Positions 1 to 64,000 of a stretch of DNA of 64,000 bases are shown in pieces. Within the stretch, counting starts at the first letter, position 1; each line of letters begins with the position of its first letter. The stretch is from positions 1,922,001 to 1,986,000 of the forward strand of contig NZ_AP022576.1 of the NCBI RefSeq assembly GCF_010730355.1. The letters are read 5' to 3'. Position numbers and translations under genes: made by a program. The stretch is from Mycobacterium florentinum (GTDB lineage: Bacteria > Actinomycetota > Actinomycetes > Mycobacteriales > Mycobacteriaceae). The notes below the pieces were generated by a model. The model did not search any database. It saw only the letters and a list, made by a program, of their open reading frames with translations, and was not told the origin of the DNA.

Positions 1-243
1 GTAGGCCTGTCCCTTGATGGTTCCCACCGCCACGATCGCTCCGGTGACGAGCGCGACGACGGTGGGAATGACGAGTTCGGTTAACCACCAACGTATTCCG
101 TGGCGCTTTCGAACACTGTGCGACGGCGGATTCGGTCGAGGGCGGCCGGCCACCTGGGGTTGCTTGCGCCGCGGCCTACGGCGTTCACCATTGAGCGGCA
201 GCGCCCGCCTCTGACGATCTAGGACGACGACGGCCCGTGCCAT
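1..243 (-). CDS. partial membrane-anchored protein, N-terminal part
   Basis: An open frame on the minus strand begins at ATG (243-241) and runs off the left edge without a stop, giving 81 codons. The first 50 residues are rich in Arg, Pro and Gln. One hydrophobic segment follows at about residues 57-75 (from LVIPTVVALV), then a polar turn (IKGQAY). This suggests a basic cytoplasmic tail with a single-pass membrane anchor or start of an exported domain. Nothing identifies a family. The frame avoids stops and uses GC-rich third positions, unlike the overlapping plus-strand frame, which has no such segment. Confidence 0.55.
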   Translation of the reverse strand, partial: MARAVVVLDRQRRALPLNGERRRPRRKQPQVAGRPRPNPPSHSVRKRHGIRWWLTELVIPTVVALVTGAIVAVGTIKGQAY

Positions 244-307
244 GGGGCGCAGGCTAACGTCGGGCGCCTAAGACAGCGCAAAATGTGGGCATCCAGCTGG
301 TTGCCTA

Positions 308-805
308 TCAGCTGTTTTCCTCGCGGAGAGCTTGCATGGCCAAGTTGTTGAGCAATTGCCGGCCGACGTCGGTGCGCAACTGGGGCAGCATCGCCGACAC
401 GACACCGGCGGCGGTGAGCGCGAGACGGACCAGACCGTCCGGCGCGGTGGCCGCGTCGCGCAGCACCTCGTCCTCGACGCCGGGATCTCCCGAATGCTGC
501 GCCATCGCCATCCGGGCCACCAGTCGGTTGTCGCGGTCGAGATCGACCTCGTCGGGCGCGGCCGCCGAGGTCAGGGTTTGGCCGATCTCCGCGATTTCGT
601 GCGGTTCGCACAGCTGAGCCACCAGTTGCCACAGGATCGACACGGTGGCGCGGATCAGCTGCCGAACCCGGTCGTCGGGAATGACCTCGTCGTCGATGAT
701 CACGCGCATCCCGGCTTCGTCGCCGCGCTCGCCGTGCTGAATCAGCGCCAAAGCGCGACGGAAGTCTGTTGCGCCCACGGGCTCGTCACTGCTCACCCTG
801 TTCAT
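308..805 (-). CDS. conserved hypothetical protein, helical
   Basis: A 165-residue, mostly helical acidic protein that I do not recognise. It has no signal peptide, membrane segment or obvious catalytic motif. The mix of Leu/Ala-rich stretches (RQLIRATVSILWQLVAQL near residue 50; LVRLALTAAGVVSAML near 125) suggests a small helical bundle. It lies 95 bp downstream of nrdF2 on the same strand and could be co-transcribed. A plus-strand frame covering the same bases has poor composition and is taken as a shadow. Confidence 0.6.
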   Translation of the reverse strand: MNRVSSDEPVGATDFRRALALIQHGERGDEAGMRVIIDDEVIPDDRVRQLIRATVSILWQLVAQLCEPHEIAEIGQTLTSAAAPDEVDLDRDNRLVARMAMAQHSGDPGVEDEVLRDAATAPDGLVRLALTAAGVVSAMLPQLRTDVGRQLLNNLAMQALREENS

Positions 806-900
806 CCTGCCCGAGCCGGGTCTGGCAGTTCTGGCCGTGGCGCAGGCAGCGTCGATCCGCCTGCAGGAAACGAGATTTCGCGCCGGCCGGCGATGCCGCT

Positions 901-1887
<987 letters not shown>

Positions 1888-1936
1888 TCACACGCTGTTT
1901 TGGCTGCTGAACTGCTTGCTGTTACTCGGACCACAA

Positions 1937-1984
1937 ACACTACCCCTGGGGGCCGACAAGCCGCTGCAACACAAGAAGTTGTGT
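1937..1984 (-). promoter_or_regulatory. paired NrdR-type boxes upstream of nrdF2
   Basis: Box 1 (1937-1952) reads ACACTACCCCTGGGGG. Box 2 (1969-1984) reads ACACAAGAAGTTGTGT, a near-perfect palindrome (ACACAA, 4 bp, TTGTGT). Starts are 32 bp apart, about three helical turns, as is typical for NrdR repressor operators. The same pair with the same spacing lies before nrdH at 13514-13561. Confidence 0.75.
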
Positions 1985-2010
1985 CTACGTGTCGCAGCGT
2001 TTAGACGGAA

Positions 2011-2628
2011 TCAGTCCAGTCCGGCATCCCGCAGAGTATGCGTCAGCCCGTCTTCCAACGCGCTGAGCGCGATGTCGGTCAGGCGGCTCAGCTCGTCGAT
2101 GTCCTCGCCGCCTTTACTCATCCACGCTTCCAGCGAGGCAAACACCGCGGTGGCCAAACTGTGTGCCGCGATGTCGGCGATCATGGCCCCGTCGGCAGTC
2201 GGCTGTGATCGTTCGTGGATGAATCGGCTGATCTCGTCGGCGACCTGATCGCGCATTCGCCCGATGTGCGTGGTGATGATGTCCTGGTCGAGGTCGCGGG
2301 ACCGAATGGTGGCGGCCTCGCGGACCATCGCGAAGTCAAAAGGGAAGGCGTCCACGGCTTTTCGTACCGATGCGGTGATCGGTTCCCCGTGCGGGCGCAG
2401 CGCCAGCGCGCGAGCGAACCACTCGAAACCGATATCGTAATCGGCGAAGATCACCGCGTGCTTGGACGGGAAGTGCCGATAGAAGGTCCGCTCGGTCACG
2501 CCGACGTCGGCGACGATGTCGGAAACACTGGTTTGGTGCACGCCGTCCGCGACGAAGCGCTTCATCGCCGCCTGTATCAGGGCCTGACGCGTGCGCTGCC
2601 TACGAGTTTCCACGCCGTCAGCATCCAC
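2011..2628 (-). CDS. TetR family transcriptional regulator
   Basis: A 205-residue regulator with the N-terminal TetR helix-turn-helix at about residues 34-59 (SVSDIVADVGVTERTFYRHF) and a helical ligand-binding C-terminal domain. It is transcribed away from the FAD oxidoreductase at 2706. The short gap holds a perfect 16-bp palindrome (2652-2667), so it most likely represses that gene and possibly itself. An alternative GTG start lies a few codons in (VETRRQRT). The ligand is unknown. Confidence 0.9.
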   Translation of the reverse strand: MDADGVETRRQRTRQALIQAAMKRFVADGVHQTSVSDIVADVGVTERTFYRHFPSKHAVIFADYDIGFEWFARALALRPHGEPITASVRKAVDAFPFDFAMVREAATIRSRDLDQDIITTHIGRMRDQVADEISRFIHERSQPTADGAMIADIAAHSLATAVFASLEAWMSKGGEDIDELSRLTDIALSALEDGLTHTLRDAGLD

Positions 2629-2651
2629 TAAATGTCACCATTGACGCAAAT

Positions 2652-2667
2652 ATGTCACATGTGACAT
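2652..2667. promoter_or_regulatory. palindromic TetR operator
   Basis: ATGTCACATGTGACAT is a perfect 16-bp palindrome in the 77-bp gap between the TetR gene and the oxidoreductase gene, 38 bp before the latter's ATG. An additional half-site-like AAATGTCAC lies at about 2630, just upstream of the TetR start. Confidence 0.75.
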
Positions 2668-2705
2668 TGTGCCTCTGTCGACGGACTATCACCGGAGGAG
2701 TGGGC

Positions 2706-4283
2706 ATGGCGGACTATGACGCGATCATCATCGGAGCAGGTCACAACGGTTTAGTCGCCGCGAATGTGCTGGCCAAGAGCGGCGCGAAAGTGCTGGTGCT
2801 CGAACGCGCGCACTTCCTCGGCGGCATGGCCGCGACCCGGGAACTCTTCGACGGCTACAAGCACAGCGTCGGCGCCTGGGCCGTGCTCATCTGGCGCCAA
2901 GAGATGACCGAACGCCTCGAGCTGACCAAGTGGGGCTTCGAGCTGATGGATCAGTGGACGTCGACGTGCACGTTCGGCGACGCCGCGGACACCCCGTTCG
3001 TGATGTACAACGACCTGGAGCGGATGGGACGCCATCTCCTCGAGGATCACGGAGCCGACGTCGCGACCGGCCTGGGCGGGTTGTTCGCCCACATCGGGCG
3101 CTTCGCACCGTATTTCGTCGACTCGGCGTTCGGCCCGCCGCTGGACATCATCGAGGTGATCGCCTCCCAGCCCACGCCGCAGGACCGCCACGACTTCGCC
3201 CAGATGTGGTACGGCAGCACGATGGACACGGTCCGCCGCTTCCTGGCACCCGACCAGGGACGCTGCATCCAGGGCTCGCTGGCCGCGATGTCCATCGACG
3301 CGTTCGACGGCGGCCCGTGGACCCCGGGCTCGAATGCGTCGACGCTGTACCACTACCTGATCGGTGGCGGCAACGTCGAATACATCATGCCGCGCGGCGG
3401 CATCGGCTCACTGAGTACGGCACTGTGCAAACGCGCCGAGTCGCTGGGCGCCGAGGTGCAGATGAAGCAGCACGTGAAGGAGATCCTGGTCGAAGGCGGG
3501 CGCGCCGCCGGAGTCCAACTGCGCGACGGCACAACGATTTCCGCCGACGTCGTGCTGTCGTCGCTCGACCCGTACACCACGTTCGTGAATCTGGCCGGCG
3601 CGCAGAACTTTCCGCCCGACTATATCCGCAAGATCAAGGAGATCAACTTCAATCTGGGATACATCCAGGCGCACCTCACCATTGATCAAGCGCCGCAATG
3701 GATCGAGCGCCTGCAGCCCTACATGCAGGACAATGGGCAATGGTGTCCGACCGTCGCCTATGCACCGTCGCCGGAATACATCAGCGACGCATGGGAGCAA
3801 TACCGCAAGGGCATGCTGCCCGATGCGCCTCCCACGTACCTGTACATCCCCAGCATGGTCGACTCCTCGCTGGCGCCCGAAGGCAAGCACAGCGCAACGA
3901 TTTTCACGCCCTACTTCCCCACCGGGCTGGACGCCGACGAAAACCGAAGCTGGAAAGAGCAATACGCGGACACCTGCGTGAAAATCTTTGACACGTATGC
4001 GCCGGGCTTCGCCGACTCCGTCACCAACCGCGTGGTGTTCTCCAACCGCTACTTCGGCAGCACCTTCAGCGCACACGCCGGCGACTACTCGCATGGCCTG
4101 CTGCAGCCCAACCAACTGTGGACCGGGCGGGTGGTCGAGGGCGCCGACAAGTTCGCCACCCCGGTCGAGGGGCTCTACCTCTGCGGCCAGTGCACGCATC
4201 CGGGTCCGGGAGTGACCGGCATCCCAGGGTGGAACGGCGCGGAGGCCGCGATCGAGCACCTCAACGCGCGCGTCGCGCAATAG
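2706..4283 (+). CDS. FAD-dependent oxidoreductase, phytoene desaturase-like
   Basis: A 525-residue flavoprotein of the phytoene dehydrogenase/NAD(P)-FAD oxidoreductase type. The dinucleotide-binding fingerprint GAGHNG is at residues 10-15, followed by the Glu ending strand 2 (LVLERAHFLGG). The C-terminal part carries GLYLCGQCTHPGPGV, the flavin-contact region of this family. The start at 2706 has GGAGGAG five bases upstream. A longer frame from 2652 would place the operator inside the coding region and is rejected. The substrate is unknown; divergent TetR control suggests an inducible role in lipid or isoprenoid metabolism. Confidence 0.88.
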   Translation: MADYDAIIIGAGHNGLVAANVLAKSGAKVLVLERAHFLGGMAATRELFDGYKHSVGAWAVLIWRQEMTERLELTKWGFELMDQWTSTCTFGDAADTPFVMYNDLERMGRHLLEDHGADVATGLGGLFAHIGRFAPYFVDSAFGPPLDIIEVIASQPTPQDRHDFAQMWYGSTMDTVRRFLAPDQGRCIQGSLAAMSIDAFDGGPWTPGSNASTLYHYLIGGGNVEYIMPRGGIGSLSTALCKRAESLGAEVQMKQHVKEILVEGGRAAGVQLRDGTTISADVVLSSLDPYTTFVNLAGAQNFPPDYIRKIKEINFNLGYIQAHLTIDQAPQWIERLQPYMQDNGQWCPTVAYAPSPEYISDAWEQYRKGMLPDAPPTYLYIPSMVDSSLAPEGKHSATIFTPYFPTGLDADENRSWKEQYADTCVKIFDTYAPGFADSVTNRVVFSNRYFGSTFSAHAGDYSHGLLQPNQLWTGRVVEGADKFATPVEGLYLCGQCTHPGPGVTGIPGWNGAEAAIEHLNARVAQ

Positions 4284-4326
4284 CTGCTGCCACTGTTCTC
4301 AGCCTTAGTGCCCTTACCGTTAGGCC

Positions 4327-4647
4327 ATGGCTGAGTCCGCGCTGCTTCCGGAGCACCCGGAGTTGCGCATGCTGGCACAGGCTTTGGAAGATATCGGTGC
4401 CATTGCCGAGATCTTCGACGATAAGTGGCGAATCGTGTTCACCTCGAGTGAAGACGCACTGGCGCGGGGCCTAGACCCGGCGGCGATGCGCAATCACTAC
4501 GGACTGTCGCTGGCGGTTCGGCCGCACCATCACCCCGAATGGGTCACCGGGCCCCGGACGCGTTGCTTTACCGAACCCATTGCGGAACTAACCACCAACG
4601 AAAAAGCGATCCGCGACGCAGGTTCGATCGCGGTAGCGGAGCTATAG
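4327..4647 (+). CDS. hypothetical short sensor-like protein, possibly truncated
   Basis: A 106-residue frame starting 43 bp after the oxidoreductase. The opening part (HPELRMLAQALEDIGAIAEIFDDKWRIVFTSSE) resembles the PAS-like start of larger mycobacterial signalling proteins, in which a much longer effector region follows. Here the frame stops after 106 residues, directly before the operator at 4666. It may be a remnant of a longer gene or a small stand-alone protein. The family assignment comes from memory and is tentative. Confidence 0.45.
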   Translation: MAESALLPEHPELRMLAQALEDIGAIAEIFDDKWRIVFTSSEDALARGLDPAAMRNHYGLSLAVRPHHHPEWVTGPRTRCFTEPIAELTTNEKAIRDAGSIAVAEL

Positions 4648-4665
4648 GCGAAACCCTTTCACACG

Positions 4666-4683
4666 ATGTACCATTTGGTACAT
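4666..4683. promoter_or_regulatory. inverted repeat operator overlapping a start codon
   Basis: ATGTACCA-TT-TGGTACAT has 8-bp arms with a 2-bp spacer. Its last two bases are the first two of the ATG (4682) of the SRPBCC gene. It is probably the operator of the TetR gene in the same operon. The overlap implies a leaderless or nearly leaderless transcript. Confidence 0.7.
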
Positions 4684-5128
4684 GTTTAACGAGGACAGTA
4701 TCGAGATCGATGCGCCCCCGCAGCTGGTTTGGGATGTCTTCAGCGACGTCGAGCACTGGCCCGACTGGACCGCGTCGGTGACATCCCTGGTCGGACTGGA
4801 CGGACCCGGCCTCGCCGTCGGCAACCGGTTCACGATCAAGCAGCCCGGCATGCAGAAGCTGGTGTGGAAAGTCACCGAGATCGAGCCGGGTACGTCCTGG
4901 ACCTGGGTGCAACGCTCCCCCGGCGTCAATGTCATCGCCCGCCACTTTGTGACCGCGCGCCCCGGCGGCGGCACGTTGGTACGCCAGGAACTCGATCAGC
5001 GCGGCTTCCTCGGCGCGCCGGTCGGGTGGCTGATGGTCAAGAAGACCAGGCGGTTCCTCGAGATGGAGGCCCGGGGCCTCAAGGCCCGGTCTGAGGAGCG
5101 CAGTCGCGCCAATGGCCCGCACGCCTGA
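4682..5128 (+). CDS. SRPBCC (polyketide cyclase/START-like) protein
   Basis: A 148-residue small hydrophobic-ligand-binding fold. It opens with the family signature IEIDAPPQLVWDVFSDVEHWPDWT, has a basic/hydrophobic middle (FTIKQPGMQKLVWKVTEIEPG) and ends in a long C-terminal helix (WLMVKKTRRFLEMEA). It overlaps the following TetR gene by 17 bp, so the two are one operon. No ribosome-binding site precedes the ATG and the operator overlaps it, both consistent with leaderless translation. The ligand cannot be read from the sequence. Confidence 0.85.
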   Translation: MFNEDSIEIDAPPQLVWDVFSDVEHWPDWTASVTSLVGLDGPGLAVGNRFTIKQPGMQKLVWKVTEIEPGTSWTWVQRSPGVNVIARHFVTARPGGGTLVRQELDQRGFLGAPVGWLMVKKTRRFLEMEARGLKARSEERSRANGPHA

Positions 5129-5666
5129 CCTGGCGCGACGGCGCGAACTGCTCGACGCCCTGATCGACGCGTTCGCCGACGGCGGCATCGGCGACCGCTC
5201 ACTGCGCGAAGTAGCCGGCGCGGTCGGCACCAGTCATCGAATGTTGCTGCATCACTTCGGGTCTCGAGAGGAGCTGCTGCTGGCGGTCGTCGAGGAGGTC
5301 GAGCACCGCCAGATGGGCCTGCTCTCGGAATTGCCGACGGACCCGGCCGAAGGCTTCGCCGCGATGTGGTCCGATCTACGCCGGCCCGATCTGCGCCGGC
5401 TGGAACGCCTCTTCTTCGAGTGCTACGCCCGCGCCGCCCAGGGCGAAACACCTTTCGCCCGAATGGTTCCCGGCGCCGTCGACGGCTGGCTCAGCGCGGT
5501 GGATGCCATCGGACAAGAGCCGACAGACTCTGCGATGGCGCGGCTCGGGCTGGCCGTCACCCGCGGACTGCTGCTGGACCTGGTGGCCACCAACGACGAT
5601 GCCGGCGTGGACGCGGCCGCAAAGGCTTTCGCCGACCTGCTCAGGCTTTGGGCAACACCGAAATAA
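5112..5666 (+). CDS. TetR family transcriptional regulator
   Basis: A 184-residue regulator with the HTH at about residues 28-53 (SLREVAGAVGTSHRMLLHHFGSREEL). It overlaps the SRPBCC gene by 17 bp and presumably autoregulates the operon through the inverted repeat at 4666-4683. Its 3' end overlaps the convergent TetR gene by 26 bp. Confidence 0.88.
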   Translation: MARTPDLARRRELLDALIDAFADGGIGDRSLREVAGAVGTSHRMLLHHFGSREELLLAVVEEVEHRQMGLLSELPTDPAEGFAAMWSDLRRPDLRRLERLFFECYARAAQGETPFARMVPGAVDGWLSAVDAIGQEPTDSAMARLGLAVTRGLLLDLVATNDDAGVDAAAKAFADLLRLWATPK

Positions 5667-6210
5667 GGGTATCGACGAGTTCCTCGGCATTGGTGTGCCA
5701 CTTGTCCAAATCCATGTGGCCGCTCAGGTCCAGACCCGTGATGCCATGGGCGCTGGTCAACAGCAGCGCTCCGTAGCGTCTCGCCTGCGCCGGACCGGTG
5801 ATGCGACCGACGAGGTCGAGAAACAGATCCTGCGCCCGTTCGGCCACCTGCATCGCCTCGGTCGGGTCCCCCGCCGGCGGGGTGAACATCAGCCGGTACA
5901 GGTGCGGGCGGGTGCGGCCGAGGTCAATCAACGAAAGCAGCCCGGAGCGCAAAGACTTCTCGGGCGAGTCGTCGCTATTGGCCAAAGCCTCTAGTAGGTC
6001 GCCCAATTCGCTCAACGCGCTGGTGGCCAGGACCGCGAGCAACGATTCCTTGTCGGCGAAGTGGCGATACGCCGCCGAGTGCGAAACACCAGCCCGAGCG
6101 CCCACCTCGCGCAGCGTGACCGCCTCGACGCCGCCGAGGTCGAGTAATACCCCCGCGGCCTCGAGCAGCGAGCGGCGAGTCGCCGCAGCACTCTCCGCTC
6201 GTGTGGTCAC
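5641..6210 (-). CDS. TetR family transcriptional regulator
   Basis: A 189-residue regulator with HTH VTLREVGARAGVSHSAAYRHF and the C-terminal domain seen in this TetR subgroup (LRSGLLSLIDLGRTRPHLYRLMF). The frame can be extended to 6249. The GTG at 6210 (VTTRAES) is preferred because two operator copies lie at 6235-6283, so the longer version would put an operator inside the coding region. It is divergent from the SDR gene at 6312, its likely target. Confidence 0.88.
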   Translation of the reverse strand: MTTRAESAAATRRSLLEAAGVLLDLGGVEAVTLREVGARAGVSHSAAYRHFADKESLLAVLATSALSELGDLLEALANSDDSPEKSLRSGLLSLIDLGRTRPHLYRLMFTPPAGDPTEAMQVAERAQDLFLDLVGRITGPAQARRYGALLLTSAHGITGLDLSGHMDLDKWHTNAEELVDTLISVLPKA

Positions 6211-6234
6211 CCGCCGAGCATAAGCCAGCCATCC

Positions 6235-6283
6235 AGTTGACAATGTCAACTGGAACGCCTAACTTCAGTTGACAACGTCAACT
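6235..6283. promoter_or_regulatory. tandem palindromic operators
   Basis: Two near-identical 17-bp palindromes: AGTTGACAATGTCAACT (6235-6251) and AGTTGACAACGTCAACT (6267-6283). Starts are 32 bp apart in the TetR/SDR divergent promoter region. The spacing places both on the same helix face, as expected for two cooperating TetR dimers. Confidence 0.8.
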
Positions 6284-6311
6284 CAAACACTGCCGCCGGA
6301 TGGAGATCGTC

Positions 6312-7235
6312 ATGAATTCCTCGAATCGAACCGACCGTCAAGAGCTGATCGTCGTGACCGGCGCGTCCACCGGAATGGGCGCAGCAACGGCTAAAGAGCT
6401 GGCCCGCAGAGGTTTTCACGTGCTCGCCGGTGTGCGCCGCGACGCCGATGCCGACGCGTTGCGGGCCGACGGGCCTGAGGGGCTAGAACCGGTCATCCTC
6501 GACATCACGATGGAATCGGATGTGGCCGCGATCGCGGACCGCGTCGCGAGCGACCCGCTGCGCCGGCCGCTGCGGGCGCTGATCAACAACGCCGGCATCG
6601 CGATCAACGCGCCGGTGGAGACCTTGCCGATTATCCAGTGGCGCAAGCAGTTCGAGGTGAACCTGTTCGGCCACATCGCGATGACCCAAGCCCTACTGCC
6701 GGCCCTGCTACTCAGCTCGGGCACCGTCGTGAACATCAGTTCCGTCGGCGGGAAGGTGGTCTTGCCGACCTACGGCGCCTACGCCGGTTCAAAGTTCGCG
6801 CTCGAGGCGGTCAGCGATGCCCTGCGACGGGAGGTCGCAAAGCTCGGCATCAAAGTCGTCGTCGTCGAACCCGGCGGGGTCAAGACCGAGATGGTCGAAC
6901 GGGGAATCGCCACCGCCCAAGAACTGAAAGCCAACATGACCGCTGCCCAACTCGCACGCTACGGCGACCTGACGACGGCCGTTACGGCGCAAGCAGAATC
7001 CTTCACCGAGGCCGGCGTTTCGGCCGAGCACGCCGCAAAGGTCATCGCCAAGGCGGCCACCTCATCTCGCCCGCGCACGCGTTACACGATTGGGCGTGAC
7101 GCCGCGATCCTGCTGCGGGTCAGCCGCCTCGTCTCCGACCGGGCGCTGGATCGGATCGTGCGCATGAACCTGCGGTCTTTTGTCAAGGATTCAAGCGAAA
7201 AGACCAGCGCCGCAACGGCTTCCGTCGGCACATAG
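6312..7235 (+). CDS. short-chain dehydrogenase/reductase
   Basis: A 307-residue classical SDR. Seen are TGASTGMGA (cofactor loop, about residues 16-24), INNAGIAI, the catalytic Ser region (VVNISSVGGK) and YGAYAGSKF (Tyr-x3-Lys). The start at 6312 follows GGAG with 6-bp spacing; an earlier in-frame ATG at 6300 has no such site. The arginine in the first cofactor strand (GVRRDADAD) favours NADP(H). It is longer than typical SDRs because of a C-terminal helical extension. Probably repressed by the divergent TetR. Confidence 0.9.
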   Translation: MNSSNRTDRQELIVVTGASTGMGAATAKELARRGFHVLAGVRRDADADALRADGPEGLEPVILDITMESDVAAIADRVASDPLRRPLRALINNAGIAINAPVETLPIIQWRKQFEVNLFGHIAMTQALLPALLLSSGTVVNISSVGGKVVLPTYGAYAGSKFALEAVSDALRREVAKLGIKVVVVEPGGVKTEMVERGIATAQELKANMTAAQLARYGDLTTAVTAQAESFTEAGVSAEHAAKVIAKAATSSRPRTRYTIGRDAAILLRVSRLVSDRALDRIVRMNLRSFVKDSSEKTSAATASVGT

Positions 7236-7268
7236 CCGCTCCGCCCGGGTACGACCGACGGCGATGCT

Positions 7269-7727
7269 TCAGTCGGAGGTGTGCACGATCAGAACGTCGG
7301 TCTTGGCCTTGCGAGAGACTTCGGATGGCACCGATCCCAGCAGCCGCCCGGCGACGCTGGCGAGTCCGACGTTGCCGATGACCAGCAGGTCGGCTTTGGC
7401 CTCTTCGGCCAGGTTGACCAGCGCGGTGATGGGGGCACCGACGATCGACTTCTCCTCGACGTTCTGGGCGCCGGCTTTGCGCGCCCGGATCGCGGCTTCC
7501 CGCAGGATTGCGTAGAAGGGGGCCTCGCCCACCGTCCGGTAATCCTGACCGTGGTCGCTTCCGGGCGGGATGGCGTAGCGGCCCTTCTCCTCGGGGACCG
7601 GGAGATGCGCCGTCGCAATGATCAACTTCGCGCCGTGATCAGCAGCGATCGCGCCCGCGCGGTCCACCGCACGCAACGACGACTCCGAGCCATCGGTGCC
7701 GACTACGACAGTTTGATAGGCGCTCAT
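7269..7727 (-). CDS. universal stress protein, ATP-binding type
   Basis: A 152-residue UspA-family protein. It begins with the strand and Asp of the nucleotide pocket (VVVGTDGSESS) and ends with the ATP-binding motif G-x2-G-x9-G-S (from GNVGLASV), so it should bind ATP. This is a single-domain form, unlike the duplicated ones of the DosR regulon. I saw no convincing DosR box upstream. Its partners are unclear; the upstream neighbour on the same strand is the monooxygenase, 79 bp away. Confidence 0.92.
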   Translation of the reverse strand: MSAYQTVVVGTDGSESSLRAVDRAGAIAADHGAKLIIATAHLPVPEEKGRYAIPPGSDHGQDYRTVGEAPFYAILREAAIRARKAGAQNVEEKSIVGAPITALVNLAEEAKADLLVIGNVGLASVAGRLLGSVPSEVSRKAKTDVLIVHTSD

Positions 7728-7806
7728 TTTCCTCCAATGTCCCAGACGAAGCCCTGAACTCCCAGACTAAAACGAATTGGTATAGGTGAATAGCCTGGGA
7801 TTATGC

Positions 7807-9372
7807 CTACCCGGCGGGGCTCAGCTCTGAGCGGCCGCCGAGTCGCTTGGCGCGCGAGCCGCCGCGTACCCCGAAGAATTGATACTCGTCGGCCTTGACC
7901 GAGTGGGTCGCCCGCCAGTATTGCCAGGTGTAGCCACCCCACAACACGGTGTTCTTGCCGTGCTCGTCGAGGTACCAGCTGCTGCAACCGCCGCTGTTCC
8001 ACACCGAGCCCTTCAGCTGCTCCTGCAGCTCATCGTTGAACTTGTCCTGGGCCGCACGAGTCGGCGCCAGTGCTTGCGCACCGAATTCGTCGCACTTCTT
8101 GATCGCATCGGCGACGTAGCGGATCTGGGACTCGATCATGAACACCACCGAGTTGTGCCCCAGCCCGGTGTTGGGACCGAGCAGGAAGAACAGGTTGGGC
8201 ATGTCGGAAACCGTGATCCCCCGATGCGCACCAATGCCCTCCCGGTTCCACCGGTCGACCAGGTCCTCACCGTGACGTCCCTTGATCTGCACGTAGGTGT
8301 ACGAGTCGGTGACGTGAAAGCCGGTGCCGTAGACGATCACGTCGACCGGACGTTCGGTGCCGTCGGCCGTCACGATGCCGTCGGGCGTGATCCGGCTGAT
8401 GCCATCGGTGATCAGCTTGGTCTTGGGGTCGGCGACCGCCCCGTAATACGTCGACGAGTTCAGGATTCGCTTGCAGCCGATGCGGTAGTTCGGGATCAGC
8501 TTGCGGCGCAGCTCGCGATCCTTGACCGAGCGGCGGATGTTGTATTTGCAGTACGCCTCAATGAATTTCAGCGCGTTCGGCCGCTTGGTCATGCCGAAGG
8601 CCAGCGCCTCCTGCCCCCAGTAGATGACCAGCCGCACCAGCGCCCGTAGCCCGGGAACGTTCTCCATGGCCCGGCGCACCGCAACCGGGAGGTCCGGGTT
8701 CGACCGCGGGACCACCCACGGCGGGGTGCGTTGGTAGAGCTGAAGTTCGCCGACCTGCCCGACGATCTCCGGCACGATCTGGATCGCGCTGGCGCCGGTG
8801 CCGATCATCGCCACCCGCTTGCCGGTGAGATCGACGCCGTGGTCCCACTCCGCGGAATGGAAAGCGGGACCGCGGAATTCGTCGCGGCCCTCGATCTCGG
8901 GGATCGACGGGATGTGCAACGCGCCGGCGCCCGAGATCAGGAACTGGGCGACGTATTCGCGCCCATCGGTGGTGAACACATGCCAGCGGTGCTCGTCGTC
9001 GTCCCAGTGGCCGCGGTCGACCAGCGAATTGAACTCGATGTAGCGGCGCAGCCCGTACTTCTCGGTGACTCCCTTGAGGTAGTCCCAGATCTCGGGCTGG
9101 TAGGAGAACGGGTTCTTCCAGTCCGGCTTGGGTTCGAAGGAGAACGAGTACAGGTGCGACGGGATGTCGCAGGCGCACCCGGGGTAGCTGTTGTCGCGCC
9201 AGGTGCCGCCGACGTCGTCGGCCTTCTCCAGGATCACGAAGTCGACACCCTGCTGCTGCAGCTTGATGCCCATACCCAGGCCGGAGAACCCGGTCCCGAT
9301 GATCAGCGCGCGGGTATGCACCGGCTGCTGCGCCGGCGATGTCGGTTCGGCTTGTGTCAATGCGTCGGTCAC
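7807..9372 (-). CDS. flavin-containing Baeyer-Villiger-type monooxygenase
   Basis: A 521-residue FAD/NADPH monooxygenase. An FAD-binding GTGFSGLG is near residue 27, and a second Rossmann motif GTGASAIQ binds NADPH. The Baeyer-Villiger fingerprint F-x-G-x3-H-x3-W-D (FRGPAFHSAEWD) lies between them. Enzymes of this group insert oxygen next to carbonyls or oxidise heteroatoms and often activate thiocarbonyl pro-drugs in mycobacteria. Position and type match H37Rv Rv3049c. A TetR gene lies upstream on the same strand, with dyad symmetry between them. Confidence 0.93.
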   Translation of the reverse strand: MTDALTQAEPTSPAQQPVHTRALIIGTGFSGLGMGIKLQQQGVDFVILEKADDVGGTWRDNSYPGCACDIPSHLYSFSFEPKPDWKNPFSYQPEIWDYLKGVTEKYGLRRYIEFNSLVDRGHWDDDEHRWHVFTTDGREYVAQFLISGAGALHIPSIPEIEGRDEFRGPAFHSAEWDHGVDLTGKRVAMIGTGASAIQIVPEIVGQVGELQLYQRTPPWVVPRSNPDLPVAVRRAMENVPGLRALVRLVIYWGQEALAFGMTKRPNALKFIEAYCKYNIRRSVKDRELRRKLIPNYRIGCKRILNSSTYYGAVADPKTKLITDGISRITPDGIVTADGTERPVDVIVYGTGFHVTDSYTYVQIKGRHGEDLVDRWNREGIGAHRGITVSDMPNLFFLLGPNTGLGHNSVVFMIESQIRYVADAIKKCDEFGAQALAPTRAAQDKFNDELQEQLKGSVWNSGGCSSWYLDEHGKNTVLWGGYTWQYWRATHSVKADEYQFFGVRGGSRAKRLGGRSELSPAG

Positions 9373-9453
9373 AGTGGATCGGTCCTTCTATCGGCCTGTC
9401 AGCTATCGCGTCAGCCGGCGCACCTCATGTCTACCCGCGGCCTGCTGACGCGA

Positions 9454-9480
9454 ATACCCAGTACCCAGGGTATCGGATAC
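9454..9480. promoter_or_regulatory. candidate TetR operator upstream of the monooxygenase
   Basis: Overlapping dyads: ATACCC, 8 bp, GGGTAT (9454-9473) and GTATC-G-GATAC (9470-9480), about 80-110 bp before the monooxygenase start and downstream of the TetR gene. Proposed as the binding site of that TetR from position and symmetry only. Confidence 0.45.
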
Positions 9481-9528
9481 ATTGAGCGTGATCGATGACG
9501 AGGGTGTTGTCAACGCCCGTGCAAGCGC

Positions 9529-10287
9529 TCAGCTGGCCGCGGGATTGCTTCGCACGGCGCTGTGGACCGGCTGATCGGGGTCAACCGCGATGCCCAGCGC
9601 CTCGGCGGTGCCGACGATGACCCCCATCATGATCGTGGTCAGATGGGCGACGAACTGCTCACGCGGCATGCGCCGCGGGCTGCCTGGCTCGCCCAGCCAC
9701 CACTCGGTGGACGACGCCGCGGATCCGAACGCGGCGTGCGCGGCCAGCTCGAACGCGGCGTGGTCGAGCTTGAAGTCCTTGAGCTCGTTGTCGAACATGT
9801 CGGCCATGGTCAACGTGATCTGACGGCCCTCGTTGAGGGTGCGCACCGTCGACTCGGTGGTCGCTCCGGAACGCGCCGAGATGAACACGCGCAGCACGTT
9901 GGGATGCCTGTCGACCAGGGTGACGTACTCCTCGACGCTGCGCCGGACGATCTCGCGCGCCGAGTCGTTGGCCAGGTCGATCGACGGGAAGATCCCCGCC
10001 CACAGCATGTCGCGCAGTCGCTCGCCGATCGCCTGGAACAGGTCCGACTTGTCGTGGAAGTGGCGGTAGATCTTCGGCTTGGCGGTGCCGGCCTCTTCGG
10101 CGATCTCGCGCACACTGAGCTCCGGGCCCAGCCGGTCGATCGCCCGGAACGCCGCCTCGACGATTTCGCCGCGCACCTTCTTGCGGTGCTCACGCCAACG
10201 CTCGCTGCGCGCGTCGACCTTGACTCCCGGCTTCACGCTCGGGTGGGGTCTGGCGGGTCGGGGCATTCTCACCACGTCAAGCACCAT
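9529..10287 (-). CDS. TetR family transcriptional regulator
   Basis: A regulator of about 252 residues with a long basic N-terminal tail (PRPARPHPSVKPG...WREHRKKVRGEIV) before the HTH (SVREIAEEAGTAKPKIYRHFHDKSDL). The C-terminal domain is large. It matches H37Rv Rv3050c in position and is expected to control the monooxygenase downstream. The start is uncertain: ATG 10287 and ATG 10266 both fit, and the frame stays open to 10323. Confidence 0.88.
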   Translation of the reverse strand: MVLDVVRMPRPARPHPSVKPGVKVDARSERWREHRKKVRGEIVEAAFRAIDRLGPELSVREIAEEAGTAKPKIYRHFHDKSDLFQAIGERLRDMLWAGIFPSIDLANDSAREIVRRSVEEYVTLVDRHPNVLRVFISARSGATTESTVRTLNEGRQITLTMADMFDNELKDFKLDHAAFELAAHAAFGSAASSTEWWLGEPGSPRRMPREQFVAHLTTIMMGVIVGTAEALGIAVDPDQPVHSAVRSNPAAS

Positions 10288-10429
10288 ACCCCTCTGCCGC
10301 TCGTGACCTGCGCATATCATCACGCCGCGCGCAGCACCTCACCTGGATAGCGACCGAACTCGAGCCGGTAGTCGGCGGCGAACCGAACGTCACAACCCGT
10401 TTCGCCGTCGCACACACTCGGCGCCGGGA

Positions 10430-12595
10430 TCAGAGCATGCAGGACACGCAGCCCTCGACCTCGGTTCCTTCCAGCGCCATCTGCCGCAGCCGGATGTAGT
10501 ACAGCGTCTTAATTCCCTTGCGCCAGGCGTAGATCTGCGCCTTGTTGACGTCGCGGGTGGTGGCGGTGTCTTTGAAGAACAACGTCAGGCTCAGCCCCTG
10601 GTCCACGTGCTGGGTGGCCGCGGCATAGGTGTCGATGATCTTCTCGTAGCCGATCTCGTAGGCATCCTGGTAGTACTCCAGGTTGTCGTTGGTCAGATAC
10701 GGCGCCGGGTAGTAGACCCGACCGATCTTGCCTTCCTTGCGGATCTCGATCTTGGACGCGACCGGGTGGATTGAGCTGGTCGAGTGGTTGATGTAGGAGA
10801 TCGACCCCGTCGGCGGCACGGCCTGCAGGTTCTGGTTGTAGATGCCGTGCTGTTGCACCGACTCCTTGAGCCGCTGCCAATCCTCTTGCGTCGGAATGCG
10901 AATCCCCGCCTCGGCGAACAGTTCCCGCACCCGCTCGGTGGCCGGCTCCCACACCTGATCGGTGTACTTGTCGAAGAACTCGCCCGACTTGTACTTCGAG
11001 CGCTCGAAGCCACCGAACGCGTGACCGCGTTCGATCGCAATGCGATTCGATGCCCGCAGCGCGTGATACAGCACGGTGTAGAAGTACATGTTGGTGAAGT
11101 CGATACCTTCTTCGGAGCCGTAGAGAATCCGCTCGCGAGCCAGGTAGCCGTGCAGGTTCATCTGCCCAAGGCCGATGGCGTGAGAGTCGTTGTTGCCCTG
11201 CTCGATTGAGGGCACCGACCAGATGTGCGTCTGGTCGCTCACCGCGGTCAGCGCCCGGATCGCCACCTCGATCGTCTGGGCGAAGTCCGGCGAGTCCATC
11301 GTCTTGGCGATGTTCAGCGACCCGAGGTTGCACGAAATGTCCTTGCCCACTTTGGCGTAGGACAAATCGTCGTTGAACACCGACGGCGTGGAGACCTGCA
11401 GGATCTCCGAGCACAGGTTCGAGTGGGTGATCTTGCCCTCGATCGGGTTGGCCCGGTTCACCGTGTCCTCGAACATGATGTACGGGTAGCCGGACTCGAA
11501 CTGCAGCTCGGCCAGCGTCTGGAAGAACTCCCGCGCCTTGATCTTGGTCTTGCGGATGCGCGCGTCGTCGACCATCTCGTAGTACTTCTCGGTCACCGAG
11601 ATGTCGGCGAACGGCACGCCGTAGACGCGTTCGACGTCGTACGGCGAGAACAGGTACATGTCCTCGTTCTTCTTGGCCAGCTCGAAGGTGATGTCGGGAA
11701 TCACCACACCGAGGCTCAGCGTCTTGATCCGGATCTTCTCGTCGGCGTTCTCGCGCTTGGTGTCCAGGAACCGGTAGATGTCGGGGTGGTGCGCGTGCAG
11801 GTACACCGCGCCCGCGCCCTGGCGCGCACCCAGCTGGTTGGCATAGGAGAACGAGTCCTCGAGCAGCTTCATGATCGGGATGACACCCGAGGACTGGTTC
11901 TCGATGTTCTTGATCGGCGCGCCGTGCTCGCGAATGTTGGTCAACAGCAACGCAACTCCGCCGCCGCGCTTGGACAGCTGCAGCGCCGAGTTGATCGAGC
12001 GCCCGATCGACTCCATGTTGTCCTCGATGCGAAGGAGGAAACAGCTTACTGGCTCACCGCGTTGCTTTTTCCCCGAGTTCAAGAACGTCGGGGTGGCCGG
12101 CTGGAACCGGCCGTCGATGATCTCGTCGACGAGCTTCTCGGCCAGGGTGGTGTCACCGGAGGCCAGCGTCAGGGCGACCATCACCACCCGGTCCTCGAAC
12201 CGTTCCAGGTAGCGCTTGCCGTCGAACGTCTTGAGCGTGTACGAGGTGTAGTACTTGAAGGCCCCGAGGAAGGTCGGGAACCGGAACTTCTTGGCGTAGG
12301 CCCGATCCAGCAGCGTCTTGACGAAGTTGCGGCTGTACTGGTCGAGCACTTCGCGCTCGTAGTAGTTCTCCTTGATCAGGTAGTCGAGCTTCTCGTCCTG
12401 ATTGTGGAAGAAGACCGTGTTCTGGTTGACGTGCTGCAGGAAGTACTGATGCGCGGCCTCGCGGTCCTTGTCGAACTGAATCTTGCCGTCGGCGTCGTAC
12501 AGATTCAGCATCGCGTTGAGCGCGTGGTAGTCGGTCTCCCCCGGCAACGCATGGGCTCCGGTGGTTACAGGCTCTGCAGTGACGGTTGGTGGCAC
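10430..12595 (-). CDS. nrdE: class Ib ribonucleotide reductase, large (catalytic) subunit NrdE
   Basis: This is the catalytic subunit that reduces NDPs using the radical supplied by NrdF2. As expected for class Ib, no ATP-cone domain precedes the core. Visible are the first active-site Cys ([13 protein letters not shown]), the radical-site loop NLCSEI (Asn-x-Cys-x-Glu), SCNLGSLN, and the C-terminal redox pair GCVSCML that is re-reduced by NrdH. The GTG start at 12595 (VPPTVTAEP) has AAGGA upstream and gives 721 residues. The shorter start MLNLYDADG also exists. It overlaps the end of nrdI by 31 bp, suggesting translational coupling. Confidence 0.96.
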
Positions 12596-13017
12596 GTCTG
12601 GTCCTTCCAGAATTCTTCCAAGCCCGCGCGAACGGCGTCCACGTCGTCCGGGGTACCCATCAGTTCGAAGCGGTAGAGGTAGGGCACGTCGCATTTGCGG
12701 GAAACCACGTTGCCCGCATAGGCGAATTCGGCACCGAAGTTGTTGTTGCCCGCGGCGATGACGCCGCGGATCAACGACCTGTTGTGCTCGTTGTTCAAAA
12801 AGGCGATGACCTGCTTGGGGACATAGCCACCGTTGTTGATGTCCGGAGTGGCCTTACCGCCGCCGTACGTGGGCAGTATCAATACGTACGGTTCGTCGAC
12901 CTCGATGCGGCCGTGCAGCGGGATTCGCGTGGCGGGAACACCCAGCTTCTGAACGAAGCGGTGGGTGTTCTCCGACACCGACGAAAAATAGACCAGGTTG
13001 CGCTGCGTGCTATCCAT
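12565..13017 (-). CDS. nrdI: flavodoxin-like NrdI, activator of NrdF
   Basis: A 150-residue flavodoxin-like protein that supplies oxidant for assembly of the Mn/tyrosyl cofactor in NrdF. FMN-binding features are [17 protein letters not shown] near the N-terminus and the glycine-rich ILPTYGGG loop. GGNxNFG-type contacts are seen in [13 protein letters not shown] strong AAGGAGG precedes ATG 13017. It lies between nrdH and nrdE in the usual operon order. Confidence 0.95.
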
Positions 13018-13052
13018 GGCACCGCAACCTCCTTACTTGCTCATCTACTGCA

Positions 13053-13292
13053 TCAGGCGCTGAGCGCGGCTCCAGCGAGCGCCTTGATGCGATCGGGACG
13101 GAAGCCCGACCAGTGGTCGTTTCCTGCCACCACGACGGGAGCCTGCAGATAGCCCAATGCCATCACGTAGTCGCGCGCCTCGGTGTCCAAGCTGATGTCG
13201 ACCTTCTCGTAGGCCAGACCCTGCTTGTCGAGCGCCTTGTAGGTGGCGCTGCACTGCACACATGCCGGCTTGGTGTACACGGTGATGCTCAT
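13053..13292 (-). CDS. nrdH: NrdH redoxin, electron donor to NrdE
   Basis: A 79-residue glutaredoxin-like protein with thioredoxin-like activity. The redox pair Cys11-Val-Gln-Cys14 is at the start (YTKPACVQCSATYKAL). The C-terminal WSGFRPDRIKAL is the family signature. The frame extends upstream to 13346, but ATG 13292 with GAGGAG upstream gives the conserved length. First gene of nrdHIE; the NrdR-type boxes lie 222-269 bp upstream. Confidence 0.95.
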   Translation of the reverse strand: MSITVYTKPACVQCSATYKALDKQGLAYEKVDISLDTEARDYVMALGYLQAPVVVAGNDHWSGFRPDRIKALAGAALSA

Positions 13293-13513
13293 TGAAGCCG
13301 CTCCTCTGCGGGGAAGAAGGTCGGAAAATTTGCTATGGACTGGCAACTGCTTGGGGCACTACATCGCCGGTATGTTCAGCGATCCGTCAAGCCCCCAGAT
13401 TCCCGTCCTGCGACTCTCGATTCGAAGCCGTGACTTCGACGAGTTCGAGCCGATTCCGGGAGGTTCCGTGGGCCGCGCTGGCTTGGTGAACCTGGGATCT
13501 GCCGGCTCGCCAA
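13293..13513. other. untranslated leader region of nrdHIE
   Basis: No supported gene lies between nrdH and the FMN reductase gene (13293-13820). This part between the NrdR boxes and nrdH probably contains the promoter and a long 5' leader. Open frames here on both strands have poor composition and cross the boxes. Confidence 0.4.
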
Positions 13514-13561
13514 ACACTACACCTAGTGGCTGACAAGATCTGCAGATACAAGATGTTCTGA
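13514..13561 (-). promoter_or_regulatory. paired NrdR-type boxes upstream of nrdHIE
   Basis: Box 1 (13514-13529) reads ACACTACACCTAGTGG, close to a palindrome. Box 2 (13546-13561) reads ATACAAGATGTTCTGA and matches box 2 of nrdF2 at 12 of 16 positions. Starts are 32 bp apart, exactly as upstream of nrdF2. The remaining sequence to 13820 shows nothing I can name. Confidence 0.72.
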
Positions 13562-13820
13562 ATAACAATTCTGAAATTCCCTGGTCGCAAGCCCTGTCAC
13601 ACCGACACGGCTCGGCGTGTCGCAGATCACAAACCTTGCCCGGGACGCCCATGCGTAGAGGTATAGCACCGGCCACCGACAACCGGTGCGCCGTCCAGTC
13701 GGATCACGACGCCCCGCCCGCCGCTAGCAAAGCCGCGAGCACGTGCTGGCGGCTTTAGCTATTCACTTTCTCGAACGCTGCTGGTCACCGGGCGGACGGC
13801 TTGTCGGATACCGCCAAAAT

Positions 13821-14378
13821 TCAGCCGACTTCGGCCGCGAGCTTGCCGACCGCATCCCGCACGTTCGCCACCAGTTCCGCATTCTTGGCAGGCGGCTTGC
13901 CCTCCAAGGTCGCGAACGGCACCGACAGTTTGATGCCCTCGATGACCCGCGCGCCGGCGATGCCGAATGACTTGCGGGTGTCGTCGTGCGCCCATACTCC
14001 GCCGTAGCGGCCGAACGCTCCGCCGATGACCGCCAGCGGCTTGTCCTTCAGGGCACCGTCGCCGAACGGGCGGGACAGCCAGTCGATGGCGTTCTTGACG
14101 ACCGCCGGGTAGCTGCCGTTGTACTCCGGAGTGACGACCAGGGCCGCATCCGCCTCGGCCGCCGCGGCGCGTAACGCAACGACCGGAGCCGGCGTCGTGG
14201 CCTCGGCATTCATCGAGTCGTCGATTTCCTCGTTGTAGAACGGCAGATCGCCCAGCCCCTCGAACACGGTCACCGTGACATCGTCGGGAGCCACGGCAAC
14301 CGCCAGTTCGGCGATCTGGCGGTTTATCGATGCCGCCCGCAGGCTGCCTACCAACGCCAAGACTTTGATCCGCGCCAC
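13821..14378 (-). CDS. NADPH-dependent FMN reductase
   Basis: A 185-residue flavodoxin-fold protein of the SsuE/ArsH/chromate-reductase type. FMN phosphate loop is LVGSLRAASINRQ near the N-terminus. The family motif TPEYNGSYPAVVKNAIDW is in the middle and GGAFGRYGG follows. It should reduce flavins or quinones with NAD(P)H. The GTG at 14378 (VARIKVLALVGS) has GAAGGGAA upstream and is preferred over the longer frame to 14417. Divergent from a TetR gene across a palindrome; position matches H37Rv Rv3054c. Confidence 0.92.
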   Translation of the reverse strand: MARIKVLALVGSLRAASINRQIAELAVAVAPDDVTVTVFEGLGDLPFYNEEIDDSMNAEATTPAPVVALRAAAAEADAALVVTPEYNGSYPAVVKNAIDWLSRPFGDGALKDKPLAVIGGAFGRYGGVWAHDDTRKSFGIAGARVIEGIKLSVPFATLEGKPPAKNAELVANVRDAVGKLAAEVG

Positions 14379-14425
14379 TGTTTCGTTCCCTTCGGTTAAT
14401 GGTCTACATCTTCGCATGACGTAAG

Positions 14426-14439
14426 CGGACTATAGTCCG
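14426..14439. promoter_or_regulatory. palindromic TetR operator
   Basis: CGGACTATAGTCCG is a perfect 14-bp palindrome between the FMN reductase and TetR genes, 27 bp before the TetR start. Likely autoregulatory and controlling both genes. Confidence 0.72.
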
Positions 14440-14465
14440 ATTTATTCCGGTCGCGTTAAAGTGCA

Positions 14466-15083
14466 GTGGTGAGCGGTGTCGAGAGATTGGGCGAGTTGCC
14501 CGTGTCGGCTCCGCGGGAGCTGCCACAGGAGCGAGGTGACGCGGCACGCAACCGGGAGCTGTTGCTGCAGGCGGCTCGCCGCCTGGTCGCCAAGCGCGGC
14601 GCGGGCGCGGTCACGATGGACGACGTCGCGGCGGCCGCCGGTGTCGGCAAGGGCACGCTGTTCCGCCGGTTCGGTAGCCGGGCCGGCCTGATGATGGTGC
14701 TGCTCGACGAGGACGAACGGGCCAGTCAGCAGGCCTTCCTGTTCGGTCCGCCACCCCTTGGACCGGACGCCCCGCCGATGGACCGGCTGGTGGCATTCGG
14801 CCGCGAACGGCTGTGCTTCGTACACGCGCACCACGCGCTGTTGTCGGCGGCCAAAGGCGAACCGCTCACCCGCCACGCGGGGGCCGCGGCGGTGCAGCGC
14901 ACCCATGTGCGGGTGCTGTTGCAGGCCGCCCACACCAGCGGCGATCTCGATGTGCAAACCGACGCGCTGTTGGCCCTGCTCGACGTGGATTACGTTGAGC
15001 ATCAACTGAATTACGGCGGCCATACGCTGGAGAGCCTGGGCGATGCCTGGGAAGGCCTGGCGCGCAAGCTGTGCGGGCGGTGA
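14466..15083 (+). CDS. TetR family transcriptional regulator
   Basis: A 205-residue regulator with the HTH VTMDDVAAAAGVGKGTLFRRFGSRAGL at about residues 48-73. Position matches H37Rv Rv3055. It begins at GTG 14466 just after the palindrome at 14426 and ends 10 bp before dinB, so it may be co-transcribed with the polymerase. The presumed target is the divergent flavin reductase. Confidence 0.9.
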   Translation: MVSGVERLGELPVSAPRELPQERGDAARNRELLLQAARRLVAKRGAGAVTMDDVAAAAGVGKGTLFRRFGSRAGLMMVLLDEDERASQQAFLFGPPPLGPDAPPMDRLVAFGRERLCFVHAHHALLSAAKGEPLTRHAGAAAVQRTHVRVLLQAAHTSGDLDVQTDALLALLDVDYVEHQLNYGGHTLESLGDAWEGLARKLCGR

Positions 15084-15093
15084 CCTGACGGAC

Positions 15094-16137
15094 ATGGCCC
15101 CGCCGACGTCGAGCTGGGTCCTGCATGTCGATCTCGACCAGTTTCTGGCCTCGGTCGAGCTGCGCCGCCATCCCGAGCTGGTGGGTTTGCCCGTAATCGT
15201 CGGCGGCAGTGGTGATCCCACCGAGCCGCGCAAGGTCGTCACCTGCGCGTCGTATCAGGCCCGCGAGTTCGGGGTGCACGCGGGCATGCCGTTGCGCACC
15301 GCGGCCCGGCGCTGCCCGGACGCCACCTTCCTGCCGTCGGATCCGGCCGCCTACGACGAGGCCTCCGATCAGGTGATGGGGTTGCTGCGCGATCTGGGAC
15401 ACCCGGTCGAGGTGTGGGGCTGGGACGAGGCCTACGTCTCGGTGACAGCGGCCGATCCCGCCGACGTCGCGGAACAGATTCGCACCGTTGTCCTTTCGGA
15501 AACCGGGCTGTCCTGTTCGGTCGGCATCAGCGACAACAAGCAGCGGGCCAAGGTGGCCACCGGGTTCGGGAAACCCGGCGGCGTCTTTACGCTCACCGAC
15601 GCGAACTGGATGGACGTCATGGCCGATCGTCCGGTCGACGCGCTGTGGGGCGTGGGCCCTAAGACGGCGAAAAAGCTTGCGGCGCTGGATATCACCACGG
15701 TGCGAGAGCTGGCCCATAGTGATGCCGAGCTGCTGACCTCCACCTTCGGGCCACGTACCGGCCTGTGGCTGCTGCTGCTTGCCAAGGGCGGCGGCGACAC
15801 GGAGGTCAGCGCCGAGCCGTGGGTCCCGCGCTCGCGCAGCCACGTCGTCACGTTCCCTCGCGACCTCACCGAGCGATCCGAAATGGATTCGGCCGTAACA
15901 GAATTAGCGAGTCGAGCCCTGGAGGAAGTCACGGCGGCCGGGCGCGTCGTCACGCGGGTGGCGGTCACCGTACGCACCGCGACCTTCTACACCCGCACCA
16001 AGATTCGCAAGCTGCCGTCGCCGACCACCGATGCCGACGCCATCGTCGCGGCAGCGCTGGGCGTCCTGGATCTGTTCGAACTCGACCGTCCGGTCCGGTT
16101 ACTCGGGGTGCGACTCGAATTGGCCATGCCGGCCTAG
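15094..16137 (+). CDS. dinB2: Y-family DNA polymerase DinB2 (Pol IV type)
   Basis: A 347-residue translesion polymerase. Metal-binding Asp13 and Asp15 are in HVDLDQFLASVE, and the second acidic pair is in WGWDEAYVSV. The conserved CSVGISDNKQRAKVATGFGKPGG and the helix-hairpin-helix GVGPKTAKKL follow, then a short little-finger domain. The steric-gate position (five after the first Asp) is Leu18, not Phe or Tyr. The C-terminus ends at LELAMPA without an evident beta-clamp-binding motif. Start ATG 15094 is preferred over an upstream extension that overlaps tetR. Matches H37Rv Rv3056 (dinP). Confidence 0.93.
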   Translation: MAPPTSSWVLHVDLDQFLASVELRRHPELVGLPVIVGGSGDPTEPRKVVTCASYQAREFGVHAGMPLRTAARRCPDATFLPSDPAAYDEASDQVMGLLRDLGHPVEVWGWDEAYVSVTAADPADVAEQIRTVVLSETGLSCSVGISDNKQRAKVATGFGKPGGVFTLTDANWMDVMADRPVDALWGVGPKTAKKLAALDITTVRELAHSDAELLTSTFGPRTGLWLLLLAKGGGDTEVSAEPWVPRSRSHVVTFPRDLTERSEMDSAVTELASRALEEVTAAGRVVTRVAVTVRTATFYTRTKIRKLPSPTTDADAIVAAALGVLDLFELDRPVRLLGVRLELAMPA

Positions 16138-17004
16138 TTGCACCGGAGCGGGGCGCAGCGCCCGGGTGAAGATGACGTTCACCCGGCGCATCGCCACGCT
16201 GTAGGGCCACCACGCCAGCCGCTTGAATGCGTAGAGCGCCCGGATGTCCGGCGACGTGTAGATCAGGTATCTGTTCTTCGCCACTCCGGCCAGGATCTTC
16301 TCGGCGGCCCGTTCCGGCGACACCGCATGACCGCTGAAGCGATCGACCCACCGGCCGACCCTGGGGTCTTCGCGGTCGACGCCGGCGATCTCGACCGTGT
16401 CGACCAGCGGCGTCTTCACGGCCCCGGGCACCACGACCGAGACCCCGATGCGGTGGGCTGCCAGGTCGAAGCGCAACACCTCGGACAGGCCGCGAAGTCC
16501 GTACTTGCTGGCGCTGTAGGCGGCATGCCACGGCAGTGCGACCAGCCCGGCCGCCGACGACACATTGACCACATGCCCACCGCGGCGAGCCGCCACCATC
16601 GGGGGCACGAACGTCTCGATGACGTGGATCGGCCCCATCAGATTGATCGAGACCATCTTGGTCCACTGCTCGTGGCTGAGCCGGTCGACGGTCCCCCAGG
16701 CCGACACTCCCGCGATGTTCATCACGACATCCATGCTCGGATGCGCGGCATGGACGTCGGTGGCGAACGCCGCGACCTCGTCGTAGTCGGCGATATCCAG
16801 CACGCGGTGCGCAGGCACTTGCGCGCCCAGCGCGCGGGCGTCGGCCACGGTCTGGGCCAGCCCGTCGGCGTCGCGATCCGTCAGGAACAACTCGGCCCCG
16901 TGCGCCGCCAGCCGCAACGCGGTGGCCCGGCCGATGCCGCTGGCCGCGCCGGTGATCAGACTGCGCTTCCCCGCGAAATACCGCGCGGATCCCCTCTGCG
17001 CCAT
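16099..17004 (-). CDS. short-chain dehydrogenase/reductase
   Basis: A 301-residue SDR with ITGAASGIGRATA (cofactor loop), MNIAGVS, NVSSAAGLV and YSASKYGLRG (Tyr-x3-Lys). The Asp after strand 2 (FLTDRDADGL) favours NAD(H). A C-terminal extension with a hydrophobic/basic stretch (YAFKRLAWWPYSVAMRR) may touch the membrane. Start MAQRGSARYF at 17004 is chosen over 17058. The 3' end overlaps the convergent dinB2 by 39 bp. Position matches H37Rv Rv3057c. Confidence 0.9.
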   Translation of the reverse strand: MAQRGSARYFAGKRSLITGAASGIGRATALRLAAHGAELFLTDRDADGLAQTVADARALGAQVPAHRVLDIADYDEVAAFATDVHAAHPSMDVVMNIAGVSAWGTVDRLSHEQWTKMVSINLMGPIHVIETFVPPMVAARRGGHVVNVSSAAGLVALPWHAAYSASKYGLRGLSEVLRFDLAAHRIGVSVVVPGAVKTPLVDTVEIAGVDREDPRVGRWVDRFSGHAVSPERAAEKILAGVAKNRYLIYTSPDIRALYAFKRLAWWPYSVAMRRVNVIFTRALRPAPVQLGRHGQFESHPE

Positions 17005-17041
17005 GAGGGAGACGATACCGCCGGTAACGCGCTGGGCCGCG

Positions 17042-17680
17042 TTACCCGCGGCCGCCACCCCACAAGGAGTTCAGCCACAACTGCTCGAGCAGCCGGACGC
17101 GCCGGTCGAGGTCGCCGTCGCGGCCGATGAAGATCGGGTCGCCGGTCAGCATCAGGGAGGTGGTCCCGATCAGGGTGCGCACCAGCGTCGGGATGTCGTC
17201 GCTGATCGGATTCGCGGTCCCGGCCGCCATCTCCGCTTCGACGATCGCGACGATATCGCGCAGCACCACCTCCAACTGCTGCTCGAGCATTTTTTGGATT
17301 TCGACGTCGGTGTAGCGGGCGGCGTTGCAAGCCGTCATCACCGGGTCGTTGTGCGCGTAGACCGCGGCGGCGCTGCCGACCATCCGCTTGGCGAACTGCT
17401 CCGGCGACTCGTCGGGCTGACGGGGAGCGAAAAACTGCGTGAGTTCTTCAAGCTCCTGGGTGGCCTCCGCGACGATCTGCGCGAGCACCGCGTACTTGGA
17501 GTCGAAATAGAAGTAGAAGCCGGACCTGCCCACCCCGGCGCGAAGACTGATGGTGCTGACCGACAGCTCCGCGAAGGGCCGCTCCTGCAGCAATTCACGC
17601 ACCGCAGCCATGATTGCCTGCCGGTGCTTGTCGCCGCGTCGCCGCGTCGCCGGCTCGCCCGGCTCCGCGTGGCTGCTCAT
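17042..17680 (-). CDS. TetR family transcriptional regulator
   Basis: A 212-residue regulator with HTH ELSVSTISLRAGVGRSGFYFYFDSKYAVL and a C-terminal domain typical of the subgroup next to cytochrome P450 genes. It starts at ATG 17680 (MSSHAEPGE); an upstream ATG at 17698 also exists. It is divergent from cyp136 across an inverted repeat and lies 37 bp from the SDR on the same strand, so it probably controls both. Matches H37Rv Rv3058c. Confidence 0.9.
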   Translation of the reverse strand: MSSHAEPGEPATRRRGDKHRQAIMAAVRELLQERPFAELSVSTISLRAGVGRSGFYFYFDSKYAVLAQIVAEATQELEELTQFFAPRQPDESPEQFAKRMVGSAAAVYAHNDPVMTACNAARYTDVEIQKMLEQQLEVVLRDIVAIVEAEMAAGTANPISDDIPTLVRTLIGTTSLMLTGDPIFIGRDGDLDRRVRLLEQLWLNSLWGGGRG

Positions 17681-17716
17681 CCCCTGACCTTGCACCACGC
17701 CACTCCAAAAGCAAAC

Positions 17717-17730
17717 TTGACAGCCGTCAA
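17717..17730. promoter_or_regulatory. inverted repeat operator between tetR and cyp136
   Basis: TTGAC-AGCC-GTCAA, 5-bp arms, in the 116-bp divergent promoter region. It resembles the TTGAC...GTCAA arms of the operators at 6235 and 6267 but with a different spacer. Confidence 0.6.
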
Positions 17731-17796
17731 CTTTTTCCCGAAGGATAGTGGCAAGTGACGGATGTCACCAGCCCCGGGTCCGCAAAAGGAGCGTCC

Positions 17797-19278
17797 ATGC
17801 CTGCCACCATCAGCACCCCGCACTACCTGCTCGACCAGGCAAAGCGCCGGTTCACACCGTCGATCAACAACTTCCCGGGCATGGGCATCGTCGAACGCAG
17901 GTTGCTGAACCATAAATTCCCGGAGCGCAAGCTCGCCGACCCGCCGCCGGGCAGCGACCTCAAAGCGGCCGTGGGCGATGCGGGACTGCCGGTCATCGGG
18001 CACATCATCGAGATGCTGCGCGGCGGACCCGACTATCTGAAGTTCCTCTACGAGACCAAGGGTCCGGTGGTCTTCGGGGACTCACCGGTGCTGCCGGGCA
18101 TCGCCGCCCTGGGCCCGGACGCCGCGCAGGTCGTCTACTCCAACCGCAACAAGGATTTCTCCCAGCAGGGCTGGGTCCCGGTGATCGGGCCGTTCTTCAA
18201 CCGCGGCCTGATGCTGCTCGACTTCGAAGAGCACATGTTCCACCGGCGGATCATGCAGGAAGCCTTCGTCCGTTCCCGGCTGGTCAGCTATGTCGAACAG
18301 ATGGACCAGGTGGTCTCGAAGACGATCTCCAACGACTGGGTGGCCAACGACGCGCGCTTCCTGCTCTACCCGGCGATGAAGGAATTGACGCTCGACATCG
18401 CCTCGATGGTGTTCATGGGCCACGAGCCGGGCACCGACCACGACCTGGTGACCAAGGTCAACAACGCGTTCGCCATCACCACCCGCGCGGGCAACGCGAT
18501 CATCCGCACCCCGGTGCCGCCGTTCACCTGGTGGCGGGGCCTCAAGGCGCGCGAGCTGCTGGAGAACTATTTCCGCGAGCGGGTCGCCGAACAACGCGCC
18601 AACCCGGGCACCGACCTGCTGTCGGTGTTGTGCCTGACCGAAGACGAGGACGGCAACAAGTTCTCCGACGAAGACATCGTCAACCACATGATCTTCCTGA
18701 TGATGGCCGCACACGACACGTCGACGTCGACGGTGACGACGATGGCCTACAACCTGGCCAACCACCCGGAGTGGCAGCAGCGTTGCCGCGAGGAATCCGA
18801 CCGGCTCGGCGACGGTCCCCTCGACATCGACTCGCTGGAGAAGCTGGAGTCGCTCGACCTGGTGATGAACGAGTCGATCCGGCTGGTGACACCCGTGCAG
18901 TGGGCGATGCGGCAGACGGTGCGCGACACCGACCTGCTGGGCTACTACATCCCCAAGGGCACCAACGTCATCGCGTACCCGGGTATGAATCACCGCTTGC
19001 CCGAATTGTGGAAGGACCCACTGAAATTCGACCCGGAACGGTTCACCGAGCCGCGCAACGAGCACAAGCGGCACCGCTACGCGTTCACGCCGTTCGGCGG
19101 GGGCGCCCACAAGTGCATCGGAATGACGTTCGGGCAGTTGGAGATCAAGACGATCCTGCACCGGCTGCTGCGCAAGTATCGGCTCGAGCCGCCCCGCCCC
19201 GGCTACAAGTGCGAGTGGGATTACGGCGGCATGCCGGTGCCGAAGGACGGCATGCCAATTCTGTTGCGCCCGCTCTGA
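17797..19278 (+). CDS. cyp136: cytochrome P450 (CYP136 family)
   Basis: A 493-residue P450 mono-oxygenase. The oxygen-activating I-helix is MMAAHDTSTST, the K-helix Glu-x-x-Arg is in NESIRLV, and the haem-thiolate loop is FTPFGGGAHKCIG near the C-terminus. The ATG at 17797 is preceded by AAAGGAG at ideal spacing; an upstream GTG at 17755 has none. The length fits CYP136 of M. tuberculosis (Rv3059). The physiological substrate is not established to my knowledge. Probably repressed by the divergent TetR. Confidence 0.94.
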   Translation: MPATISTPHYLLDQAKRRFTPSINNFPGMGIVERRLLNHKFPERKLADPPPGSDLKAAVGDAGLPVIGHIIEMLRGGPDYLKFLYETKGPVVFGDSPVLPGIAALGPDAAQVVYSNRNKDFSQQGWVPVIGPFFNRGLMLLDFEEHMFHRRIMQEAFVRSRLVSYVEQMDQVVSKTISNDWVANDARFLLYPAMKELTLDIASMVFMGHEPGTDHDLVTKVNNAFAITTRAGNAIIRTPVPPFTWWRGLKARELLENYFRERVAEQRANPGTDLLSVLCLTEDEDGNKFSDEDIVNHMIFLMMAAHDTSTSTVTTMAYNLANHPEWQQRCREESDRLGDGPLDIDSLEKLESLDLVMNESIRLVTPVQWAMRQTVRDTDLLGYYIPKGTNVIAYPGMNHRLPELWKDPLKFDPERFTEPRNEHKRHRYAFTPFGGGAHKCIGMTFGQLEIKTILHRLLRKYRLEPPRPGYKCEWDYGGMPVPKDGMPILLRPL

Positions 19279-19287
19279 ACTCGGAAA

Positions 19288-19851
19288 TCAGGCCATCAGT
19301 CGGTTCGCGCACGCGATCAGCGCGCGTAACGCCGACTGCGTCGGATCCTCGGACAGGCCCACTGCCCATTCGGCACGGATGCCGTCGCTGCCGCGGATAA
19401 ACGTGGCGGTATACCCGTCCGAAGCCATCTGATGAAACTTCAATGTCTCGATCGCGATCCCGCGCTCGTGCAGCATCGCGGTGAGCGCGGCGATCGGCCC
19501 GCTGGCAGCGGCGGTCGACGTGCGGATGCAATCGCCGACGGTGATCATCGCCCGGAAATTGCGGGCCTGCGGACCGAGCCGCCCGGTGGGCCGATCGGTG
19601 TCGGCGCACACCCAGTGCCCCAGTCGCAGCGGGCCGGCGGTGTGGCCGTAGGCCGTCACGAAGTTTTCCCACGTCATCGCGCCGGCCTGTTCCCGCAGGC
19701 CGAGCGGTAGGGGGACCCCGAAGTTATCGCCGAACCACGCGTTGGCGTCGCGCCGGCAGGCGGGAACCCTGGTGGGATTGCGCTCCGAACGGGAGAACGG
19801 CCTAGAAAAGGGCTCGGAAGAGGGCTTTGTGCGGGGCTGGGTAAGAGGCAC
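19288..19851 (-). CDS. stand-alone LeuA-type allosteric (regulatory) domain protein
   Basis: Up to 187 residues. The C-terminal ~110 residues resemble the regulatory domain of 2-isopropylmalate synthase: SGPIAALTAMLHERGI matches GP(L/I)xAxxxAL, and EWAVGLSEDPTQSALRALIACANR matches the final VWGVGxxxxxxxASLRAVxSAxNR of LeuA. No HMGL catalytic domain is present. The first ~45 residues are Arg/Pro/Ser-rich and may not be translated; MTWENFVTAYG is a plausible internal start. It could bind leucine-like ligands or pair with another enzyme. It converges with cyp136, 9 bp apart. Confidence 0.65.
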   Translation of the reverse strand: MPLTQPRTKPSSEPFSRPFSRSERNPTRVPACRRDANAWFGDNFGVPLPLGLREQAGAMTWENFVTAYGHTAGPLRLGHWVCADTDRPTGRLGPQARNFRAMITVGDCIRTSTAAASGPIAALTAMLHERGIAIETLKFHQMASDGYTATFIRGSDGIRAEWAVGLSEDPTQSALRALIACANRLMA

Positions 19852-19858
19852 GGTGTCG

Positions 19859-19973
19859 GTCTTCTCTGGTCGAAAGGAGCGACCGACGGTAGTAGCTTCC
19901 GACCCACAGCGGGGGGTCGGTCTGGATCAGACCCCGCTGCGGGTGCTGGCTACTACGGCACTCTTCAGAAGAC
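19859..19973. ncRNA. candidate structured RNA / 5' leader
   Basis: Nested complementary segments: GTCTTCT (19859-19865) pairs with AGAAGAC (19967-19973). Inside lie GGTCG-7 nt-CGACC (19868-19884, loop AAAGGAG on the plus strand) and a long arm GTAGTAGC...GCTACTAC (19889-19956) with an inner stem CAGCGGGG/CCCCGCTG. The layout is a closed multibranch junction. It begins 8 bp upstream of the LeuA-domain frame (minus strand) and about 150 bp before the mini-gene cluster (plus strand), so strand and role are open. Confidence 0.4.
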
Positions 19974-20057
19974 GCACGAACGCGACAGTAGACGCCGTTC
20001 GCGCGCTGGTGCAACTTCATTTCGGGCAGCGTGTCCCGCATTACACGCATAAAGCAG

Positions 20058-20083
20058 GTTTACACGTGTCGAATAGTGGCTAT
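20058..20083 (+). promoter_or_regulatory. SigF-like promoter of mini-gene 1
   Basis: GTTT, 16 bp, GGCTAT, one mismatch from the mycobacterial SigF pattern GTTT-N15-17-GGGTAT. The spacer contains the palindrome ACACGTGT. It ends 43 bp before ATG 20127. Confidence 0.5.
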
Positions 20084-20126
20084 CCCGTCGTCGCCTCATC
20101 CCATTCCCCCGACGAAAGGCGCGACG

Positions 20127-20252
20127 ATGAAGTCGAGGGCAGCCGAGAAGGCGCTTGACGCGGCGGCAATGGCGAGGGGGCTGATCGAGGTGTTGCTGGT
20201 ACCGACGAGATTGTCCTCCGCGTGGGAACAGGTAGCGGCCGCACAAAACTGA
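20127..20252 (+). CDS. mini-gene 1: 41-aa paralogue that lost the lipobox Cys
   Basis: ATG at 20127 with GAAAGG upstream encodes 41 residues (MKSRAAEKAL...). It aligns with mini-genes 2 and 3 through MKS, a positively charged start, an Ala-rich middle and LLVPT. Where the others have PTGCST it reads PTRLSS, so the Cys acceptor is gone and the hydrophobic core is interrupted by Arg and Glu. Probably a decayed copy of the same cassette, still carrying promoter and ribosome-binding site. The frame continues upstream to 20031, but that part is the promoter. Confidence 0.5.
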   Translation: MKSRAAEKALDAAAMARGLIEVLLVPTRLSSAWEQVAAAQN

Positions 20253-20264
20253 TCGATCAAACAG

Positions 20265-20290
20265 GTTTACCCGTGTCGAACAGCGGCTAT
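20265..20290 (+). promoter_or_regulatory. SigF-like promoter of mini-gene 2
   Basis: GTTT, 16 bp, GGCTAT. It is nearly identical to the copy at 20058 across the whole element, including GTGTCGAA in the spacer. A small hairpin AGCCGC-AA-GCGGCT follows in the leader. Confidence 0.5.
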
Positions 20291-20348
20291 CCCCTCGTCG
20301 CCTCAGCCGCAAGCGGCTTGCATCCCCTCAGATGAAAGGCAAACGACA

Positions 20349-20498
20349 ATGAAGTCGATGACCGCCAAAAAGACCCTCAAGGTTGCCGCGGCGGCGGCCG
20401 GTCTGGTCGCAGTGATGCTGGTACCGACGGGATGTTCAACGGCGGTGGGCGGCACGGGTGGCAGCGGCGGGCTGACCATCAACCTCCCCAGCCTTTAG
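20349..20498 (+). CDS. mini-gene 2: 49-aa lipoprotein-like peptide
   Basis: Too short for standard ORF limits. ATG 20349 follows GAAAGG. The 49 residues have a signal-peptide pattern: a Lys-rich start (MKSMTAKKTLK), a hydrophobic stretch (VAAAAAGLVAVMLV) and PTG-Cys29, then a Gly/Ser/Thr tail (STAVGGTGGSGG) ending NLPSL. The lipobox lacks Leu at -3 (it is Pro), so lipidation is plausible but not certain. It shares sequence with mini-genes 1 and 3. Function unknown; probably exported to the cell envelope. Confidence 0.6.
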   Translation: MKSMTAKKTLKVAAAAAGLVAVMLVPTGCSTAVGGTGGSGGLTINLPSL

Positions 20499-20671
20499 CG
20501 CGACGAACACCGGCGATCCGGCGCCAACCATCGCGTTGCCGCCGGGAGGTTTCTACCGCGTGAACAGCACTCTTTCCTGTCCGCGGCGCCCGCGACCTGC
20601 GGGATTTCCCCGATTACGTTGTGCCAGTACAGGTATGACAAAACAAATCGTGAGAAACGTCACGAAATCTG

Positions 20672-20697
20672 GTTTACACATGTGCAACAGGGGGCAT
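20672..20697 (+). promoter_or_regulatory. SigF-like promoter of mini-gene 3
   Basis: GTTT, 16 bp, GGGCAT; the -10 part differs from the other two copies and is one base from GGGTAT. The spacer has ACACATGTG in place of ACACGTGTC. The 172 bp between mini-gene 2 and this element show no gene. Confidence 0.45.
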
Positions 20698-20752
20698 GCG
20701 GAGATGTCCGTAACCGTAACGGCTATTTGTCCCCTCTCGGAAAGGCAAGACG

Positions 20753-20923
20753 ATGAAGTCGCAATCCACCAAGAAAACCCTCAAAGCCGGCGCAGCCGCC
20801 CTCGGGCTGGCCGCAATGCTGATACTGCCGACTGGATGCTCGACCGCAGCGGGCGGCGCGGGCGGCGGCGGCGTTCTTGGCGGTAGCAGCGGCGGTACCT
20901 GCATATTGATCGTCTGCCTGTAA
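20753..20923 (+). CDS. mini-gene 3: 56-aa lipoprotein-like peptide
   Basis: ATG 20753 follows GGAAAGG. The peptide starts MKSQSTKKTLK, has a hydrophobic stretch (AGAAALGLAAMLIL), then PTG-Cys29-STAAGG and a long glycine run. The tail ends TCILIVCL with two further Cys (50 and 55) that could form a disulfide. Charge, core, Cys position and STA-GG match mini-gene 2 residue for residue. A strong terminator begins 12 bp after the stop, so the cluster ends here. Confidence 0.62.
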   Translation: MKSQSTKKTLKAGAAALGLAAMLILPTGCSTAAGGAGGGGVLGGSSGGTCILIVCL

Positions 20924-20934
20924 CCGTTCGGGCA

Positions 20935-20980
20935 GGCGGCCCGCCGGGAACATAGGTTCCCGGCGGGCCGCCTTCCTTTT
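20935..20980. terminator. rho-independent terminator, bidirectional
   Basis: A perfect 17-bp stem (20935-20951 with 20956-20972), loop ATAG, followed by TTCCTTTT. It separates mini-gene 3 from the convergent anti-sigma-like gene that ends at 20986, and could stop transcripts from both sides. Confidence 0.9.
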
Positions 20981-20985
20981 CAGCG

Positions 20986-21951
20986 TCAGCCGATTTTCCC
21001 GGCCGCAGAATTCAGCCGCAGGTAGGCCTGAATCGTCGTTCCGGTGCTGGCGGTGTGGGTGCGGACCAGATCCGAGATCGCGTTGACCAGAAACAACCCG
21101 CGGCTGGCCGGGCCGGTCGGGCCCGGGTCCAGGCGTCCCACCAGCGGGTCGTCGAGGCGCCCGTTGTCGCGCGCCTCGCACACCAGGTGATGGTCGTCGC
21201 GCCAAAAGGCCAGCCGGCACGCACCATCGGTGTACATCAGGCTGTTGGTGGCCAACTCGGTGGCGACCAGCTGCAGATCTTCGATGCCGTCCTGGGACAG
21301 CCCGACCCAGCCGGCATAGTTCACCGCGAACGACCGCGCCGGGCGCAGGTCCGCGGATTTGCGGACCATGTAGGTCACCGCGCCGGGATTAGCGGTTAAG
21401 GGCTGATTGCACCGCGCCAGCACGTCATCCGGCGCGTAATCGGCGCTGTGTTGCAGCGAACCGCATTTCCACAGCAGCGGATGAGTCGCGCGGGCGCCTG
21501 CCAGCACATCGTCGTCCAGCCGTTCCGCGTCGTAGAGACACAGCGCGCTGAGCTGCCGATCTTCAAACGCGCTGTTCACCAGCGCCTCGTGCTGCATGCA
21601 GGCCAGGAACTCGTCCGCACTGCGCTCGGGCCAGCAGACCTGGCTCACAATCCGCCCACGCCGGTCCGCGTTCTCCTCGACAAAGGAGCCCTCGAGCGCC
21701 AGAAACCGGCTCGGGTTGCGCGCCACCTCGGCGATGTCCACCAGCTGCAGCCCGGCCGTCGAGCGGTCGCCACCCAGCGCGGCGCGCAGCAAGCCCAAAT
21801 AGTCACGCGGTACCGCCACGAGGACCGGCTCGTCCATCGCCAAGCCTTCGAGGACGAAGGGCACCACGACGTCCAGGTACTCCCGTTGCGAGTGATAGAG
21901 GAGCGCGGAATGAACGAAGGCTTGCCGCCCGTTCTCCGTGCTCCTCACCAT
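20986..21951 (-). CDS. MEDS-domain sensor with HATPase (anti-sigma factor-like)
   Basis: 321 residues from ATG 21951 (GGGAG upstream). Residues ~14-190 form a MEDS/DcmR-like sensory domain (FVHSALLYHSQREYL...FVLEGLAMDEPVLVAVP). Residues ~205-320 are a serine-kinase-like ATPase of the RsbW type: N-box LVATELATNSLMY, then DNGRLDDP and GLFLVNAISDLV. Such proteins bind or phosphorylate partners in general-stress sigma factor pathways. An in-frame ATG at 22026 is an alternative start. It converges on the three SigF-like mini-genes. Confidence 0.85.
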   Translation of the reverse strand: MVRSTENGRQAFVHSALLYHSQREYLDVVVPFVLEGLAMDEPVLVAVPRDYLGLLRAALGGDRSTAGLQLVDIAEVARNPSRFLALEGSFVEENADRRGRIVSQVCWPERSADEFLACMQHEALVNSAFEDRQLSALCLYDAERLDDDVLAGARATHPLLWKCGSLQHSADYAPDDVLARCNQPLTANPGAVTYMVRKSADLRPARSFAVNYAGWVGLSQDGIEDLQLVATELATNSLMYTDGACRLAFWRDDHHLVCEARDNGRLDDPLVGRLDPGPTGPASRGLFLVNAISDLVRTHTASTGTTIQAYLRLNSAAGKIG

Positions 21952-22106
21952 TTCGGCGCTCCCGCTTTCCGTTACCAATGCCAACCCCCTGCTGGACCGG
22001 CTCCCCTTCGTATCCCCGCGCCCCATTGCCTTTCCCAATACCCCGCGCGTGCATTCCTTATGCAGAAAAGTCGTCACGAAACCGCCTCGGCTAGGCGGGA
22101 TGTTCG

Positions 22107-23594
22107 TCACAGCCACCAAGAGGCGGCGGCGTCGAGATGACGGCGAATGCGGTAGCGCGCCAAGCTGTCGTCGCCCGCGGTGATCGCCTCGAGTATCCGC
22201 GAGTGCGCGTGCTCGACGGCGTCGACGTCGCTGCGGGCGGGCGGCTCCTGGCCGGTGCTGGTCCAGTGCCGGCGGAACAACTCCACGATGATCCGCAAAA
22301 ACAGGTCCAACAGCGCGTTGCCGGCCAGTTGCGCCAGTCCGTGGTGGAACCGCAATTCCTCGGATGTCGCCTGACGGGCATCGTCGGCGGCGTGCGCAGT
22401 GCCGTCGAGCGCGGACCGGTGGGTATACAGGAAGGCCGCCACCTCGGGTTCGGCACGCCGTTTGACGACCTTGGCGACGTTGTCGATCTCGATGGCGTCG
22501 CGGACACAACGCAGGTCTTCGCGGCTCGGCTTTCGGTACTGCAGGTATAGCGCGATGGTGTCGATGCTGGCTTGGGCATGGGGCTTGGCGACGACCAGCC
22601 CGCCGCCGGGTCCGCGGCGCATCTGCGCGACCGAGTGATATTCGAGCAGTCGCACCGCTTCCCGTAACACCGCACGGCTCACCCGGTAGCGCTGAAGCAA
22701 CGCCGTCTCGGTGCCGAAGACCGAACCGATCTGCCAGTCGCCGGAGCCGATCTCGTCGCCGATCGTGGCCGCAAGCACCTCGGCCAACTTGCCGCGTGGG
22801 ACTTCCCCGTCGGCCTGCTCACGCCGGTGACCGGGTCGCGCGGCCCGGCCCGCACCTGGGTGATGCTCTTGCAGCCAGGCATTCACGGCTTCGACGTGCC
22901 GTTCGGACAGCGTCTTGGCCCGGGCCGAATCGCCGGCGGTCACGGCGGCCACGATTTCGCAGTGGTCGTGGTGCATGTAGTCGAGCGCCTCGATGGCCTC
23001 GCTTGCCGAGTCGGTGCGCGATCGCAGGGCGTAGCGGGTGGTGAGCCTCATCAACACGTCGATAAATAGTTGGAGCACCGGGTTCTTCGACTGCTCCGCC
23101 AGCGCGATGTGAAACTCGTCGCGCGGCGCCGGCAGACCCGGCCGCCAGTGTTCCTCCTCGCGCAGCACCGCACGCAACCGCTCGATGCCGGCTTCGTCGA
23201 TCCGCTCGGCCGCAAGCGAGGCCGCCAACGGTTCGAGCACCAGCCGCGCGTTGAGCAGATCGGCCAGGGTGGTGCCCAGGTATTCGAGATAGATGACCAC
23301 GGCGCGAGTTGCGGGTCCGGCGTCGGGCTCACTGATCAGCAGACCGCCGCCTGGTCCGCGGCGCATCCGGGCCACCCGATGGTGCTCGACGAGGCGGACG
23401 GCCTCGCGCAGCACCGACCGACTCACGCCATAGCGCTGTTGCAGGGCTTGTTCGGAACCCAGCGATTCGCCGACCGGCCAGCCGCGGCGAACGATGTCCG
23501 CCTCGATTTGGCGGGCAATCGTCGAGGCCAGCTTCTTTGTCCCGCCCGCGGGCGGGATGGGGCTTATCTGATGCTCAATACTGCTCTCCCACAA
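22107..23594 (-). CDS. fused double GntR/FadR-type regulator
   Basis: 495 residues made of two complete FadR-type units. Unit 1 (~20-245) has HTH LGSEQALQQRYGVSRSVLREAVRLVEHH followed by RMRRGPGGGL. Unit 2 (~265-495) repeats it with FGTETALLQRYRVSRAVLREAVRLLEYH and QMRRGPGGGL. Each HTH precedes an FCD-like helical domain, with the metal-binding His/Asp pattern partly kept. Having two winged helices in one chain means one polypeptide can act like a dimer. Matches H37Rv Rv3060c. Targets are unknown; neighbouring lipid genes share a GTGTAC-containing motif. Confidence 0.93.
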   Translation of the reverse strand: MWESSIEHQISPIPPAGGTKKLASTIARQIEADIVRRGWPVGESLGSEQALQQRYGVSRSVLREAVRLVEHHRVARMRRGPGGGLLISEPDAGPATRAVVIYLEYLGTTLADLLNARLVLEPLAASLAAERIDEAGIERLRAVLREEEHWRPGLPAPRDEFHIALAEQSKNPVLQLFIDVLMRLTTRYALRSRTDSASEAIEALDYMHHDHCEIVAAVTAGDSARAKTLSERHVEAVNAWLQEHHPGAGRAARPGHRREQADGEVPRGKLAEVLAATIGDEIGSGDWQIGSVFGTETALLQRYRVSRAVLREAVRLLEYHSVAQMRRGPGGGLVVAKPHAQASIDTIALYLQYRKPSREDLRCVRDAIEIDNVAKVVKRRAEPEVAAFLYTHRSALDGTAHAADDARQATSEELRFHHGLAQLAGNALLDLFLRIIVELFRRHWTSTGQEPPARSDVDAVEHAHSRILEAITAGDDSLARYRIRRHLDAAASWWL

Positions 23595-23600
23595 GCATTC

Positions 23601-24800
23601 TCAGCAGGTGAGCAGCATGCAACCCGCGACCGGACCCCCGCCCACGGAAACCACGCCTACCTCGGGGCGCTGCGTCACCTGCCGGTCGGCCGCCTCGCCG
23701 CGCAACTGCAGGCATCCCTCGTGCAGCGCCCAGTAACCGTGCATGCGCCCGGCCGAGAGTTGACCGCCGTAGGTGTTGAGCGGCAGCTGCCCGTCGCGGG
23801 CGATCCGCGCGCCGCCCTCGACGAACGGACCGGCCTCGCCGTCGCCGCAGATTCCCAGGGCCTCCAGCCAGGCAAGGGTGAGATAGGTGAAGCCGTCGTA
23901 AAGCTGGGCGACCGCAAGGTCGGCGGGTTTCAGCTCGGTGCGCGACCACATCTGCGCGGCCGCATCCGACATCGCCATCTTCGGGTAGTCGTCGCGGTGG
24001 AACCAGCCGCCCGCGCCGTCGGACCCGCCGATCGCCTCCACTCGCACCGGTCGGTGCGGGCAGTCGGGTCCGTATTCCGCGTTGGACACGACCACCGCGA
24101 TCGAGCCGTCGATGGGCACGTCGCAGTCCAGCAGCCCGAACGGCGTGGACACCAGCCGCGCCCCCAGGTAGTCGGCCATGGTCATCGGCTCGCGGTAGAC
24201 CGCAAGGGGATTCAGTGCGGCGTTGCGCCGGCCGTTGAGCGCCAACCAACCCAACTGTTCCTTGGTGGTTCCGTACAGGTCCATGTGGCGGCGGCAGTTC
24301 AGCGCCAACCAGTTCGCCGCGGAATATGCCTGGGCCGCAACGAGATCGTTGACATCATCCATCGCACCAACGGCGGGTTTCTCGGCACCCTCGGGAGTTT
24401 CGAACATGCGCGCCAGCGGCGCTGCGGGCGCGTTTTCCTCCTTCTTGACCGGCACTGTGCCGCCGAGCATTTGGATGGTCCGGTAGATCACGACGTGCCG
24501 GGCGCGTTTCTCGGACACCGCGCGGCATGCCGACATCACCGGGCTGAGCAGTCCGCCGGTACCGAAACCGCTGCCGCAGTCGGCCGCTTCGATACCCAGT
24601 TCGGCATTGACCTCCTCGGCCGGAGTGTCACCCAATGTCGCGATGCCGTCGATGTCGACGGGCGCCAGGCCGGCGTCGGCGATCGCACCACGCACCGCTT
24701 CCATCGTGAGGTCGCGCCCCGGGATGCCGGTCCGTCGGCCGATTCGGGAAATCCCGATACCGGACACGATCGCGTCTTTCTCGAAATACGTCATCCGCAC
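23601..24800 (-). CDS. lipid-transfer protein/thiolase (SCP-x type)
   Basis: 399 residues of the thiolase superfamily branch that includes mycobacterial Ltp proteins. Features are IVSGIGISRIGRRTG at the start, DIDGIATLGD, and the C-terminal LNTYGGQLSAGRMHGYWALHEGC with the catalytic-region His. Such proteins often act with a small OB-fold/zinc-ribbon partner as retro-aldolase or thiolase in sterol or lipid side-chain breakdown. That partner is encoded divergently at 24873. Ends 6 bp from the GntR gene start. Starts ATG 24800 or 24794. Confidence 0.88.
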   Translation of the reverse strand: MRMTYFEKDAIVSGIGISRIGRRTGIPGRDLTMEAVRGAIADAGLAPVDIDGIATLGDTPAEEVNAELGIEAADCGSGFGTGGLLSPVMSACRAVSEKRARHVVIYRTIQMLGGTVPVKKEENAPAAPLARMFETPEGAEKPAVGAMDDVNDLVAAQAYSAANWLALNCRRHMDLYGTTKEQLGWLALNGRRNAALNPLAVYREPMTMADYLGARLVSTPFGLLDCDVPIDGSIAVVVSNAEYGPDCPHRPVRVEAIGGSDGAGGWFHRDDYPKMAMSDAAAQMWSRTELKPADLAVAQLYDGFTYLTLAWLEALGICGDGEAGPFVEGGARIARDGQLPLNTYGGQLSAGRMHGYWALHEGCLQLRGEAADRQVTQRPEVGVVSVGGGPVAGCMLLTC

Positions 24801-24853
24801 CGCCCGTCAGAGGAGAACCCGTCGAACCAGCACCATACCCACACCGAACCAAT

Positions 24854-24863
24854 AGAGTGTACT
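24854..24863. promoter_or_regulatory. AGAGTGTACT motif, copy 1
   Basis: AGAGTGTACT followed by (G)TATTGC in the thiolase/OB-fold divergent promoter. The same string followed by TATTGC occurs upstream of fadE22 at 29143-29152. It could be a common regulator site or shared promoter core. Confidence 0.35.
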
Positions 24864-24872
24864 GTATTGCCC

Positions 24873-25223
24873 GTGTCAGCCGAGTCGACGTCACCGCTGC
24901 TCATCGAGCATTGCTCCGATTGCGCACGCTGGGTGCATCCCGCAACCGGGGAATGCCGGGAGTGTGGCGCCGCGTTGGTCGCCCGCCCGATTTCCGGAGC
25001 GGGCACGGTGTTCACCTACACGGTCAACCACCATCCGTACAACCCGGAGATCCCGGTCCCCTATGTGATCGCCATCGTCGAGCTGGCCGAACAAGCCGGG
25101 CTTCGGGTCGCCGCCAATATCGTTGACTGCGAACCGGATTCGGTGACGTGCGGGATGCCGGTCAGCATCAAGCCGGAGAAGGGCGCGGGCGGCGCGCCGT
25201 TGTTCGCACCGGCGGCCGGCTGA
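24873..25223 (+). CDS. OB-fold zinc-ribbon protein (DUF35 type), thiolase partner
   Basis: 116 residues from GTG 24873 (TTG 24867 also possible). The zinc ribbon has four Cys: CSDCARW...CRECGA near residues 13-33. An OB-fold follows (GAGTVFTYTVNHHPYNPEIPVPYVIAIVEL). Proteins like this form complexes with SCP-x-type thiolases, here the divergent gene at 23601. The much longer upstream open frame covers the antisense of that thiolase and is a shadow. Only 10 bp separate the start from the AGAGTGTACT motif, so the transcript leader must be short. Confidence 0.88.
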   Translation: MSAESTSPLLIEHCSDCARWVHPATGECRECGAALVARPISGAGTVFTYTVNHHPYNPEIPVPYVIAIVELAEQAGLRVAANIVDCEPDSVTCGMPVSIKPEKGAGGAPLFAPAAG

Positions 25224-26048
25224 TCAGCGCTTGCGGGCGGTCACCAGCAAGTACTCCCACTCCATCGTCGAGGACCCGGCCAAGTATCGGTCGCCCAGCT
25301 CGGCCAGCTGCGTGTCCAACGCGGCAACACGCTCAGGCTGGTCTGCGATACCTCGGTACGCGGCGAGCGTCGGCCCGTAATTCGCCTTGAAGAAGTCCCG
25401 GAAAGCTGCCCCATCGGCAAAGCAATCCACTTGCAGCACACGGCGTTCCGCGCTGAACTCGACGACGCGGTCTGACAGCAGCGCACGCACGTAATCGGAC
25501 TCGCCCCACATCGTCGCGGGCTGCGCACCGGGTGGTGGCGCCGCAACGTAGGGCTTCATCGTCGCGAACATCCGACCAACGAATCCTTCCGGTGTCCAGC
25601 TGATCAACCCGATCGTCCCGCCGGGGCGACAGACCCGCACCAGCTCGTCGGCGGCGCGCTGGTGGTGCGGCGCGAACATCACGCCGATGCAGGACAGCAC
25701 CGCGTCGAACCCGTCGCTCTCACACGGCAGCGCTTCGGCGTTGGCCTCGAGCCACTGCAGCTTGACGCCGCGGGTCCGAGCGATCGCTTGACCGCGGTCC
25801 AACAGGTCGGGGCACAGGTCGCTGGCCACCACATCGGCGCCGGTCAGCGCCGCCGGTATCGCCACATTGCCGCTGCCCGCGGCAACGTCGAGCACCCGGT
25901 CGCCCGCGCCGATCCCACTCGCCCGCACCAGTATCGGCCCCAGCGGTGCCGCCACCGCGTCGGCCACCGCGCTGTAGTCGCCCAACGCCCACACCGCGCG
26001 ATGCTTGCTTTCTTCGGCAGTGCGGTCGGCTTTCGTTGCTGCGGTCAT
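25224..26048 (-). CDS. class I SAM-dependent methyltransferase
   Basis: 274 residues from ATG 26048 (AGAAGGGAAAG upstream). SAM-binding motif I is VLDVAAGSGNVAIPA, and the acidic end of strand 2 is VVASDLCPDLLDRG. Motif II/III lie at FDAVLSCIGVMFAPHHQRAADELVRVCRPGG. It belongs to the UbiE/methyltransferase-11 type. The open frame to 26270 crosses the HxlR operator and is not used. Divergent from the HxlR gene, its probable regulator. The substrate is unknown. Confidence 0.9.
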   Translation of the reverse strand: MTAATKADRTAEESKHRAVWALGDYSAVADAVAAPLGPILVRASGIGAGDRVLDVAAGSGNVAIPAALTGADVVASDLCPDLLDRGQAIARTRGVKLQWLEANAEALPCESDGFDAVLSCIGVMFAPHHQRAADELVRVCRPGGTIGLISWTPEGFVGRMFATMKPYVAAPPPGAQPATMWGESDYVRALLSDRVVEFSAERRVLQVDCFADGAAFRDFFKANYGPTLAAYRGIADQPERVAALDTQLAELGDRYLAGSSTMEWEYLLVTARKR

Positions 26049-26131
26049 GATGGCTTTCCCTTCTGGTCGTTGGCCACCATCGTCAAACTGTCCGATGAAC
26101 CGATTCCAGTGCCAGATCTGAACCCCTCGAG

Positions 26132-26146
26132 GTACACAATCTGTAC
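26132..26146. promoter_or_regulatory. inverted repeat operator, HxlR type
   Basis: GTACA-CAATC-TGTAC, 5-bp arms with a 5-bp spacer, in the methyltransferase/HxlR divergent region, 58 bp before the HxlR start. Confidence 0.6.
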
Positions 26147-26203
26147 TAGTCAATCCCTCCGCCAGGGCGTCTACTGAACACACGTGAGGTGGAAGGTGCC
26201 CAG

Positions 26204-26878
26204 ATGTCGAAGTATGGTCAGTTCTGTCCGGTCGCCAAGGCGATGGAATTGCTCGACGAACGATGGACACTGCTCGTCGTGCGTGAATTGCTGCAAGGCA
26301 GTGCGCATTTCAACGATCTACGGCGGGGAGTGCCGAAGATGTCCCCGGCATTGTTGTCCAAGCGGCTGAAGTCGCTCAGCCGCGCCGGTGTTGTCGAGCG
26401 TACCGATGTCGACGGCCGAACCTCGTATGCGCTGACACCCTGCGGGCGCGAACTCGCGCCGGTGGTGGATGCGCTCGGCGAGTGGGGCCTTCGTTGGATG
26501 CCCGAGATCGGAGATGACGACCTGGATCCACACCTGTTGATGTGGGATATCCATCGTTCGATCTCCATCGATGAGTGGCCGCGGGCGCGCACTGTGGTGG
26601 CGTTCCACTTCACCGAGGTGGCGCTCAAGGCCTCGCGCTGGTGGCTGATGGTGTCCGAAGGAGCCTCGGACGTCTGCGATTTCGACCCGGGGTACGAGGT
26701 CGCAGCGACGGTCGAGACGCCCTTGCGCACGCTTACCGAGTTGTGGCGCGGCGACGTCTCGTGGTCACGCGCCATGCTGAGTGGCGCAGTGACGATCCGC
26801 GGAAGCGCCGCGGTTCGCCGGGCCGTGCCGGCCTGGATCGGTCAGTCACGATTGGCGGCGGTTCCCCGCCCAGCCTGA
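26204..26878 (+). CDS. HxlR family transcriptional regulator with extra C-terminal domain
   Basis: 224 residues. The first ~100 are a winged helix of the HxlR type (CPVAKAMELLDERWTLLVVRELLQG, then PALLSKRLKSLSRAGVVERT). The remaining ~120 form an added domain (TVVAFHFTEVALKASRWWLMV...), resembling the SCP2-like sterol-carrier extension seen on some actinobacterial HxlR proteins; this is tentative. Such a domain could sense a hydrophobic ligand. Start ATG 26204 with GGAAGG upstream is preferred over GTG 26189. Divergent from the methyltransferase. Confidence 0.88.
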   Translation: MSKYGQFCPVAKAMELLDERWTLLVVRELLQGSAHFNDLRRGVPKMSPALLSKRLKSLSRAGVVERTDVDGRTSYALTPCGRELAPVVDALGEWGLRWMPEIGDDDLDPHLLMWDIHRSISIDEWPRARTVVAFHFTEVALKASRWWLMVSEGASDVCDFDPGYEVAATVETPLRTLTELWRGDVSWSRAMLSGAVTIRGSAAVRRAVPAWIGQSRLAAVPRPA

Positions 26879-26887
26879 CCGTCGGGG

Positions 26888-29053
26888 CTAGTTGATCAGC
26901 GGGTCACGCGGCATGCCGAGAATCCGCTCGGCGATCTGATTCCGGGTGACTTCCGAGGTACCGCCGGCGATCGCCATGCCGCGCGCGCCCATGATCAGCC
27001 GGCCCGGCGCCGCTCCAGCCCCGTCGACCAGCGCGACCTCGGGCCCGGTCAGGGCAGCCATGATCGCGGCGCCCTCCACCATGTGCTCGGCCAGCTTCAG
27101 CTTGGTCACGTTGCCTTCCGGCCCCGGTCCCGCCCCTTCGACGCTGCGGGCTACCCGGCGCAGGTTCAGCACCCGCAACGCGGTTTCGTTGGCAAGGTAG
27201 TACCCGACCCGAATATCCGCGCCCGCCAACCGATCTGAGTGCTGCTGGGCCAACTCCACCAGTGCGGTCGCCAAGCCCTCGTAGAACGACCCGCTGCCGC
27301 CGATGCTGACCCGCTCGTTACCCAGCGTCGCCCGAGCGACCGTCCACCCCGAGTTGGGTGTCCCGACGACGTCTTCGTCGGGAACGAACAGGTCGTTGAA
27401 GAACACCTCGTTGAAGTCCGAGCCGCCGGTGATCTGCCGCAACGGCCGCACCTCGACCTCGGGCGCCTTCATGTCGACGATCACCGTGGTGATGCCGGCG
27501 TGCTTCGGGGCATCCGGGTCGGTGCGCACCGTGGCCAGACCGCGCGCGCAGTAGTGCGCCCCGCTGGTCCACACCTTCTGGCCGTTGATCTTCCAGCCGC
27601 CCTCGACCCTGGTGGCCTTGGTCTTGATGGACGCCGCGTCCGAGCCCGCCTCGGGTTCGGAGAAAAGCTGGCACCAGATCTCGTCCTTGCGCAACGCCTT
27701 CTCGACGAATCTTTCGATCTGCCAGTCGGTTCCGTGCTGAATGAGGGTCAGGATCACCCACCCGGTGATGCCGTAGTCCGGGCGCTTGATGCCGGCCGCG
27801 CGGAACTCTTCCTCGATGACCAATTGCTCCACCGCATCGGCGGCCAGACCCCACGGCTTGGGCCAGTGCGGCATCACATAGCCGGTCGCGATCAGCTTGT
27901 CGCGTTGCGCCTGCTTGTCCAGGGCGGCCAGCTCGGCGGCGTCGGCGTGGATCCGGGTGCGCAGTTGCTCGGCCTCGGGCGGCAGATCCAGGCTGTTTTC
28001 CCGGACCGTGCCCGCGGCGGTGCGATTGAACACATCGCGGGCCGGGGTGTCGCCGCCGAACAGCGCCGACGTCACCAGCGCACGGCGCAGATGCAGATGC
28101 GCGTCGTGCTCCCAGGTGAAGCCGATGCCGCCGTGCACCTGAATGTTGAGTTCGGCATTGCGCGCATAGGCCGGAAATGCCAGTGCCGCAGCGACTGCCG
28201 CGATCAGGCGGAACTGCTCCTCGTCTTCGGAGGCCGCCCGCGAGGCATCCCAGACCGCGGCCGTCGCCGACTCCACCGCAACGAGCATGTTCGCGCAATG
28301 GTGCTTGACCGCCTGGAAGGTGGCGATGGTGCGGCCGAATTGCTGGCGCACCTTGGCGTAGCCGACAGCGCTGTCCACGCAATCGGATGCGCCGCCCACC
28401 GCCTCGGCGGCCAGCAGGGTCCGCGCCCGGGCGAGTGCCGATTCCCGCGCCCCCGCGATGATGTCGCCGGGGCGCACGCTGACGTTGGTCAGGCGGACGC
28501 GCCCGGAACGCCGAGTCGGGTCGAGGTTGTCGGGCACCTCGACCGACACCCCGGCGCGGCCGCGGTCCAGCAGCAGAATGTCGTCGCCGGCCGCGATCAG
28601 CAGCAGCTCGGCCAGCCCCGCCCCCAGCACCACGCCGGCCTCGCCCTCGGCGACACCGCCGTTGACCTGCACCCGGCTGTCCAGGCCGATGCCCGCGGTG
28701 ACGGTCCCATCGATGAGGCCGGGCAGTAGCCGTGACTTTTGTTCGGCCGAGCCGTCTTTGGCGATCACGGCCGAGGCGATCACCGTCGGGACGAACGGAC
28801 CCGGGGCAACCGCGCGGCCGAGCTCCTCGATGACCACGACCAGCTCGGGCAATCCGTAGCCGGAGCCGCCGTGTTCCTCGTCGACGTGCAGGCCGAGCCA
28901 GCCGAGTTCGACGATGTCGGGCCAGAACGTGGGCCGGCTCTCGTCGGGGCTGTCCAGCAGCGCGCGCGCCGCCGGGCGTGCCTTCTGCGACGTCAGGAAT
29001 GCCCGAGCGACCTCGGCGAGCTCGCGATGGTCGTCGGTAAGTGCGATACCCAT
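26888..29053 (-). CDS. fadE22: acyl-CoA dehydrogenase FadE22, double-domain
   Basis: 721 residues holding two acyl-CoA dehydrogenase units in tandem. Unit 1 (~1-345) lacks some flavin-contact motifs and ends FTWEHDAHLHLRRALVTSALFGG. Unit 2 (~370-721) has WCQLFSEPEAGSDAAS (FAD/substrate loop), WKINGQKVWTSGAHY and the C-terminal MAIAGGTSEVTRNQIAERILG. Two-unit chains resemble alpha2-beta2 FadE complexes of steroid catabolism fused into one gene. The length equals Rv3061c. An AGAGTGTACT motif lies 90-100 bp upstream. Confidence 0.93.
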   Translation of the reverse strand: MGIALTDDHRELAEVARAFLTSQKARPAARALLDSPDESRPTFWPDIVELGWLGLHVDEEHGGSGYGLPELVVVIEELGRAVAPGPFVPTVIASAVIAKDGSAEQKSRLLPGLIDGTVTAGIGLDSRVQVNGGVAEGEAGVVLGAGLAELLLIAAGDDILLLDRGRAGVSVEVPDNLDPTRRSGRVRLTNVSVRPGDIIAGARESALARARTLLAAEAVGGASDCVDSAVGYAKVRQQFGRTIATFQAVKHHCANMLVAVESATAAVWDASRAASEDEEQFRLIAAVAAALAFPAYARNAELNIQVHGGIGFTWEHDAHLHLRRALVTSALFGGDTPARDVFNRTAAGTVRENSLDLPPEAEQLRTRIHADAAELAALDKQAQRDKLIATGYVMPHWPKPWGLAADAVEQLVIEEEFRAAGIKRPDYGITGWVILTLIQHGTDWQIERFVEKALRKDEIWCQLFSEPEAGSDAASIKTKATRVEGGWKINGQKVWTSGAHYCARGLATVRTDPDAPKHAGITTVIVDMKAPEVEVRPLRQITGGSDFNEVFFNDLFVPDEDVVGTPNSGWTVARATLGNERVSIGGSGSFYEGLATALVELAQQHSDRLAGADIRVGYYLANETALRVLNLRRVARSVEGAGPGPEGNVTKLKLAEHMVEGAAIMAALTGPEVALVDGAGAAPGRLIMGARGMAIAGGTSEVTRNQIAERILGMPRDPLIN

Positions 29054-29108
29054 GGGGACCTCCCTCGCGCCAGTACCCGCCCCGCAGCGTTGCCGGGTGG
29101 TCGGCCGG

Positions 29109-29131
29109 CCCCGCTCCGAGGGGGAGCGGGG
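29109..29131. terminator. GC-rich hairpin between SDR and fadE22
   Basis: CCCCGCTCC-5 nt-GGAGCGGGG gives a 9-bp stem. It lies just after the SDR stop in the minus direction. There is no T-run, so it may be a mycobacterial-type terminator or a leader hairpin of fadE22. Confidence 0.45.
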
Positions 29132-29142
29132 CGGCTGCCTAA

Positions 29143-29152
29143 AGAGTGTACT
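29143..29152. promoter_or_regulatory. AGAGTGTACT motif, copy 2
   Basis: Same decamer and following TATTGC as at 24854-24863, upstream of fadE22 and downstream of the SDR stop. The minus strand reads AGTACACTCT, containing a TACACT that could serve as a -10 hexamer. Confidence 0.35.
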
Positions 29153-29192
29153 TATTGCGCTCGGGCCTCTAGCGGGCCCCTACACGGGGTCG

Positions 29193-29951
29193 CTACTTGG
29201 GCGCGAAGCGCTGTCCGGCGTCCAGCCGCAGGCACTGGCCGTTGAGCATCGGGTTGTCGACGATCGCCAACGCCAGCTTCGCGTATTCCTCGGGCCGGCC
29301 CATCCGCTTGGGGAAGGCCGCGTCGCGCGTCAGCGTCGCCGCCATCTCGTCGGGAACCATCGAGGTCAGCCCGGTGAGGAACAGGCTCGGGGCGATTGCC
29401 AGCGCGCGGATCCCCATCGATCCCAGGTCGCGGGCCATCGTCAGACACATGCCCGCGATCGCCGCCTTGGCGGCGGTGTAGGCGACCTGTCCGATCTGGC
29501 CTTCGAAGGCGGCGATCGAAGCGGTGTTGATGATGACGCCGCGCTCTTCGTCTTCGGGCTCGTTCTTGGCCATGTGCGCGGCGGCGAGCCTGCTGATGTT
29601 GAAGGTGGCGATCAGGTTGAGATCGATGACCGATTGGAAGGATTCGAGGTCGTGGGGGCCCGACTTGGTCAGCGTGCGCTTCGCGATGCCGCCACCGGCA
29701 GTGGTGACCACGACGTGCAGGCCGCCCAGCTTGTCGACCGCGGTCTGCAAGATCTCCTCGGTGCCAGTGAAGTCGGTGACGTCGACCGGGTAGAACGCGC
29801 CGCCGATACCCTCGGCAACCGCTTTGCCGTCGGAACCCTCGCGGTCGAAGATGGCGACATCCGCCCCGCGCTCGGCGAACAGTTCGGCCGTGGCACGACC
29901 CATCCCCGACGCGCCGCCGATGACGACGGCCTTCTTCCCATTGATCTCCAT
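29193..29951 (-). CDS. short-chain dehydrogenase, 3-hydroxyacyl-CoA dehydrogenase type
   Basis: 252 residues with VVIGGASGMGRATAELFAERGADV (cofactor loop) and Asp after strand 2 (IFDREG), favouring NAD. The catalytic NTASIAAFEGQIGQVAYTAAK follows (Ser and Tyr-x3-Lys). The SIAAFEGQIGQ pattern is that of type II 3-hydroxyacyl-CoA dehydrogenases. It is upstream of fadE22 on the same strand and may serve the same acyl-CoA pathway. The ATG is preceded by AAGGAGACG. Confidence 0.9.
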   Translation of the reverse strand: MEINGKKAVVIGGASGMGRATAELFAERGADVAIFDREGSDGKAVAEGIGGAFYPVDVTDFTGTEEILQTAVDKLGGLHVVVTTAGGGIAKRTLTKSGPHDLESFQSVIDLNLIATFNISRLAAAHMAKNEPEDEERGVIINTASIAAFEGQIGQVAYTAAKAAIAGMCLTMARDLGSMGIRALAIAPSLFLTGLTSMVPDEMAATLTRDAAFPKRMGRPEEYAKLALAIVDNPMLNGQCLRLDAGQRFAPK

Positions 29952-29991
29952 CCGGACGTCTCCTTTTTGGTTGTCAGATCCTGAGCAATCT

Positions 29992-30001
29992 GTAACGTTA
30001 C
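29992..30001. promoter_or_regulatory. GTAACGTTAC palindrome upstream of the SDR
   Basis: A perfect 10-bp palindrome 41 bp before the SDR start and 62 bp before ligB. It may be an operator for a regulator encoded elsewhere. Only the symmetry supports this. Confidence 0.4.
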
Positions 30002-30062
30002 GTTGGAACGCTAGCGTGTCCGCCCGGAAGGGTTGTCACCGAGCCATGCCAAGCTGACGATC

Positions 30063-31592
30063 GTGCTCCTTCTCGAGGTGGTAGCGACGTCGGCTGACGT
30101 CGGCGCCACGTCGTCCCGGCTGACCAAGGTCGCGCGCATCGCCGACCTGCTGACCCGCGCCGCACCCGTCCCCGAAGTGGTCGCGATCGTCGTGTCCTGG
30201 CTCTCCGGCGAGCTCCCGCAACGTCAGATCGGCGTGGGCTGGGCGTCCTTGCGGTCGCGCCCACCCGCGGCCGCCGAGCCGAGGCTCACCGTTACCGGCG
30301 TGCACGCCACCTTCACCGAGATCGGTGCCGTCGCGGGCAAGGGATCGCAGGCGCGCCGCGCCGGCCTGCTCGCGACATTGTTCGCCGCCGCAACCGAATC
30401 CGAGCAGACGTTCCTGGTCCGGCTGCTGTCCGGCGAACTGCGCCAGGGAGCCCTTTCCGGGATCATGGCCGACGCGGTGGCCAAGGCCGCCGACATCCCG
30501 CCCGCCGCTGTCCAGCGCGCGGCGATGCTGGGCGGCGATCTGCCCTCGGCGGCAGCCGCCGCCCTGTCCGGTGGCACGGTCGCGCTGCAGGCGTTCACCC
30601 TGCGGGTGGGCCGGCCGGTCGGACCGATGCTGGCGCAGACCGCGACCACCGTGGCCGACGCGCTCGAACGCCACGGCGGTGCAACGATTTTCGAGGCAAA
30701 GCTGGACGGTGCGCGGGTGCAGATCCACCGCGCCGGAGACGTGGTCACCGTTTACACCCGAAGCCTGGACGACGTCACCGCCCGGCTGCCCGAGGTGGTG
30801 GAGGCGACGCTGGCGCTGCCCGTCACCGACCTCATCGCCGACGGCGAGGCGATCGCGCTGCGGCCCGACAACCGGCCGCACCGCTTCCAGGTCACCGCAT
30901 CCCGGTTCGGCCGATCGGTGGACGTGGCTGCGGCCCAAGCGGCGCAACCGCTTTCGGTGTTCTTCTTCGATGTCCTGCACCGCGACGGCGCCGACCTGCT
31001 CGACGCACCGACCACCGAGCGGCTGGCCGCGCTGGACGCGCTGGTGCCGGCCTCCCAGCGGGTGGACCGGTTGGCCACCTCCGATCCCGATGCCGCCGCG
31101 GCGTTCCTGGAGGCGACGCTGGCCGCCGGTCACGAAGGGGTGATGGCAAAGGCCCCCGGCGCGCCCTACCTTGCCGGCCGTCGCGGCGCGGGCTGGCTCA
31201 AGGTCAAGCCGGTGCACACGCTCGACCTGGTGGTGCTCGCCGTCGAATGGGGTTCGGGACGCCGCACCGGCAAACTGTCCAATATCCATTTGGGCGCCCG
31301 TGACCCGACAACGGGCGAATTCATCATGGTGGGAAAGACTTTCAAGGGCATGACCGATGCCATGCTGGACTGGCAAACGACGCGGTTCACCGAACTCGCC
31401 GTCGGATCGATGGATGGCTACGTGGTCGAGTTGCGGCCCGAGCAGGTCGTAGAGATCGCGCTCGACGGCGTGCAGAAATCGACCCGGTACCCGGGCGGTC
31501 TGGCGCTGCGGTTCGCCCGGGTCGTGCGCTACCGCGACGACAAGAGTCCGGCCGAGGCCGACACCATCGACAACGTCCGTGCGCTGTATTGA
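30063..31592 (+). CDS. ligB: ATP-dependent DNA ligase LigB
   Basis: 509 residues. An N-terminal DNA-binding domain (to ~200) is followed by the adenylation domain with the nucleotidyl lysine in [14 protein letters not shown] (K-x-D-G). Further motifs are [26 protein letters not shown] and WLKVKP. The OB domain closes the protein. GTG 30063 ([10 protein letters not shown]) matches the N-terminus of M. tuberculosis LigB (Rv3062); the longer frame from 30033 adds residues over the promoter. LigB is dispensable and distinct from the essential NAD ligase LigA. Confidence 0.95.
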
Positions 31593-31634
31593 TTCACCCC
31601 GGCGACCGGTCGCGCGTCGTCGTAGGGTTTGACC

Positions 31635-33896
<2,262 letters not shown>

Positions 33897-33935
33897 AGTC
33901 CCCAAGTCGCCTGCACCGCCCTAAGATTGTGCGCA

Positions 33936-35450
33936 ATGAGAGTCGGTATCGACTTCGGCACCACCCACACTGTCGTCGCGCTTGTCGACCGGGGTAACTA
34001 CCCGGTCGTCTCGTTCGACGGCGTCGATGCCTGGCCTTCGCTGATCGCCGCCAATGCGGACGGGGAGCTGCGCTTCGGCGTGGACGCCGCCGCCGTGCGC
34101 CACGATCCACGGTGGTCGGTGCTGCGATCGATCAAACGCCTGCTGGGCGACGCCGGACCACAAACCGAGGTGACGCTGGCCGGCCGCAGCTACCGGTTGA
34201 CCGAACTGCTCACCAGATTTCTGGCTCAGCTGAAAAGTGATCTGCTGCAGCGCTCGAACGGCAGCCTGACGCCGGGTGACACCATCGAGGCGGCCATCAG
34301 CGTGCCCGCCAACGCCTCCAGCGCCCAGCGCCTGTTGACGCTGGATGCGTTCGTGGCGGCGGGTTTTCACGTCGTCGCGCTGCTCAACGAGCCGTCCGCC
34401 GCGAGCCTGGAATACGCCCACCGATACCGCTCCACCATCACCGCCAAACGCGAATACGTCCTGATCTACGACCTCGGCGGCGGCACCTTCGACGCGTCGC
34501 TGCTCAAGATGACCGGATATTCGAACGAGGTGGTGATCAGCGAGGGCATCCAGCAGCTGGGCGGTGACGATTTCGACGAGGCGATTGTGCGGCTCGTCGT
34601 CGACGGCGCGAAACTGCGCGACGTGGGCGCCGGCGCTCTCGCCCTGCTTCGCGAGGAGTGCGCGGTGCGCAAGGAGGCCGTCGGGCCACAGACGCGCCGC
34701 TTCCTGGTGGACATGACGGGGATCGAGGACGCGGTCGATCGGCCGCCGTTTTCGTGCGGCATCGACGACGTCTACTCGGCGTGCGCGCCGCTGGTTACGC
34801 CCACGATCGACCTGCTCAACCGCATCCTGCACGGCGGCAGCACGGACGTGGCGTGGTCGGAGGTCGCCGGCATCTACGTGGTGGGCGGGGCCGGCGGGTT
34901 TCCGCTCATCTCGCGGATGCTGCGCGCCTCCTTCGGTGACAAGCGGGTCAAACGCTCACCGCACCCGTTTGCCGCCACCGCTATCGGCCTGGCCGTGTTC
35001 CTTGACAAAGAGTCCGGTTTCGCGTTGTCCGAACGCTTTTCGCGACACTTCGGCGTTTTCCGCGAGGCCGAGGCCGGCGCCGGCGTCGTCTTCGATCCGA
35101 TCGTGGGCAAGGACGTCTCGCTGCCCGCCGACGGCGATACCCCGCTCGTGGTTCGACGGACATATCGGGCGGCGCACAACATCGGGCACTTCCGCTTCGT
35201 GGAGTGCAGTCGCCTGGTCAACGGCCGCCCCGACGGGGACGTGACCCCCTACGATCCGGTTCTCTTCCCCTTCGACCCCGCGCTCTACGACCGCGACGAC
35301 CTCGGACGCCAGCCGGTTGGCCGGTGGACGGACGGGCCGGACGTCGAGGAGCGCTACGTCGTCGCGCCCAGCGGCGCCGTCGAGGTGACGCTCACGACGC
35401 AACCGGGCGGTTTCATGCGGACCTTCCGCCTGGAGCGCGCCGCCGGGTAG
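33936..35450 (+). CDS. orphan Hsp70-family (DnaK-like) ATPase
   Basis: 504 residues. The actin-like ATPase domain has phosphate 1 GIDFGTTHTVVALV, phosphate 2 IYDLGGGTFDASLLKM, the connect motif LNEPSAASLEYA, and an adenosine motif IYVVGGAGGFPLISRML. The hinge and substrate-binding domain of DnaK are missing. Instead ~130 residues of beta-rich sequence follow (VVFDPIVGKDVSLPADGDTPLVVRR...). No DnaJ or GrpE gene is nearby. Start ATG 33936 begins right at the ATPase motif. Client and role unknown. Confidence 0.9.
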   Translation: MRVGIDFGTTHTVVALVDRGNYPVVSFDGVDAWPSLIAANADGELRFGVDAAAVRHDPRWSVLRSIKRLLGDAGPQTEVTLAGRSYRLTELLTRFLAQLKSDLLQRSNGSLTPGDTIEAAISVPANASSAQRLLTLDAFVAAGFHVVALLNEPSAASLEYAHRYRSTITAKREYVLIYDLGGGTFDASLLKMTGYSNEVVISEGIQQLGGDDFDEAIVRLVVDGAKLRDVGAGALALLREECAVRKEAVGPQTRRFLVDMTGIEDAVDRPPFSCGIDDVYSACAPLVTPTIDLLNRILHGGSTDVAWSEVAGIYVVGGAGGFPLISRMLRASFGDKRVKRSPHPFAATAIGLAVFLDKESGFALSERFSRHFGVFREAEAGAGVVFDPIVGKDVSLPADGDTPLVVRRTYRAAHNIGHFRFVECSRLVNGRPDGDVTPYDPVLFPFDPALYDRDDLGRQPVGRWTDGPDVEERYVVAPSGAVEVTLTTQPGGFMRTFRLERAAG

Positions 35451-35606
35451 TAATCCGGCTTCATGACACGGCGGCGGCCGGCGAGACGCTTTGCTCGAAG
35501 CCGATCGAATTCGCCAGCTCTCCATGGTCTTTCGAATACGTGCGGTAGCCGGCCTCGCTGCGGGCACAATGAGTAGCGAATCGCCCGACACCGAAAAGGA
35601 CCGCCC

Positions 35607-36434
35607 ATGCCCACCTGGCTCATCACCGGCTGCTCGACCGGACTCGGCCGAGCGCTCGCCGAAGCTGTCATCGAGGCCGGACACGATGCCGTCGTCACCG
35701 CACGCGACGCCGCCAAGGTCGCCGATCTCGCGGACATCGCGCCCGATCGGGTGCTGCCCGTCGCGCTCGACGTCACCAAGCCCGACCAGATCGACTCGGC
35801 CGTACAGCAGGCGCAGCAGCGGTTCGGCGGGGTCGACGTGCTGGTCAACAACGCCGGCTACGGATATCGCGCCGCGGTCGAGGAAGGCGACGGCGCCGAA
35901 GTCCGCACCCTGTTCGAGACGCACTTCTTTGGCGCGGTCGCGATGATCAAGGCCGTCCTACCCGGCATGCGGGCCCGCCGCAGCGGCGCGATCGTGAACA
36001 TCTCCTCGATCGGTGCGCAATTGACACCGGTGGGCTCGGGCTACTACGCCGCCGCGAAGGCAGCGCTCGAGGGCATGAGCGGCGCACTGCGCGGCGAGTT
36101 GGCACCGCTCGGCATTTCGGTGACAGTCGTTGAGCCGGGTGCGTTTCGCACCGACTTCGCCGGACGCTCGCTCGTCCAGTCGACCACCGTCATCGACGAC
36201 TACGCCGCAACCGCGGGACAACGTCGCAAGGAAAACGACACCATGGACGGCAACCAGGCCGGCGACCCCGCCAAGGCCGGCGCCGCGATCGTCACCGCCG
36301 TCGAATCGGGCGAGCCGCCGGCATTCCTGCTGCTGGGTCCCGACGCGCTCGCGTTCTATCGCTACACCGCGGACGCCCGTGCGAGCGAGATCGCGAAATG
36401 GGAACAGCTGACCAGCGGCACGAACTTCGACTGA
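35607..36434 (+). CDS. short-chain dehydrogenase/reductase
   Basis: 275 residues with LITGCSTGLGRALAEA (cofactor loop), VNNAGYGYRAAVEE, IVNISSIGAQ and YYAAAKAALEGMS (Tyr-x3-Lys). The arginine in VVTARDAAK suggests NADP(H). AAAAGGA precedes the ATG. The sequence resembles the large 'oxidoreductase, SDR' group with GYGYRAA after NNAG, often annotated as ketoreductase-like. It stands alone between the Hsp70-like gene and the convergent catabolic block. Confidence 0.9.
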   Translation: MPTWLITGCSTGLGRALAEAVIEAGHDAVVTARDAAKVADLADIAPDRVLPVALDVTKPDQIDSAVQQAQQRFGGVDVLVNNAGYGYRAAVEEGDGAEVRTLFETHFFGAVAMIKAVLPGMRARRSGAIVNISSIGAQLTPVGSGYYAAAKAALEGMSGALRGELAPLGISVTVVEPGAFRTDFAGRSLVQSTTVIDDYAATAGQRRKENDTMDGNQAGDPAKAGAAIVTAVESGEPPAFLLLGPDALAFYRYTADARASEIAKWEQLTSGTNFD

Positions 36435-36435
36435 C

Positions 36436-36531
36436 TCAGGACCGTTCGTCCGAAGCGATCCGTTTGGCAAGCGCCCGTGACTGTTTGGCCACGTAGCCGA
36501 TCAGCGCGGGCACGACGCCGCCGTCACGCAT
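36436..36531 (-). CDS. short ORF or remnant downstream of the CoA ligase
   Basis: A 31-codon frame (MRDGGVVPALIGYVAKQS...) with coding-like GC-rich third positions. It is in the same frame as the upstream CoA ligase, and there is no stop between that ligase's TGA (36574-36576) and it. It may be a small amphipathic peptide or the C-terminal relic of another gene. I do not recognise it. Confidence 0.35.
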   Translation of the reverse strand: MRDGGVVPALIGYVAKQSRALAKRIASDERS

Positions 36532-36573
36532 GTGTCGTGCTCGAGGCCCGCCGGATAGCGGCTCGTGCCATCG

Positions 36574-38157
36574 TCATGATTGGCGTGCTCGCAGATCCCT
36601 ACGAAGAATTTTGCCCGTCGGCGATTTCGGGATCTTCTCGACGAACTCTACCTGACGAATCTTTTTGTAAGGAGCCACTTTTCCCGCGACGAAGTCAATG
36701 ACCTCACCTTTCGAAAGCGCCACGCCACTTTGCCTTACCACAAAGGCCTTCGGGATCTCTTCACCCGAAACGTTGTGGGTCACACCGACAACCGCGACGT
36801 CAGCGATGCCTGGGTGGGTCAACAGGAGCGCCTCGAGTTCGGCCGGCGCGACCTGATAACCCTTGTACTTGATGAGCTCCTTGAGCCGGTCAACGATGTA
36901 CACGCAGCCGGCGGCGTCCACCCGCGCCAGATCACCGGTATGCAGAAATCCGTCCGCGTCGATGATCTCCGCGGTCGCGGCAGCGTTTCCCAGATAGCCC
37001 GCCATCACATTGGGGCCGCGGAAGCACAGTTCACCCGGCTCGCTCAAGCCCGAAGAGGGAACGGGTATTTCGTCCCCGGTCTCGATGTCGACGAGCTTGC
37101 TCTCCGAGTTCGGAACGGTCCACCCGCACGAGCTGATCGGAGCTTCCACGCCCTCGGGGTGCCGGCCTTCCAGCGGAATCACGTGGCTGGCCGGGCTTAG
37201 TTCGGTCATCCCGTATGCCTGCACGACGCGGCATCCGAGCCGTTCCGTGACCGCCTTGGCCAGTTCCTCGTCCAGGGGCGCGGCCGCCGACGTGAGGGTA
37301 TGCAGGGAAGACAGGTCAAACGAATCGACCATCGGGTCCTTGGCCAACGCGACGGCCACCGGCGGTGCGATGTAAGCCTGTGTGACACGGTAGTTCTGGA
37401 TGTGGGCCAAAAACGCGGCCAGGTCGAAGGCGGGCATGACGACGAGCCGCGCCCGGTTTCGCATCGCGGCACACAAAAGCCCGGTCAACCCGTAGCTGTG
37501 AAAGAAAGGAACCACCGCGATCAGTGTCTCATCGGGAACCACGCCTGACACTGGGTGCAATTGGGCTACGTTGGCGACGAGGTTGCGATGGGTCAGCATC
37601 ACGCCCTTGGGTTTCCCGGTGGTCCCCGAGCTGAAGGGAAGCACGGCCACATGCGTCGCAGGATCGAAGGCGATCTCCGGACCTGCACTGCCACTTGGAT
37701 TTACAAGGGCGTCAATATCGAGCAGCAGCACGTTGTCACTCGATAGGCCCGCCGCGTTAGCCGCCTCCTCGGCCTGCTCACGGAATCGTGGTGCTGCGAT
37801 CAGCAGTCGTGCACCGGAATCTCGCAATTGACATGCGATCTCGTCCACGGTGGACAAGACGTTGATCGGCGTGGCCGTCGCGCCCGCCCGCAGGATTCCG
37901 TGCAACGCGGCCGCGAACGCCGCGCTGTTCGGCGACAGCAGCGCCACCACATCGCCGACACCGATGCCACGTTGAGCCAACTCGCAAGCGAAGGACTGGA
38001 TCTGGGCGACCAGCGCGCGGTAGCTCAGCTCGGTCCCGGTCGCGGCCTCGACAAGGGCAACGCGATCGATGTCGGCCTCGCCGAGGTCGCCGAAGACGTA
38101 CTCGTACACACCTGTGTCCGGAATGACAACGTCGGGAAACGGGCTTACGAAATTCAT
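36574..38157 (-). CDS. 4-coumarate-CoA ligase-like acyl-CoA synthetase
   Basis: 527 residues of the ANL superfamily. The P-loop is LPFSSGTTGKPKGVMLTH, followed by VQAYGMTELSPASH, GFLHTGDLARVD, DRLKELIKYKGYQVAP and the catalytic lysine in PKSPTGKILRRDL. It activates a carboxylic acid as acyl-AMP and transfers it to CoA; 4CL-like enzymes take aryl or medium acyl acids. ATG 38157 has AGGAG upstream; the longer open frame covers the next gene's end. Last gene of the left arm of the catabolic block. Confidence 0.93.
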   Translation of the reverse strand: MNFVSPFPDVVIPDTGVYEYVFGDLGEADIDRVALVEAATGTELSYRALVAQIQSFACELAQRGIGVGDVVALLSPNSAAFAAALHGILRAGATATPINVLSTVDEIACQLRDSGARLLIAAPRFREQAEEAANAAGLSSDNVLLLDIDALVNPSGSAGPEIAFDPATHVAVLPFSSGTTGKPKGVMLTHRNLVANVAQLHPVSGVVPDETLIAVVPFFHSYGLTGLLCAAMRNRARLVVMPAFDLAAFLAHIQNYRVTQAYIAPPVAVALAKDPMVDSFDLSSLHTLTSAAAPLDEELAKAVTERLGCRVVQAYGMTELSPASHVIPLEGRHPEGVEAPISSCGWTVPNSESKLVDIETGDEIPVPSSGLSEPGELCFRGPNVMAGYLGNAAATAEIIDADGFLHTGDLARVDAAGCVYIVDRLKELIKYKGYQVAPAELEALLLTHPGIADVAVVGVTHNVSGEEIPKAFVVRQSGVALSKGEVIDFVAGKVAPYKKIRQVEFVEKIPKSPTGKILRRDLRARQS

Positions 38158-38183
38158 GATGACTCCTGTGCATCTGGGATGGT

Positions 38184-38909
38184 TCAGTCGCGACCGGCTT
38201 CGATGATCTTGTCGGCCAAACCAATTGGATCGGTGAAGATGACTTCGTGATTTCCCGGCATCTGGACGAGCCGGTACATCCCGAGCCGGCCGGACATGCG
38301 GGGATGCCAGCCCCACTCACCGGGCGGCAGCGTTATGTCCTCGGTACACACGACGTAGCTTTTCGGCGTGTCGAGCGCGTAGAACTTCTCCAAGTCCAGG
38401 GGTTCGCAGAACGGCCGGAAGGGCTGGGGCGATAGCCGATCGTAGGTCCAGCATGCCGTCGCCAACTCCGTACCGTTTACGAATCTCTGCCGCCAATACT
38501 CAAACGGCATCGTCACCGTGTCGTCTGCCGACTCCGAGGCCAACTGAGTCAGCATCGCTCGGTCTTCGGGCGGAATATTGTCGAGCAGACATTCGCCGTC
38601 ATTGAGCACAAACCCGCTCACGAACACCAGGCGACTGACGTGCTCCGGAATGGCCTCGACCGCCTTGCAGATGATGGTGCCACCGAAACTGTGGCCGACC
38701 AGTACGATATCGCTCAGCCCGTTGTCGAGAACGAAATCCACGATCGATCGGGTCGCCTCCGCGTGGGTCACCGATCTGTCCGCATTCGGCCCATGACCGG
38801 CGATCGCCGGAGCAAACGCTTTGTGCCCTTTGGCATTCAAACGCTCGATGACACGATCCCACGACGAACCGTCATGCCACGCCCCGTGCACTAAGACAAA
38901 CGTCGACAT
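38184..38909 (-). CDS. alpha/beta hydrolase, esterase/lyase-like
   Basis: 241 residues of the small alpha/beta hydrolase group that includes methyl esterases and hydroxynitrile lyases. FVLVHGAWHDGSSWDRV gives the oxyanion loop, GHSFGG holds the nucleophile Ser, and MPGNHEVIFTDP carries the catalytic His. The acid may be in VVCTEDITLPP. It lies 26 bp upstream of the ligase gene and 12 bp downstream of the monooxygenase gene, so the three form an operon. It could release the acid that the ligase activates. Confidence 0.9.
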   Translation of the reverse strand: MSTFVLVHGAWHDGSSWDRVIERLNAKGHKAFAPAIAGHGPNADRSVTHAEATRSIVDFVLDNGLSDIVLVGHSFGGTIICKAVEAIPEHVSRLVFVSGFVLNDGECLLDNIPPEDRAMLTQLASESADDTVTMPFEYWRQRFVNGTELATACWTYDRLSPQPFRPFCEPLDLEKFYALDTPKSYVVCTEDITLPPGEWGWHPRMSGRLGMYRLVQMPGNHEVIFTDPIGLADKIIEAGRD

Positions 38910-38921
38910 CCCCTGCCCCTT

Positions 38922-40103
38922 TCACACCAGCGGGGCAATGCGTTCGGACACGCCCAGCAGCGACTTTCCGTAGATCTCGTAACCGACAAAGGAATTCAAT
39001 GCGGCGTGGCGCGCGGCGACGTTGGCGTCGCGCCAATACTGCTGCATCGCACTGGAATCGGCGAAGCTACCCGCGCCGTGAACATTGATCAGCGTCTGTA
39101 TCGCTTCGAGCACTTGCCGGGCGGCATAGCCACACTGCGCGCGCACCAGAGCACGAAGTGGGTACCCAGCCTCGCCGTTGACGATCTCACCCGCGTCCAA
39201 TGCGTCGGCGACCTCGTAGGCGTGCAGCCTGGCGGTCCGCAGCTTGAGCTTCGCCTCGGCGACCTGTATCTGCACTCCCGCCGAATCACTCTGGTGGGCA
39301 AAAGATGTGTTGGACAGCGACTTCGACGGAGCCGTTTGAAGCACCAGGTCCGCGGCCGCCTGACCGAGACCGAGCAACGGCCCCAAGAGAAGCAGGGCGG
39401 CCATCGGAGCCAACGGCAGGTGATACCCGGAGTCACTGTCCGATATCCGTCCGGTCGCCAGCGTGCCGAATGCGATCGCGCGGTGTTGCGGCACGAACAC
39501 CTCTTCGGCCAACAATGTTTGACTTGCGGTACCGCGCATGCCGGCCGTGTGCCAGGTGTCGCGCAGCCGCACTTCGGACGCGGGCACGAAACACAGGAAC
39601 GTCTCCATGTCGGCGCCGTCCTGACCGGGCACCACGACGCCAATCGATGCCCAGTCGGCATGCGGGGCGCCCGATGCGTATGACCAGCTTCCGCTGATCG
39701 AGAATCCGCCATCCACGCGTCGCGCGCTGCCCGGGGCCAGCCCGCCGGCGATCCGGGAGTCGGGCACACCGAAGATCTCGGATTGGGCCTTCTCCGAACC
39801 ATGCCGCGCCACGACCGCGGCCGTGGCTGCGATGCTCACCAGCCACGCCGCCGATGCATTTGCCTGGCCGAGCGTTTCAGCGATCTCGAGCATCGTCCGT
39901 TGCCGGGCGTGCACTCCCCCGAATCGACGCGGCTTGAGCAAGCGAAAGAAGCCGGCGTCGGTCAGCGCATTAATCGCTTCGTCCGGCAGCTTGCGCATGG
40001 CTTCACTTGCCAACGTGCTTTCGCGAAGCAGCGGCTGCAATCGCACCGCATCCGCCAACAGCTCCTCGTGTGCTGCGGGACACTGTGCTGATGATGTAGT
40101 CAT
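38922..40103 (-). CDS. acyl-CoA dehydrogenase-like flavin-dependent monooxygenase
   Basis: 393 residues with an acyl-CoA dehydrogenase fold, but of the two-component hydroxylase branch (HsaA/DszC/IacA-like). It begins with the ADAVRLQPLLRESTLASEAMRKLPDEAINALTDAGFFRLL pattern and has WHTAGMRGTASQTLL in the middle. The dehydrogenase catalytic Glu motif is not evident. Such enzymes hydroxylate aromatic or sulfur compounds using reduced flavin from a partner reductase, not seen nearby. ATG 40103 has CGGAGTGAG upstream. First gene of the left operon, divergent from AraC. Confidence 0.88.
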   Translation of the reverse strand: MTTSSAQCPAAHEELLADAVRLQPLLRESTLASEAMRKLPDEAINALTDAGFFRLLKPRRFGGVHARQRTMLEIAETLGQANASAAWLVSIAATAAVVARHGSEKAQSEIFGVPDSRIAGGLAPGSARRVDGGFSISGSWSYASGAPHADWASIGVVVPGQDGADMETFLCFVPASEVRLRDTWHTAGMRGTASQTLLAEEVFVPQHRAIAFGTLATGRISDSDSGYHLPLAPMAALLLLGPLLGLGQAAADLVLQTAPSKSLSNTSFAHQSDSAGVQIQVAEAKLKLRTARLHAYEVADALDAGEIVNGEAGYPLRALVRAQCGYAARQVLEAIQTLINVHGAGSFADSSAMQQYWRDANVAARHAALNSFVGYEIYGKSLLGVSERIAPLV

Positions 40104-40158
40104 CTCACTCCGATCGCGTCTACGAAATCCGTTGTCGGATAACGCTTTCACAGCGAGG

Positions 40159-40371
40159 CTAGAGTCGCTAGAGCCGCGATACCTCTTATCAGTACAGTTC
40201 GCGCAACGTTTGAGACACTTTGCTACGCGTACTTAGGTTCGTCCTCCTACCGGGGCCGGCAACCCGCGAACGCCCAAAAGTGCTAATCCGCAATAAATGT
40301 GACGTCCGACACATTAAGCGATCCGTACCGGCATGCGCCGCGAATGCCCGAGTAGTCCGCTCAAGCGGACT
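40159..40371. promoter_or_regulatory. divergent control region with several symmetric elements
   Basis: The 294 bp between the monooxygenase and araC genes hold three elements. A direct repeat CTAGAG-TCG-CTAGAG is at 40159-40173. A CRP-like TGTGA-N6-ACACA is at 40298-40313, inside the inverted repeat AATGTG-8-CACATT at 40296-40315. A perfect hairpin AGTCCGCT-CA-AGCGGACT is at 40354-40371. AraC proteins often use direct repeats, so the first is the best candidate for its site. Confidence 0.45.
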
Positions 40372-40397
40372 GCGATGCGGGAGAAGCGGAGTTCGAA

Positions 40398-41417
40398 ATG
40401 GGCGAGAAAAGCCAACCGTCTATGGTTGAGGAACTCAAGACAACCGATGCCTTCAAGCAGGTCGCCAAATTCTTTCCGTGTCTGCAAACACTTGGCCCCT
40501 TGGACCGGCGCAAGCCGTTTTCGCTGACCCAACGTGCCGCCACCGTCGGGCCGATCAGCGTCCTTGACCTCGCCTTCAATGTGGATGCCTGCATCCGCTG
40601 CCCCTACGACCGGCCGTTTTACCAAGTCAATATTTTCGCGTCCGGACAATTGCAGCTATTCCAGCGCGGCACCTCGATTACCTATGCGCCCGGGCTTGCC
40701 AATATTTGTCTTCCCGAGGGGGAACTGCACGTTCCCCGCTGGCCAGCGGGCTGCCGAATGGTCGCATTGCGGGTAAGCCGCAATGCGCTCGAGGACACGC
40801 TCGGCGAGGCGCTCGGACGCCCGTTGACCACGCAAATCGAATTCGACCCGTCCATGGTTACTACCAAAGGGCCCGCACGCAGCTGGATGCACATGTTCAC
40901 CGTGTTCGCCCACGAGCTCTTTCGAACTGATAGCGCCCTGACACAACCGTTGGTGGCGACGCCCTTCGTGGACAGCTTGCTTCACGCATTGCTGCTTGCC
41001 GCCGACCACCCATACCGGGGTGTGCTAGCAGAACGTACCAAACTTGTTGCACCCCAAACGATTCGGCCCGCAGTCGACATCATAGAGTCGGAGCCCCATC
41101 TGCCGCTGACGGTCTCTTCCCTGGCCGCCGAATGTCACGTCAGCTCGCGCGCCCTGCAGCAGAGCTTCATTCGCCACATGGGCATGTCGCCGATGACGTA
41201 CCTGCGGCAGGTGCGGTTGAGGCGCGCGCATCAGCAGCTGCTCGAGTCGGATCCCTCAATCGAAACCGTGGCCTCGATCGCCAAGCGCTGGGGGTATTCG
41301 AACGCCGGACGGTTCGCCGCGGCGCACGCCTCCCGGTACGGCGAAACACCGGCGGCGACGCTGCGTCGCTCGGGACACGCGACGTCCCTAACGCAACCCG
41401 ACACGACGACGGCGTAA
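40398..41417 (+). CDS. AraC family transcriptional regulator
   Basis: 339 residues. The N-terminal ~220 form the AraC-binding-domain-like ligand part (FYQVNIFASGQLQLFQRG...LPEGELHVPRW). The C-terminal ~100 carry two helix-turn-helices: LTVSSLAAECHVSSRALQQSFIRHMGMSPMTYLRQVRL and VASIAKRWGYSNAGRFAAAHASRYGETPAATL. It is placed between the two arms of the catabolic block and is its likely activator, with the pathway substrate or an intermediate as ligand. Confidence 0.93.
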   Translation: MGEKSQPSMVEELKTTDAFKQVAKFFPCLQTLGPLDRRKPFSLTQRAATVGPISVLDLAFNVDACIRCPYDRPFYQVNIFASGQLQLFQRGTSITYAPGLANICLPEGELHVPRWPAGCRMVALRVSRNALEDTLGEALGRPLTTQIEFDPSMVTTKGPARSWMHMFTVFAHELFRTDSALTQPLVATPFVDSLLHALLLAADHPYRGVLAERTKLVAPQTIRPAVDIIESEPHLPLTVSSLAAECHVSSRALQQSFIRHMGMSPMTYLRQVRLRRAHQQLLESDPSIETVASIAKRWGYSNAGRFAAAHASRYGETPAATLRRSGHATSLTQPDTTTA

Positions 41418-41461
41418 CCAGGGCGCCGATCGCCGGACAAGACCGAGAATGGCTTCGCTCT

Positions 41462-41484
41462 TTTGGAGAGGGTTATTCTCCAAA
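41462..41484. promoter_or_regulatory. inverted repeat TTTGGAGA-7-TCTCCAAA
   Basis: Perfect 8-bp arms, 71 bp before the presumed thiolase start. TCTCCAAA recurs upstream of the SDR/phosphotransferase operon at 48981-48988. Confidence 0.5.
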
Positions 41485-41554
41485 GTCGAGAGACGAATTA
41501 CGATCAATACGGATCCGCCGTCTCGAACCCCTCGCACAACGATCGGAGCCCAAC

Positions 41555-42775
41555 ATCGACGCCTGGATTCTCGATGCGGTACGCACGCCCCGTGGGCGGG
41601 GCCGCCCAGACGGCGGGCTGCACAACGTACATCCGCAGACGCTCTTCGCGACCTGCCTCACGGCGCTGGCCAAACGCACCGGTTTCGACCCCGCTGACGT
41701 TGATGACGTGATCGCCGGCAACGGCATCCTGTCCGGTGACCACGGCGACGACATCGCGCGCCTGTCCGTTCTGTTGGCAGGCTGGCCCGAGACCGTGCCC
41801 GGGATGACGCTCAACCGCTTCTGCGGTTCGGGTCAGCAAGCGGTCACCGTCGCGGCGTCCTCGATCGCCGCGGGCGCCGACGATCTGGTGATCGCCGGCG
41901 GCGTCGAATCTATGTCGCGGTGGGGCGTCACAGCCGGTGTGCCGACGATCGACGGCAACAACGCGGACTTGCGTGCGCTTTATCCGACTGTTCCGCAGGG
42001 CATTTCGGCTGATCTCATCGCGACTCTCGAGGGCTTCACCCGCGAGGTCGTCGACACCTACGCCGCACTGAGCCAGAACCGGGCCGCCGCCGCGATCGAC
42101 GAGCGAAGATTCGATCGCTCCCTGGTCGAAGTGGCCACACCCGACGGCACACTCGGCCGCGACGAGCACCCCCGCCCCGGGACCTCCCCCGAGACGCTGG
42201 CGCGGCTGCGGCCGGCGTTCGCGGCGATGGGCGCGACGGGTGTCGACGGCGAGCACCGCACGTTCGACGAGATCTGCCTGCAGCGCTACCCCGGCATCGA
42301 CCACGTCGAGCACGTTCACCACGCGGGAAACTCCTCCGGGGTGGTCGACGGCGCGGCAGCCGTGTTGCTCGCGTCGCCGAACTGGGCACGCACCAACGGG
42401 GTAAAGCCGCGTGGTCAGATCCGGACGGCCGCGGCGATCGGCAGCGAACCGATCATCATGCTCACCGCACCCGGACCGGCCGCGCAGCGCTGCCTGCAGC
42501 GCGCCGGCATGACCGTGGCGGACATCGACCTGTGGGAGATCAACGAAGCATTCGCCGCCGTCCCGCTCAAGACGATCCGCGACCTCGACATCGATCCGGA
42601 CCGGGTCAATGTCAATGGGGGCGCGATCGCCCTGGGCCACCCCATCGGCGCGACGGGCGCGATGTTGATCGGGACCGTTCTCGATGAACTCGAACGTCGG
42701 GACCTGACAACAGGACTGGTGACCATGTGTACCGGCGGCGGCATGGGTACGGCGACGATCATCGAGCGGGTGTGA
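41555..42775 (+). CDS. acetyl-CoA acyltransferase (thiolase), apparently ATC start
   Basis: 406 residues if begun at ATC 41555. The N-terminus is complete ([16 protein letters not shown]). Catalytic residues are Cys in [12 protein letters not shown], the His of [15 protein letters not shown], and the second Cys in [16 protein letters not shown] is also present. It performs the final thiolytic cleavage of beta-oxidation. No ATG, GTG or TTG occurs in frame for more than 140 codons upstream, and the first one downstream (GTG 41708) would delete the conserved start. GGAG lies at 41545-41548. First gene of the right arm. Confidence 0.9.
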
Positions 42776-42777
42776 CG

Positions 42778-43566
42778 ATGCCGAACACGCTCGAACTCGA
42801 CCGGCCGCGCGACGGCGTCGTCGTCCTCCGGCTGAACCGCCCCGAGCGGCTCAACGCGATCAACGAGGTTATGCAAACCGAATTGATCCAATTGCTAGGC
42901 GATTTGGCCGACGACGGCGCAGTACGCGCCATCGTTCTCACTGGCGCCGGTCGGGGCTTTTGCGCCGGGCTCGACATGCGCGACTTCGGGCCCAGCATGG
43001 TCGAGGCCGACGCACCCGCGCTGGACCGGATGCGCTTTCAGGAAGGAATGGCCGCACTGGCCGAAGCCCTGCGCGCGCTGCCCCAGCCCGTGATCGCCGC
43101 GGTCAATGGCCCGTGCGTCGGCGCGGGATTCGCGCTGTGCCTTGCCTCCGACATCCGGATCTGTTCGGCGACAGCATCGTTCGGCAACGCCGCGATCCTG
43201 CTCGGGTTGTCGGGCGCCGAGATGGGCATGAGCTACCACCTGCCCCGCATCGTCGGGACCAGTGTCGCCGCCGACTGGATGCTCACCGGGCGCACGGTCT
43301 CGGCGACGGAGGCCGACCGGCGCGGCCTGATCAGCGAGCTCGTCGAACCGGATCGGCTGATCGACCGCGCGATCGAGCTGGCGTCGCTGATCGCGGACCT
43401 GTCGCCGCTCGGCGTGCAGCTGACCAAGCGTGCGCTGCAGGTCAACACCGACGCCGCGAACCTGTCCGCGGCGCTCGAACTCGAGAACCGCAATCAGGTG
43501 ATCTCGCACGCCACCGAGGAAGCGGCCGCACGCCGGCAAAAGTGGTTTTCGGGACCGAGGCGGTGA
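42778..43566 (+). CDS. enoyl-CoA hydratase/isomerase
   Basis: 262 residues of the crotonase family. It has [14 protein letters not shown], oxyanion-hole loops [15 protein letters not shown] and [20 protein letters not shown], and the helix region [19 protein letters not shown], where the position of the second catalytic Glu is Glu within SGAEMG. It hydrates 2-enoyl-CoA. It starts 2 bp after the thiolase stop and its end overlaps the next gene's GTG, so it is tightly co-translated. Confidence 0.93.
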
Positions 43567-44726
43567 GCGGTCCCCTGCGCGGGGTCCGCATCGTGATGAT
43601 GGGCGGCCTCGGGCCGGCCCCGTTCTGCGGGATGTTGTTGGGGGACCTGGGCGCTGACGTCATTCGCGTCGATGCGCTGGCGGGCGTGGACGGTCCACTC
43701 CCCGTCGACTACACGGTGCGCCGCAGCCAGCGGTCCGTTGCCGTCGACGTGAAGGATCCCCGCGGCCGCGACCTGGTGCACCGGTTGGTCGCCGACGCCG
43801 ACGCCTTCGTCGACGTGTATCGCCCCGGCGTGGCCGAACGGCTGGGCATCGACCCCGATGCGTTGCGGGCGCACAATCCTGGTCTCGTGTACGCGCGCAT
43901 GACCGGCTACGGACAGGACGGGCCGCTTGCCGGACATGCCGGCCATGACATCAACTACCTCGCGCTGGCCGGTGCCCTACATGGCATCGGCACCGCTGAA
44001 TCACCCATTCCGCCACTCAATTTGGTCGCGGACTACGGCGGCGGCGGAATGCTGCTGGCGGTCGGCCTGCTCAGCGCGATTCTCGAGGCCCGCGAGTCGG
44101 GCGAAGGTCAGGTGCTCGACGTCGCGATGGTCGACGGAGTCGCGACCCTGCTGGCGCCGTACTTCGGGATGGTGCCCGCCGGCACCTGGCGCGACCGTCG
44201 CCAGGACAACCTGCTAGACGGTGCCGCGCATTTCTACGGCGCCTACGCCACCGCGGATGGACAGCACGTCGCCGTCGGTGCGATGGAACCCAAGTTCTAC
44301 GCCGAACTCTGCGATCGTCTTGGCGTCGACGTGCCGCATGACGACGACGAGCCGGCCACCTGGGCAGCACACCGCGCGGCGCTGGCGGCCCGCTTCGCCG
44401 AGAAGTCCCGCGACGAGTGGGAACGACTCCTCGACTCACCGGGATGCTGTGCGACACCGGTGCTTTCGCTAACCGAGGCGCCGCGCCATCCACACCTTGT
44501 CGCGCGGGAAACCTTCCTCGACGTCGACGGGATCACCCAGCCCGCGCCGGCCCCACGCTTTTCGCGCACCGTGGCAGATGCGCCCTCGTCGCCGTCGTTG
44601 CCGGGCGACCACACCCACGCCGTGCTGCGCGAAATGGGATTCGACGAGCACGCCGTCACCGAACTGGTGCACGCCGGCATCGTGGTACAGAGCGCGGCGC
44701 CAAGCGTTGACGAACGAAGGAGATGA
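43563..44726 (+). CDS. CaiB/BaiF family (class III) CoA-transferase or racemase
   Basis: 387 residues from GTG 43563, which overlaps the hydratase stop. Features are LRGVRIVMMGGLGPAPFCGMLLGDLGADVIRV (nucleotide loop), VDVKDPRGRDLVHRLVADADAFVDVYRPGVAERLG, and GHDINYLALAGALHGIG, where the Asp after GH is the catalytic residue. The GHDINY form is typical of alpha-methylacyl-CoA racemase (Mcr/AMACR) as well as CoA-transferases. It could epimerise a 2-methylacyl-CoA for the next enzyme. The longer upstream frame is a shadow of the hydratase. Confidence 0.92.
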   Translation: MSGPLRGVRIVMMGGLGPAPFCGMLLGDLGADVIRVDALAGVDGPLPVDYTVRRSQRSVAVDVKDPRGRDLVHRLVADADAFVDVYRPGVAERLGIDPDALRAHNPGLVYARMTGYGQDGPLAGHAGHDINYLALAGALHGIGTAESPIPPLNLVADYGGGGMLLAVGLLSAILEARESGEGQVLDVAMVDGVATLLAPYFGMVPAGTWRDRRQDNLLDGAAHFYGAYATADGQHVAVGAMEPKFYAELCDRLGVDVPHDDDEPATWAAHRAALAARFAEKSRDEWERLLDSPGCCATPVLSLTEAPRHPHLVARETFLDVDGITQPAPAPRFSRTVADAPSSPSLPGDHTHAVLREMGFDEHAVTELVHAGIVVQSAAPSVDERRR

Positions 44727-44729
44727 CAG

Positions 44730-46025
44730 ATGTCGTGGGATTTCTCCACCGATCCGCAGTGGGCACAACAACTCCAATGGGTCGAGGATTTCGTGCGCAC
44801 CGAGTGCGAGCCGATCGACCTGATCGTCAAGGAGTCGCACGACCTCAACGATCCGGTACGCCAGGCGCTGATCCCCCCGTTGCAGGAGATCGTGAAGGAG
44901 CGCGGGCTGTGGGCCACCCACCTCGGGCCGCACCTGGGTGGTCCGGGATTCGGCCAGGTGAAGTTGGCGCTGCTCAACGAGATTCTGGGCCGCTCGGAAT
45001 GTGCGCCGATCGTGTTCGGTTCGCAGGCACCGGATTCCGGCAACAGCGAGATCCTCGCGCACTACGGCACGCCAGAGCTCAAGTCGCGCTACCTCGAGCC
45101 GCTGCTGGACAACCGCATCGTGTCCTGCTTCTCGATGACCGAACCGCAGGGCGGCGCGGACCCCAAGGTGTTCACCACGTCCGCGGTCCCCGACGGCGAG
45201 CACTGGATCATCAACGGGGAAAAGTGGTTCTCGTCGTTTGCCTCGATGGCGTCGTTCATCATCGTGATGGCGATGACCGACCCCGATGCGCCACCGTATC
45301 AACGGTATTCGATGTTCGTCGTGCCCGGCGACACGCCCGGCATCAACGTGATGCGCGACGTCGGACTGGGGTATCAGCCCCCCGGCGGCGGGCGGGAGGG
45401 CTACGTCCGCTACGAGAACGTCCGGGTGCCGGCCGATCACATGCTGGGCCCGCGGGGCGGGGCATTCGTGGTGGCGCAGACCCGTCTCGGCGGCGGTCGC
45501 ATCCACCACGCGATGCGCACGGTCGGCTTGGTTCGCCGGATCTTCGACATGCTCTGCGAGCGCGCCGTGTCGCGCTATACCCAGGGCGAGGCGCTCTCCA
45601 ACAAGCAACTCGTGCAGGAGATGATCGCCGATTCGTGGATGGAGATCGAAGCATTCAGGCTGTTGACCCTTCAAACCGCTTGGAAGATAGACCAATTCAA
45701 CGACTACAAGGCGGTGCGCGCTGACATCTCCGCGGTCAAGGCGATGATGCAGAAGGTGCTGCACGACGTGTCGGCACGGGCGCTGCAGCTACATGGATCG
45801 TTGGGGACCACGCATGAGATGCCGTTCGTGCAATACCTGGTGGAGTCCTTCGTGCTCGGCCTCGCCGACGGCCCGACCGAAGTGCACAAGGTGACGCTGG
45901 CCCGCATGTTACTCAAAGACCGGCAGCCCGCGCCCGATCTGTTTCCCTCCGAACATCTGCTGCGGTTGCGCGCGGCCGCGGAGGCCAAGTTCGCCGACAA
46001 ACTGGCAGGCATCCCGCGCGGTTAA
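44730..46025 (+). CDS. acyl-CoA dehydrogenase
   Basis: 431 residues. It has SCFSMTEPQGGADPKVFTTSA (flavin/substrate loop), WIINGEKWFSSFASMASFIIV, and the C-terminal LGTTHEMPFVQYLVESFVLGLADGPTEVHKV. It belongs to the long-chain/FadE-type group with an N-terminal extension. It oxidises an acyl-CoA to the 2-enoyl-CoA used by the hydratase. It follows the CoA-transferase by 3 bp and closes the right arm of the block; its stop overlaps the convergent mspA-like gene by 4 bp. Confidence 0.92.
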   Translation: MSWDFSTDPQWAQQLQWVEDFVRTECEPIDLIVKESHDLNDPVRQALIPPLQEIVKERGLWATHLGPHLGGPGFGQVKLALLNEILGRSECAPIVFGSQAPDSGNSEILAHYGTPELKSRYLEPLLDNRIVSCFSMTEPQGGADPKVFTTSAVPDGEHWIINGEKWFSSFASMASFIIVMAMTDPDAPPYQRYSMFVVPGDTPGINVMRDVGLGYQPPGGGREGYVRYENVRVPADHMLGPRGGAFVVAQTRLGGGRIHHAMRTVGLVRRIFDMLCERAVSRYTQGEALSNKQLVQEMIADSWMEIEAFRLLTLQTAWKIDQFNDYKAVRADISAVKAMMQKVLHDVSARALQLHGSLGTTHEMPFVQYLVESFVLGLADGPTEVHKVTLARMLLKDRQPAPDLFPSEHLLRLRAAAEAKFADKLAGIPRG

Positions 46026-46726
46026 ACCGCTTTGGTTTCGCCGACGTAGGACAACACCACGTCGGACTGATCGGTCATTCGGGTCAGCGTCGCATAGGAA
46101 CGGATGAACGACTGCCCCACGCAACCGTCGATCTTGACGTGGAAGTTGCTGATCATCACCCACGGATTGGAACCCCTGAACTGCTTTTTGGTTACCGGTA
46201 TCACGATCACGAAACCGGGCTTGAGTCCCACGTTGATCGAGCCGCCCACCGGGGCGGAAAGCACCGGCAGGAAGTTTCCCGGTACGGGAAACGCGCCGGT
46301 GAATCCCAACGATGGTGTGAGACCGGCATTGCCGCCCAACTCGACGCCATTGGACGTGCTCATGTCGATTCCACAACCGATCTCGTAACCCACTTCGAGC
46401 AGGCCCTGCCCCGGTTCGGGCCCCCGCAGCGAACCGACGAATATTCCGCTCGAGAGGTATTCACGAGACGAGACGGCGGTGGTCAACGGGGCCACCGGAA
46501 CTTGCATCTCGTCCTTGGCGCCCAGGCCCAGGATCCAGCCGTCGGGAGTATTGACGGTTACCGGAGGATTCGACGGCACCCGTCCGTCGTCTGCAGCCGT
46601 GGCGGCAACCGGCTCGGCCTGCGGATCGCCACCCGCTGCCGGAGCCACGATCACCGACACGGCGACGCACACGGCAACCACCGCAGCACGACGTACGACC
46701 TGGGCAATCGGCCTCACGCGCAACAA
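46022..46726 (-). CDS. MspA family outer-membrane porin
   Basis: About 234 residues. An N-terminal signal sequence (VVRRAAVVAVCVAVSVIVAPAAGG) precedes the mature protein with the MspA pattern DGWILGLGAKDEMQVPVAPLTT. SREYLSSGIFVGSL and the Gly/Asn-rich constriction and base regions (GVELGGNAGLTPSLGF, VGLKPGFVIVIPV) follow. Two Cys (GCGIDM, DGCVGQSF) could pair. It forms octameric pores in the mycolate membrane for small hydrophilic solutes. Start codon unclear: TTG 46726 or GTG 46717. Confidence 0.92.
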   Translation of the reverse strand: MLRVRPIAQVVRRAAVVAVCVAVSVIVAPAAGGDPQAEPVAATAADDGRVPSNPPVTVNTPDGWILGLGAKDEMQVPVAPLTTAVSSREYLSSGIFVGSLRGPEPGQGLLEVGYEIGCGIDMSTSNGVELGGNAGLTPSLGFTGAFPVPGNFLPVLSAPVGGSINVGLKPGFVIVIPVTKKQFRGSNPWVMISNFHVKIDGCVGQSFIRSYATLTRMTDQSDVVLSYVGETKAV

Positions 46727-46912
46727 CGTATGTGCCGCGATATTCGAGGCCGCAAATTTGCTGGCCGGTCCGGTGAAATTGTGTTGCGTTTGTAACTGAT
46801 ATGCGATGTTGCGCTGGCACTGCCGGTTGGTTGCCGATCTTTATCGATATTCGGCATTCCACGCCGCTAGAATTGCGAGCGTGACGCACCGCAGACGACA
46901 GGGAGGGCGGCG

Positions 46913-47158
46913 ATGAATATTTGTTCGTACGCTCGCGGACTTGTTGCCGGTGCGATCAGCGTCATGGCCCTCGGGTGCGGTACCGGTCTGGCGCACGCCG
47001 ACCCGAGCAGCCCACCGATGCCCCCCACCCTGAACCAACTCGAGATCGCGGACGCTCCGTCGCTGTTCACCAATCCGGCCGATCGGGGCCGTCCATTGGA
47101 GAAGAACTGGGACGGTTTCGGAATGTATTGCCAAAATATCTTCGTCCGGTGCGGGTAA
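46913..47158 (+). CDS. small exported protein
   Basis: 81 residues with a clear signal peptide (LVAGAISVMALGCGTGLAHA, cleavage after AHA), leaving a mature peptide of about 51 residues. It is Pro-rich at first, then SLFTNPADRGRPLEKNW, and ends with two Cys (CQNIFVRC) spaced to form a small loop. ATG 46913 has AGGGAGGG upstream. Resembles short secreted mycobacterial proteins of unknown role. Divergent from the porin gene with 186 bp between. Confidence 0.75.
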   Translation: MNICSYARGLVAGAISVMALGCGTGLAHADPSSPPMPPTLNQLEIADAPSLFTNPADRGRPLEKNWDGFGMYCQNIFVRCG

Positions 47159-47179
47159 TCGGCTCGCGGTCCGGTCGGC

Positions 47180-48139
47180 TCACTCCACCATTGACCGCGC
47201 CCGCGCCAGTAGCCGCGGCAGCGCCGGCGCCATAGCTTCCCATTCCTCGCGGGGCGCAGGCCTGCGGCGGTTGTGTTTGACGATCAGCGACCAGGTCGCC
47301 GCCGACTTGAAACAGGCCAGCGCGCTGAACCAGGCCAGGTCGACGACCTCGTGCCCCAGCTCGTGCTGGTAGATCTCGGCGAGTTCGGCGACCTGCGGCG
47401 CGAGACCGGCCGACGCCGGAACACGTTGGTAGGTCTGCGGATCGCAATTGATCAGAAACCAGCCCGCATCGATTCGCGGATCACCGACCGACCAGATCTC
47501 CCAATCGATCACCGCGTTGACGCTCGCCCCGGCGGTCAGCAGGTTACCCAGCCGAAAGTCACCGTGTACCACGCTGGGTGCGACAGCGGTTGGTGCGCAA
47601 CGCAATAACGCGTCGCGCACACCCTGCCAGCCGGGCACGAGTGCGGTGTCGACGGTCCGCAACGTCTGGCACCAGCGCTCGACCTCCGAGACCGGATCGA
47701 TGACCGGTTCCCCTTCCAGCCCGAGATCGCTCGGTGACAGACCATGCAGCGCGGCCATCACCCGGGACGCGTTTCGGTAGCGATCTGCCACCTCCGGTGA
47801 TGACGGACAGCCGTCGAACAGCGGCTCTATGCAGTCACCGTCGACGTGTGACATCACGAATAGCGGAGGGATCAGGGGTGGATCTCCCGAGTCCTCCCAC
47901 AGCACGTCGGGCACCGGAACCCGGCTTGTGGCAAGGGCTTTGAGAATACGGGCCTGCCGCAGCACATCGCGGTGCGCGATCGGCTCGACACCGGGCGGGG
48001 CGAGCTTGATCACCACCGGTCTGCCGGATCGCGAGCCTCGAAAGGTCAAGCTGGAGGCGCCACCGGCCAGCGCTGTGACGTCCGTGACGCCGGCTCCCGT
48101 GAGTCGCCGGCGCAGCTCGTCGCAATCGACGTCGACCAT
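47180..48139 (-). CDS. aminoglycoside phosphotransferase-like kinase
   Basis: 319 residues of the APH/choline-kinase fold. It has LTGAGVTDVTALAGGASSLTFRGS (nucleotide loop), Lys in VVIKLAPPG, the catalytic VVHGDFRLGNLL (H-G-D-x4-N), and VIDWEIWSVGDP (metal-binding Asp). In mycobacteria such proteins sit with acyl-CoA dehydrogenases or SDRs and probably phosphorylate small alcohols rather than antibiotics. Its ATG overlaps the TGA of the SDR upstream (1 bp), so the two are coupled. Confidence 0.9.
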   Translation of the reverse strand: MVDVDCDELRRRLTGAGVTDVTALAGGASSLTFRGSRSGRPVVIKLAPPGVEPIAHRDVLRQARILKALATSRVPVPDVLWEDSGDPPLIPPLFVMSHVDGDCIEPLFDGCPSSPEVADRYRNASRVMAALHGLSPSDLGLEGEPVIDPVSEVERWCQTLRTVDTALVPGWQGVRDALLRCAPTAVAPSVVHGDFRLGNLLTAGASVNAVIDWEIWSVGDPRIDAGWFLINCDPQTYQRVPASAGLAPQVAELAEIYQHELGHEVVDLAWFSALACFKSAATWSLIVKHNRRRPAPREEWEAMAPALPRLLARARSMVE

Positions 48140-48939
48140 CAGCCGGCGGGCTGAAACCAACCGACCTCGGCGAGGAAGGTCTGGGTATGCGCGATCCGGC
48201 CGGTCAGGGTTTTCGGGTCGCCGGTGCACAACCGCAGTGCGGTCTCGGTGATCAGTTCGATGTCCTCCGTGTCGGTCTTGGCCAGGTCGAGGGTGCCCGC
48301 CCCCGGGGTTGCCACGGGATTGGACGGAGCGGCCGCGTTGACGGCGATGCCGTCGTCGTACAGTTCCGCGGCAAGGCTTTTCGTCAGCCGGTTAAGTGCC
48401 GCCTTGACCGTCCCGTAGATGCCGAAGCCGGCGGTTCGGTCGAATTCGGAAAAGGGAGGACCGGGCGGTAGGTCGCCGCCGACCGATGTCAGGTTCAGGA
48501 TCCAGCCCCGCCCCCGGTCGCGCATCGCGGGAATTGCCAACTGGCTCAGATGCAATGGCCCTAGCACATGCATTTCCATCATGAGCCGGGCGCGCCGCTC
48601 GGGAAACCCGTCCAGGGGCCGCAGGAAGGTGACCGCGGCGTTGTTCACCAGGATGTCCGGAGCGCCGACGGTGTCCACCACTTCGCCGAACAGCCGCTCG
48701 CGCTCCTCGGCCTGGGAGAGATCGGCTTGGACGGCAATGGCCCGGCCGCCCGCGGCGACGATCTCGTCGACGGTCTCGCGCAGCGATCCGTGGTACTTCG
48801 GATCGGGGTCCATCGTGCGCGCGGTCAGCGCGACCGTGGCGCCTTGCGCGGCAAGCCGTGCCGCGATCGCCTTGCCCAGCCCTCGGCTGCTGCCGGTGAC
48901 CAGAGCCACCAGTCCGTCGCATCGTTGGTTCGCGGTCAT
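48139..48939 (-). CDS. short-chain dehydrogenase/reductase
   Basis: 266 residues with VTGSSRGLGKAIAARLAAQGATVALTAR (Arg favours NADP). VNNAAVTFLRP, LNLTSVGGDL and FGIYGTVKAALNRL (Tyr-x3-Lys) follow. A Pro-rich insert (PPGPPFSEFDRTAG) precedes the active-site Tyr. ATG 48939 has GAGGAGGG upstream. Operon with the phosphotransferase. An inverted repeat lies 41-57 bp upstream. Confidence 0.9.
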   Translation of the reverse strand: MTANQRCDGLVALVTGSSRGLGKAIAARLAAQGATVALTARTMDPDPKYHGSLRETVDEIVAAGGRAIAVQADLSQAEERERLFGEVVDTVGAPDILVNNAAVTFLRPLDGFPERRARLMMEMHVLGPLHLSQLAIPAMRDRGRGWILNLTSVGGDLPPGPPFSEFDRTAGFGIYGTVKAALNRLTKSLAAELYDDGIAVNAAAPSNPVATPGAGTLDLAKTDTEDIELITETALRLCTGDPKTLTGRIAHTQTFLAEVGWFQPAG

Positions 48940-48979
48940 CGTCGACCCTCCTCGGGACGGTTGGGGAAACGGAAATGGC

Positions 48980-48996
48980 TTCTCCAAACTAGAGAA
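48980..48996. promoter_or_regulatory. inverted repeat TTCTC-7-GAGAA
   Basis: TTCTC-CAAACTA-GAGAA upstream of the SDR/phosphotransferase operon, flanked by GGC/GCC that extend the symmetry with a bulge. It contains TCTCCAAA, the arm of the repeat at 41462-41484. Confidence 0.35.
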
Positions 48997-49118
48997 TGCC
49001 ATTATCACTGATCCACCGGGAGTACCAGCACGGTGTCCCGGCATCGTGGCCTAAATCGTGGGGACTGTGTCTTTTTAGCCACTCACACCATGGCGGCAGC
49101 GGCTCTTACGTTCTGTTC

Positions 49119-49754
49119 ATGCAGGTCATACCCACTCTCCCCGACACGTCCGTCGCACAAGCCGCCACTCGGCTGGCGCAGTCGACCGAGTCACCGTCAG
49201 TGTTCAACCACAGCGTCCGCAGTTACCTGTTCGGTGAGTTGGTCGCCGCACACGAGGGCATCCGCCCGGGCGCCGACTACGACGGGGACGCCCTGTTCCT
49301 GGCATGCGTGCTGCACGATCTCGGTGCCGGCTCCGCGGCGCCGGGCAAGGAAAGGTTCGAAGTGGAAGGCGCCGACCTCGCGGCGGCACTGCTGACCGAA
49401 CACGGCTGCGAGCGACGGCTCGTCGACGGCGTGTGGGAGGCCATTGCCTTGCATACGTCGACGGGCATCGCCGACCGGCGCGGAGCCCTGTGCCACTTGT
49501 TGAGCAGCGGCGCGAGTATGGATTTCGGTCTCAACGCCGAGTTCATCGACGAGGAAATCGCCGCCGCGATCCATGCCTGCTATCCGCGGATGTCCATGGC
49601 ACGCACGCTGCTGGATGCCATCGCCGCGCAGGCACAGCGCAGCCCCGGGGCGGCGCTGCCCTATACATTCCCCAACCAGGTGCTGCGTGAACGCCAGACC
49701 GATGGCATCACCCTGCTCGAACTCGCGGCCGCGCACGGCCGATGGGGCGACTGA
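49119..49754 (+). CDS. HD-domain protein, cyanamide hydratase-like
   Basis: 211 residues of the HD metal-dependent hydrolase fold. Features are FNHSVRSYLFGELVAAHEG (first His), ACVLHDLGAG (His-Asp pair), EGADLAAALLTEHG and AIALHTSTGIADRRGAL (further His). The layout matches small HD proteins related to fungal cyanamide hydratase. The function in mycobacteria is not known to me. Start ATG 49119 begins MQVIPTLPD; there is no strong ribosome-binding site. It ends directly before the convergent DoxX gene. Confidence 0.85.
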   Translation: MQVIPTLPDTSVAQAATRLAQSTESPSVFNHSVRSYLFGELVAAHEGIRPGADYDGDALFLACVLHDLGAGSAAPGKERFEVEGADLAAALLTEHGCERRLVDGVWEAIALHTSTGIADRRGALCHLLSSGASMDFGLNAEFIDEEIAAAIHACYPRMSMARTLLDAIAAQAQRSPGAALPYTFPNQVLRERQTDGITLLELAAAHGRWGD

Positions 49755-50180
49755 TCAGATTTGGCGTCGACGCCGAGCGTCGATCGAATAGCGGCCGCCC
49801 CCGAGGAAGACCAAAAGGAAGAAGCCGAAGCAGAACAGGATCGCCGGCGTTCCGCCGTTGCCCGCCGGTCGATCACCGATCGGCCACAGCGTATGTGGCT
49901 GATGCATCCAGAAATAGGCGATCGCCATTTCGCCCGAAGCGATGAATGCCGCAGCGCGAGTGAACAATCCGGTGCCGACCAGTAGGCCCGCAACGAGTTC
50001 GATGACTCCGGCGTACCAGCCGGGCCACCTCCCGACCTCCTCGGGCGATATCGCGCGGACGGGCCAGCCGAACAACAGCATCGAGCCATACCCGGCGAAG
50101 AGGAAGCCGTAGACCAACCGGAACAGGCTCAGCACCACCGGCGCACACCGGTCCAGGCGCTGGTTGAGTTTTGTCGTCAC
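49755..50180 (-). CDS. DoxX family membrane protein
   Basis: 141 residues with four hydrophobic segments: LSLFRLVYGFLFAGYGSMLLF, WYAGVIELVAGLLVGTGLF, AAAFIASGEMAIAYFWM and AILFCFGFFLLVFLGGG. The RxxxGxxF and GxxEL signatures of DoxX are visible. Related proteins work in thiosulfate/redox complexes with superoxide dismutase in M. tuberculosis. GTG 50180 (VTTKLNQRL) is chosen because the longer frame runs through the divergent promoter of the SMR gene. Confidence 0.88.
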   Translation of the reverse strand: MTTKLNQRLDRCAPVVLSLFRLVYGFLFAGYGSMLLFGWPVRAISPEEVGRWPGWYAGVIELVAGLLVGTGLFTRAAAFIASGEMAIAYFWMHQPHTLWPIGDRPAGNGGTPAILFCFGFFLLVFLGGGRYSIDARRRRQI

Positions 50181-50229
50181 ACGGGCAACGGTACGGCCGT
50201 CGGCAAGGGGGTGGTGTAGACACATCCGT

Positions 50230-50568
50230 ATGCAAGGAGGCGCACTCACGTACCTGCTCCTGTTCGGCGCGATCATCGCGGAGGTGGTGGCGACCAGCCT
50301 GCTCAAGAGCACCGAGGGCTTCAGTCGCCTGTGGCCGACCGCGATCTGTCTGGTCGGCTACGGCGTCTCTTTTGCGCTGCTGGCGTGGTCGATCCAGCGG
50401 GGTATGCAGACCGACGTCGCCTACGCGCTGTGGTCGGCGATCGGCACGGCGGCCATCGTGCTGATCGCCGTACTGTTTCTGGGCTCCCCGATTTCGGTGA
50501 CGAAGGTGATCGGAGTCGGGCTGATCATCGTCGGCGTGGTCACGTTGAACCTGTCCGGCGCGCACTGA
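50230..50568 (+). CDS. mmr: small multidrug resistance (SMR) efflux protein Mmr
   Basis: 112 residues with four membrane helices. The essential Glu is in helix 1 (FGAIIAEVVATSLLKSTEGFSRLWPT), with the SMR motifs ALLAWSIQRGMQTDVAYALWSAIGTAAIV and GVGLIIVGVVTLNLSGAH. It exports lipophilic cations in exchange for protons and matches M. tuberculosis Mmr (Rv3065). The only standard start is ATG 50230, but AAGGAGG lies inside the frame after it. The residue aligning with Met1 of M. tuberculosis Mmr is CTC or ACG here. Confidence 0.93.
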   Translation: MQGGALTYLLLFGAIIAEVVATSLLKSTEGFSRLWPTAICLVGYGVSFALLAWSIQRGMQTDVAYALWSAIGTAAIVLIAVLFLGSPISVTKVIGVGLIIVGVVTLNLSGAH

Positions 50569-51490
50569 ACGCGCCGACGGCTTGCGTCCAGACGAGCAAT
50601 CGCTGCCAGAGCCGCAACCGGCTCGACGCCATGTTGTGGCAGTGCGCGCTGTCGGGCAACACCACCGTGGTGATGTCGGAGCTATTGCAATAGAGGGCGG
50701 CCTCGGCGCGCGGGTTCGGCGAGACGTCAACCACGCCATAGCCGAGCAGCACCGGGACGTCGATCAGCGCGGCGCGCTCGGCGACGACGCCGGGAATCAT
50801 GGCCGTCCCGAATATCCGCGGCACCACCGACTTCGCGGTCACGCAGTCGGCTGCCACGACATCGGCGGGAACGTCGTCGAGATGAAACCAGCTCTGCAAG
50901 TGCTCGCGCGGGCCTTCGAAATAGGCTTCGGGAAGAGCCGACAGGATCTCCCGCGCCAGCACCGCGCGACCGTCCGCGTTAGCAGCGCGGGCAATGAACG
51001 CCGGGTCCAGGTTCAGCGGTGCGACATGCTGATTGGTGCATCCCAAAATCGCCAGCCCCGCATAGCTGCCGAACAGCGCATGCTGAGTGATCGCCAGGTA
51101 GCCGCCCAGCGAATGCGCGACGGCAATCGGCGGCGCGTGGTCCCCGGTCGCGGCGGGCAGCTCGGAGATAGCGCGAGCGAGCGCGGCAGCGATAACGGCG
51201 AAGTCGAAATCACGTGCGGGCTTTGAGCTTTCGCCGGTTCCCAATGGATCGACCGTCAGCACCGAATAACCGTTCTCGGTCGCGAATTCGGCGAAGCTGT
51301 AGCCGCTGTGGCCGACGACATGCAGATCCCAGTATTCGCGGCTGTAGGTACCACCGGGCAGGCAGACGAATACCGCCGGGGCCGCATCGCGGTTGCGCGC
51401 CGGGTAGTAGGTCGCGGCCAGAAATGCCTGCTCCCCGATCACTTCGCTGACGTCGAAACGCAACGGCGTGCGCAGGGGGGCAGAAGTCAC
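50540..51490 (-). CDS. alpha/beta hydrolase
   Basis: 316 residues. Features are VFVCLPGGTYSREYWDLHV (oxyanion region), the nucleophile in AVAHSLGGYLA (A-H-S-L-G), the acidic residue in LLGYGVVDVSPNP, and His in LPDSAHCHNMASS. Substrate unknown; the long N-terminal lead and cap region fit carboxylesterases of larger lipophilic esters. The 3' end overlaps mmr by 29 bp in convergent orientation. Confidence 0.88.
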   Translation of the reverse strand: MTSAPLRTPLRFDVSEVIGEQAFLAATYYPARNRDAAPAVFVCLPGGTYSREYWDLHVVGHSGYSFAEFATENGYSVLTVDPLGTGESSKPARDFDFAVIAAALARAISELPAATGDHAPPIAVAHSLGGYLAITQHALFGSYAGLAILGCTNQHVAPLNLDPAFIARAANADGRAVLAREILSALPEAYFEGPREHLQSWFHLDDVPADVVAADCVTAKSVVPRIFGTAMIPGVVAERAALIDVPVLLGYGVVDVSPNPRAEAALYCNSSDITTVVLPDSAHCHNMASSRLRLWQRLLVWTQAVGAFSARRTGST

Positions 51491-51569
51491 GACCAGACCC
51501 TAACGCCTGTTGCGGCGCCCGGACCGGGACTCCAAGAATTCGTAGAGGCCGGGACGAGAGCCTCTTCTC

Positions 51570-52280
51570 GTGATCAGGATTGCCACCGTCGCCGGCGCCG
51601 CCGCCGTCGCGATTCTGACCGGTGCCGCCACGCTAGGCCTGGCGGTAGGCACGGCCCAGGCCACTCCCGGTAACGCTCCCAGCGGCGCGGGCATCCGCTA
51701 CGGCGATCCGACGGCGGCCGCCCCGTTCTGGCGCTACCAGCAATACGACGACGACTGCGTCGAGATGGCGGTCGCCGATGTGGTTGGAGAACTCACCGGC
51801 GCTCAGCCGTCCGAGCACGAAATCGTCGCGCTGGCTCGGTCGACGCCCAGCAGCGTGCACCCGGGTCCGGTCTACAAGAAGCCGACGAGGCACCGCAGCG
51901 GCGACGGCACCTCGTTCGACGATGAGCCGACGCTGCTGGCGCACTACGGAATCCGCGCGGTGAGCACCGACAGGGAAAGTGCCGCAACGACCCACGTTCC
52001 GACGGGCATGGCGGCGCTGGAGCAGGATCTGGCCAAGGGCCGCAAGGTCATTGCCGGGGTCAACGCCGAAGTCATCTGGGGCGATCCCGTCGAGGACAAG
52101 GACTCGCACGGCAACCCCCTGGCCAACCACGCGGTGGTGGTCACCGGTATCGACACCGCGGCCGGCGTCGTGCACCTCAACGACAGCGGCAGCGAGCAGG
52201 GCCGCGACGAGCAGGTGCCGATCGACGTCTTCGTCCGCTCGTGGGATGGCAGCGACGATCAGATGACGGTCACCGACTAG
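51570..52280 (+). CDS. exported C39-like peptidase-family protein
   Basis: 236 residues. Signal peptide IRIATVAGAAAVAILTGAATLGLAVGTAQA ends in AQA. The mature part has YQQYDDDCVEMAVADVVGELTG, with the papain-like Cys, and GNPLANHAVVVTGIDTAAGVVHLNDSG, with the His and Asn/Asp. This is the arrangement of peptidase C39-like domains. It may be a cell-wall or extracellular cysteine protease, or a catalytically modified binding protein. The start at 51570 is GTG. It overlaps the hydrolase remnant by 4 bp. Confidence 0.85.
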   Translation: MIRIATVAGAAAVAILTGAATLGLAVGTAQATPGNAPSGAGIRYGDPTAAAPFWRYQQYDDDCVEMAVADVVGELTGAQPSEHEIVALARSTPSSVHPGPVYKKPTRHRSGDGTSFDDEPTLLAHYGIRAVSTDRESAATTHVPTGMAALEQDLAKGRKVIAGVNAEVIWGDPVEDKDSHGNPLANHAVVVTGIDTAAGVVHLNDSGSEQGRDEQVPIDVFVRSWDGSDDQMTVTD

Positions 52281-52515
52281 GCGCGGGCCGTCAGCGGCAC
52301 GCTCAGCAGGCTGATCAGCGCGTCGGTCAGCACAGGTGGGCGTTCCTCCATGATGTAGTGGTCGCCGCCTCGCAGCCGGATCAATTCGGCGTGCGCAATG
52401 CGCTCGGCCAGTTCGCGCGCGGTGCTGAACCGGATATAGGGATCGCGGTCGCCCCAGATCACCGAGACCGGGCACCCAATGGACCGCCATCGCAAACAGC
52501 TGTTGCCAGCGCGAT
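52277..52515 (-). pseudogene. alpha/beta hydrolase, C-terminal remnant
   Basis: The last ~65-75 residues read like the end of an alpha/beta hydrolase: CPVSVIWGDRDPYIRFSTARELAERI (acid loop W-G-D-x-D) and RGGDHYIMEERPPVL (catalytic His), then the stop. The frame continues upstream to 52732 but runs antisense through the alcohol dehydrogenase and shows no hydrolase sequence. The nucleophile and oxyanion parts are absent from the window. It looks like a gene cut off when the dehydrogenase region became adjacent. Confidence 0.7.
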
Positions 52516-52616
52516 AGTTTGCTGGCATTGTCAGGATCAAAGTGGCTGTATCACAACATGTCTCAAAACCACCGCGGTCGGGCGGGTGTCTTTGACGCGC
52601 TGGGAAGGGGAACGTC

Positions 52617-53690
52617 ATGAAGATGCGGGCGGCTCGGATGCACGGATACAACGAGCCGCTGCGGCTCGAGCAGATCCCCGTCCCCGACATCGGCCCGAAC
52701 GAGGTCCTGATCAAAGTGGCGGCCGCCGGCATGTGCCGCAGCGACTACCAACTGGTCGACGGCTATTTCCGCGAAAACTTTCCGCTCACGTTCCCCATTA
52801 CGCCGGGTCACGAGGTGGCGGGACGAGTGCACGCGGTGGGTGCCGAGGTGCCCGCATCGGCGGGCCTGGCCGAGGGCACGCTGGTGGTGGTCAACCCGAA
52901 CTGGGGTGACGGGCAATGCCGGCAATGTCACGAGGGCAATGAGCAACTCTGCGCCGCCGGGCAGCTGGCGGGGTTCGGGCCGCCCGGTGGTTTCGCCGAG
53001 TACATGCCGGTGCAATACCGCCATGTCGTCGCGGTACCGGCGCGGGCCGATCACACCCCACAGATGCTGGCCCCGCTGACCGATGCCGGGCTGACGCCCT
53101 ACCGCGGCATGAAAAAGCTTGCCGCGGCCGGAAAACTCGGCGGGGGCCGCACCGTGGTCGTCAACGGCATCGGCGGGCTCGGGGGCTACGGGGTGCAGTA
53201 CGCCCGATTGCTCGGCGGCGGGGCGACGGTGGTGGCATTCGCCCGCAACGATGACAAACTCGCCGTCGCAAAGGAAAACGGCGCCCATTTCACCGTCAAC
53301 ACGCGAAACAAGACGGCCGAAGAGGTACGGAACGAACTGGAAGACCTGACCGGCCGCCGAGAAGTCGACGCGGTGCTTGACTGCGCGGGAGCCAAAGAGT
53401 CATTGGAGCTTGGGTTTTCGATCCTGGGGAAGGAAGGCGCACTCACCTGTGTCGGCCTGATCGGGCAGCAGGGCGCACAGGTACCCATATTTCCGTTCGT
53501 GAGCGGAGAGAAGTCGTACTCGGGATCGTTCTGGGGCAACCACAACGACTTGACCGAGGTTCTCGCGCTCGCCAGCCAGGGGCTGATCAAACACCACATC
53601 GTCCCGGTCGAATTGGACGACATCAACGAGCGCCTGGATGCGTTGGGGCGCGGCGACGTCGTCGGACGCGCCGTCGTCATCTTCGACTGA
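52617..53690 (+). CDS. zinc-dependent alcohol dehydrogenase
   Basis: 357 residues of the medium-chain dehydrogenase family. Catalytic zinc ligands are AAGMCRSDYQLVDG and PGHEVAGRV. The structural-zinc lobe is GQCRQCHEGNEQLC, with one of the usual four Cys missing. The cofactor-binding loop is VVVNGIGGLGGYGVQYARLLGG. It oxidises alcohols or reduces aldehydes with NAD(P). ATG 52617 follows GGAAGGGGAACGTC. It ends 1 bp before the convergent MFS gene. Confidence 0.9.
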   Translation: MKMRAARMHGYNEPLRLEQIPVPDIGPNEVLIKVAAAGMCRSDYQLVDGYFRENFPLTFPITPGHEVAGRVHAVGAEVPASAGLAEGTLVVVNPNWGDGQCRQCHEGNEQLCAAGQLAGFGPPGGFAEYMPVQYRHVVAVPARADHTPQMLAPLTDAGLTPYRGMKKLAAAGKLGGGRTVVVNGIGGLGGYGVQYARLLGGGATVVAFARNDDKLAVAKENGAHFTVNTRNKTAEEVRNELEDLTGRREVDAVLDCAGAKESLELGFSILGKEGALTCVGLIGQQGAQVPIFPFVSGEKSYSGSFWGNHNDLTEVLALASQGLIKHHIVPVELDDINERLDALGRGDVVGRAVVIFD

Positions 53691-53691
53691 A

Positions 53692-55188
53692 CTAGGCGGC
53701 ATCCTGGGCGGGCCTCGGGTGCCTGGTGGACGGGTCTTGGCAGGCGTGGTTGATTCCCGGCAGCACCTGGTGTGCGACGTCCGCGCCGGTGCGAATGGTC
53801 ACCCATGCGGTAATTCCACCGATCAGGCAGACACCCGCGGTCATGAGCATCGCCAGCGAGAAACCAGGGCCGAGTGGTTGGCCGGGTCCCGCGCTGATGC
53901 CGGCGGCGACCGGCAGCACGGCGACGGCGAGGAGTCCGGCGACGCGCGAAATGGCGTTGTTGACACCGGATGCGGTGCCCGCGTAGTCGTCGTGAACGGC
54001 GGCGAGGACCGCCGCGGTCAGTGGCGCGACCGTGATCGCGAGCCCGAGGCCGAACGCGACCACGGCGGGCAGCACCGCACCCGGATACGTCGTCCCGGGC
54101 ACGATGCGTGCCATCAGAGCCACGCCGAGGGCGGCGACGAACGGTCCGACCGTCATCGGGATTCGCGGGCCGGTTCGCTGCGCGAGCTCGCCTATCCACG
54201 GGGAGCCGATCAGCATGATGATCGTCATGGGTAGGGTCGCCAGCCCACTTTCCAGCGCGGTGTAGTGCAGGCTTTGTTGAAGCTGCAGGACCAATAGGAA
54301 CAACGCACCACCGACTGCCGTGTATACGGCCAACGTGGTGAGGTTGGCGCCGGCGAACTGCCGGGAACGAAAGAGCTTGAGCGGCAAGAACGGTGACTGC
54401 ACCCGTCGTTCGATCAGCGGGAAGGCGGCCAACCCGGCCACACCGATCGCGACGCCGGCGACGGTCGTCAAAGTCCAACCGCGGGACGGAGTTTCGATCA
54501 GCGCGTAAACCGCCCCGGCCAAACCGACGGCGACAGCGGCGGTTCCGAGTACGTCCGGGCCTCCGGCGGCGGTCGGATTCCGGGATTCTGGGACGTGGCG
54601 CACGGCGATCCATGCCACCGCCACCGCGAGCGGAACATTCAGGAAGAACACCCAGCGCCACGACGCCGAGTCCACCAGCCAGCCACCGATGAACGGGCCC
54701 AGCGCCGTCGTCACCCCGGACATACCCGCCCAGATTCCCACCGCGCGACCCCGGTCGTCATCGCTGATCCCGGCGTCGATCAAGGCAAGGCTGCCCGGCA
54801 CCAATGCGGCCGCGCCGACACCTTGGACCAGCCGGGCGACGATCAACCAGCCGATGGTCGGGGCCAGGCCGCAGGCCAATGACGCAGCGGTGAAAACGGC
54901 CAGCCCGACAAGAAAGACACGGCGCCGGCCGTAGCGGTCGCCGGCCGCGCCCCCGGAGAGAAGCAGGGCGCTCAGCGTCAGCAGGTAGCCATCCAGCACC
55001 CACTGCTGGCCGGTCAGATCCGCGGCCAGCTCCCGCCCGATCGTCGGCAGCGCAACGTTGACGACGGTGCCGTCCAGCATCGCCAGGCCCGAGCCGAGGA
55101 CCGCCGCCGCGATCAGCCAGCGTGCACCGGCCGACGCCAACGGCAGTTGGCGTGGCTGGACGATGCCACCACACGTCGGGTGATCCAC
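53692..55188 (-). CDS. MFS drug efflux transporter, DHA2 (EmrB/QacA) type
   Basis: 498 residues with about 14 hydrophobic segments. Signatures are motif D1 LDGTVVNVALPTIGREL, motif A GGAAGDRYGRRRVFLVG, motif B ARLVQGVGAAALVPG and motif C GPFIGGWLVDSASWRWVFFLN. These define the proton-driven 14-helix drug antiporters. The tail after the last helix is short and His/Pro-rich. It faces glgP in divergent orientation across 187 bp. No regulator gene adjoins it. Substrates unknown. Confidence 0.92.
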   Translation of the reverse strand: MDHPTCGGIVQPRQLPLASAGARWLIAAAVLGSGLAMLDGTVVNVALPTIGRELAADLTGQQWVLDGYLLTLSALLLSGGAAGDRYGRRRVFLVGLAVFTAASLACGLAPTIGWLIVARLVQGVGAAALVPGSLALIDAGISDDDRGRAVGIWAGMSGVTTALGPFIGGWLVDSASWRWVFFLNVPLAVAVAWIAVRHVPESRNPTAAGGPDVLGTAAVAVGLAGAVYALIETPSRGWTLTTVAGVAIGVAGLAAFPLIERRVQSPFLPLKLFRSRQFAGANLTTLAVYTAVGGALFLLVLQLQQSLHYTALESGLATLPMTIIMLIGSPWIGELAQRTGPRIPMTVGPFVAALGVALMARIVPGTTYPGAVLPAVVAFGLGLAITVAPLTAAVLAAVHDDYAGTASGVNNAISRVAGLLAVAVLPVAAGISAGPGQPLGPGFSLAMLMTAGVCLIGGITAWVTIRTGADVAHQVLPGINHACQDPSTRHPRPAQDAA

Positions 55189-55375
55189 TGCAGAGAATCC
55201 TGCCCGCTCTGGGGCTCCCCCGCCAACGCCGTTTCGTCGCCGGTGCGTGGGGTTGCGTTCACGTAGCGGTCGTCAATTTCGCGCCTGGTGTGCAAAAACC
55301 GCTGCCAGACTGACGAACTGCGCGGCAGGGCAGATCGGTGCGATACTGCCACCACATCTAGGGAGTAGGACTCAC

Positions 55376-57898
55376 ATGACCGATCTCGATCAGACCCCCT
55401 CCGACGCAGTGTCTGCCGCCGGTTCCCGACCGGCGGACCTGGCCGAGCACTCCCGCACCGGGATGGGCGCCCCCGCGCTGCAGCGCGCGATCACCGACCA
55501 CCTGCGCTACTCGATCGGGCGCCCGGCGGCTGCCCTGCGGCCCGAGCACTACTATCGGGCGCTGGCGCTGGCCGTGCGGGACCGCATGCAGGACCGCCGG
55601 GTGGCGTCCACGCAAACGTCACTCGATCTCGGACGCAAGGTCACCTGCTATCTGTCGGCCGAATTCCTGATGGGTCCGCAGCTGGGCAACAACCTGCTGA
55701 ACCTGGGCCTGGAGGGCGCCGCCAAGTCCGCGCTGGCCGCGATGGGACAACGGCTTGACGAGGTGCTGGCCTGCGAGGAGGAACCGGGACTGGGCAACGG
55801 GGGCCTCGGCCGGCTCGCAGCGTGCTACCTGGACTCGCTCGCCACGCTCGAGCGTCCGGCAATCGGCTATGGAATCCGCTACGAATTCGGCATTTTCGAC
55901 CAGGAGATCCACGACGGCTGGCAGGTCGAGCAGACCGACAACTGGCTGGATCGCGGAAACCCCTGGGAGATAGCCAAACCCGACGTCAACTATCTGGTCA
56001 AGTGGGGCGGCCACGTCGAGCACTACACCGACGAGGGCGGACGTGAGCGCTCTCGATGGGTGCCCGGGTTGTTGCTGAAAGGCGTCGCGTACGACACGCC
56101 GATCCAGGGCTATGGCGTCAACACCTGCAACGTGCTCACGTTGTGGAGCGCGCGAGCGGTCAAGTCGTTTGCGCTGGATGCCTTCAACACCGGCGATTAC
56201 TACAAGGCGGTCGAGGACGAGGTCACCTCGGAAACGGTCACCAAGGTGCTCTACCCCAACGACGAGCCCGAAGCGGGTAAGCGGCTGCGCCTGCTGCAGC
56301 AGCACTTCTTCGTGTCCTGCTCGCTGCAGCACGTGCTGCACATCATGGACGATCTTGCCGACGCGGGTGTGCGGGAGCTCCCCCAGCGATTCGCCTTGCA
56401 GCTCAACGATACTCACCCGTCTATCGGGGTCGCCGAGTTGATGCGACTGTTGATCGACGAACGACACCTGGAGTGGGAGGAGGCGTGGAACATCACCGTC
56501 GCGACCTTCGCCTACACCAACCACACGCTGCTGCCGGAAGCACTGGAAACCTGGCCGCTGGAGATGTTCGGCCAATCGCTGCCGCGACACCTGGAGATCA
56601 TTTACGAGATCAACCGGCGGTTCCTCAACGAGGTGCGCACCCGGTTCCTCGGCGACGCGGATCGCGTCCGCCGGATGTCGCTGATCGGCGAGGACGGCGG
56701 CAAAAACGTCCGGATGGCACACCTGGCCACCGTCGGCAGCCATGCCATCAACGGCGTCGCAGCGCTGCACTCGGAGTTACTGAAAGACAGTGTGCTCAAA
56801 GACTTCTACGAGATGTGGCCGGAGCGGTTCAGCAACAAGACGAATGGCGTGACACCGCGGCGTTTCCTCGCTCTGTCCAATCCCGGGCTCCGCGAGCTGC
56901 TGGACCGCACCATCGGAGATGGCTGGCTCAAGGACCTAGGCAAGCTGCGTGGACTGGAACCGTTCGTCGACGACTCCTCCTTCCGGGAGCAGTGGCGCGA
57001 CATCAAACGCACCAACAAAGCGCGGCTGGCCAACTTCATCCACGACACGACCGGTGTCGAAGTGAACCCGCAATGGATCTTCGACATCCAGGTCAAGCGA
57101 ATTCACGAGTACAAGCGCCAGCACCTCAACGTGCTGCACATCATCGCGCTCTACTACCGGCTCAAGCAGAACCCAGAGCTCTCAATTCCGCCGCGGGCCT
57201 TTATCTTTGGCGGTAAGGCAGCGCCCGGCTACTTCTTGGCCAAGCGGATCATCAAGCTGATCAACGCCGTTGGAGAGACGATCAACAGCGACCCGGACGT
57301 CAACAAGTTCCTGAAAGTCGCGTTCATACCGAACTTCAACGTGCAGAACGCACACATGATCTATCCGGCCGCCAACGTATCCGAGCAGATCTCCACTGCC
57401 GGCAAGGAGGCCTCGGGTACCGGAAACATGAAGTTCATGATCAACGGCGCCCTGACGATCGGCACCCTCGATGGCGCCAACGTCGAGATTCGCGAAGAAG
57501 CCGGGGCGGAGAACTTCTTCCTGTTCGGCCTGACCGTCGACGAGGTCGAGGCGCTCAAGGCGAGCGGCTACCGTCCGGCGGATTACATCGACGGCAACGA
57601 CGAGCTGCGCGCGGTGCTGAATCTGATTGCCGACGGGACCTTTTCGCACGGCGACACCGAGGTGTTCAAGCCGCTGGTGGACAACCTGCGCTACGACGAC
57701 CCGTTCCTCGTGTGCGCGGACTACGCCTCCTACGTGGAATGCCAGGCGCGGGTCAGCGCCGCGTGGCAGGACGGGGAGTCGTGGACCAAGATGTCGATCC
57801 TGAACACCGCACGCAGCGGCAAGTTCTCATCCGATCGCGCCATCGCGGAGTACTGCGACGACATCTGGAAGGTCTGGCCGCTGACGGTGAAGATCTGA
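55376..57898 (+). CDS. glgP: glycogen/maltodextrin phosphorylase
   Basis: 840 residues. It releases glucose-1-phosphate from alpha-1,4-glucan ends with phosphate and pyridoxal phosphate. Features are YLSAEFLMGPQLGNNL, EPGLGNGGLGRLAACYLDSLATL, QLNDTHPSIGVAELMRLL, TNGVTPRRFL, QVKRIHEYKRQ and the PLP-lysine motif EASGTGNMKFMINGAL near the end. ATG 55376 has GGGAGTAGGA upstream; the frame extends further but only into non-conserved sequence. Size fits mycobacterial GlgP (Rv1328), though its neighbours here differ from those in M. tuberculosis. A hairpin follows the stop. Confidence 0.96.
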   Translation: MTDLDQTPSDAVSAAGSRPADLAEHSRTGMGAPALQRAITDHLRYSIGRPAAALRPEHYYRALALAVRDRMQDRRVASTQTSLDLGRKVTCYLSAEFLMGPQLGNNLLNLGLEGAAKSALAAMGQRLDEVLACEEEPGLGNGGLGRLAACYLDSLATLERPAIGYGIRYEFGIFDQEIHDGWQVEQTDNWLDRGNPWEIAKPDVNYLVKWGGHVEHYTDEGGRERSRWVPGLLLKGVAYDTPIQGYGVNTCNVLTLWSARAVKSFALDAFNTGDYYKAVEDEVTSETVTKVLYPNDEPEAGKRLRLLQQHFFVSCSLQHVLHIMDDLADAGVRELPQRFALQLNDTHPSIGVAELMRLLIDERHLEWEEAWNITVATFAYTNHTLLPEALETWPLEMFGQSLPRHLEIIYEINRRFLNEVRTRFLGDADRVRRMSLIGEDGGKNVRMAHLATVGSHAINGVAALHSELLKDSVLKDFYEMWPERFSNKTNGVTPRRFLALSNPGLRELLDRTIGDGWLKDLGKLRGLEPFVDDSSFREQWRDIKRTNKARLANFIHDTTGVEVNPQWIFDIQVKRIHEYKRQHLNVLHIIALYYRLKQNPELSIPPRAFIFGGKAAPGYFLAKRIIKLINAVGETINSDPDVNKFLKVAFIPNFNVQNAHMIYPAANVSEQISTAGKEASGTGNMKFMINGALTIGTLDGANVEIREEAGAENFFLFGLTVDEVEALKASGYRPADYIDGNDELRAVLNLIADGTFSHGDTEVFKPLVDNLRYDDPFLVCADYASYVECQARVSAAWQDGESWTKMSILNTARSGKFSSDRAIAEYCDDIWKVWPLTVKI

Positions 57899-57905
57899 GC
57901 CGTAC

Positions 57906-57935
57906 GGCTACGGCGCCCGCCCGGGTGCCGTAGCC
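57906..57935. terminator. hairpin terminator between glgP and a convergent gene
   Basis: GGCTACGGC (57906-57914) pairs with GCCGTAGCC (57927-57935), and the inner CCCG/CGGG extend the stem. There is no T-run. It starts 8 bp after the glgP stop and lies before the convergent gene end at 57950. Confidence 0.65.
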
Positions 57936-57949
57936 GGCGGTTGTCCGCG

Positions 57950-58210
57950 CTAGCGGGTCTCTTTCGCGACGTAGACGATGATGTAGCCCACCGGGATACC
58001 GGTGCGCGCGGCGATGCATTCGCGCGCCACCAAGTCGACCGTGGCCCGGCGACTAGCGCGTGCGGCCGCGGCGATTTCGGGGATCCGGATGAGCCACCCA
58101 TCGGTCTCTCGAGTGATCTCGATGTCGAAGCACTGACCGACCTTCGGGAAGGTCACACGCGCAACGCTGCGCGGCGATTGCGCACGTCGCAGGGTGGGCT
58201 GAATAAGCAT
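57950..58210 (-). CDS. small conserved protein, HicB-like fold
   Basis: 86 residues from ATG 58210 (AGGAAAAG upstream). The part FDIEITRETDGWLIRIPEIAAAARASRRATVDLVARECIA reads like the beta-beta-alpha core of HicB-type antitoxin domains (strand, strand with DGW, then helix beginning ATVDLVARE). The end forms one more strand (VGYIIVYVAKE). No HicA-like toxin gene is adjacent, so a solitary HicB-like protein or an unrelated small regulator are both possible. Confidence 0.7.
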   Translation of the reverse strand: MLIQPTLRRAQSPRSVARVTFPKVGQCFDIEITRETDGWLIRIPEIAAAARASRRATVDLVARECIAARTGIPVGYIIVYVAKETR

Positions 58211-58329
58211 CTGCTTTTCCTGAGTCGACAATGGGCCGCGCGCAAGAATAATGCGAAACGGTGCCAAACACCTAATCGGCTGGGGCCCCTGGGTCCCTGG
58301 CCGTGATCTGACCGTTGCGTGACCGTTAG

Positions 58330-59136
58330 TCAGGTATAGCCCGGCAGGTCCGGCACACCGCTGGAGGTCAGCCAGCCGCCGCCGTCGACGACCAGTACGG
58401 CACCCGTCACATAGGACGCCGCGTCGCTGGCCAGGAACAACACCGTCTCGGCGACTTCGGTGGTCGAGCCGGGGCGCCGCAGTGGGTTCTGGATGGCGCG
58501 GTGCTGGTCGTCGCCGGCGATCCTGCGGACGCCCTCCGTCCCCGACATCGCCCCGGGGGCAACGACATTGACCCGAACCCCGTCGGGCCCCCACTCGATC
58601 GCACAGGCGCGGCTGAACGCGTCCACGCCGGCCTTGGCCGACACAACGTGCGCTTGCAGGGCCATGCCACGGTACTGGATCGCCGCGCTGATGTTCACCA
58701 CGGCGCCGCCGTGCTCGCGCAGCCAGAGGTCATATGCCGCCTTGGAGACGTTGAACGTTCCCACCAGGTCGATGTCGACCACCGCTTTGAAACCGTTCGG
58801 ACTCAGGCCGCTGATCGGGACGGGGAAGTTCCCGGCCGCGTTATTGACGACGACGTCGAGGCGACCGAAGGCGGCCAGCACATCCTCGACGACGAGGGTG
58901 ACCTCGTCACTGCGGCGGACGTCGCAAACGCCGTATACGGCCTCAATCCCCTCTTCCCGCAACGCCCTAACCGCGGCCTGAAGATTGGGCTCCTTGCGGC
59001 TGCAAATGGCCACCCGGGCGCCGTGAGCGCCCAAAACCCGGGCGATCTCCAGACCCAGCCCGGTGGCCCCACCGGTGATCAGCGCCACCTTGCCTTGCAG
59101 GAGGTCTGCGCGAAAAGGACTCGGGTGCAACGTCAT
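58330..59136 (-). CDS. SDR of the 2,4-dienoyl-CoA reductase type
   Basis: 268 residues. LLQGKVALITGGATGLGLEIARVLGAHGARVAICSRKE gives the cofactor loop with Arg/Lys (NADP). VVNNAAGNFPVPISGLSPNGF is the signature of peroxisomal 2,4-dienoyl-CoA reductases, and YRGMALQAHVVSAKAGVDAF holds the active-site Lys. ATG 59136 overlaps the stop of the gene upstream by 4 bp (ATGA), so the two are co-translated. The upstream extension to 59643 is a shadow. Confidence 0.9.
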   Translation of the reverse strand: MTLHPSPFRADLLQGKVALITGGATGLGLEIARVLGAHGARVAICSRKEPNLQAAVRALREEGIEAVYGVCDVRRSDEVTLVVEDVLAAFGRLDVVVNNAAGNFPVPISGLSPNGFKAVVDIDLVGTFNVSKAAYDLWLREHGGAVVNISAAIQYRGMALQAHVVSAKAGVDAFSRACAIEWGPDGVRVNVVAPGAMSGTEGVRRIAGDDQHRAIQNPLRRPGSTTEVAETVLFLASDAASYVTGAVLVVDGGGWLTSSGVPDLPGYT

Positions 59137-60011
59137 TGGGATTCCAGTTCGGAAATCAGGTCCGCGAGGGCAAGGATCCGCGCAGCGTCGCGCACGTGCA
59201 GGCTTTCGATCATGCGGCCATCGACGGTGATGACGCTGTTCCCCGCCGCCTGGGCCTCCTCGTAGGCCGAGACGATCTTGCGCGCGTCGGCCAATTCCCT
59301 CTCCGAGGGGCCGAACAACTCGTTCGCCGGTGCAACCTGGGAGGGATGGATCAGCGTCTTGCCGTCGAAACCCATCTCGCGACCCTGTTGCGCCTCGGCC
59401 CGGAAGCCGTCCTCGTCGGCGATGGCGTTGTACACGCCGTCCAGGATGGCTTTTCCCGCCGCCCGCGCACCCAATACCGCCAGCGACAACGCCGGTGTAA
59501 CCGGTGCACGCCCGGGAACGTGCAGGCCGTGCAGGTCGTTCACCAGGTCGTTGGTGCCGATCACCAGCACCGTCAACCGATCGCTGGCCGCGGCGATCTC
59601 CTCCGCCCGCAAGATGGCCCGCGGCGTCTCGATCATCGCCCACAGCCGCAACGACGGCGGCGCATCGAGCGCGTCGAGCGCGGCGGCCAGCGCTTGGACC
59701 TCGTTACCGGTCTCCACCTTCGGCACGAGCACCCCGTCGGCGGCCGAACCGGCCACGGCGGCGAGATCGTCGTCGTGCCAGTCGGTACCCACGCCGTTGA
59801 TGCGAATCACGACCTCGCGAGGCCGATAGCCGTCGGACGAGACGGCGTCGCACACCCGCGCTCGGGAGTGGACTTTGGCGTCGGGGCCCACCGCGTCCTC
59901 GAGGTCGAATATCAGCACGTCGGCCGGGAGTGATTTCCCCTTCTCGAGTGCTCGATCTTTGTTGCCGGGGAGGTAGAGAGCGGATCGGCGCGGGCGCGGC
60001 GTCGGTGCCAT
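59133..60011 (-). CDS. CitE-like aldolase/lyase (HpcH/HpaI family)
   Basis: 292 residues of the citrate lyase beta-subunit-like group. It has RRSALYLPGNKDRALEKG, DVLIFDLEDAVGPDAK (metal site), VVIRINGVGTDWHDDDL, LWAMIETPRAILRAEEI (metal-binding Glu) and GFDGKTLIHPSQV. Related enzymes cleave malyl-, citramalyl- or methylmalyl-CoA, or act as thioesterases. ATG 60011 starts the conserved part. Operon with the dienoyl-CoA reductase-like SDR suggests handling of branched or unsaturated acyl-CoA. Confidence 0.92.
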   Translation of the reverse strand: MAPTPRPRRSALYLPGNKDRALEKGKSLPADVLIFDLEDAVGPDAKVHSRARVCDAVSSDGYRPREVVIRINGVGTDWHDDDLAAVAGSAADGVLVPKVETGNEVQALAAALDALDAPPSLRLWAMIETPRAILRAEEIAAASDRLTVLVIGTNDLVNDLHGLHVPGRAPVTPALSLAVLGARAAGKAILDGVYNAIADEDGFRAEAQQGREMGFDGKTLIHPSQVAPANELFGPSERELADARKIVSAYEEAQAAGNSVITVDGRMIESLHVRDAARILALADLISELESQ

Positions 60012-60200
60012 GGGGCCAGCGTAGGGCTTTGGCCTCGCCCGCCCGGAGAGTGGTGGCGGCCCGCATTGCGGAATCGGCACGGTTTTGTCGCACAATTCGC
60101 GTCATTCCAAAGACTCGCGAAATCAGACGATGAGAAACCGTGTTGACGGGTTTATGCTGATATTCGCGGCGCAATGCCGACCAAAAAGGTAGGTCGAAGC

Positions 60201-60386
60201 ATGAGCACGGACAAAGTTAACCGCGGCATCCTCCTCACCATCATGGCGCTCGTAACCATCGCGTACGTCGCGTTGTACGAGCACGCCTCCGCCAATTTCA
60301 GGCTGTACGTGCCTCTCTGCATGGCAGCCTTGGTGGGCCTGCTGATCCACGACGCCGTGAGCAGCCACAAGCCCCGGCGGCACTGA
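60201..60386 (+). CDS. small membrane protein
   Basis: 61 residues with two hydrophobic segments, GILLTIMALVTIAYVALYEHA and FRLYVPLCMAALVGLLIHDAV, and a His/Lys/Arg tail (SSHKPRRH). ATG 60201 follows AAAGGTAGGTCG. Probably two membrane spans with both ends in the cytoplasm. I do not recognise the family. It stands alone between the CitE-like gene (divergent) and the PAS-ANTAR operon. Confidence 0.65.
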   Translation: MSTDKVNRGILLTIMALVTIAYVALYEHASANFRLYVPLCMAALVGLLIHDAVSSHKPRRH

Positions 60387-60436
60387 GCGTTCGATCTTGC
60401 CGCCGTTGCCGCTTTGAACAGCGGAGATAGATCCCG

Positions 60437-60790
60437 GTGGGTCCTCGTCGCGGATTGGTGATCCGAAAACCCATCCGTAGGGCGCACAGCCACGAATCAC
60501 CTCATGTGGGTCCACTTCAGCGCGCCGACGATCTGGCGGTGCGGGTTTTCTGGTTTCTCGGCGACCACTGGCTCGGCTACCGGTCGCCCACAGATGAGGA
60601 GGTAGCCGAGTTGCGCTGCGCAGCGTTCCACTTCTGGAAAGAGGCATACAGCGGTGACCCGCTGTTGGCCAAGGCCGGCGACATGGCTGACGCCGTCCTC
60701 GAGTTGTTGTCCCCGCTACGCGGGCCGGACAGCGCCGCGAACTTGAAGAACGCCAGCGACGCGTACCAGCGAGCGAGGTTTTGCCGATGA
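60437..60790 (+). CDS. hypothetical protein coupled to the PAS-ANTAR gene
   Basis: 117 residues from GTG 60437. The first ~30 are basic and His-rich (RRAHSHESPHVGP); the rest is helical with FWFLGDHWLGYRSPTDEEVAELRCAAFHFWKEAY. Its TGA overlaps the ATG of the next gene (ATGA), so the two are translated together and probably act in the same signalling process. No known domain is seen. Confidence 0.6.
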   Translation: MGPRRGLVIRKPIRRAHSHESPHVGPLQRADDLAVRVFWFLGDHWLGYRSPTDEEVAELRCAAFHFWKEAYSGDPLLAKAGDMADAVLELLSPLRGPDSAANLKNASDAYQRARFCR

Positions 60791-61467
60791 CCAGACGGAT
60801 CGTCAGTCGCACCGATCTTCATTCGGTGCCTGCCAGCGCCGATGACACCGGTGACCTCTCTCCGCAGGGGGTGGGTTGGTTTCGGTTCTACTTCGATGAC
60901 GGCCGGTGGGAGTGGTCCGAGCAGGTGCAGCGGTTGCACGGGTACGAGCCCGGTGCCGTGACGCCGACGACCGAGCTGGTGCTCTCGCACAAGCATCCCG
61001 ACGACCGGGATCAGGTCGCGGCGACCATCGACTCCATCACGCATACCCGTGGGGCGCTGAGCAGTCGGCACCGCATCATCGACACCGCGGGCACCGTGCG
61101 CTGGGTGGTCGTCATCGGGGATCAGTTCTTTGACCGTCGTGGCGTGGCGATCGGCACCCACGGCTTCTACGTCGACGTCACCCCCTTGCGCCATTCACGC
61201 GAGGACGCCATCACCACGCGCTTGGGCGAGATCGCGGACAAACGTGCCCCGATCGAGCAAGCCAAAGGCATGCTGATGCTCGTCTACGACCTCGACGACA
61301 ATGCCGCATTCGATTTACTCAGCTGGCTGTCCCAGAAAAACAACATCAAATTGCGCGTCCTCGCCGAACAAATCGCCGCCACTTTGCGGGCGACCGCGAC
61401 CGGCGCAATCGTCGATAAAACAATTTTCGACCACGCACTGATGACCGCACATCGTCTCGCCGATTAG
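60787..61467 (+). CDS. PAS-ANTAR RNA-binding antiterminator
   Basis: 226 residues. PAS domain at ~25-130: WFRFYFDDGRWEWSEQVQRLHGYEPG, HPDDRDQV, HRIIDTAGTVRWVVVIGDQF. ANTAR domain at ~150-205: RAPIEQAKGMLMLVYDLDDNAAFDLLSWLSQKNNIKLRVLAEQIA. ANTAR proteins bind paired hexaloop hairpins in nascent RNA and prevent termination; in mycobacteria they act on lipid and redox genes. Here the PAS part is the sensor. ATG 60787 overlaps the previous stop. Confidence 0.93.
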   Translation: MTRRIVSRTDLHSVPASADDTGDLSPQGVGWFRFYFDDGRWEWSEQVQRLHGYEPGAVTPTTELVLSHKHPDDRDQVAATIDSITHTRGALSSRHRIIDTAGTVRWVVVIGDQFFDRRGVAIGTHGFYVDVTPLRHSREDAITTRLGEIADKRAPIEQAKGMLMLVYDLDDNAAFDLLSWLSQKNNIKLRVLAEQIAATLRATATGAIVDKTIFDHALMTAHRLAD

Positions 61468-61500
61468 GACGAAGCCAGTTCGTCGAGACTCGGGGAAGCT

Positions 61501-62433
61501 GTGGAACTCTCCGACGTTGATACCTGCGTGACCGCAATTGGCTTTCACGAGGGTGAAGTAGCGACGCAACGACGAGCCGGAGTCGAAGTTCAGGCACGTC
61601 GGCTCGAAAAAATGCTCGATGCGACCGGTTTGTCCAGGGGCGCCACCCAATTCCTGGCGGCGCAACGGTTTGCCGTGTTGACCGGACGCGACCGGGAGGG
61701 CGTCTTGTGGACCTCGCCGTTGTCGGCGGAGCCGGGGTTCCTGCGCGGCGCCGGCGACACACTGCGGATATCGGCACTGCCCCGCCAGGGTGATCCCCTG
61801 CACGGGCTCGCCGTCGGCCAGCAGGTTGGGTTGATCGCCATCGATTTCCCCACTCGGCGCCGAATGCGGATCAACGGGACGCTCATCGAGGTCGACACCG
61901 CGGGCATGACGGTGCAGGTGGACCAGGCCTACGGAAACTGCCCGCAGTACATCCACCGGCACGAGGTGGATGCCGCCGTGATCACCGCTCCCTCGGTTGA
62001 CCCAAGGCGCACAACGACTTTGAGCACCGAAGAGCAAGCAATGATCGCGGCATCGGACACGTTCTTTCTGGGCACCACCCACCCCACCCGGGGCGCCGAT
62101 GCGTCCCATCGCGGCGGTCCGGCGGGATTTGTTCGGGTCGACTCTCCCGGCCGGTTGTGGTGGCCGGATTGCCCGGGCAACAACATGTTCAACAGCTTCG
62201 GCAACCTGGCCGTCGATGACGAGGCCGCGCTGCTCTTCGTCGACTTCCCAACCGGTGCCACGTTGCACGTGTCGGGTACCGCGCGGGTGCAGTGGACTGC
62301 CCCCGGCGCGGATGGCGACGATGGCGGTGTGGGTCGTCGCGTCGAGTTTTCGGTCGGCGCCGTTATTGCGTCGTCACTGCAGCGCGGTGGGTACGCCTCG
62401 CTGCCCGAAACGAATATCGAACGACCGCAGTAG
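61501..62433 (+). CDS. pyridoxamine phosphate oxidase-like FMN-binding split-barrel protein
   Basis: 310 residues that appear to hold two related split-barrel units. The first has FLAAQRFAVLTGRDREGVLWTSPLSAEPGFLRG and LIAIDFPTRRRMRINGTLIEV. The second has TFFLGTTHPTRGADASHRGGPAGFVRV, NNMFNSFGNLAVDDEAALLFVDF and LHVSGTARVQW. The GADASHRGG and NxxFNSFGNL patterns are those of PPOX-like proteins fused to reductases. It starts at GTG 61501, 33 bp after the PAS-ANTAR gene, so a link to that regulator is possible. Confidence 0.85.
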   Translation: MELSDVDTCVTAIGFHEGEVATQRRAGVEVQARRLEKMLDATGLSRGATQFLAAQRFAVLTGRDREGVLWTSPLSAEPGFLRGAGDTLRISALPRQGDPLHGLAVGQQVGLIAIDFPTRRRMRINGTLIEVDTAGMTVQVDQAYGNCPQYIHRHEVDAAVITAPSVDPRRTTTLSTEEQAMIAASDTFFLGTTHPTRGADASHRGGPAGFVRVDSPGRLWWPDCPGNNMFNSFGNLAVDDEAALLFVDFPTGATLHVSGTARVQWTAPGADGDDGGVGRRVEFSVGAVIASSLQRGGYASLPETNIERPQ

Positions 62434-62469
62434 TTTCGTTGATATCAGCCCGGCTGCGCTCTCCTGGCA

Positions 62470-63384
62470 TCACGCCCAGGCCCGAAGGCACGCTCGGGTC
62501 CGCTGGGCTCCCTCGGGCGACGGATCGAACGGAATGGCGACGAACTCGTCCACTCCCGCATCGCGGAGCCCGTCGAGTTGCTGGGAGACGGTGGACTCGT
62601 CGCCGATCAACGCGGCGTCCTCCGGGCCGGAAAAGCCCTCTCTGTCAAGCATCGCGCGATAGGACGGCAGGTGGCCGTACATCGCGAATTGCTCGGCGGC
62701 CAGTGCACGAATCTTGGCGACATCGTCGGTCACACTGACCGGCAAGGCGGCGGCCACCGCGACCGATCCGTCCGGGCGTCCGGCCTCGGCGGCCGCGTCG
62801 CGCAGGGTGGGTCCGACGTGTTCGCGCAGCGTCTTCGGGCCCGTCATCCAGGTGATGGTTCCCGCGGTGCGCTTGCCGGCAACTCGCAGCATCTGCGGAC
62901 CCAGCGCCGCGACGTACACCTGCGGCGTCGGGGCGTTCGGGATCTGCAGCGCTCCCCTGGTGGTGACGAGTTCGCCGGGCGCGTCGGCGGGTTCGCCGGC
63001 GAGCAGGGGCAGCAGGCCGTCGAGGTACTCCGACAGTCGTTTCACCGACCTGTCCCATGAGATGCCCCACATCCCCTCGGTCACCGCACGGTGAGTGACG
63101 CCGATGCCCAAGGTGAATCGTCCGGCGCCAATGATGTTGAGCGTCAAGGCCCGCTGCGCCAGCAACGACGGATGCTGGTTCTGGATTGGCACCACGCCGC
63201 TGGCGACTTCGATGTCGGGAACTTCGCGCAGCGCGGCCGCCAAGACGGTCAGCAGGTCGACGTCGAACGGCATCTGCGTCATCCACAGCCGAGCGAACCC
63301 TGCCTCGCGCGCTTGGGTTAAGTCCCGGATACAGGATTCGATCGGCGTCTTGTTGTTGAGGTTGGTGATCAGGCTGATTCGCAT
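62470..63384 (-). CDS. LLM-class F420-dependent oxidoreductase
   Basis: 304 residues of the luciferase-like TIM barrel. Features are LWMTQMPFDVDLLTVLAAAL, GVVPIQNQHPSLLAQRALTLNIIGAGRFTLGIGVTH and VAALGPQMLRVAGKRTAGTITWMTGP, which are typical of mycobacterial F420 oxidoreductases (MSMEG_2516/Rv2161c-like). It transfers hydride from F420H2 to or from unknown substrates. ATG 63384 has GAAAGG upstream. Convergent with the PPOX-like gene. Confidence 0.92.
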   Translation of the reverse strand: MRISLITNLNNKTPIESCIRDLTQAREAGFARLWMTQMPFDVDLLTVLAAALREVPDIEVASGVVPIQNQHPSLLAQRALTLNIIGAGRFTLGIGVTHRAVTEGMWGISWDRSVKRLSEYLDGLLPLLAGEPADAPGELVTTRGALQIPNAPTPQVYVAALGPQMLRVAGKRTAGTITWMTGPKTLREHVGPTLRDAAAEAGRPDGSVAVAAALPVSVTDDVAKIRALAAEQFAMYGHLPSYRAMLDREGFSGPEDAALIGDESTVSQQLDGLRDAGVDEFVAIPFDPSPEGAQRTRACLRAWA

Positions 63385-63872
63385 GGATGTGACCTTTCGC
63401 CGTATTGGGCGCAGCTTACGCTCGGTTGCCTTTTACACCTTGGCCTTTCGGGGCAGGCGCGGCACAAACCGGGGCAGCTGGCCTTCAGTCTGTGCATATA
63501 TCGCTTCGGGCATGTTCCGTCCGGGCAACCTTGTTCGACATGCGTCAGAGCATTCTAGAACCGCCTTGGCATCTCCGGTGCGACTAACGGACGGGGAAAA
63601 TCGACAGGAAGCGGAGGTGAAGCGACGACTGCCGGCCGCGCCCTCGCGGGCCTATCAGGCGACCGCCAGGCCAGATTCAAGCTGCAATTTATGGTCGCGA
63701 CCGGGACCATCATGCTGTGCTGACGAACCTAACCGTAATGCAGTCGTCGAAGCCTGCTCAGCATGCGTTCACTCCCAATTCCCTCTCACTCGGCAAGGTG
63801 TGCGCCTTCACGTTAAGGTCGTCGGAGCCGGGGGTGGCGTCGCGAGCTGACGGACGAAGGGTGGGGGGGGGC
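63385..63872. other. gene-free stretch before the papA-like gene
   Basis: 488 bp without a supported gene. Frames on both strands are short, with mixed composition. It presumably holds the promoters of the LLM oxidoreductase and of the acyltransferase gene at the right edge. I found no clear palindrome, repeat or terminator in it. Confidence 0.4.
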
Positions 63873-64000
63873 ATGTTTTTGGGTACCGTCGACGACTGGA
63901 CTGCCGATGGCACCGTCATGTCCTGGTGTCCCACGGCGACGACTTATGCGTGCGTAGCCGATGCTCAGCCCCACCCCGCCCCGGTGAGTTACCAACAGTC
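63873..64000 (+). CDS. partial PapA-like condensation-domain acyltransferase
   Basis: An open frame from ATG 63873 (GTG 63861 is also in frame) runs off the right edge after 42 codons. The start MFLGTVDDWTADGTVMSWCPT and the later APVSYQQ match the opening of mycobacterial PapA acyltransferases, which read DW-(x)-P-G-x-(x)-V-S-W-x-P-T ... P-P-S-Y-x-Q. PapA enzymes acylate trehalose, phthiocerol or related lipids. The catalytic HHxxxDG motif lies outside the window, so this is a tentative call. Confidence 0.55.
   Translation, partial: MFLGTVDDWTADGTVMSWCPTATTYACVADAQPHPAPVSYQQ

Follow-up and report, generated by a model that had tools for sequence, protein, structure and literature searches.

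The locus described here raises two questions: what are the three very short frames that follow one another on the forward strand ahead of a convergent RsbA-type gene in Mycobacterium florentinum, and which signals would switch them on? The window, that is, the whole stretch of DNA analyzed, is 64,000 nucleotides long and comprises bases 1,922,001-1,986,000 of a single-contig 6.22-Mb genome; positions below are counted within it. As the first-pass annotation had proposed, and as reading of the sequence bears out, it holds three cassettes with their parts in a common order: a SigF-like promoter, a leader, GAAAGG ahead of the ATG, and a frame of 41, 49, or 56 codons (ATGAAGTCG at 20127, 20349, and 20753). 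Promoter 1 (20058..20083, + strand; GTTT-N16-GGCTAT, with a conserved spacer) precedes copy 1 (20127..20252, +), which encodes a 41-aa Cys-less paralogue predicted to form a single helix, and promoter 2 (20265..20290, +; GTTT-N16-GGCTAT) precedes copy 2 (20349..20498, +), which encodes a 49-aa lipoprotein-like peptide with VPTG-Cys29. Promoter 3 (20672..20697, +; GTTT-N16-GGGCAT, one mismatch to the core pattern) precedes copy 3 (20753..20923, +), a 56-aa lipoprotein-like peptide with LPTG-Cys29 and a glycine-rich, two-Cys tail. Cys29 is found in both copy 2 and copy 3 and copy 1 has no Cys, likewise as first described, and the leaders, previously put at 44-58 nt, actually span 43-58 nt (43, 58, and 55 nt in cassettes 1, 2, and 3). 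A strong inverted repeat, the probable terminator that had been placed at the end of the group, lies at 20931..20976, where copy 3 gives way to the RsbA-type gene that runs toward it; its arms of 21 nt are 95% complementary, a further analysis gives 18 pairs (a 17-bp stem had been given), and it is kept in 6/6 aligned genomes. A repeat search places the three promoter regions in a single family of 53 nt and joins copy 2 to copy 3 in a 125-nt family with 73% identity.

The three frames are real genes under purifying selection. Independent pairs give pN/pS values of 0.20 for copy 1 (38 silent vs 21 replacement differences, Fisher p 1.9e-11), 0.23 for copy 2 (20 vs 12, p 2.8e-5), and 0.17 for copy 3 (50 vs 20, p 2.5e-15), and a wider set for copy 1 (five pairs from 11 genomes, 10 used) gives 0.25 (p 1.2e-16). 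The alignment of cassettes for dN/dS that had been suggested earlier, run here as pN/pS across relatives, thus supports the genes throughout (0.17-0.25, p 2.8e-5 to 1.2e-16). Four more ortholog sets from other clades, of four genomes each, give independent-pair ratios of 0.08-0.38 (p 1.3e-4 to 1.1e-10). Ratios in the remaining two + frames run from 1.39 to 7.10 and in two minus-strand frames from 0.99 to 8.20. The codon ratio alone does not fix the strand, because low values also come from the antisense frame with the same wobble position, which is open in the genomes compared (copy 1, 0.42; copy 2, 0.25; copy 3, 0.33); with a common third codon position, such a value is the mirror effect expected from coding on the + strand. 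As we read these sequences, the strand is fixed by the promoter, ribosome site, start, terminator, conserved signal, and Cys. Five relatives were checked for stops and frameshifts: every copy 2 and copy 3 that they hold is intact (copy 2 is absent from L046), and copy 1 is intact in four; in the fifth, L038, copy 1 lacks three codons, carries a one-base shift in its last codons, and has a longer frame.

The array belongs to a family with a fixed address. The flanks comprise a cytochrome P450 gene (17755..19278, +; start uncertain), a LeuA dimerization-domain-like gene (19288..19851, -; domain match below the Pfam cut-off), an RsbA-family anti-sigma regulatory protein gene (20986..22041, -; MEDS and HATPase_c_2 by Pfam, start uncertain) that matches NCBIfam NF041045 with 324.7 bits against a cut-off of 210, and a double GntR-FCD regulator gene assigned by Pfam (22107..23594, -); the P450, LeuA-like, and GntR genes are conserved flanks. 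The family profile A1, built from 30 members, matches 67/297 genomes of the genus at E<=1e-3 and 40/297 at E<=1e-7, many of the matches weaker than E<=1e-7 being pieces of long frames. In 39 of the 40 strong-match genomes, the family sits at one syntenic spot, from the LeuA-domain gene to the RsbA-type anti-sigma gene. Thirty-four of the 40 loci were confirmed between these two genes (33 fetched relatives and the window); at L049, the P450 and LeuA side is present and the contig then ends, and in G247, G265, G274, and G283, the RsbA-type gene lies within about 2 kb by coordinates. In the fortieth genome (G129, L070), the family match lies away from the syntenic spot. Island counts given below refer to these 34 islands (39.3 kb in total) and exclude L049, L070, and L071 out of 36 fetched stretches; the lists of island frames are lower bounds, since L061 holds one further family start beyond them.

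RsbA-type matches (E<=1e-80) occur in 93/297 genomes, including all 40 family carriers. Eight loci inspected among the other 53 carriers have the P450, LeuA-like, RsbA-type, and GntR genes in 8/8 cases, and 7/8 of these loci, scanned in RsbA-type carriers without a family match, hold no accepted mini-gene frame. G017 (L118, at 1082 and 1343) holds two diverged small lipoprotein-like frames of 51 and 47 aa that the family profile missed. In G059 (L122/L171), one of the seven without an accepted frame, a promoter with an altered -10, a leader, a ribosome site, and a start codon run directly into the sequence that adjoins the RsbA-type gene, with the gene body absent, an arrangement that looks like a deletion relic. 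Spread beyond the genus was considered and set aside: 15/298 genomes of the order match at E<=1e-4, five of them the genus's own and ten weak (best 2.7e-6), and nine of these ten non-genus matches fall inside frames 173-641 aa long, the remaining one, in G320, inside a frame of 73 aa. A phage origin was likewise rejected, copy 3 having no relative in viral contigs in a single-protein scan. On the favored reading, the array is a set of three duplicated mini-gene cassettes of a conserved family, in support of the small-peptide family grown by tandem duplication that was first suggested.

Several observations concern the neighbors themselves. The fused double GntR-FCD regulator adjoins the RsbA-type gene in 34/34 islands. 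No SigF motif was found upstream of the RsbA-type and LeuA-like genes, and a separate promoter for the GntR gene was rejected, its upstream side being the end of another gene in the nine of 33 rows listed. The leader of the LeuA-domain gene (19845-19975, -) is predicted to form a long, attenuator-like hairpin (GUAGUAGC...GCUACUAC, -58.3 kcal/mol, z -4.15), which is nearly identical in 4/6 aligned genomes, the other two being trimmed in the alignment, and has no Rfam match at the gathering score.

In the 34 islands, the gene strand carries 37 copies of the core motif GTTT-N15-17-GG[GC][TC]AN and the opposite strand one, compared with 7 across 636 kb of flanking strand-bases; 50 Markov-1 simulations average 1.74 and reach 5 at most. 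Reported SigF consensus forms are GGWWT-N16-17-GGGTAY (PMC7693655) and GTTT-N14-19-GGGTA (PMC4694148), and a table of PMC4694148 includes the GTTT-N16-GGGCA form among SigF-dependent genes. All three window promoters have a perfect -35 (GGWWT) and a spacing within 16-17, and each is one base off the -10 consensus GGGTAY. The 34 islands hold 17 gene-strand copies of the form GTTT-N15-17-GGGTAT, and their flanks hold none. The strict form GGTTT-N15-17-GGGTAT occurs twice in the window genome, both times away from the cassettes, and looser SigF sites genome-wide hardly exceed the control (28 vs 18). An 18-bp core allowing one mismatch or none is found in this 6.2-Mb genome at the three cassettes only, and two sigma factors of the SigB/F/G type score over the cut-off in the genome as a whole.

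What sets these promoters apart is the spacer. Among promoter sites picked by [GC]TTTAC with a TA at 19-23 (n=42), the TA falls at 23 in 39, and in these 39 sites the spacer YGTGT-NN-AAYAG carries 1.0-1.83 bits per fixed position and 0.86 at the second Y; 25/30 flanking columns are below 0.6 bits, and it is this contrast with the flanks that counts, because the sites are related by descent. The spacer is conserved above the third base of the -10. A 25-bp element allowing at most one mismatch occurs 35 times in 28/297 genomes, always at the family locus, and 0 times in the backward control; the 28 genomes are 27 with the family and the G059 relic. The promoter form with the conserved 16-nt spacer is confined to this locus among the 297 genomes searched. 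Eight islands (L051, L053, L054, L055, L060, L062, L063, and L069) hold a second class of mini-gene, whose promoters keep the spacer and have CTTT and CGTTAT-like boxes. The variant element of this class is conserved and centers on CTTTAC-N-TGTGT-NN-AATAG-NNGTTATAACATC, and its -10 region also resembles a SigA -10.

Instead of a SigF promoter, or in addition to one, the element might serve a dedicated regulator as operator and promoter in one; the double GntR-FCD protein close by would be an example, with a TGT-N3-ACA-like site in the spacer. We regard this as possible, if unlikely. The degree of spacer conservation relative to the -10, the loss of SigF bases in a second gene class that keeps the spacer, and the restriction of the element to the family locus all fit such a regulator, and GT-N3-AC is an operator form of FadR-type GntR proteins. 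However, AATA in 17/39 sites breaks the dyad, the GntR and RsbA-type genes are also present at the eight inspected loci without a family match, and the 18-bp core, found nowhere else in the window genome, is hence absent before the GntR gene. A SigF-type sigma factor is our favored reader of these promoters, with the reservation that the signal goes beyond a SigF promoter, because the spacer is conserved and copy 3 has a second candidate site.

That site, GTGAGAAACGTCAC at 20650..20663 (+), has the CRP core GTGA-N6-TCAC and precedes the promoter-3 GTTT by exactly 22 nt. At the same offset of 22 among 48 promoter anchors from 32/34 islands, GTGA-N6-TCAC is perfect in 6, has one mismatch in one and two mismatches in two, and has three or more in 39, compared with two mismatches or fewer in 0.36% of 1968 trials at control offsets. 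The perfect sites precede the copy-3 gene in L037, L038, L039, L040, and L046 and a related gene in L041. Copy 3 of the window, which falls outside the 48 anchors because its -10 reads GGGCAT, adds a seventh perfect core at offset 22. The seven cores belong to one clade and therefore reflect conservation rather than repeated gain; GTGA-N6-TCAC is in itself a common motif, at 0.10 per kb in the flanks and 0.20 in the islands. The Crp consensus given in PMC7739888 is TGTGA-N6-TCACA, and the window site has the exact core with C and G as its outer bases. In M. smegmatis, a laboratory relative, SigF and Crp1 are described as the main factors behind the induction of genes under inhibited respiration (PMC7739888). 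The SigF promoters of the first-pass annotation are upheld as SigF-like, but not as the entire signal, given the conserved spacer, the CRP-like site before copy 3, and L037, in which all three promoters deviate and the genes are intact.

The peptides encoded by copies 2 and 3 and their relatives have a lipoprotein-like makeup. At least 60 lipobox-like frames occur in the 34 islands; 32 of them have a core motif at most 170 nt from their start, and 28/60 have none inside that distance. Among 59 distinct lipobox-like frames, the mature part has a median of 31 residues, one third of them glycine; it is uncharged in 40/59 and contains the glycine zipper GxxxGxxxG in 37/59. Further Cys residues occur in 20/59 mature parts, exactly two at the end in 19 and three in a longer frame of L045. 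Copy 2 of the window has neither a zipper nor a tail Cys. In two genomes of the window clade, the copy-3 peptide terminates in GGTCILIVCL, and the remaining four have a zipper tail rich in glycine; with two tail types on one gene, tails can therefore be exchanged. A positively charged n-region and a hydrophobic h-region are present in copies 2 and 3 and in the A1 consensus, and distant members keep the Lys-rich start, the hydrophobic stretch, and the Gly-Cys. G28 and C29 are invariant in 30/30 rows of A1, partly by choice, because the rows were selected as lipobox-like frames. For copy 3, AlphaFold2 predicts an N-terminal helix alone (residues 5-24) at low confidence (pLDDT 51.7). The textbook lipobox, quoted in PMC7296081 as [LVI][ASTVI][GAS]C, is not matched by the window copies, which read VPTGC and LPTGC. 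We use the label lipoprotein-like because 3/59 members fit the textbook set, whereas 44 have Pro at -3; Pro stands at -2 in 8 and Ala at -3 in 4. Overall, these features support the lipoprotein-like character first attributed to the family, whose peptides are probably lipid-anchored.

Copy 1 is a different case. It resembles copies 2 and 3 at its start, and Arg followed by Leu, Phe, or Trp then replaces Gly-Cys. It occurs in 11/34 islands, the other 23 having no Cys-less match at E<1e-3; its alignment (A4) has 10 invariant columns, and the forms in L043-L045 have longer tails. One helix spanning residues 4-40 is predicted (pLDDT 83.6). The idea of an amphipathic helix was dropped, since 638/2000 shuffles reach its moment, which is not significant. 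Copy 1 had been described as having lost the Cys, but the Cys-less form is common to the 11/34 islands and is under selection, and a decaying copy was rejected on the same grounds. From its sequence and distribution, copy 1 is an old Cys-less paralogue and not the product of a recent loss.

A lipoprotein-like group with one Cys-less member invites a comparison with entericidins, in which copies 2 and 3 would be membrane-active lysing or permeabilizing lipopeptides and copy 1 their guard, a function like that of E. coli EcnAB in unrelated proteins. The tandem small lipoprotein-like genes behind stress-type promoters, the uncharged, zipper-like mature parts, and the retention of one divergent paralogue under selection are consistent with this. 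However, the five family peptides searched, copy 1 included, have no entericidin Pfam match at E<=1, only chance-level ones, and a strict pair of toxin and guard is not general, given that 23 of the islands have no Cys-less match at E<1e-3, so that we consider this function improbable. That the transcripts act mainly as small RNAs, or that the antisense strand is the coding one and the + frames are incidental, is scarcely credible: the units are short and separately promoted, and no stop interrupts the wobble-sharing antisense frame of any copy examined, where pN/pS is low as well, but on the + strand promoter, ribosome site, start codon, and terminator are properly arranged around the frames, distant members retain the lipoprotein-like signal, the core promoter motif occurs antisense once in 34 islands, and the low antisense ratio is itself expected from + strand coding. 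A known RNA family was rejected separately, since Rfam has nothing that matches the window at its gathering scores.

We favor, as the rather likely explanation, a stress-induced array of membrane lipopeptides that responds to SigF and cAMP-CRP. It builds on coding selection, synteny, and the conservation of the promoters and the CRP-like site, all of which were observed; SigF and CRP use, export, lipidation, membrane assembly, the role, and the link to RsbA are inferred. A SigF-type sigma factor would switch on three separate transcripts through the promoter form found at this locus only, and cAMP-CRP may act as a second input for copy 3. Copies 2 and 3 would yield exported peptides with about 20-30 mature residues, rich in glycine and without charge, that are lipid-anchored in the cell membrane and probably self-associate through the glycine zipper or the two-Cys tail where present, and copy 1 would remain a helix within the cell or on the face of the membrane. 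The likeliest trigger would be respiratory or stationary-phase stress, because SigF and Crp1 are reported to be major in the M. smegmatis response to respiration inhibition, and the likeliest role would be to change or protect the membrane; the RsbA-type neighbor may feed back on the sigma factor. A fuller version, in which a respiration block acts through SigF and cAMP-CRP, the zipper lipopeptides assemble in the inner membrane, the Cys-less helix restrains them from the cytoplasmic side, and the RsbA-type protein closes the sigma loop as a self-acting membrane system, seems to us distinctly improbable.

The sharing of an unusual stress-type promoter suggests a specialized cell-envelope response to stress, and if this is true, SigF would gain a direct envelope output. 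The signature of a general stress sigma factor and, in one clade, that of cAMP-CRP mark the family, and these are the two main inputs described for respiration inhibition in M. smegmatis (PMC7739888). The locus also displays, in natural sequence, duplication, tail exchange, a diverged Cys-less copy, and an apparent deletion relic, and a promoter form restricted to a single locus raises the question of what reads its conserved spacer. Being very short, the three genes are easily overlooked. The earlier expectation that annotation would miss them is correct in part, as some relatives have been deposited; the named ones are mostly hypothetical proteins and in places "Lipoprotein" or "ORFan". Database relatives are scattered (at least 45 at E<=1e-3 for A1 and 9 for one other member), and close ones come from M. 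triplex, M. stomatepiae, and M. shigaense. The mini-gene peptides match no Pfam or NCBIfam family over the cut-off and solved structures only at chance level (E 0.16 or worse), and the literature searched, which leaves out most subscription journals, shows nothing on the family.

Among known systems, entericidins A and B of Proteobacteria are lipoprotein precursors of 40-50 aa, encoded in tandem in E. coli under the general stress sigma factor. The family described here differs in phylum and sigma factor, in the lack of a Pfam match among five peptides, in its locus-specific promoter, and in its Cys-less paralogue. Stress-induced glycine-zipper lipoproteins of the OsmB and SlyB type have a lipid anchor followed by GxxxG repeats; compared with these, the mature part is much shorter here, a two-Cys end occurs in 19/59 members, and the five peptides searched have no Pfam glycine-zipper match. 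The closest parallel in regulation is the mycobacterial SigF regulon as represented by the consensus forms and table of PMC4694148 and PMC7693655, with which the putatively SigF-dependent promoters of this array share the -35 GGTTT, the spacing of 16, a -10 near GGGTAY, and the GGGCA form, and from which they differ in the conserved 16-nt spacer that marks this locus only.
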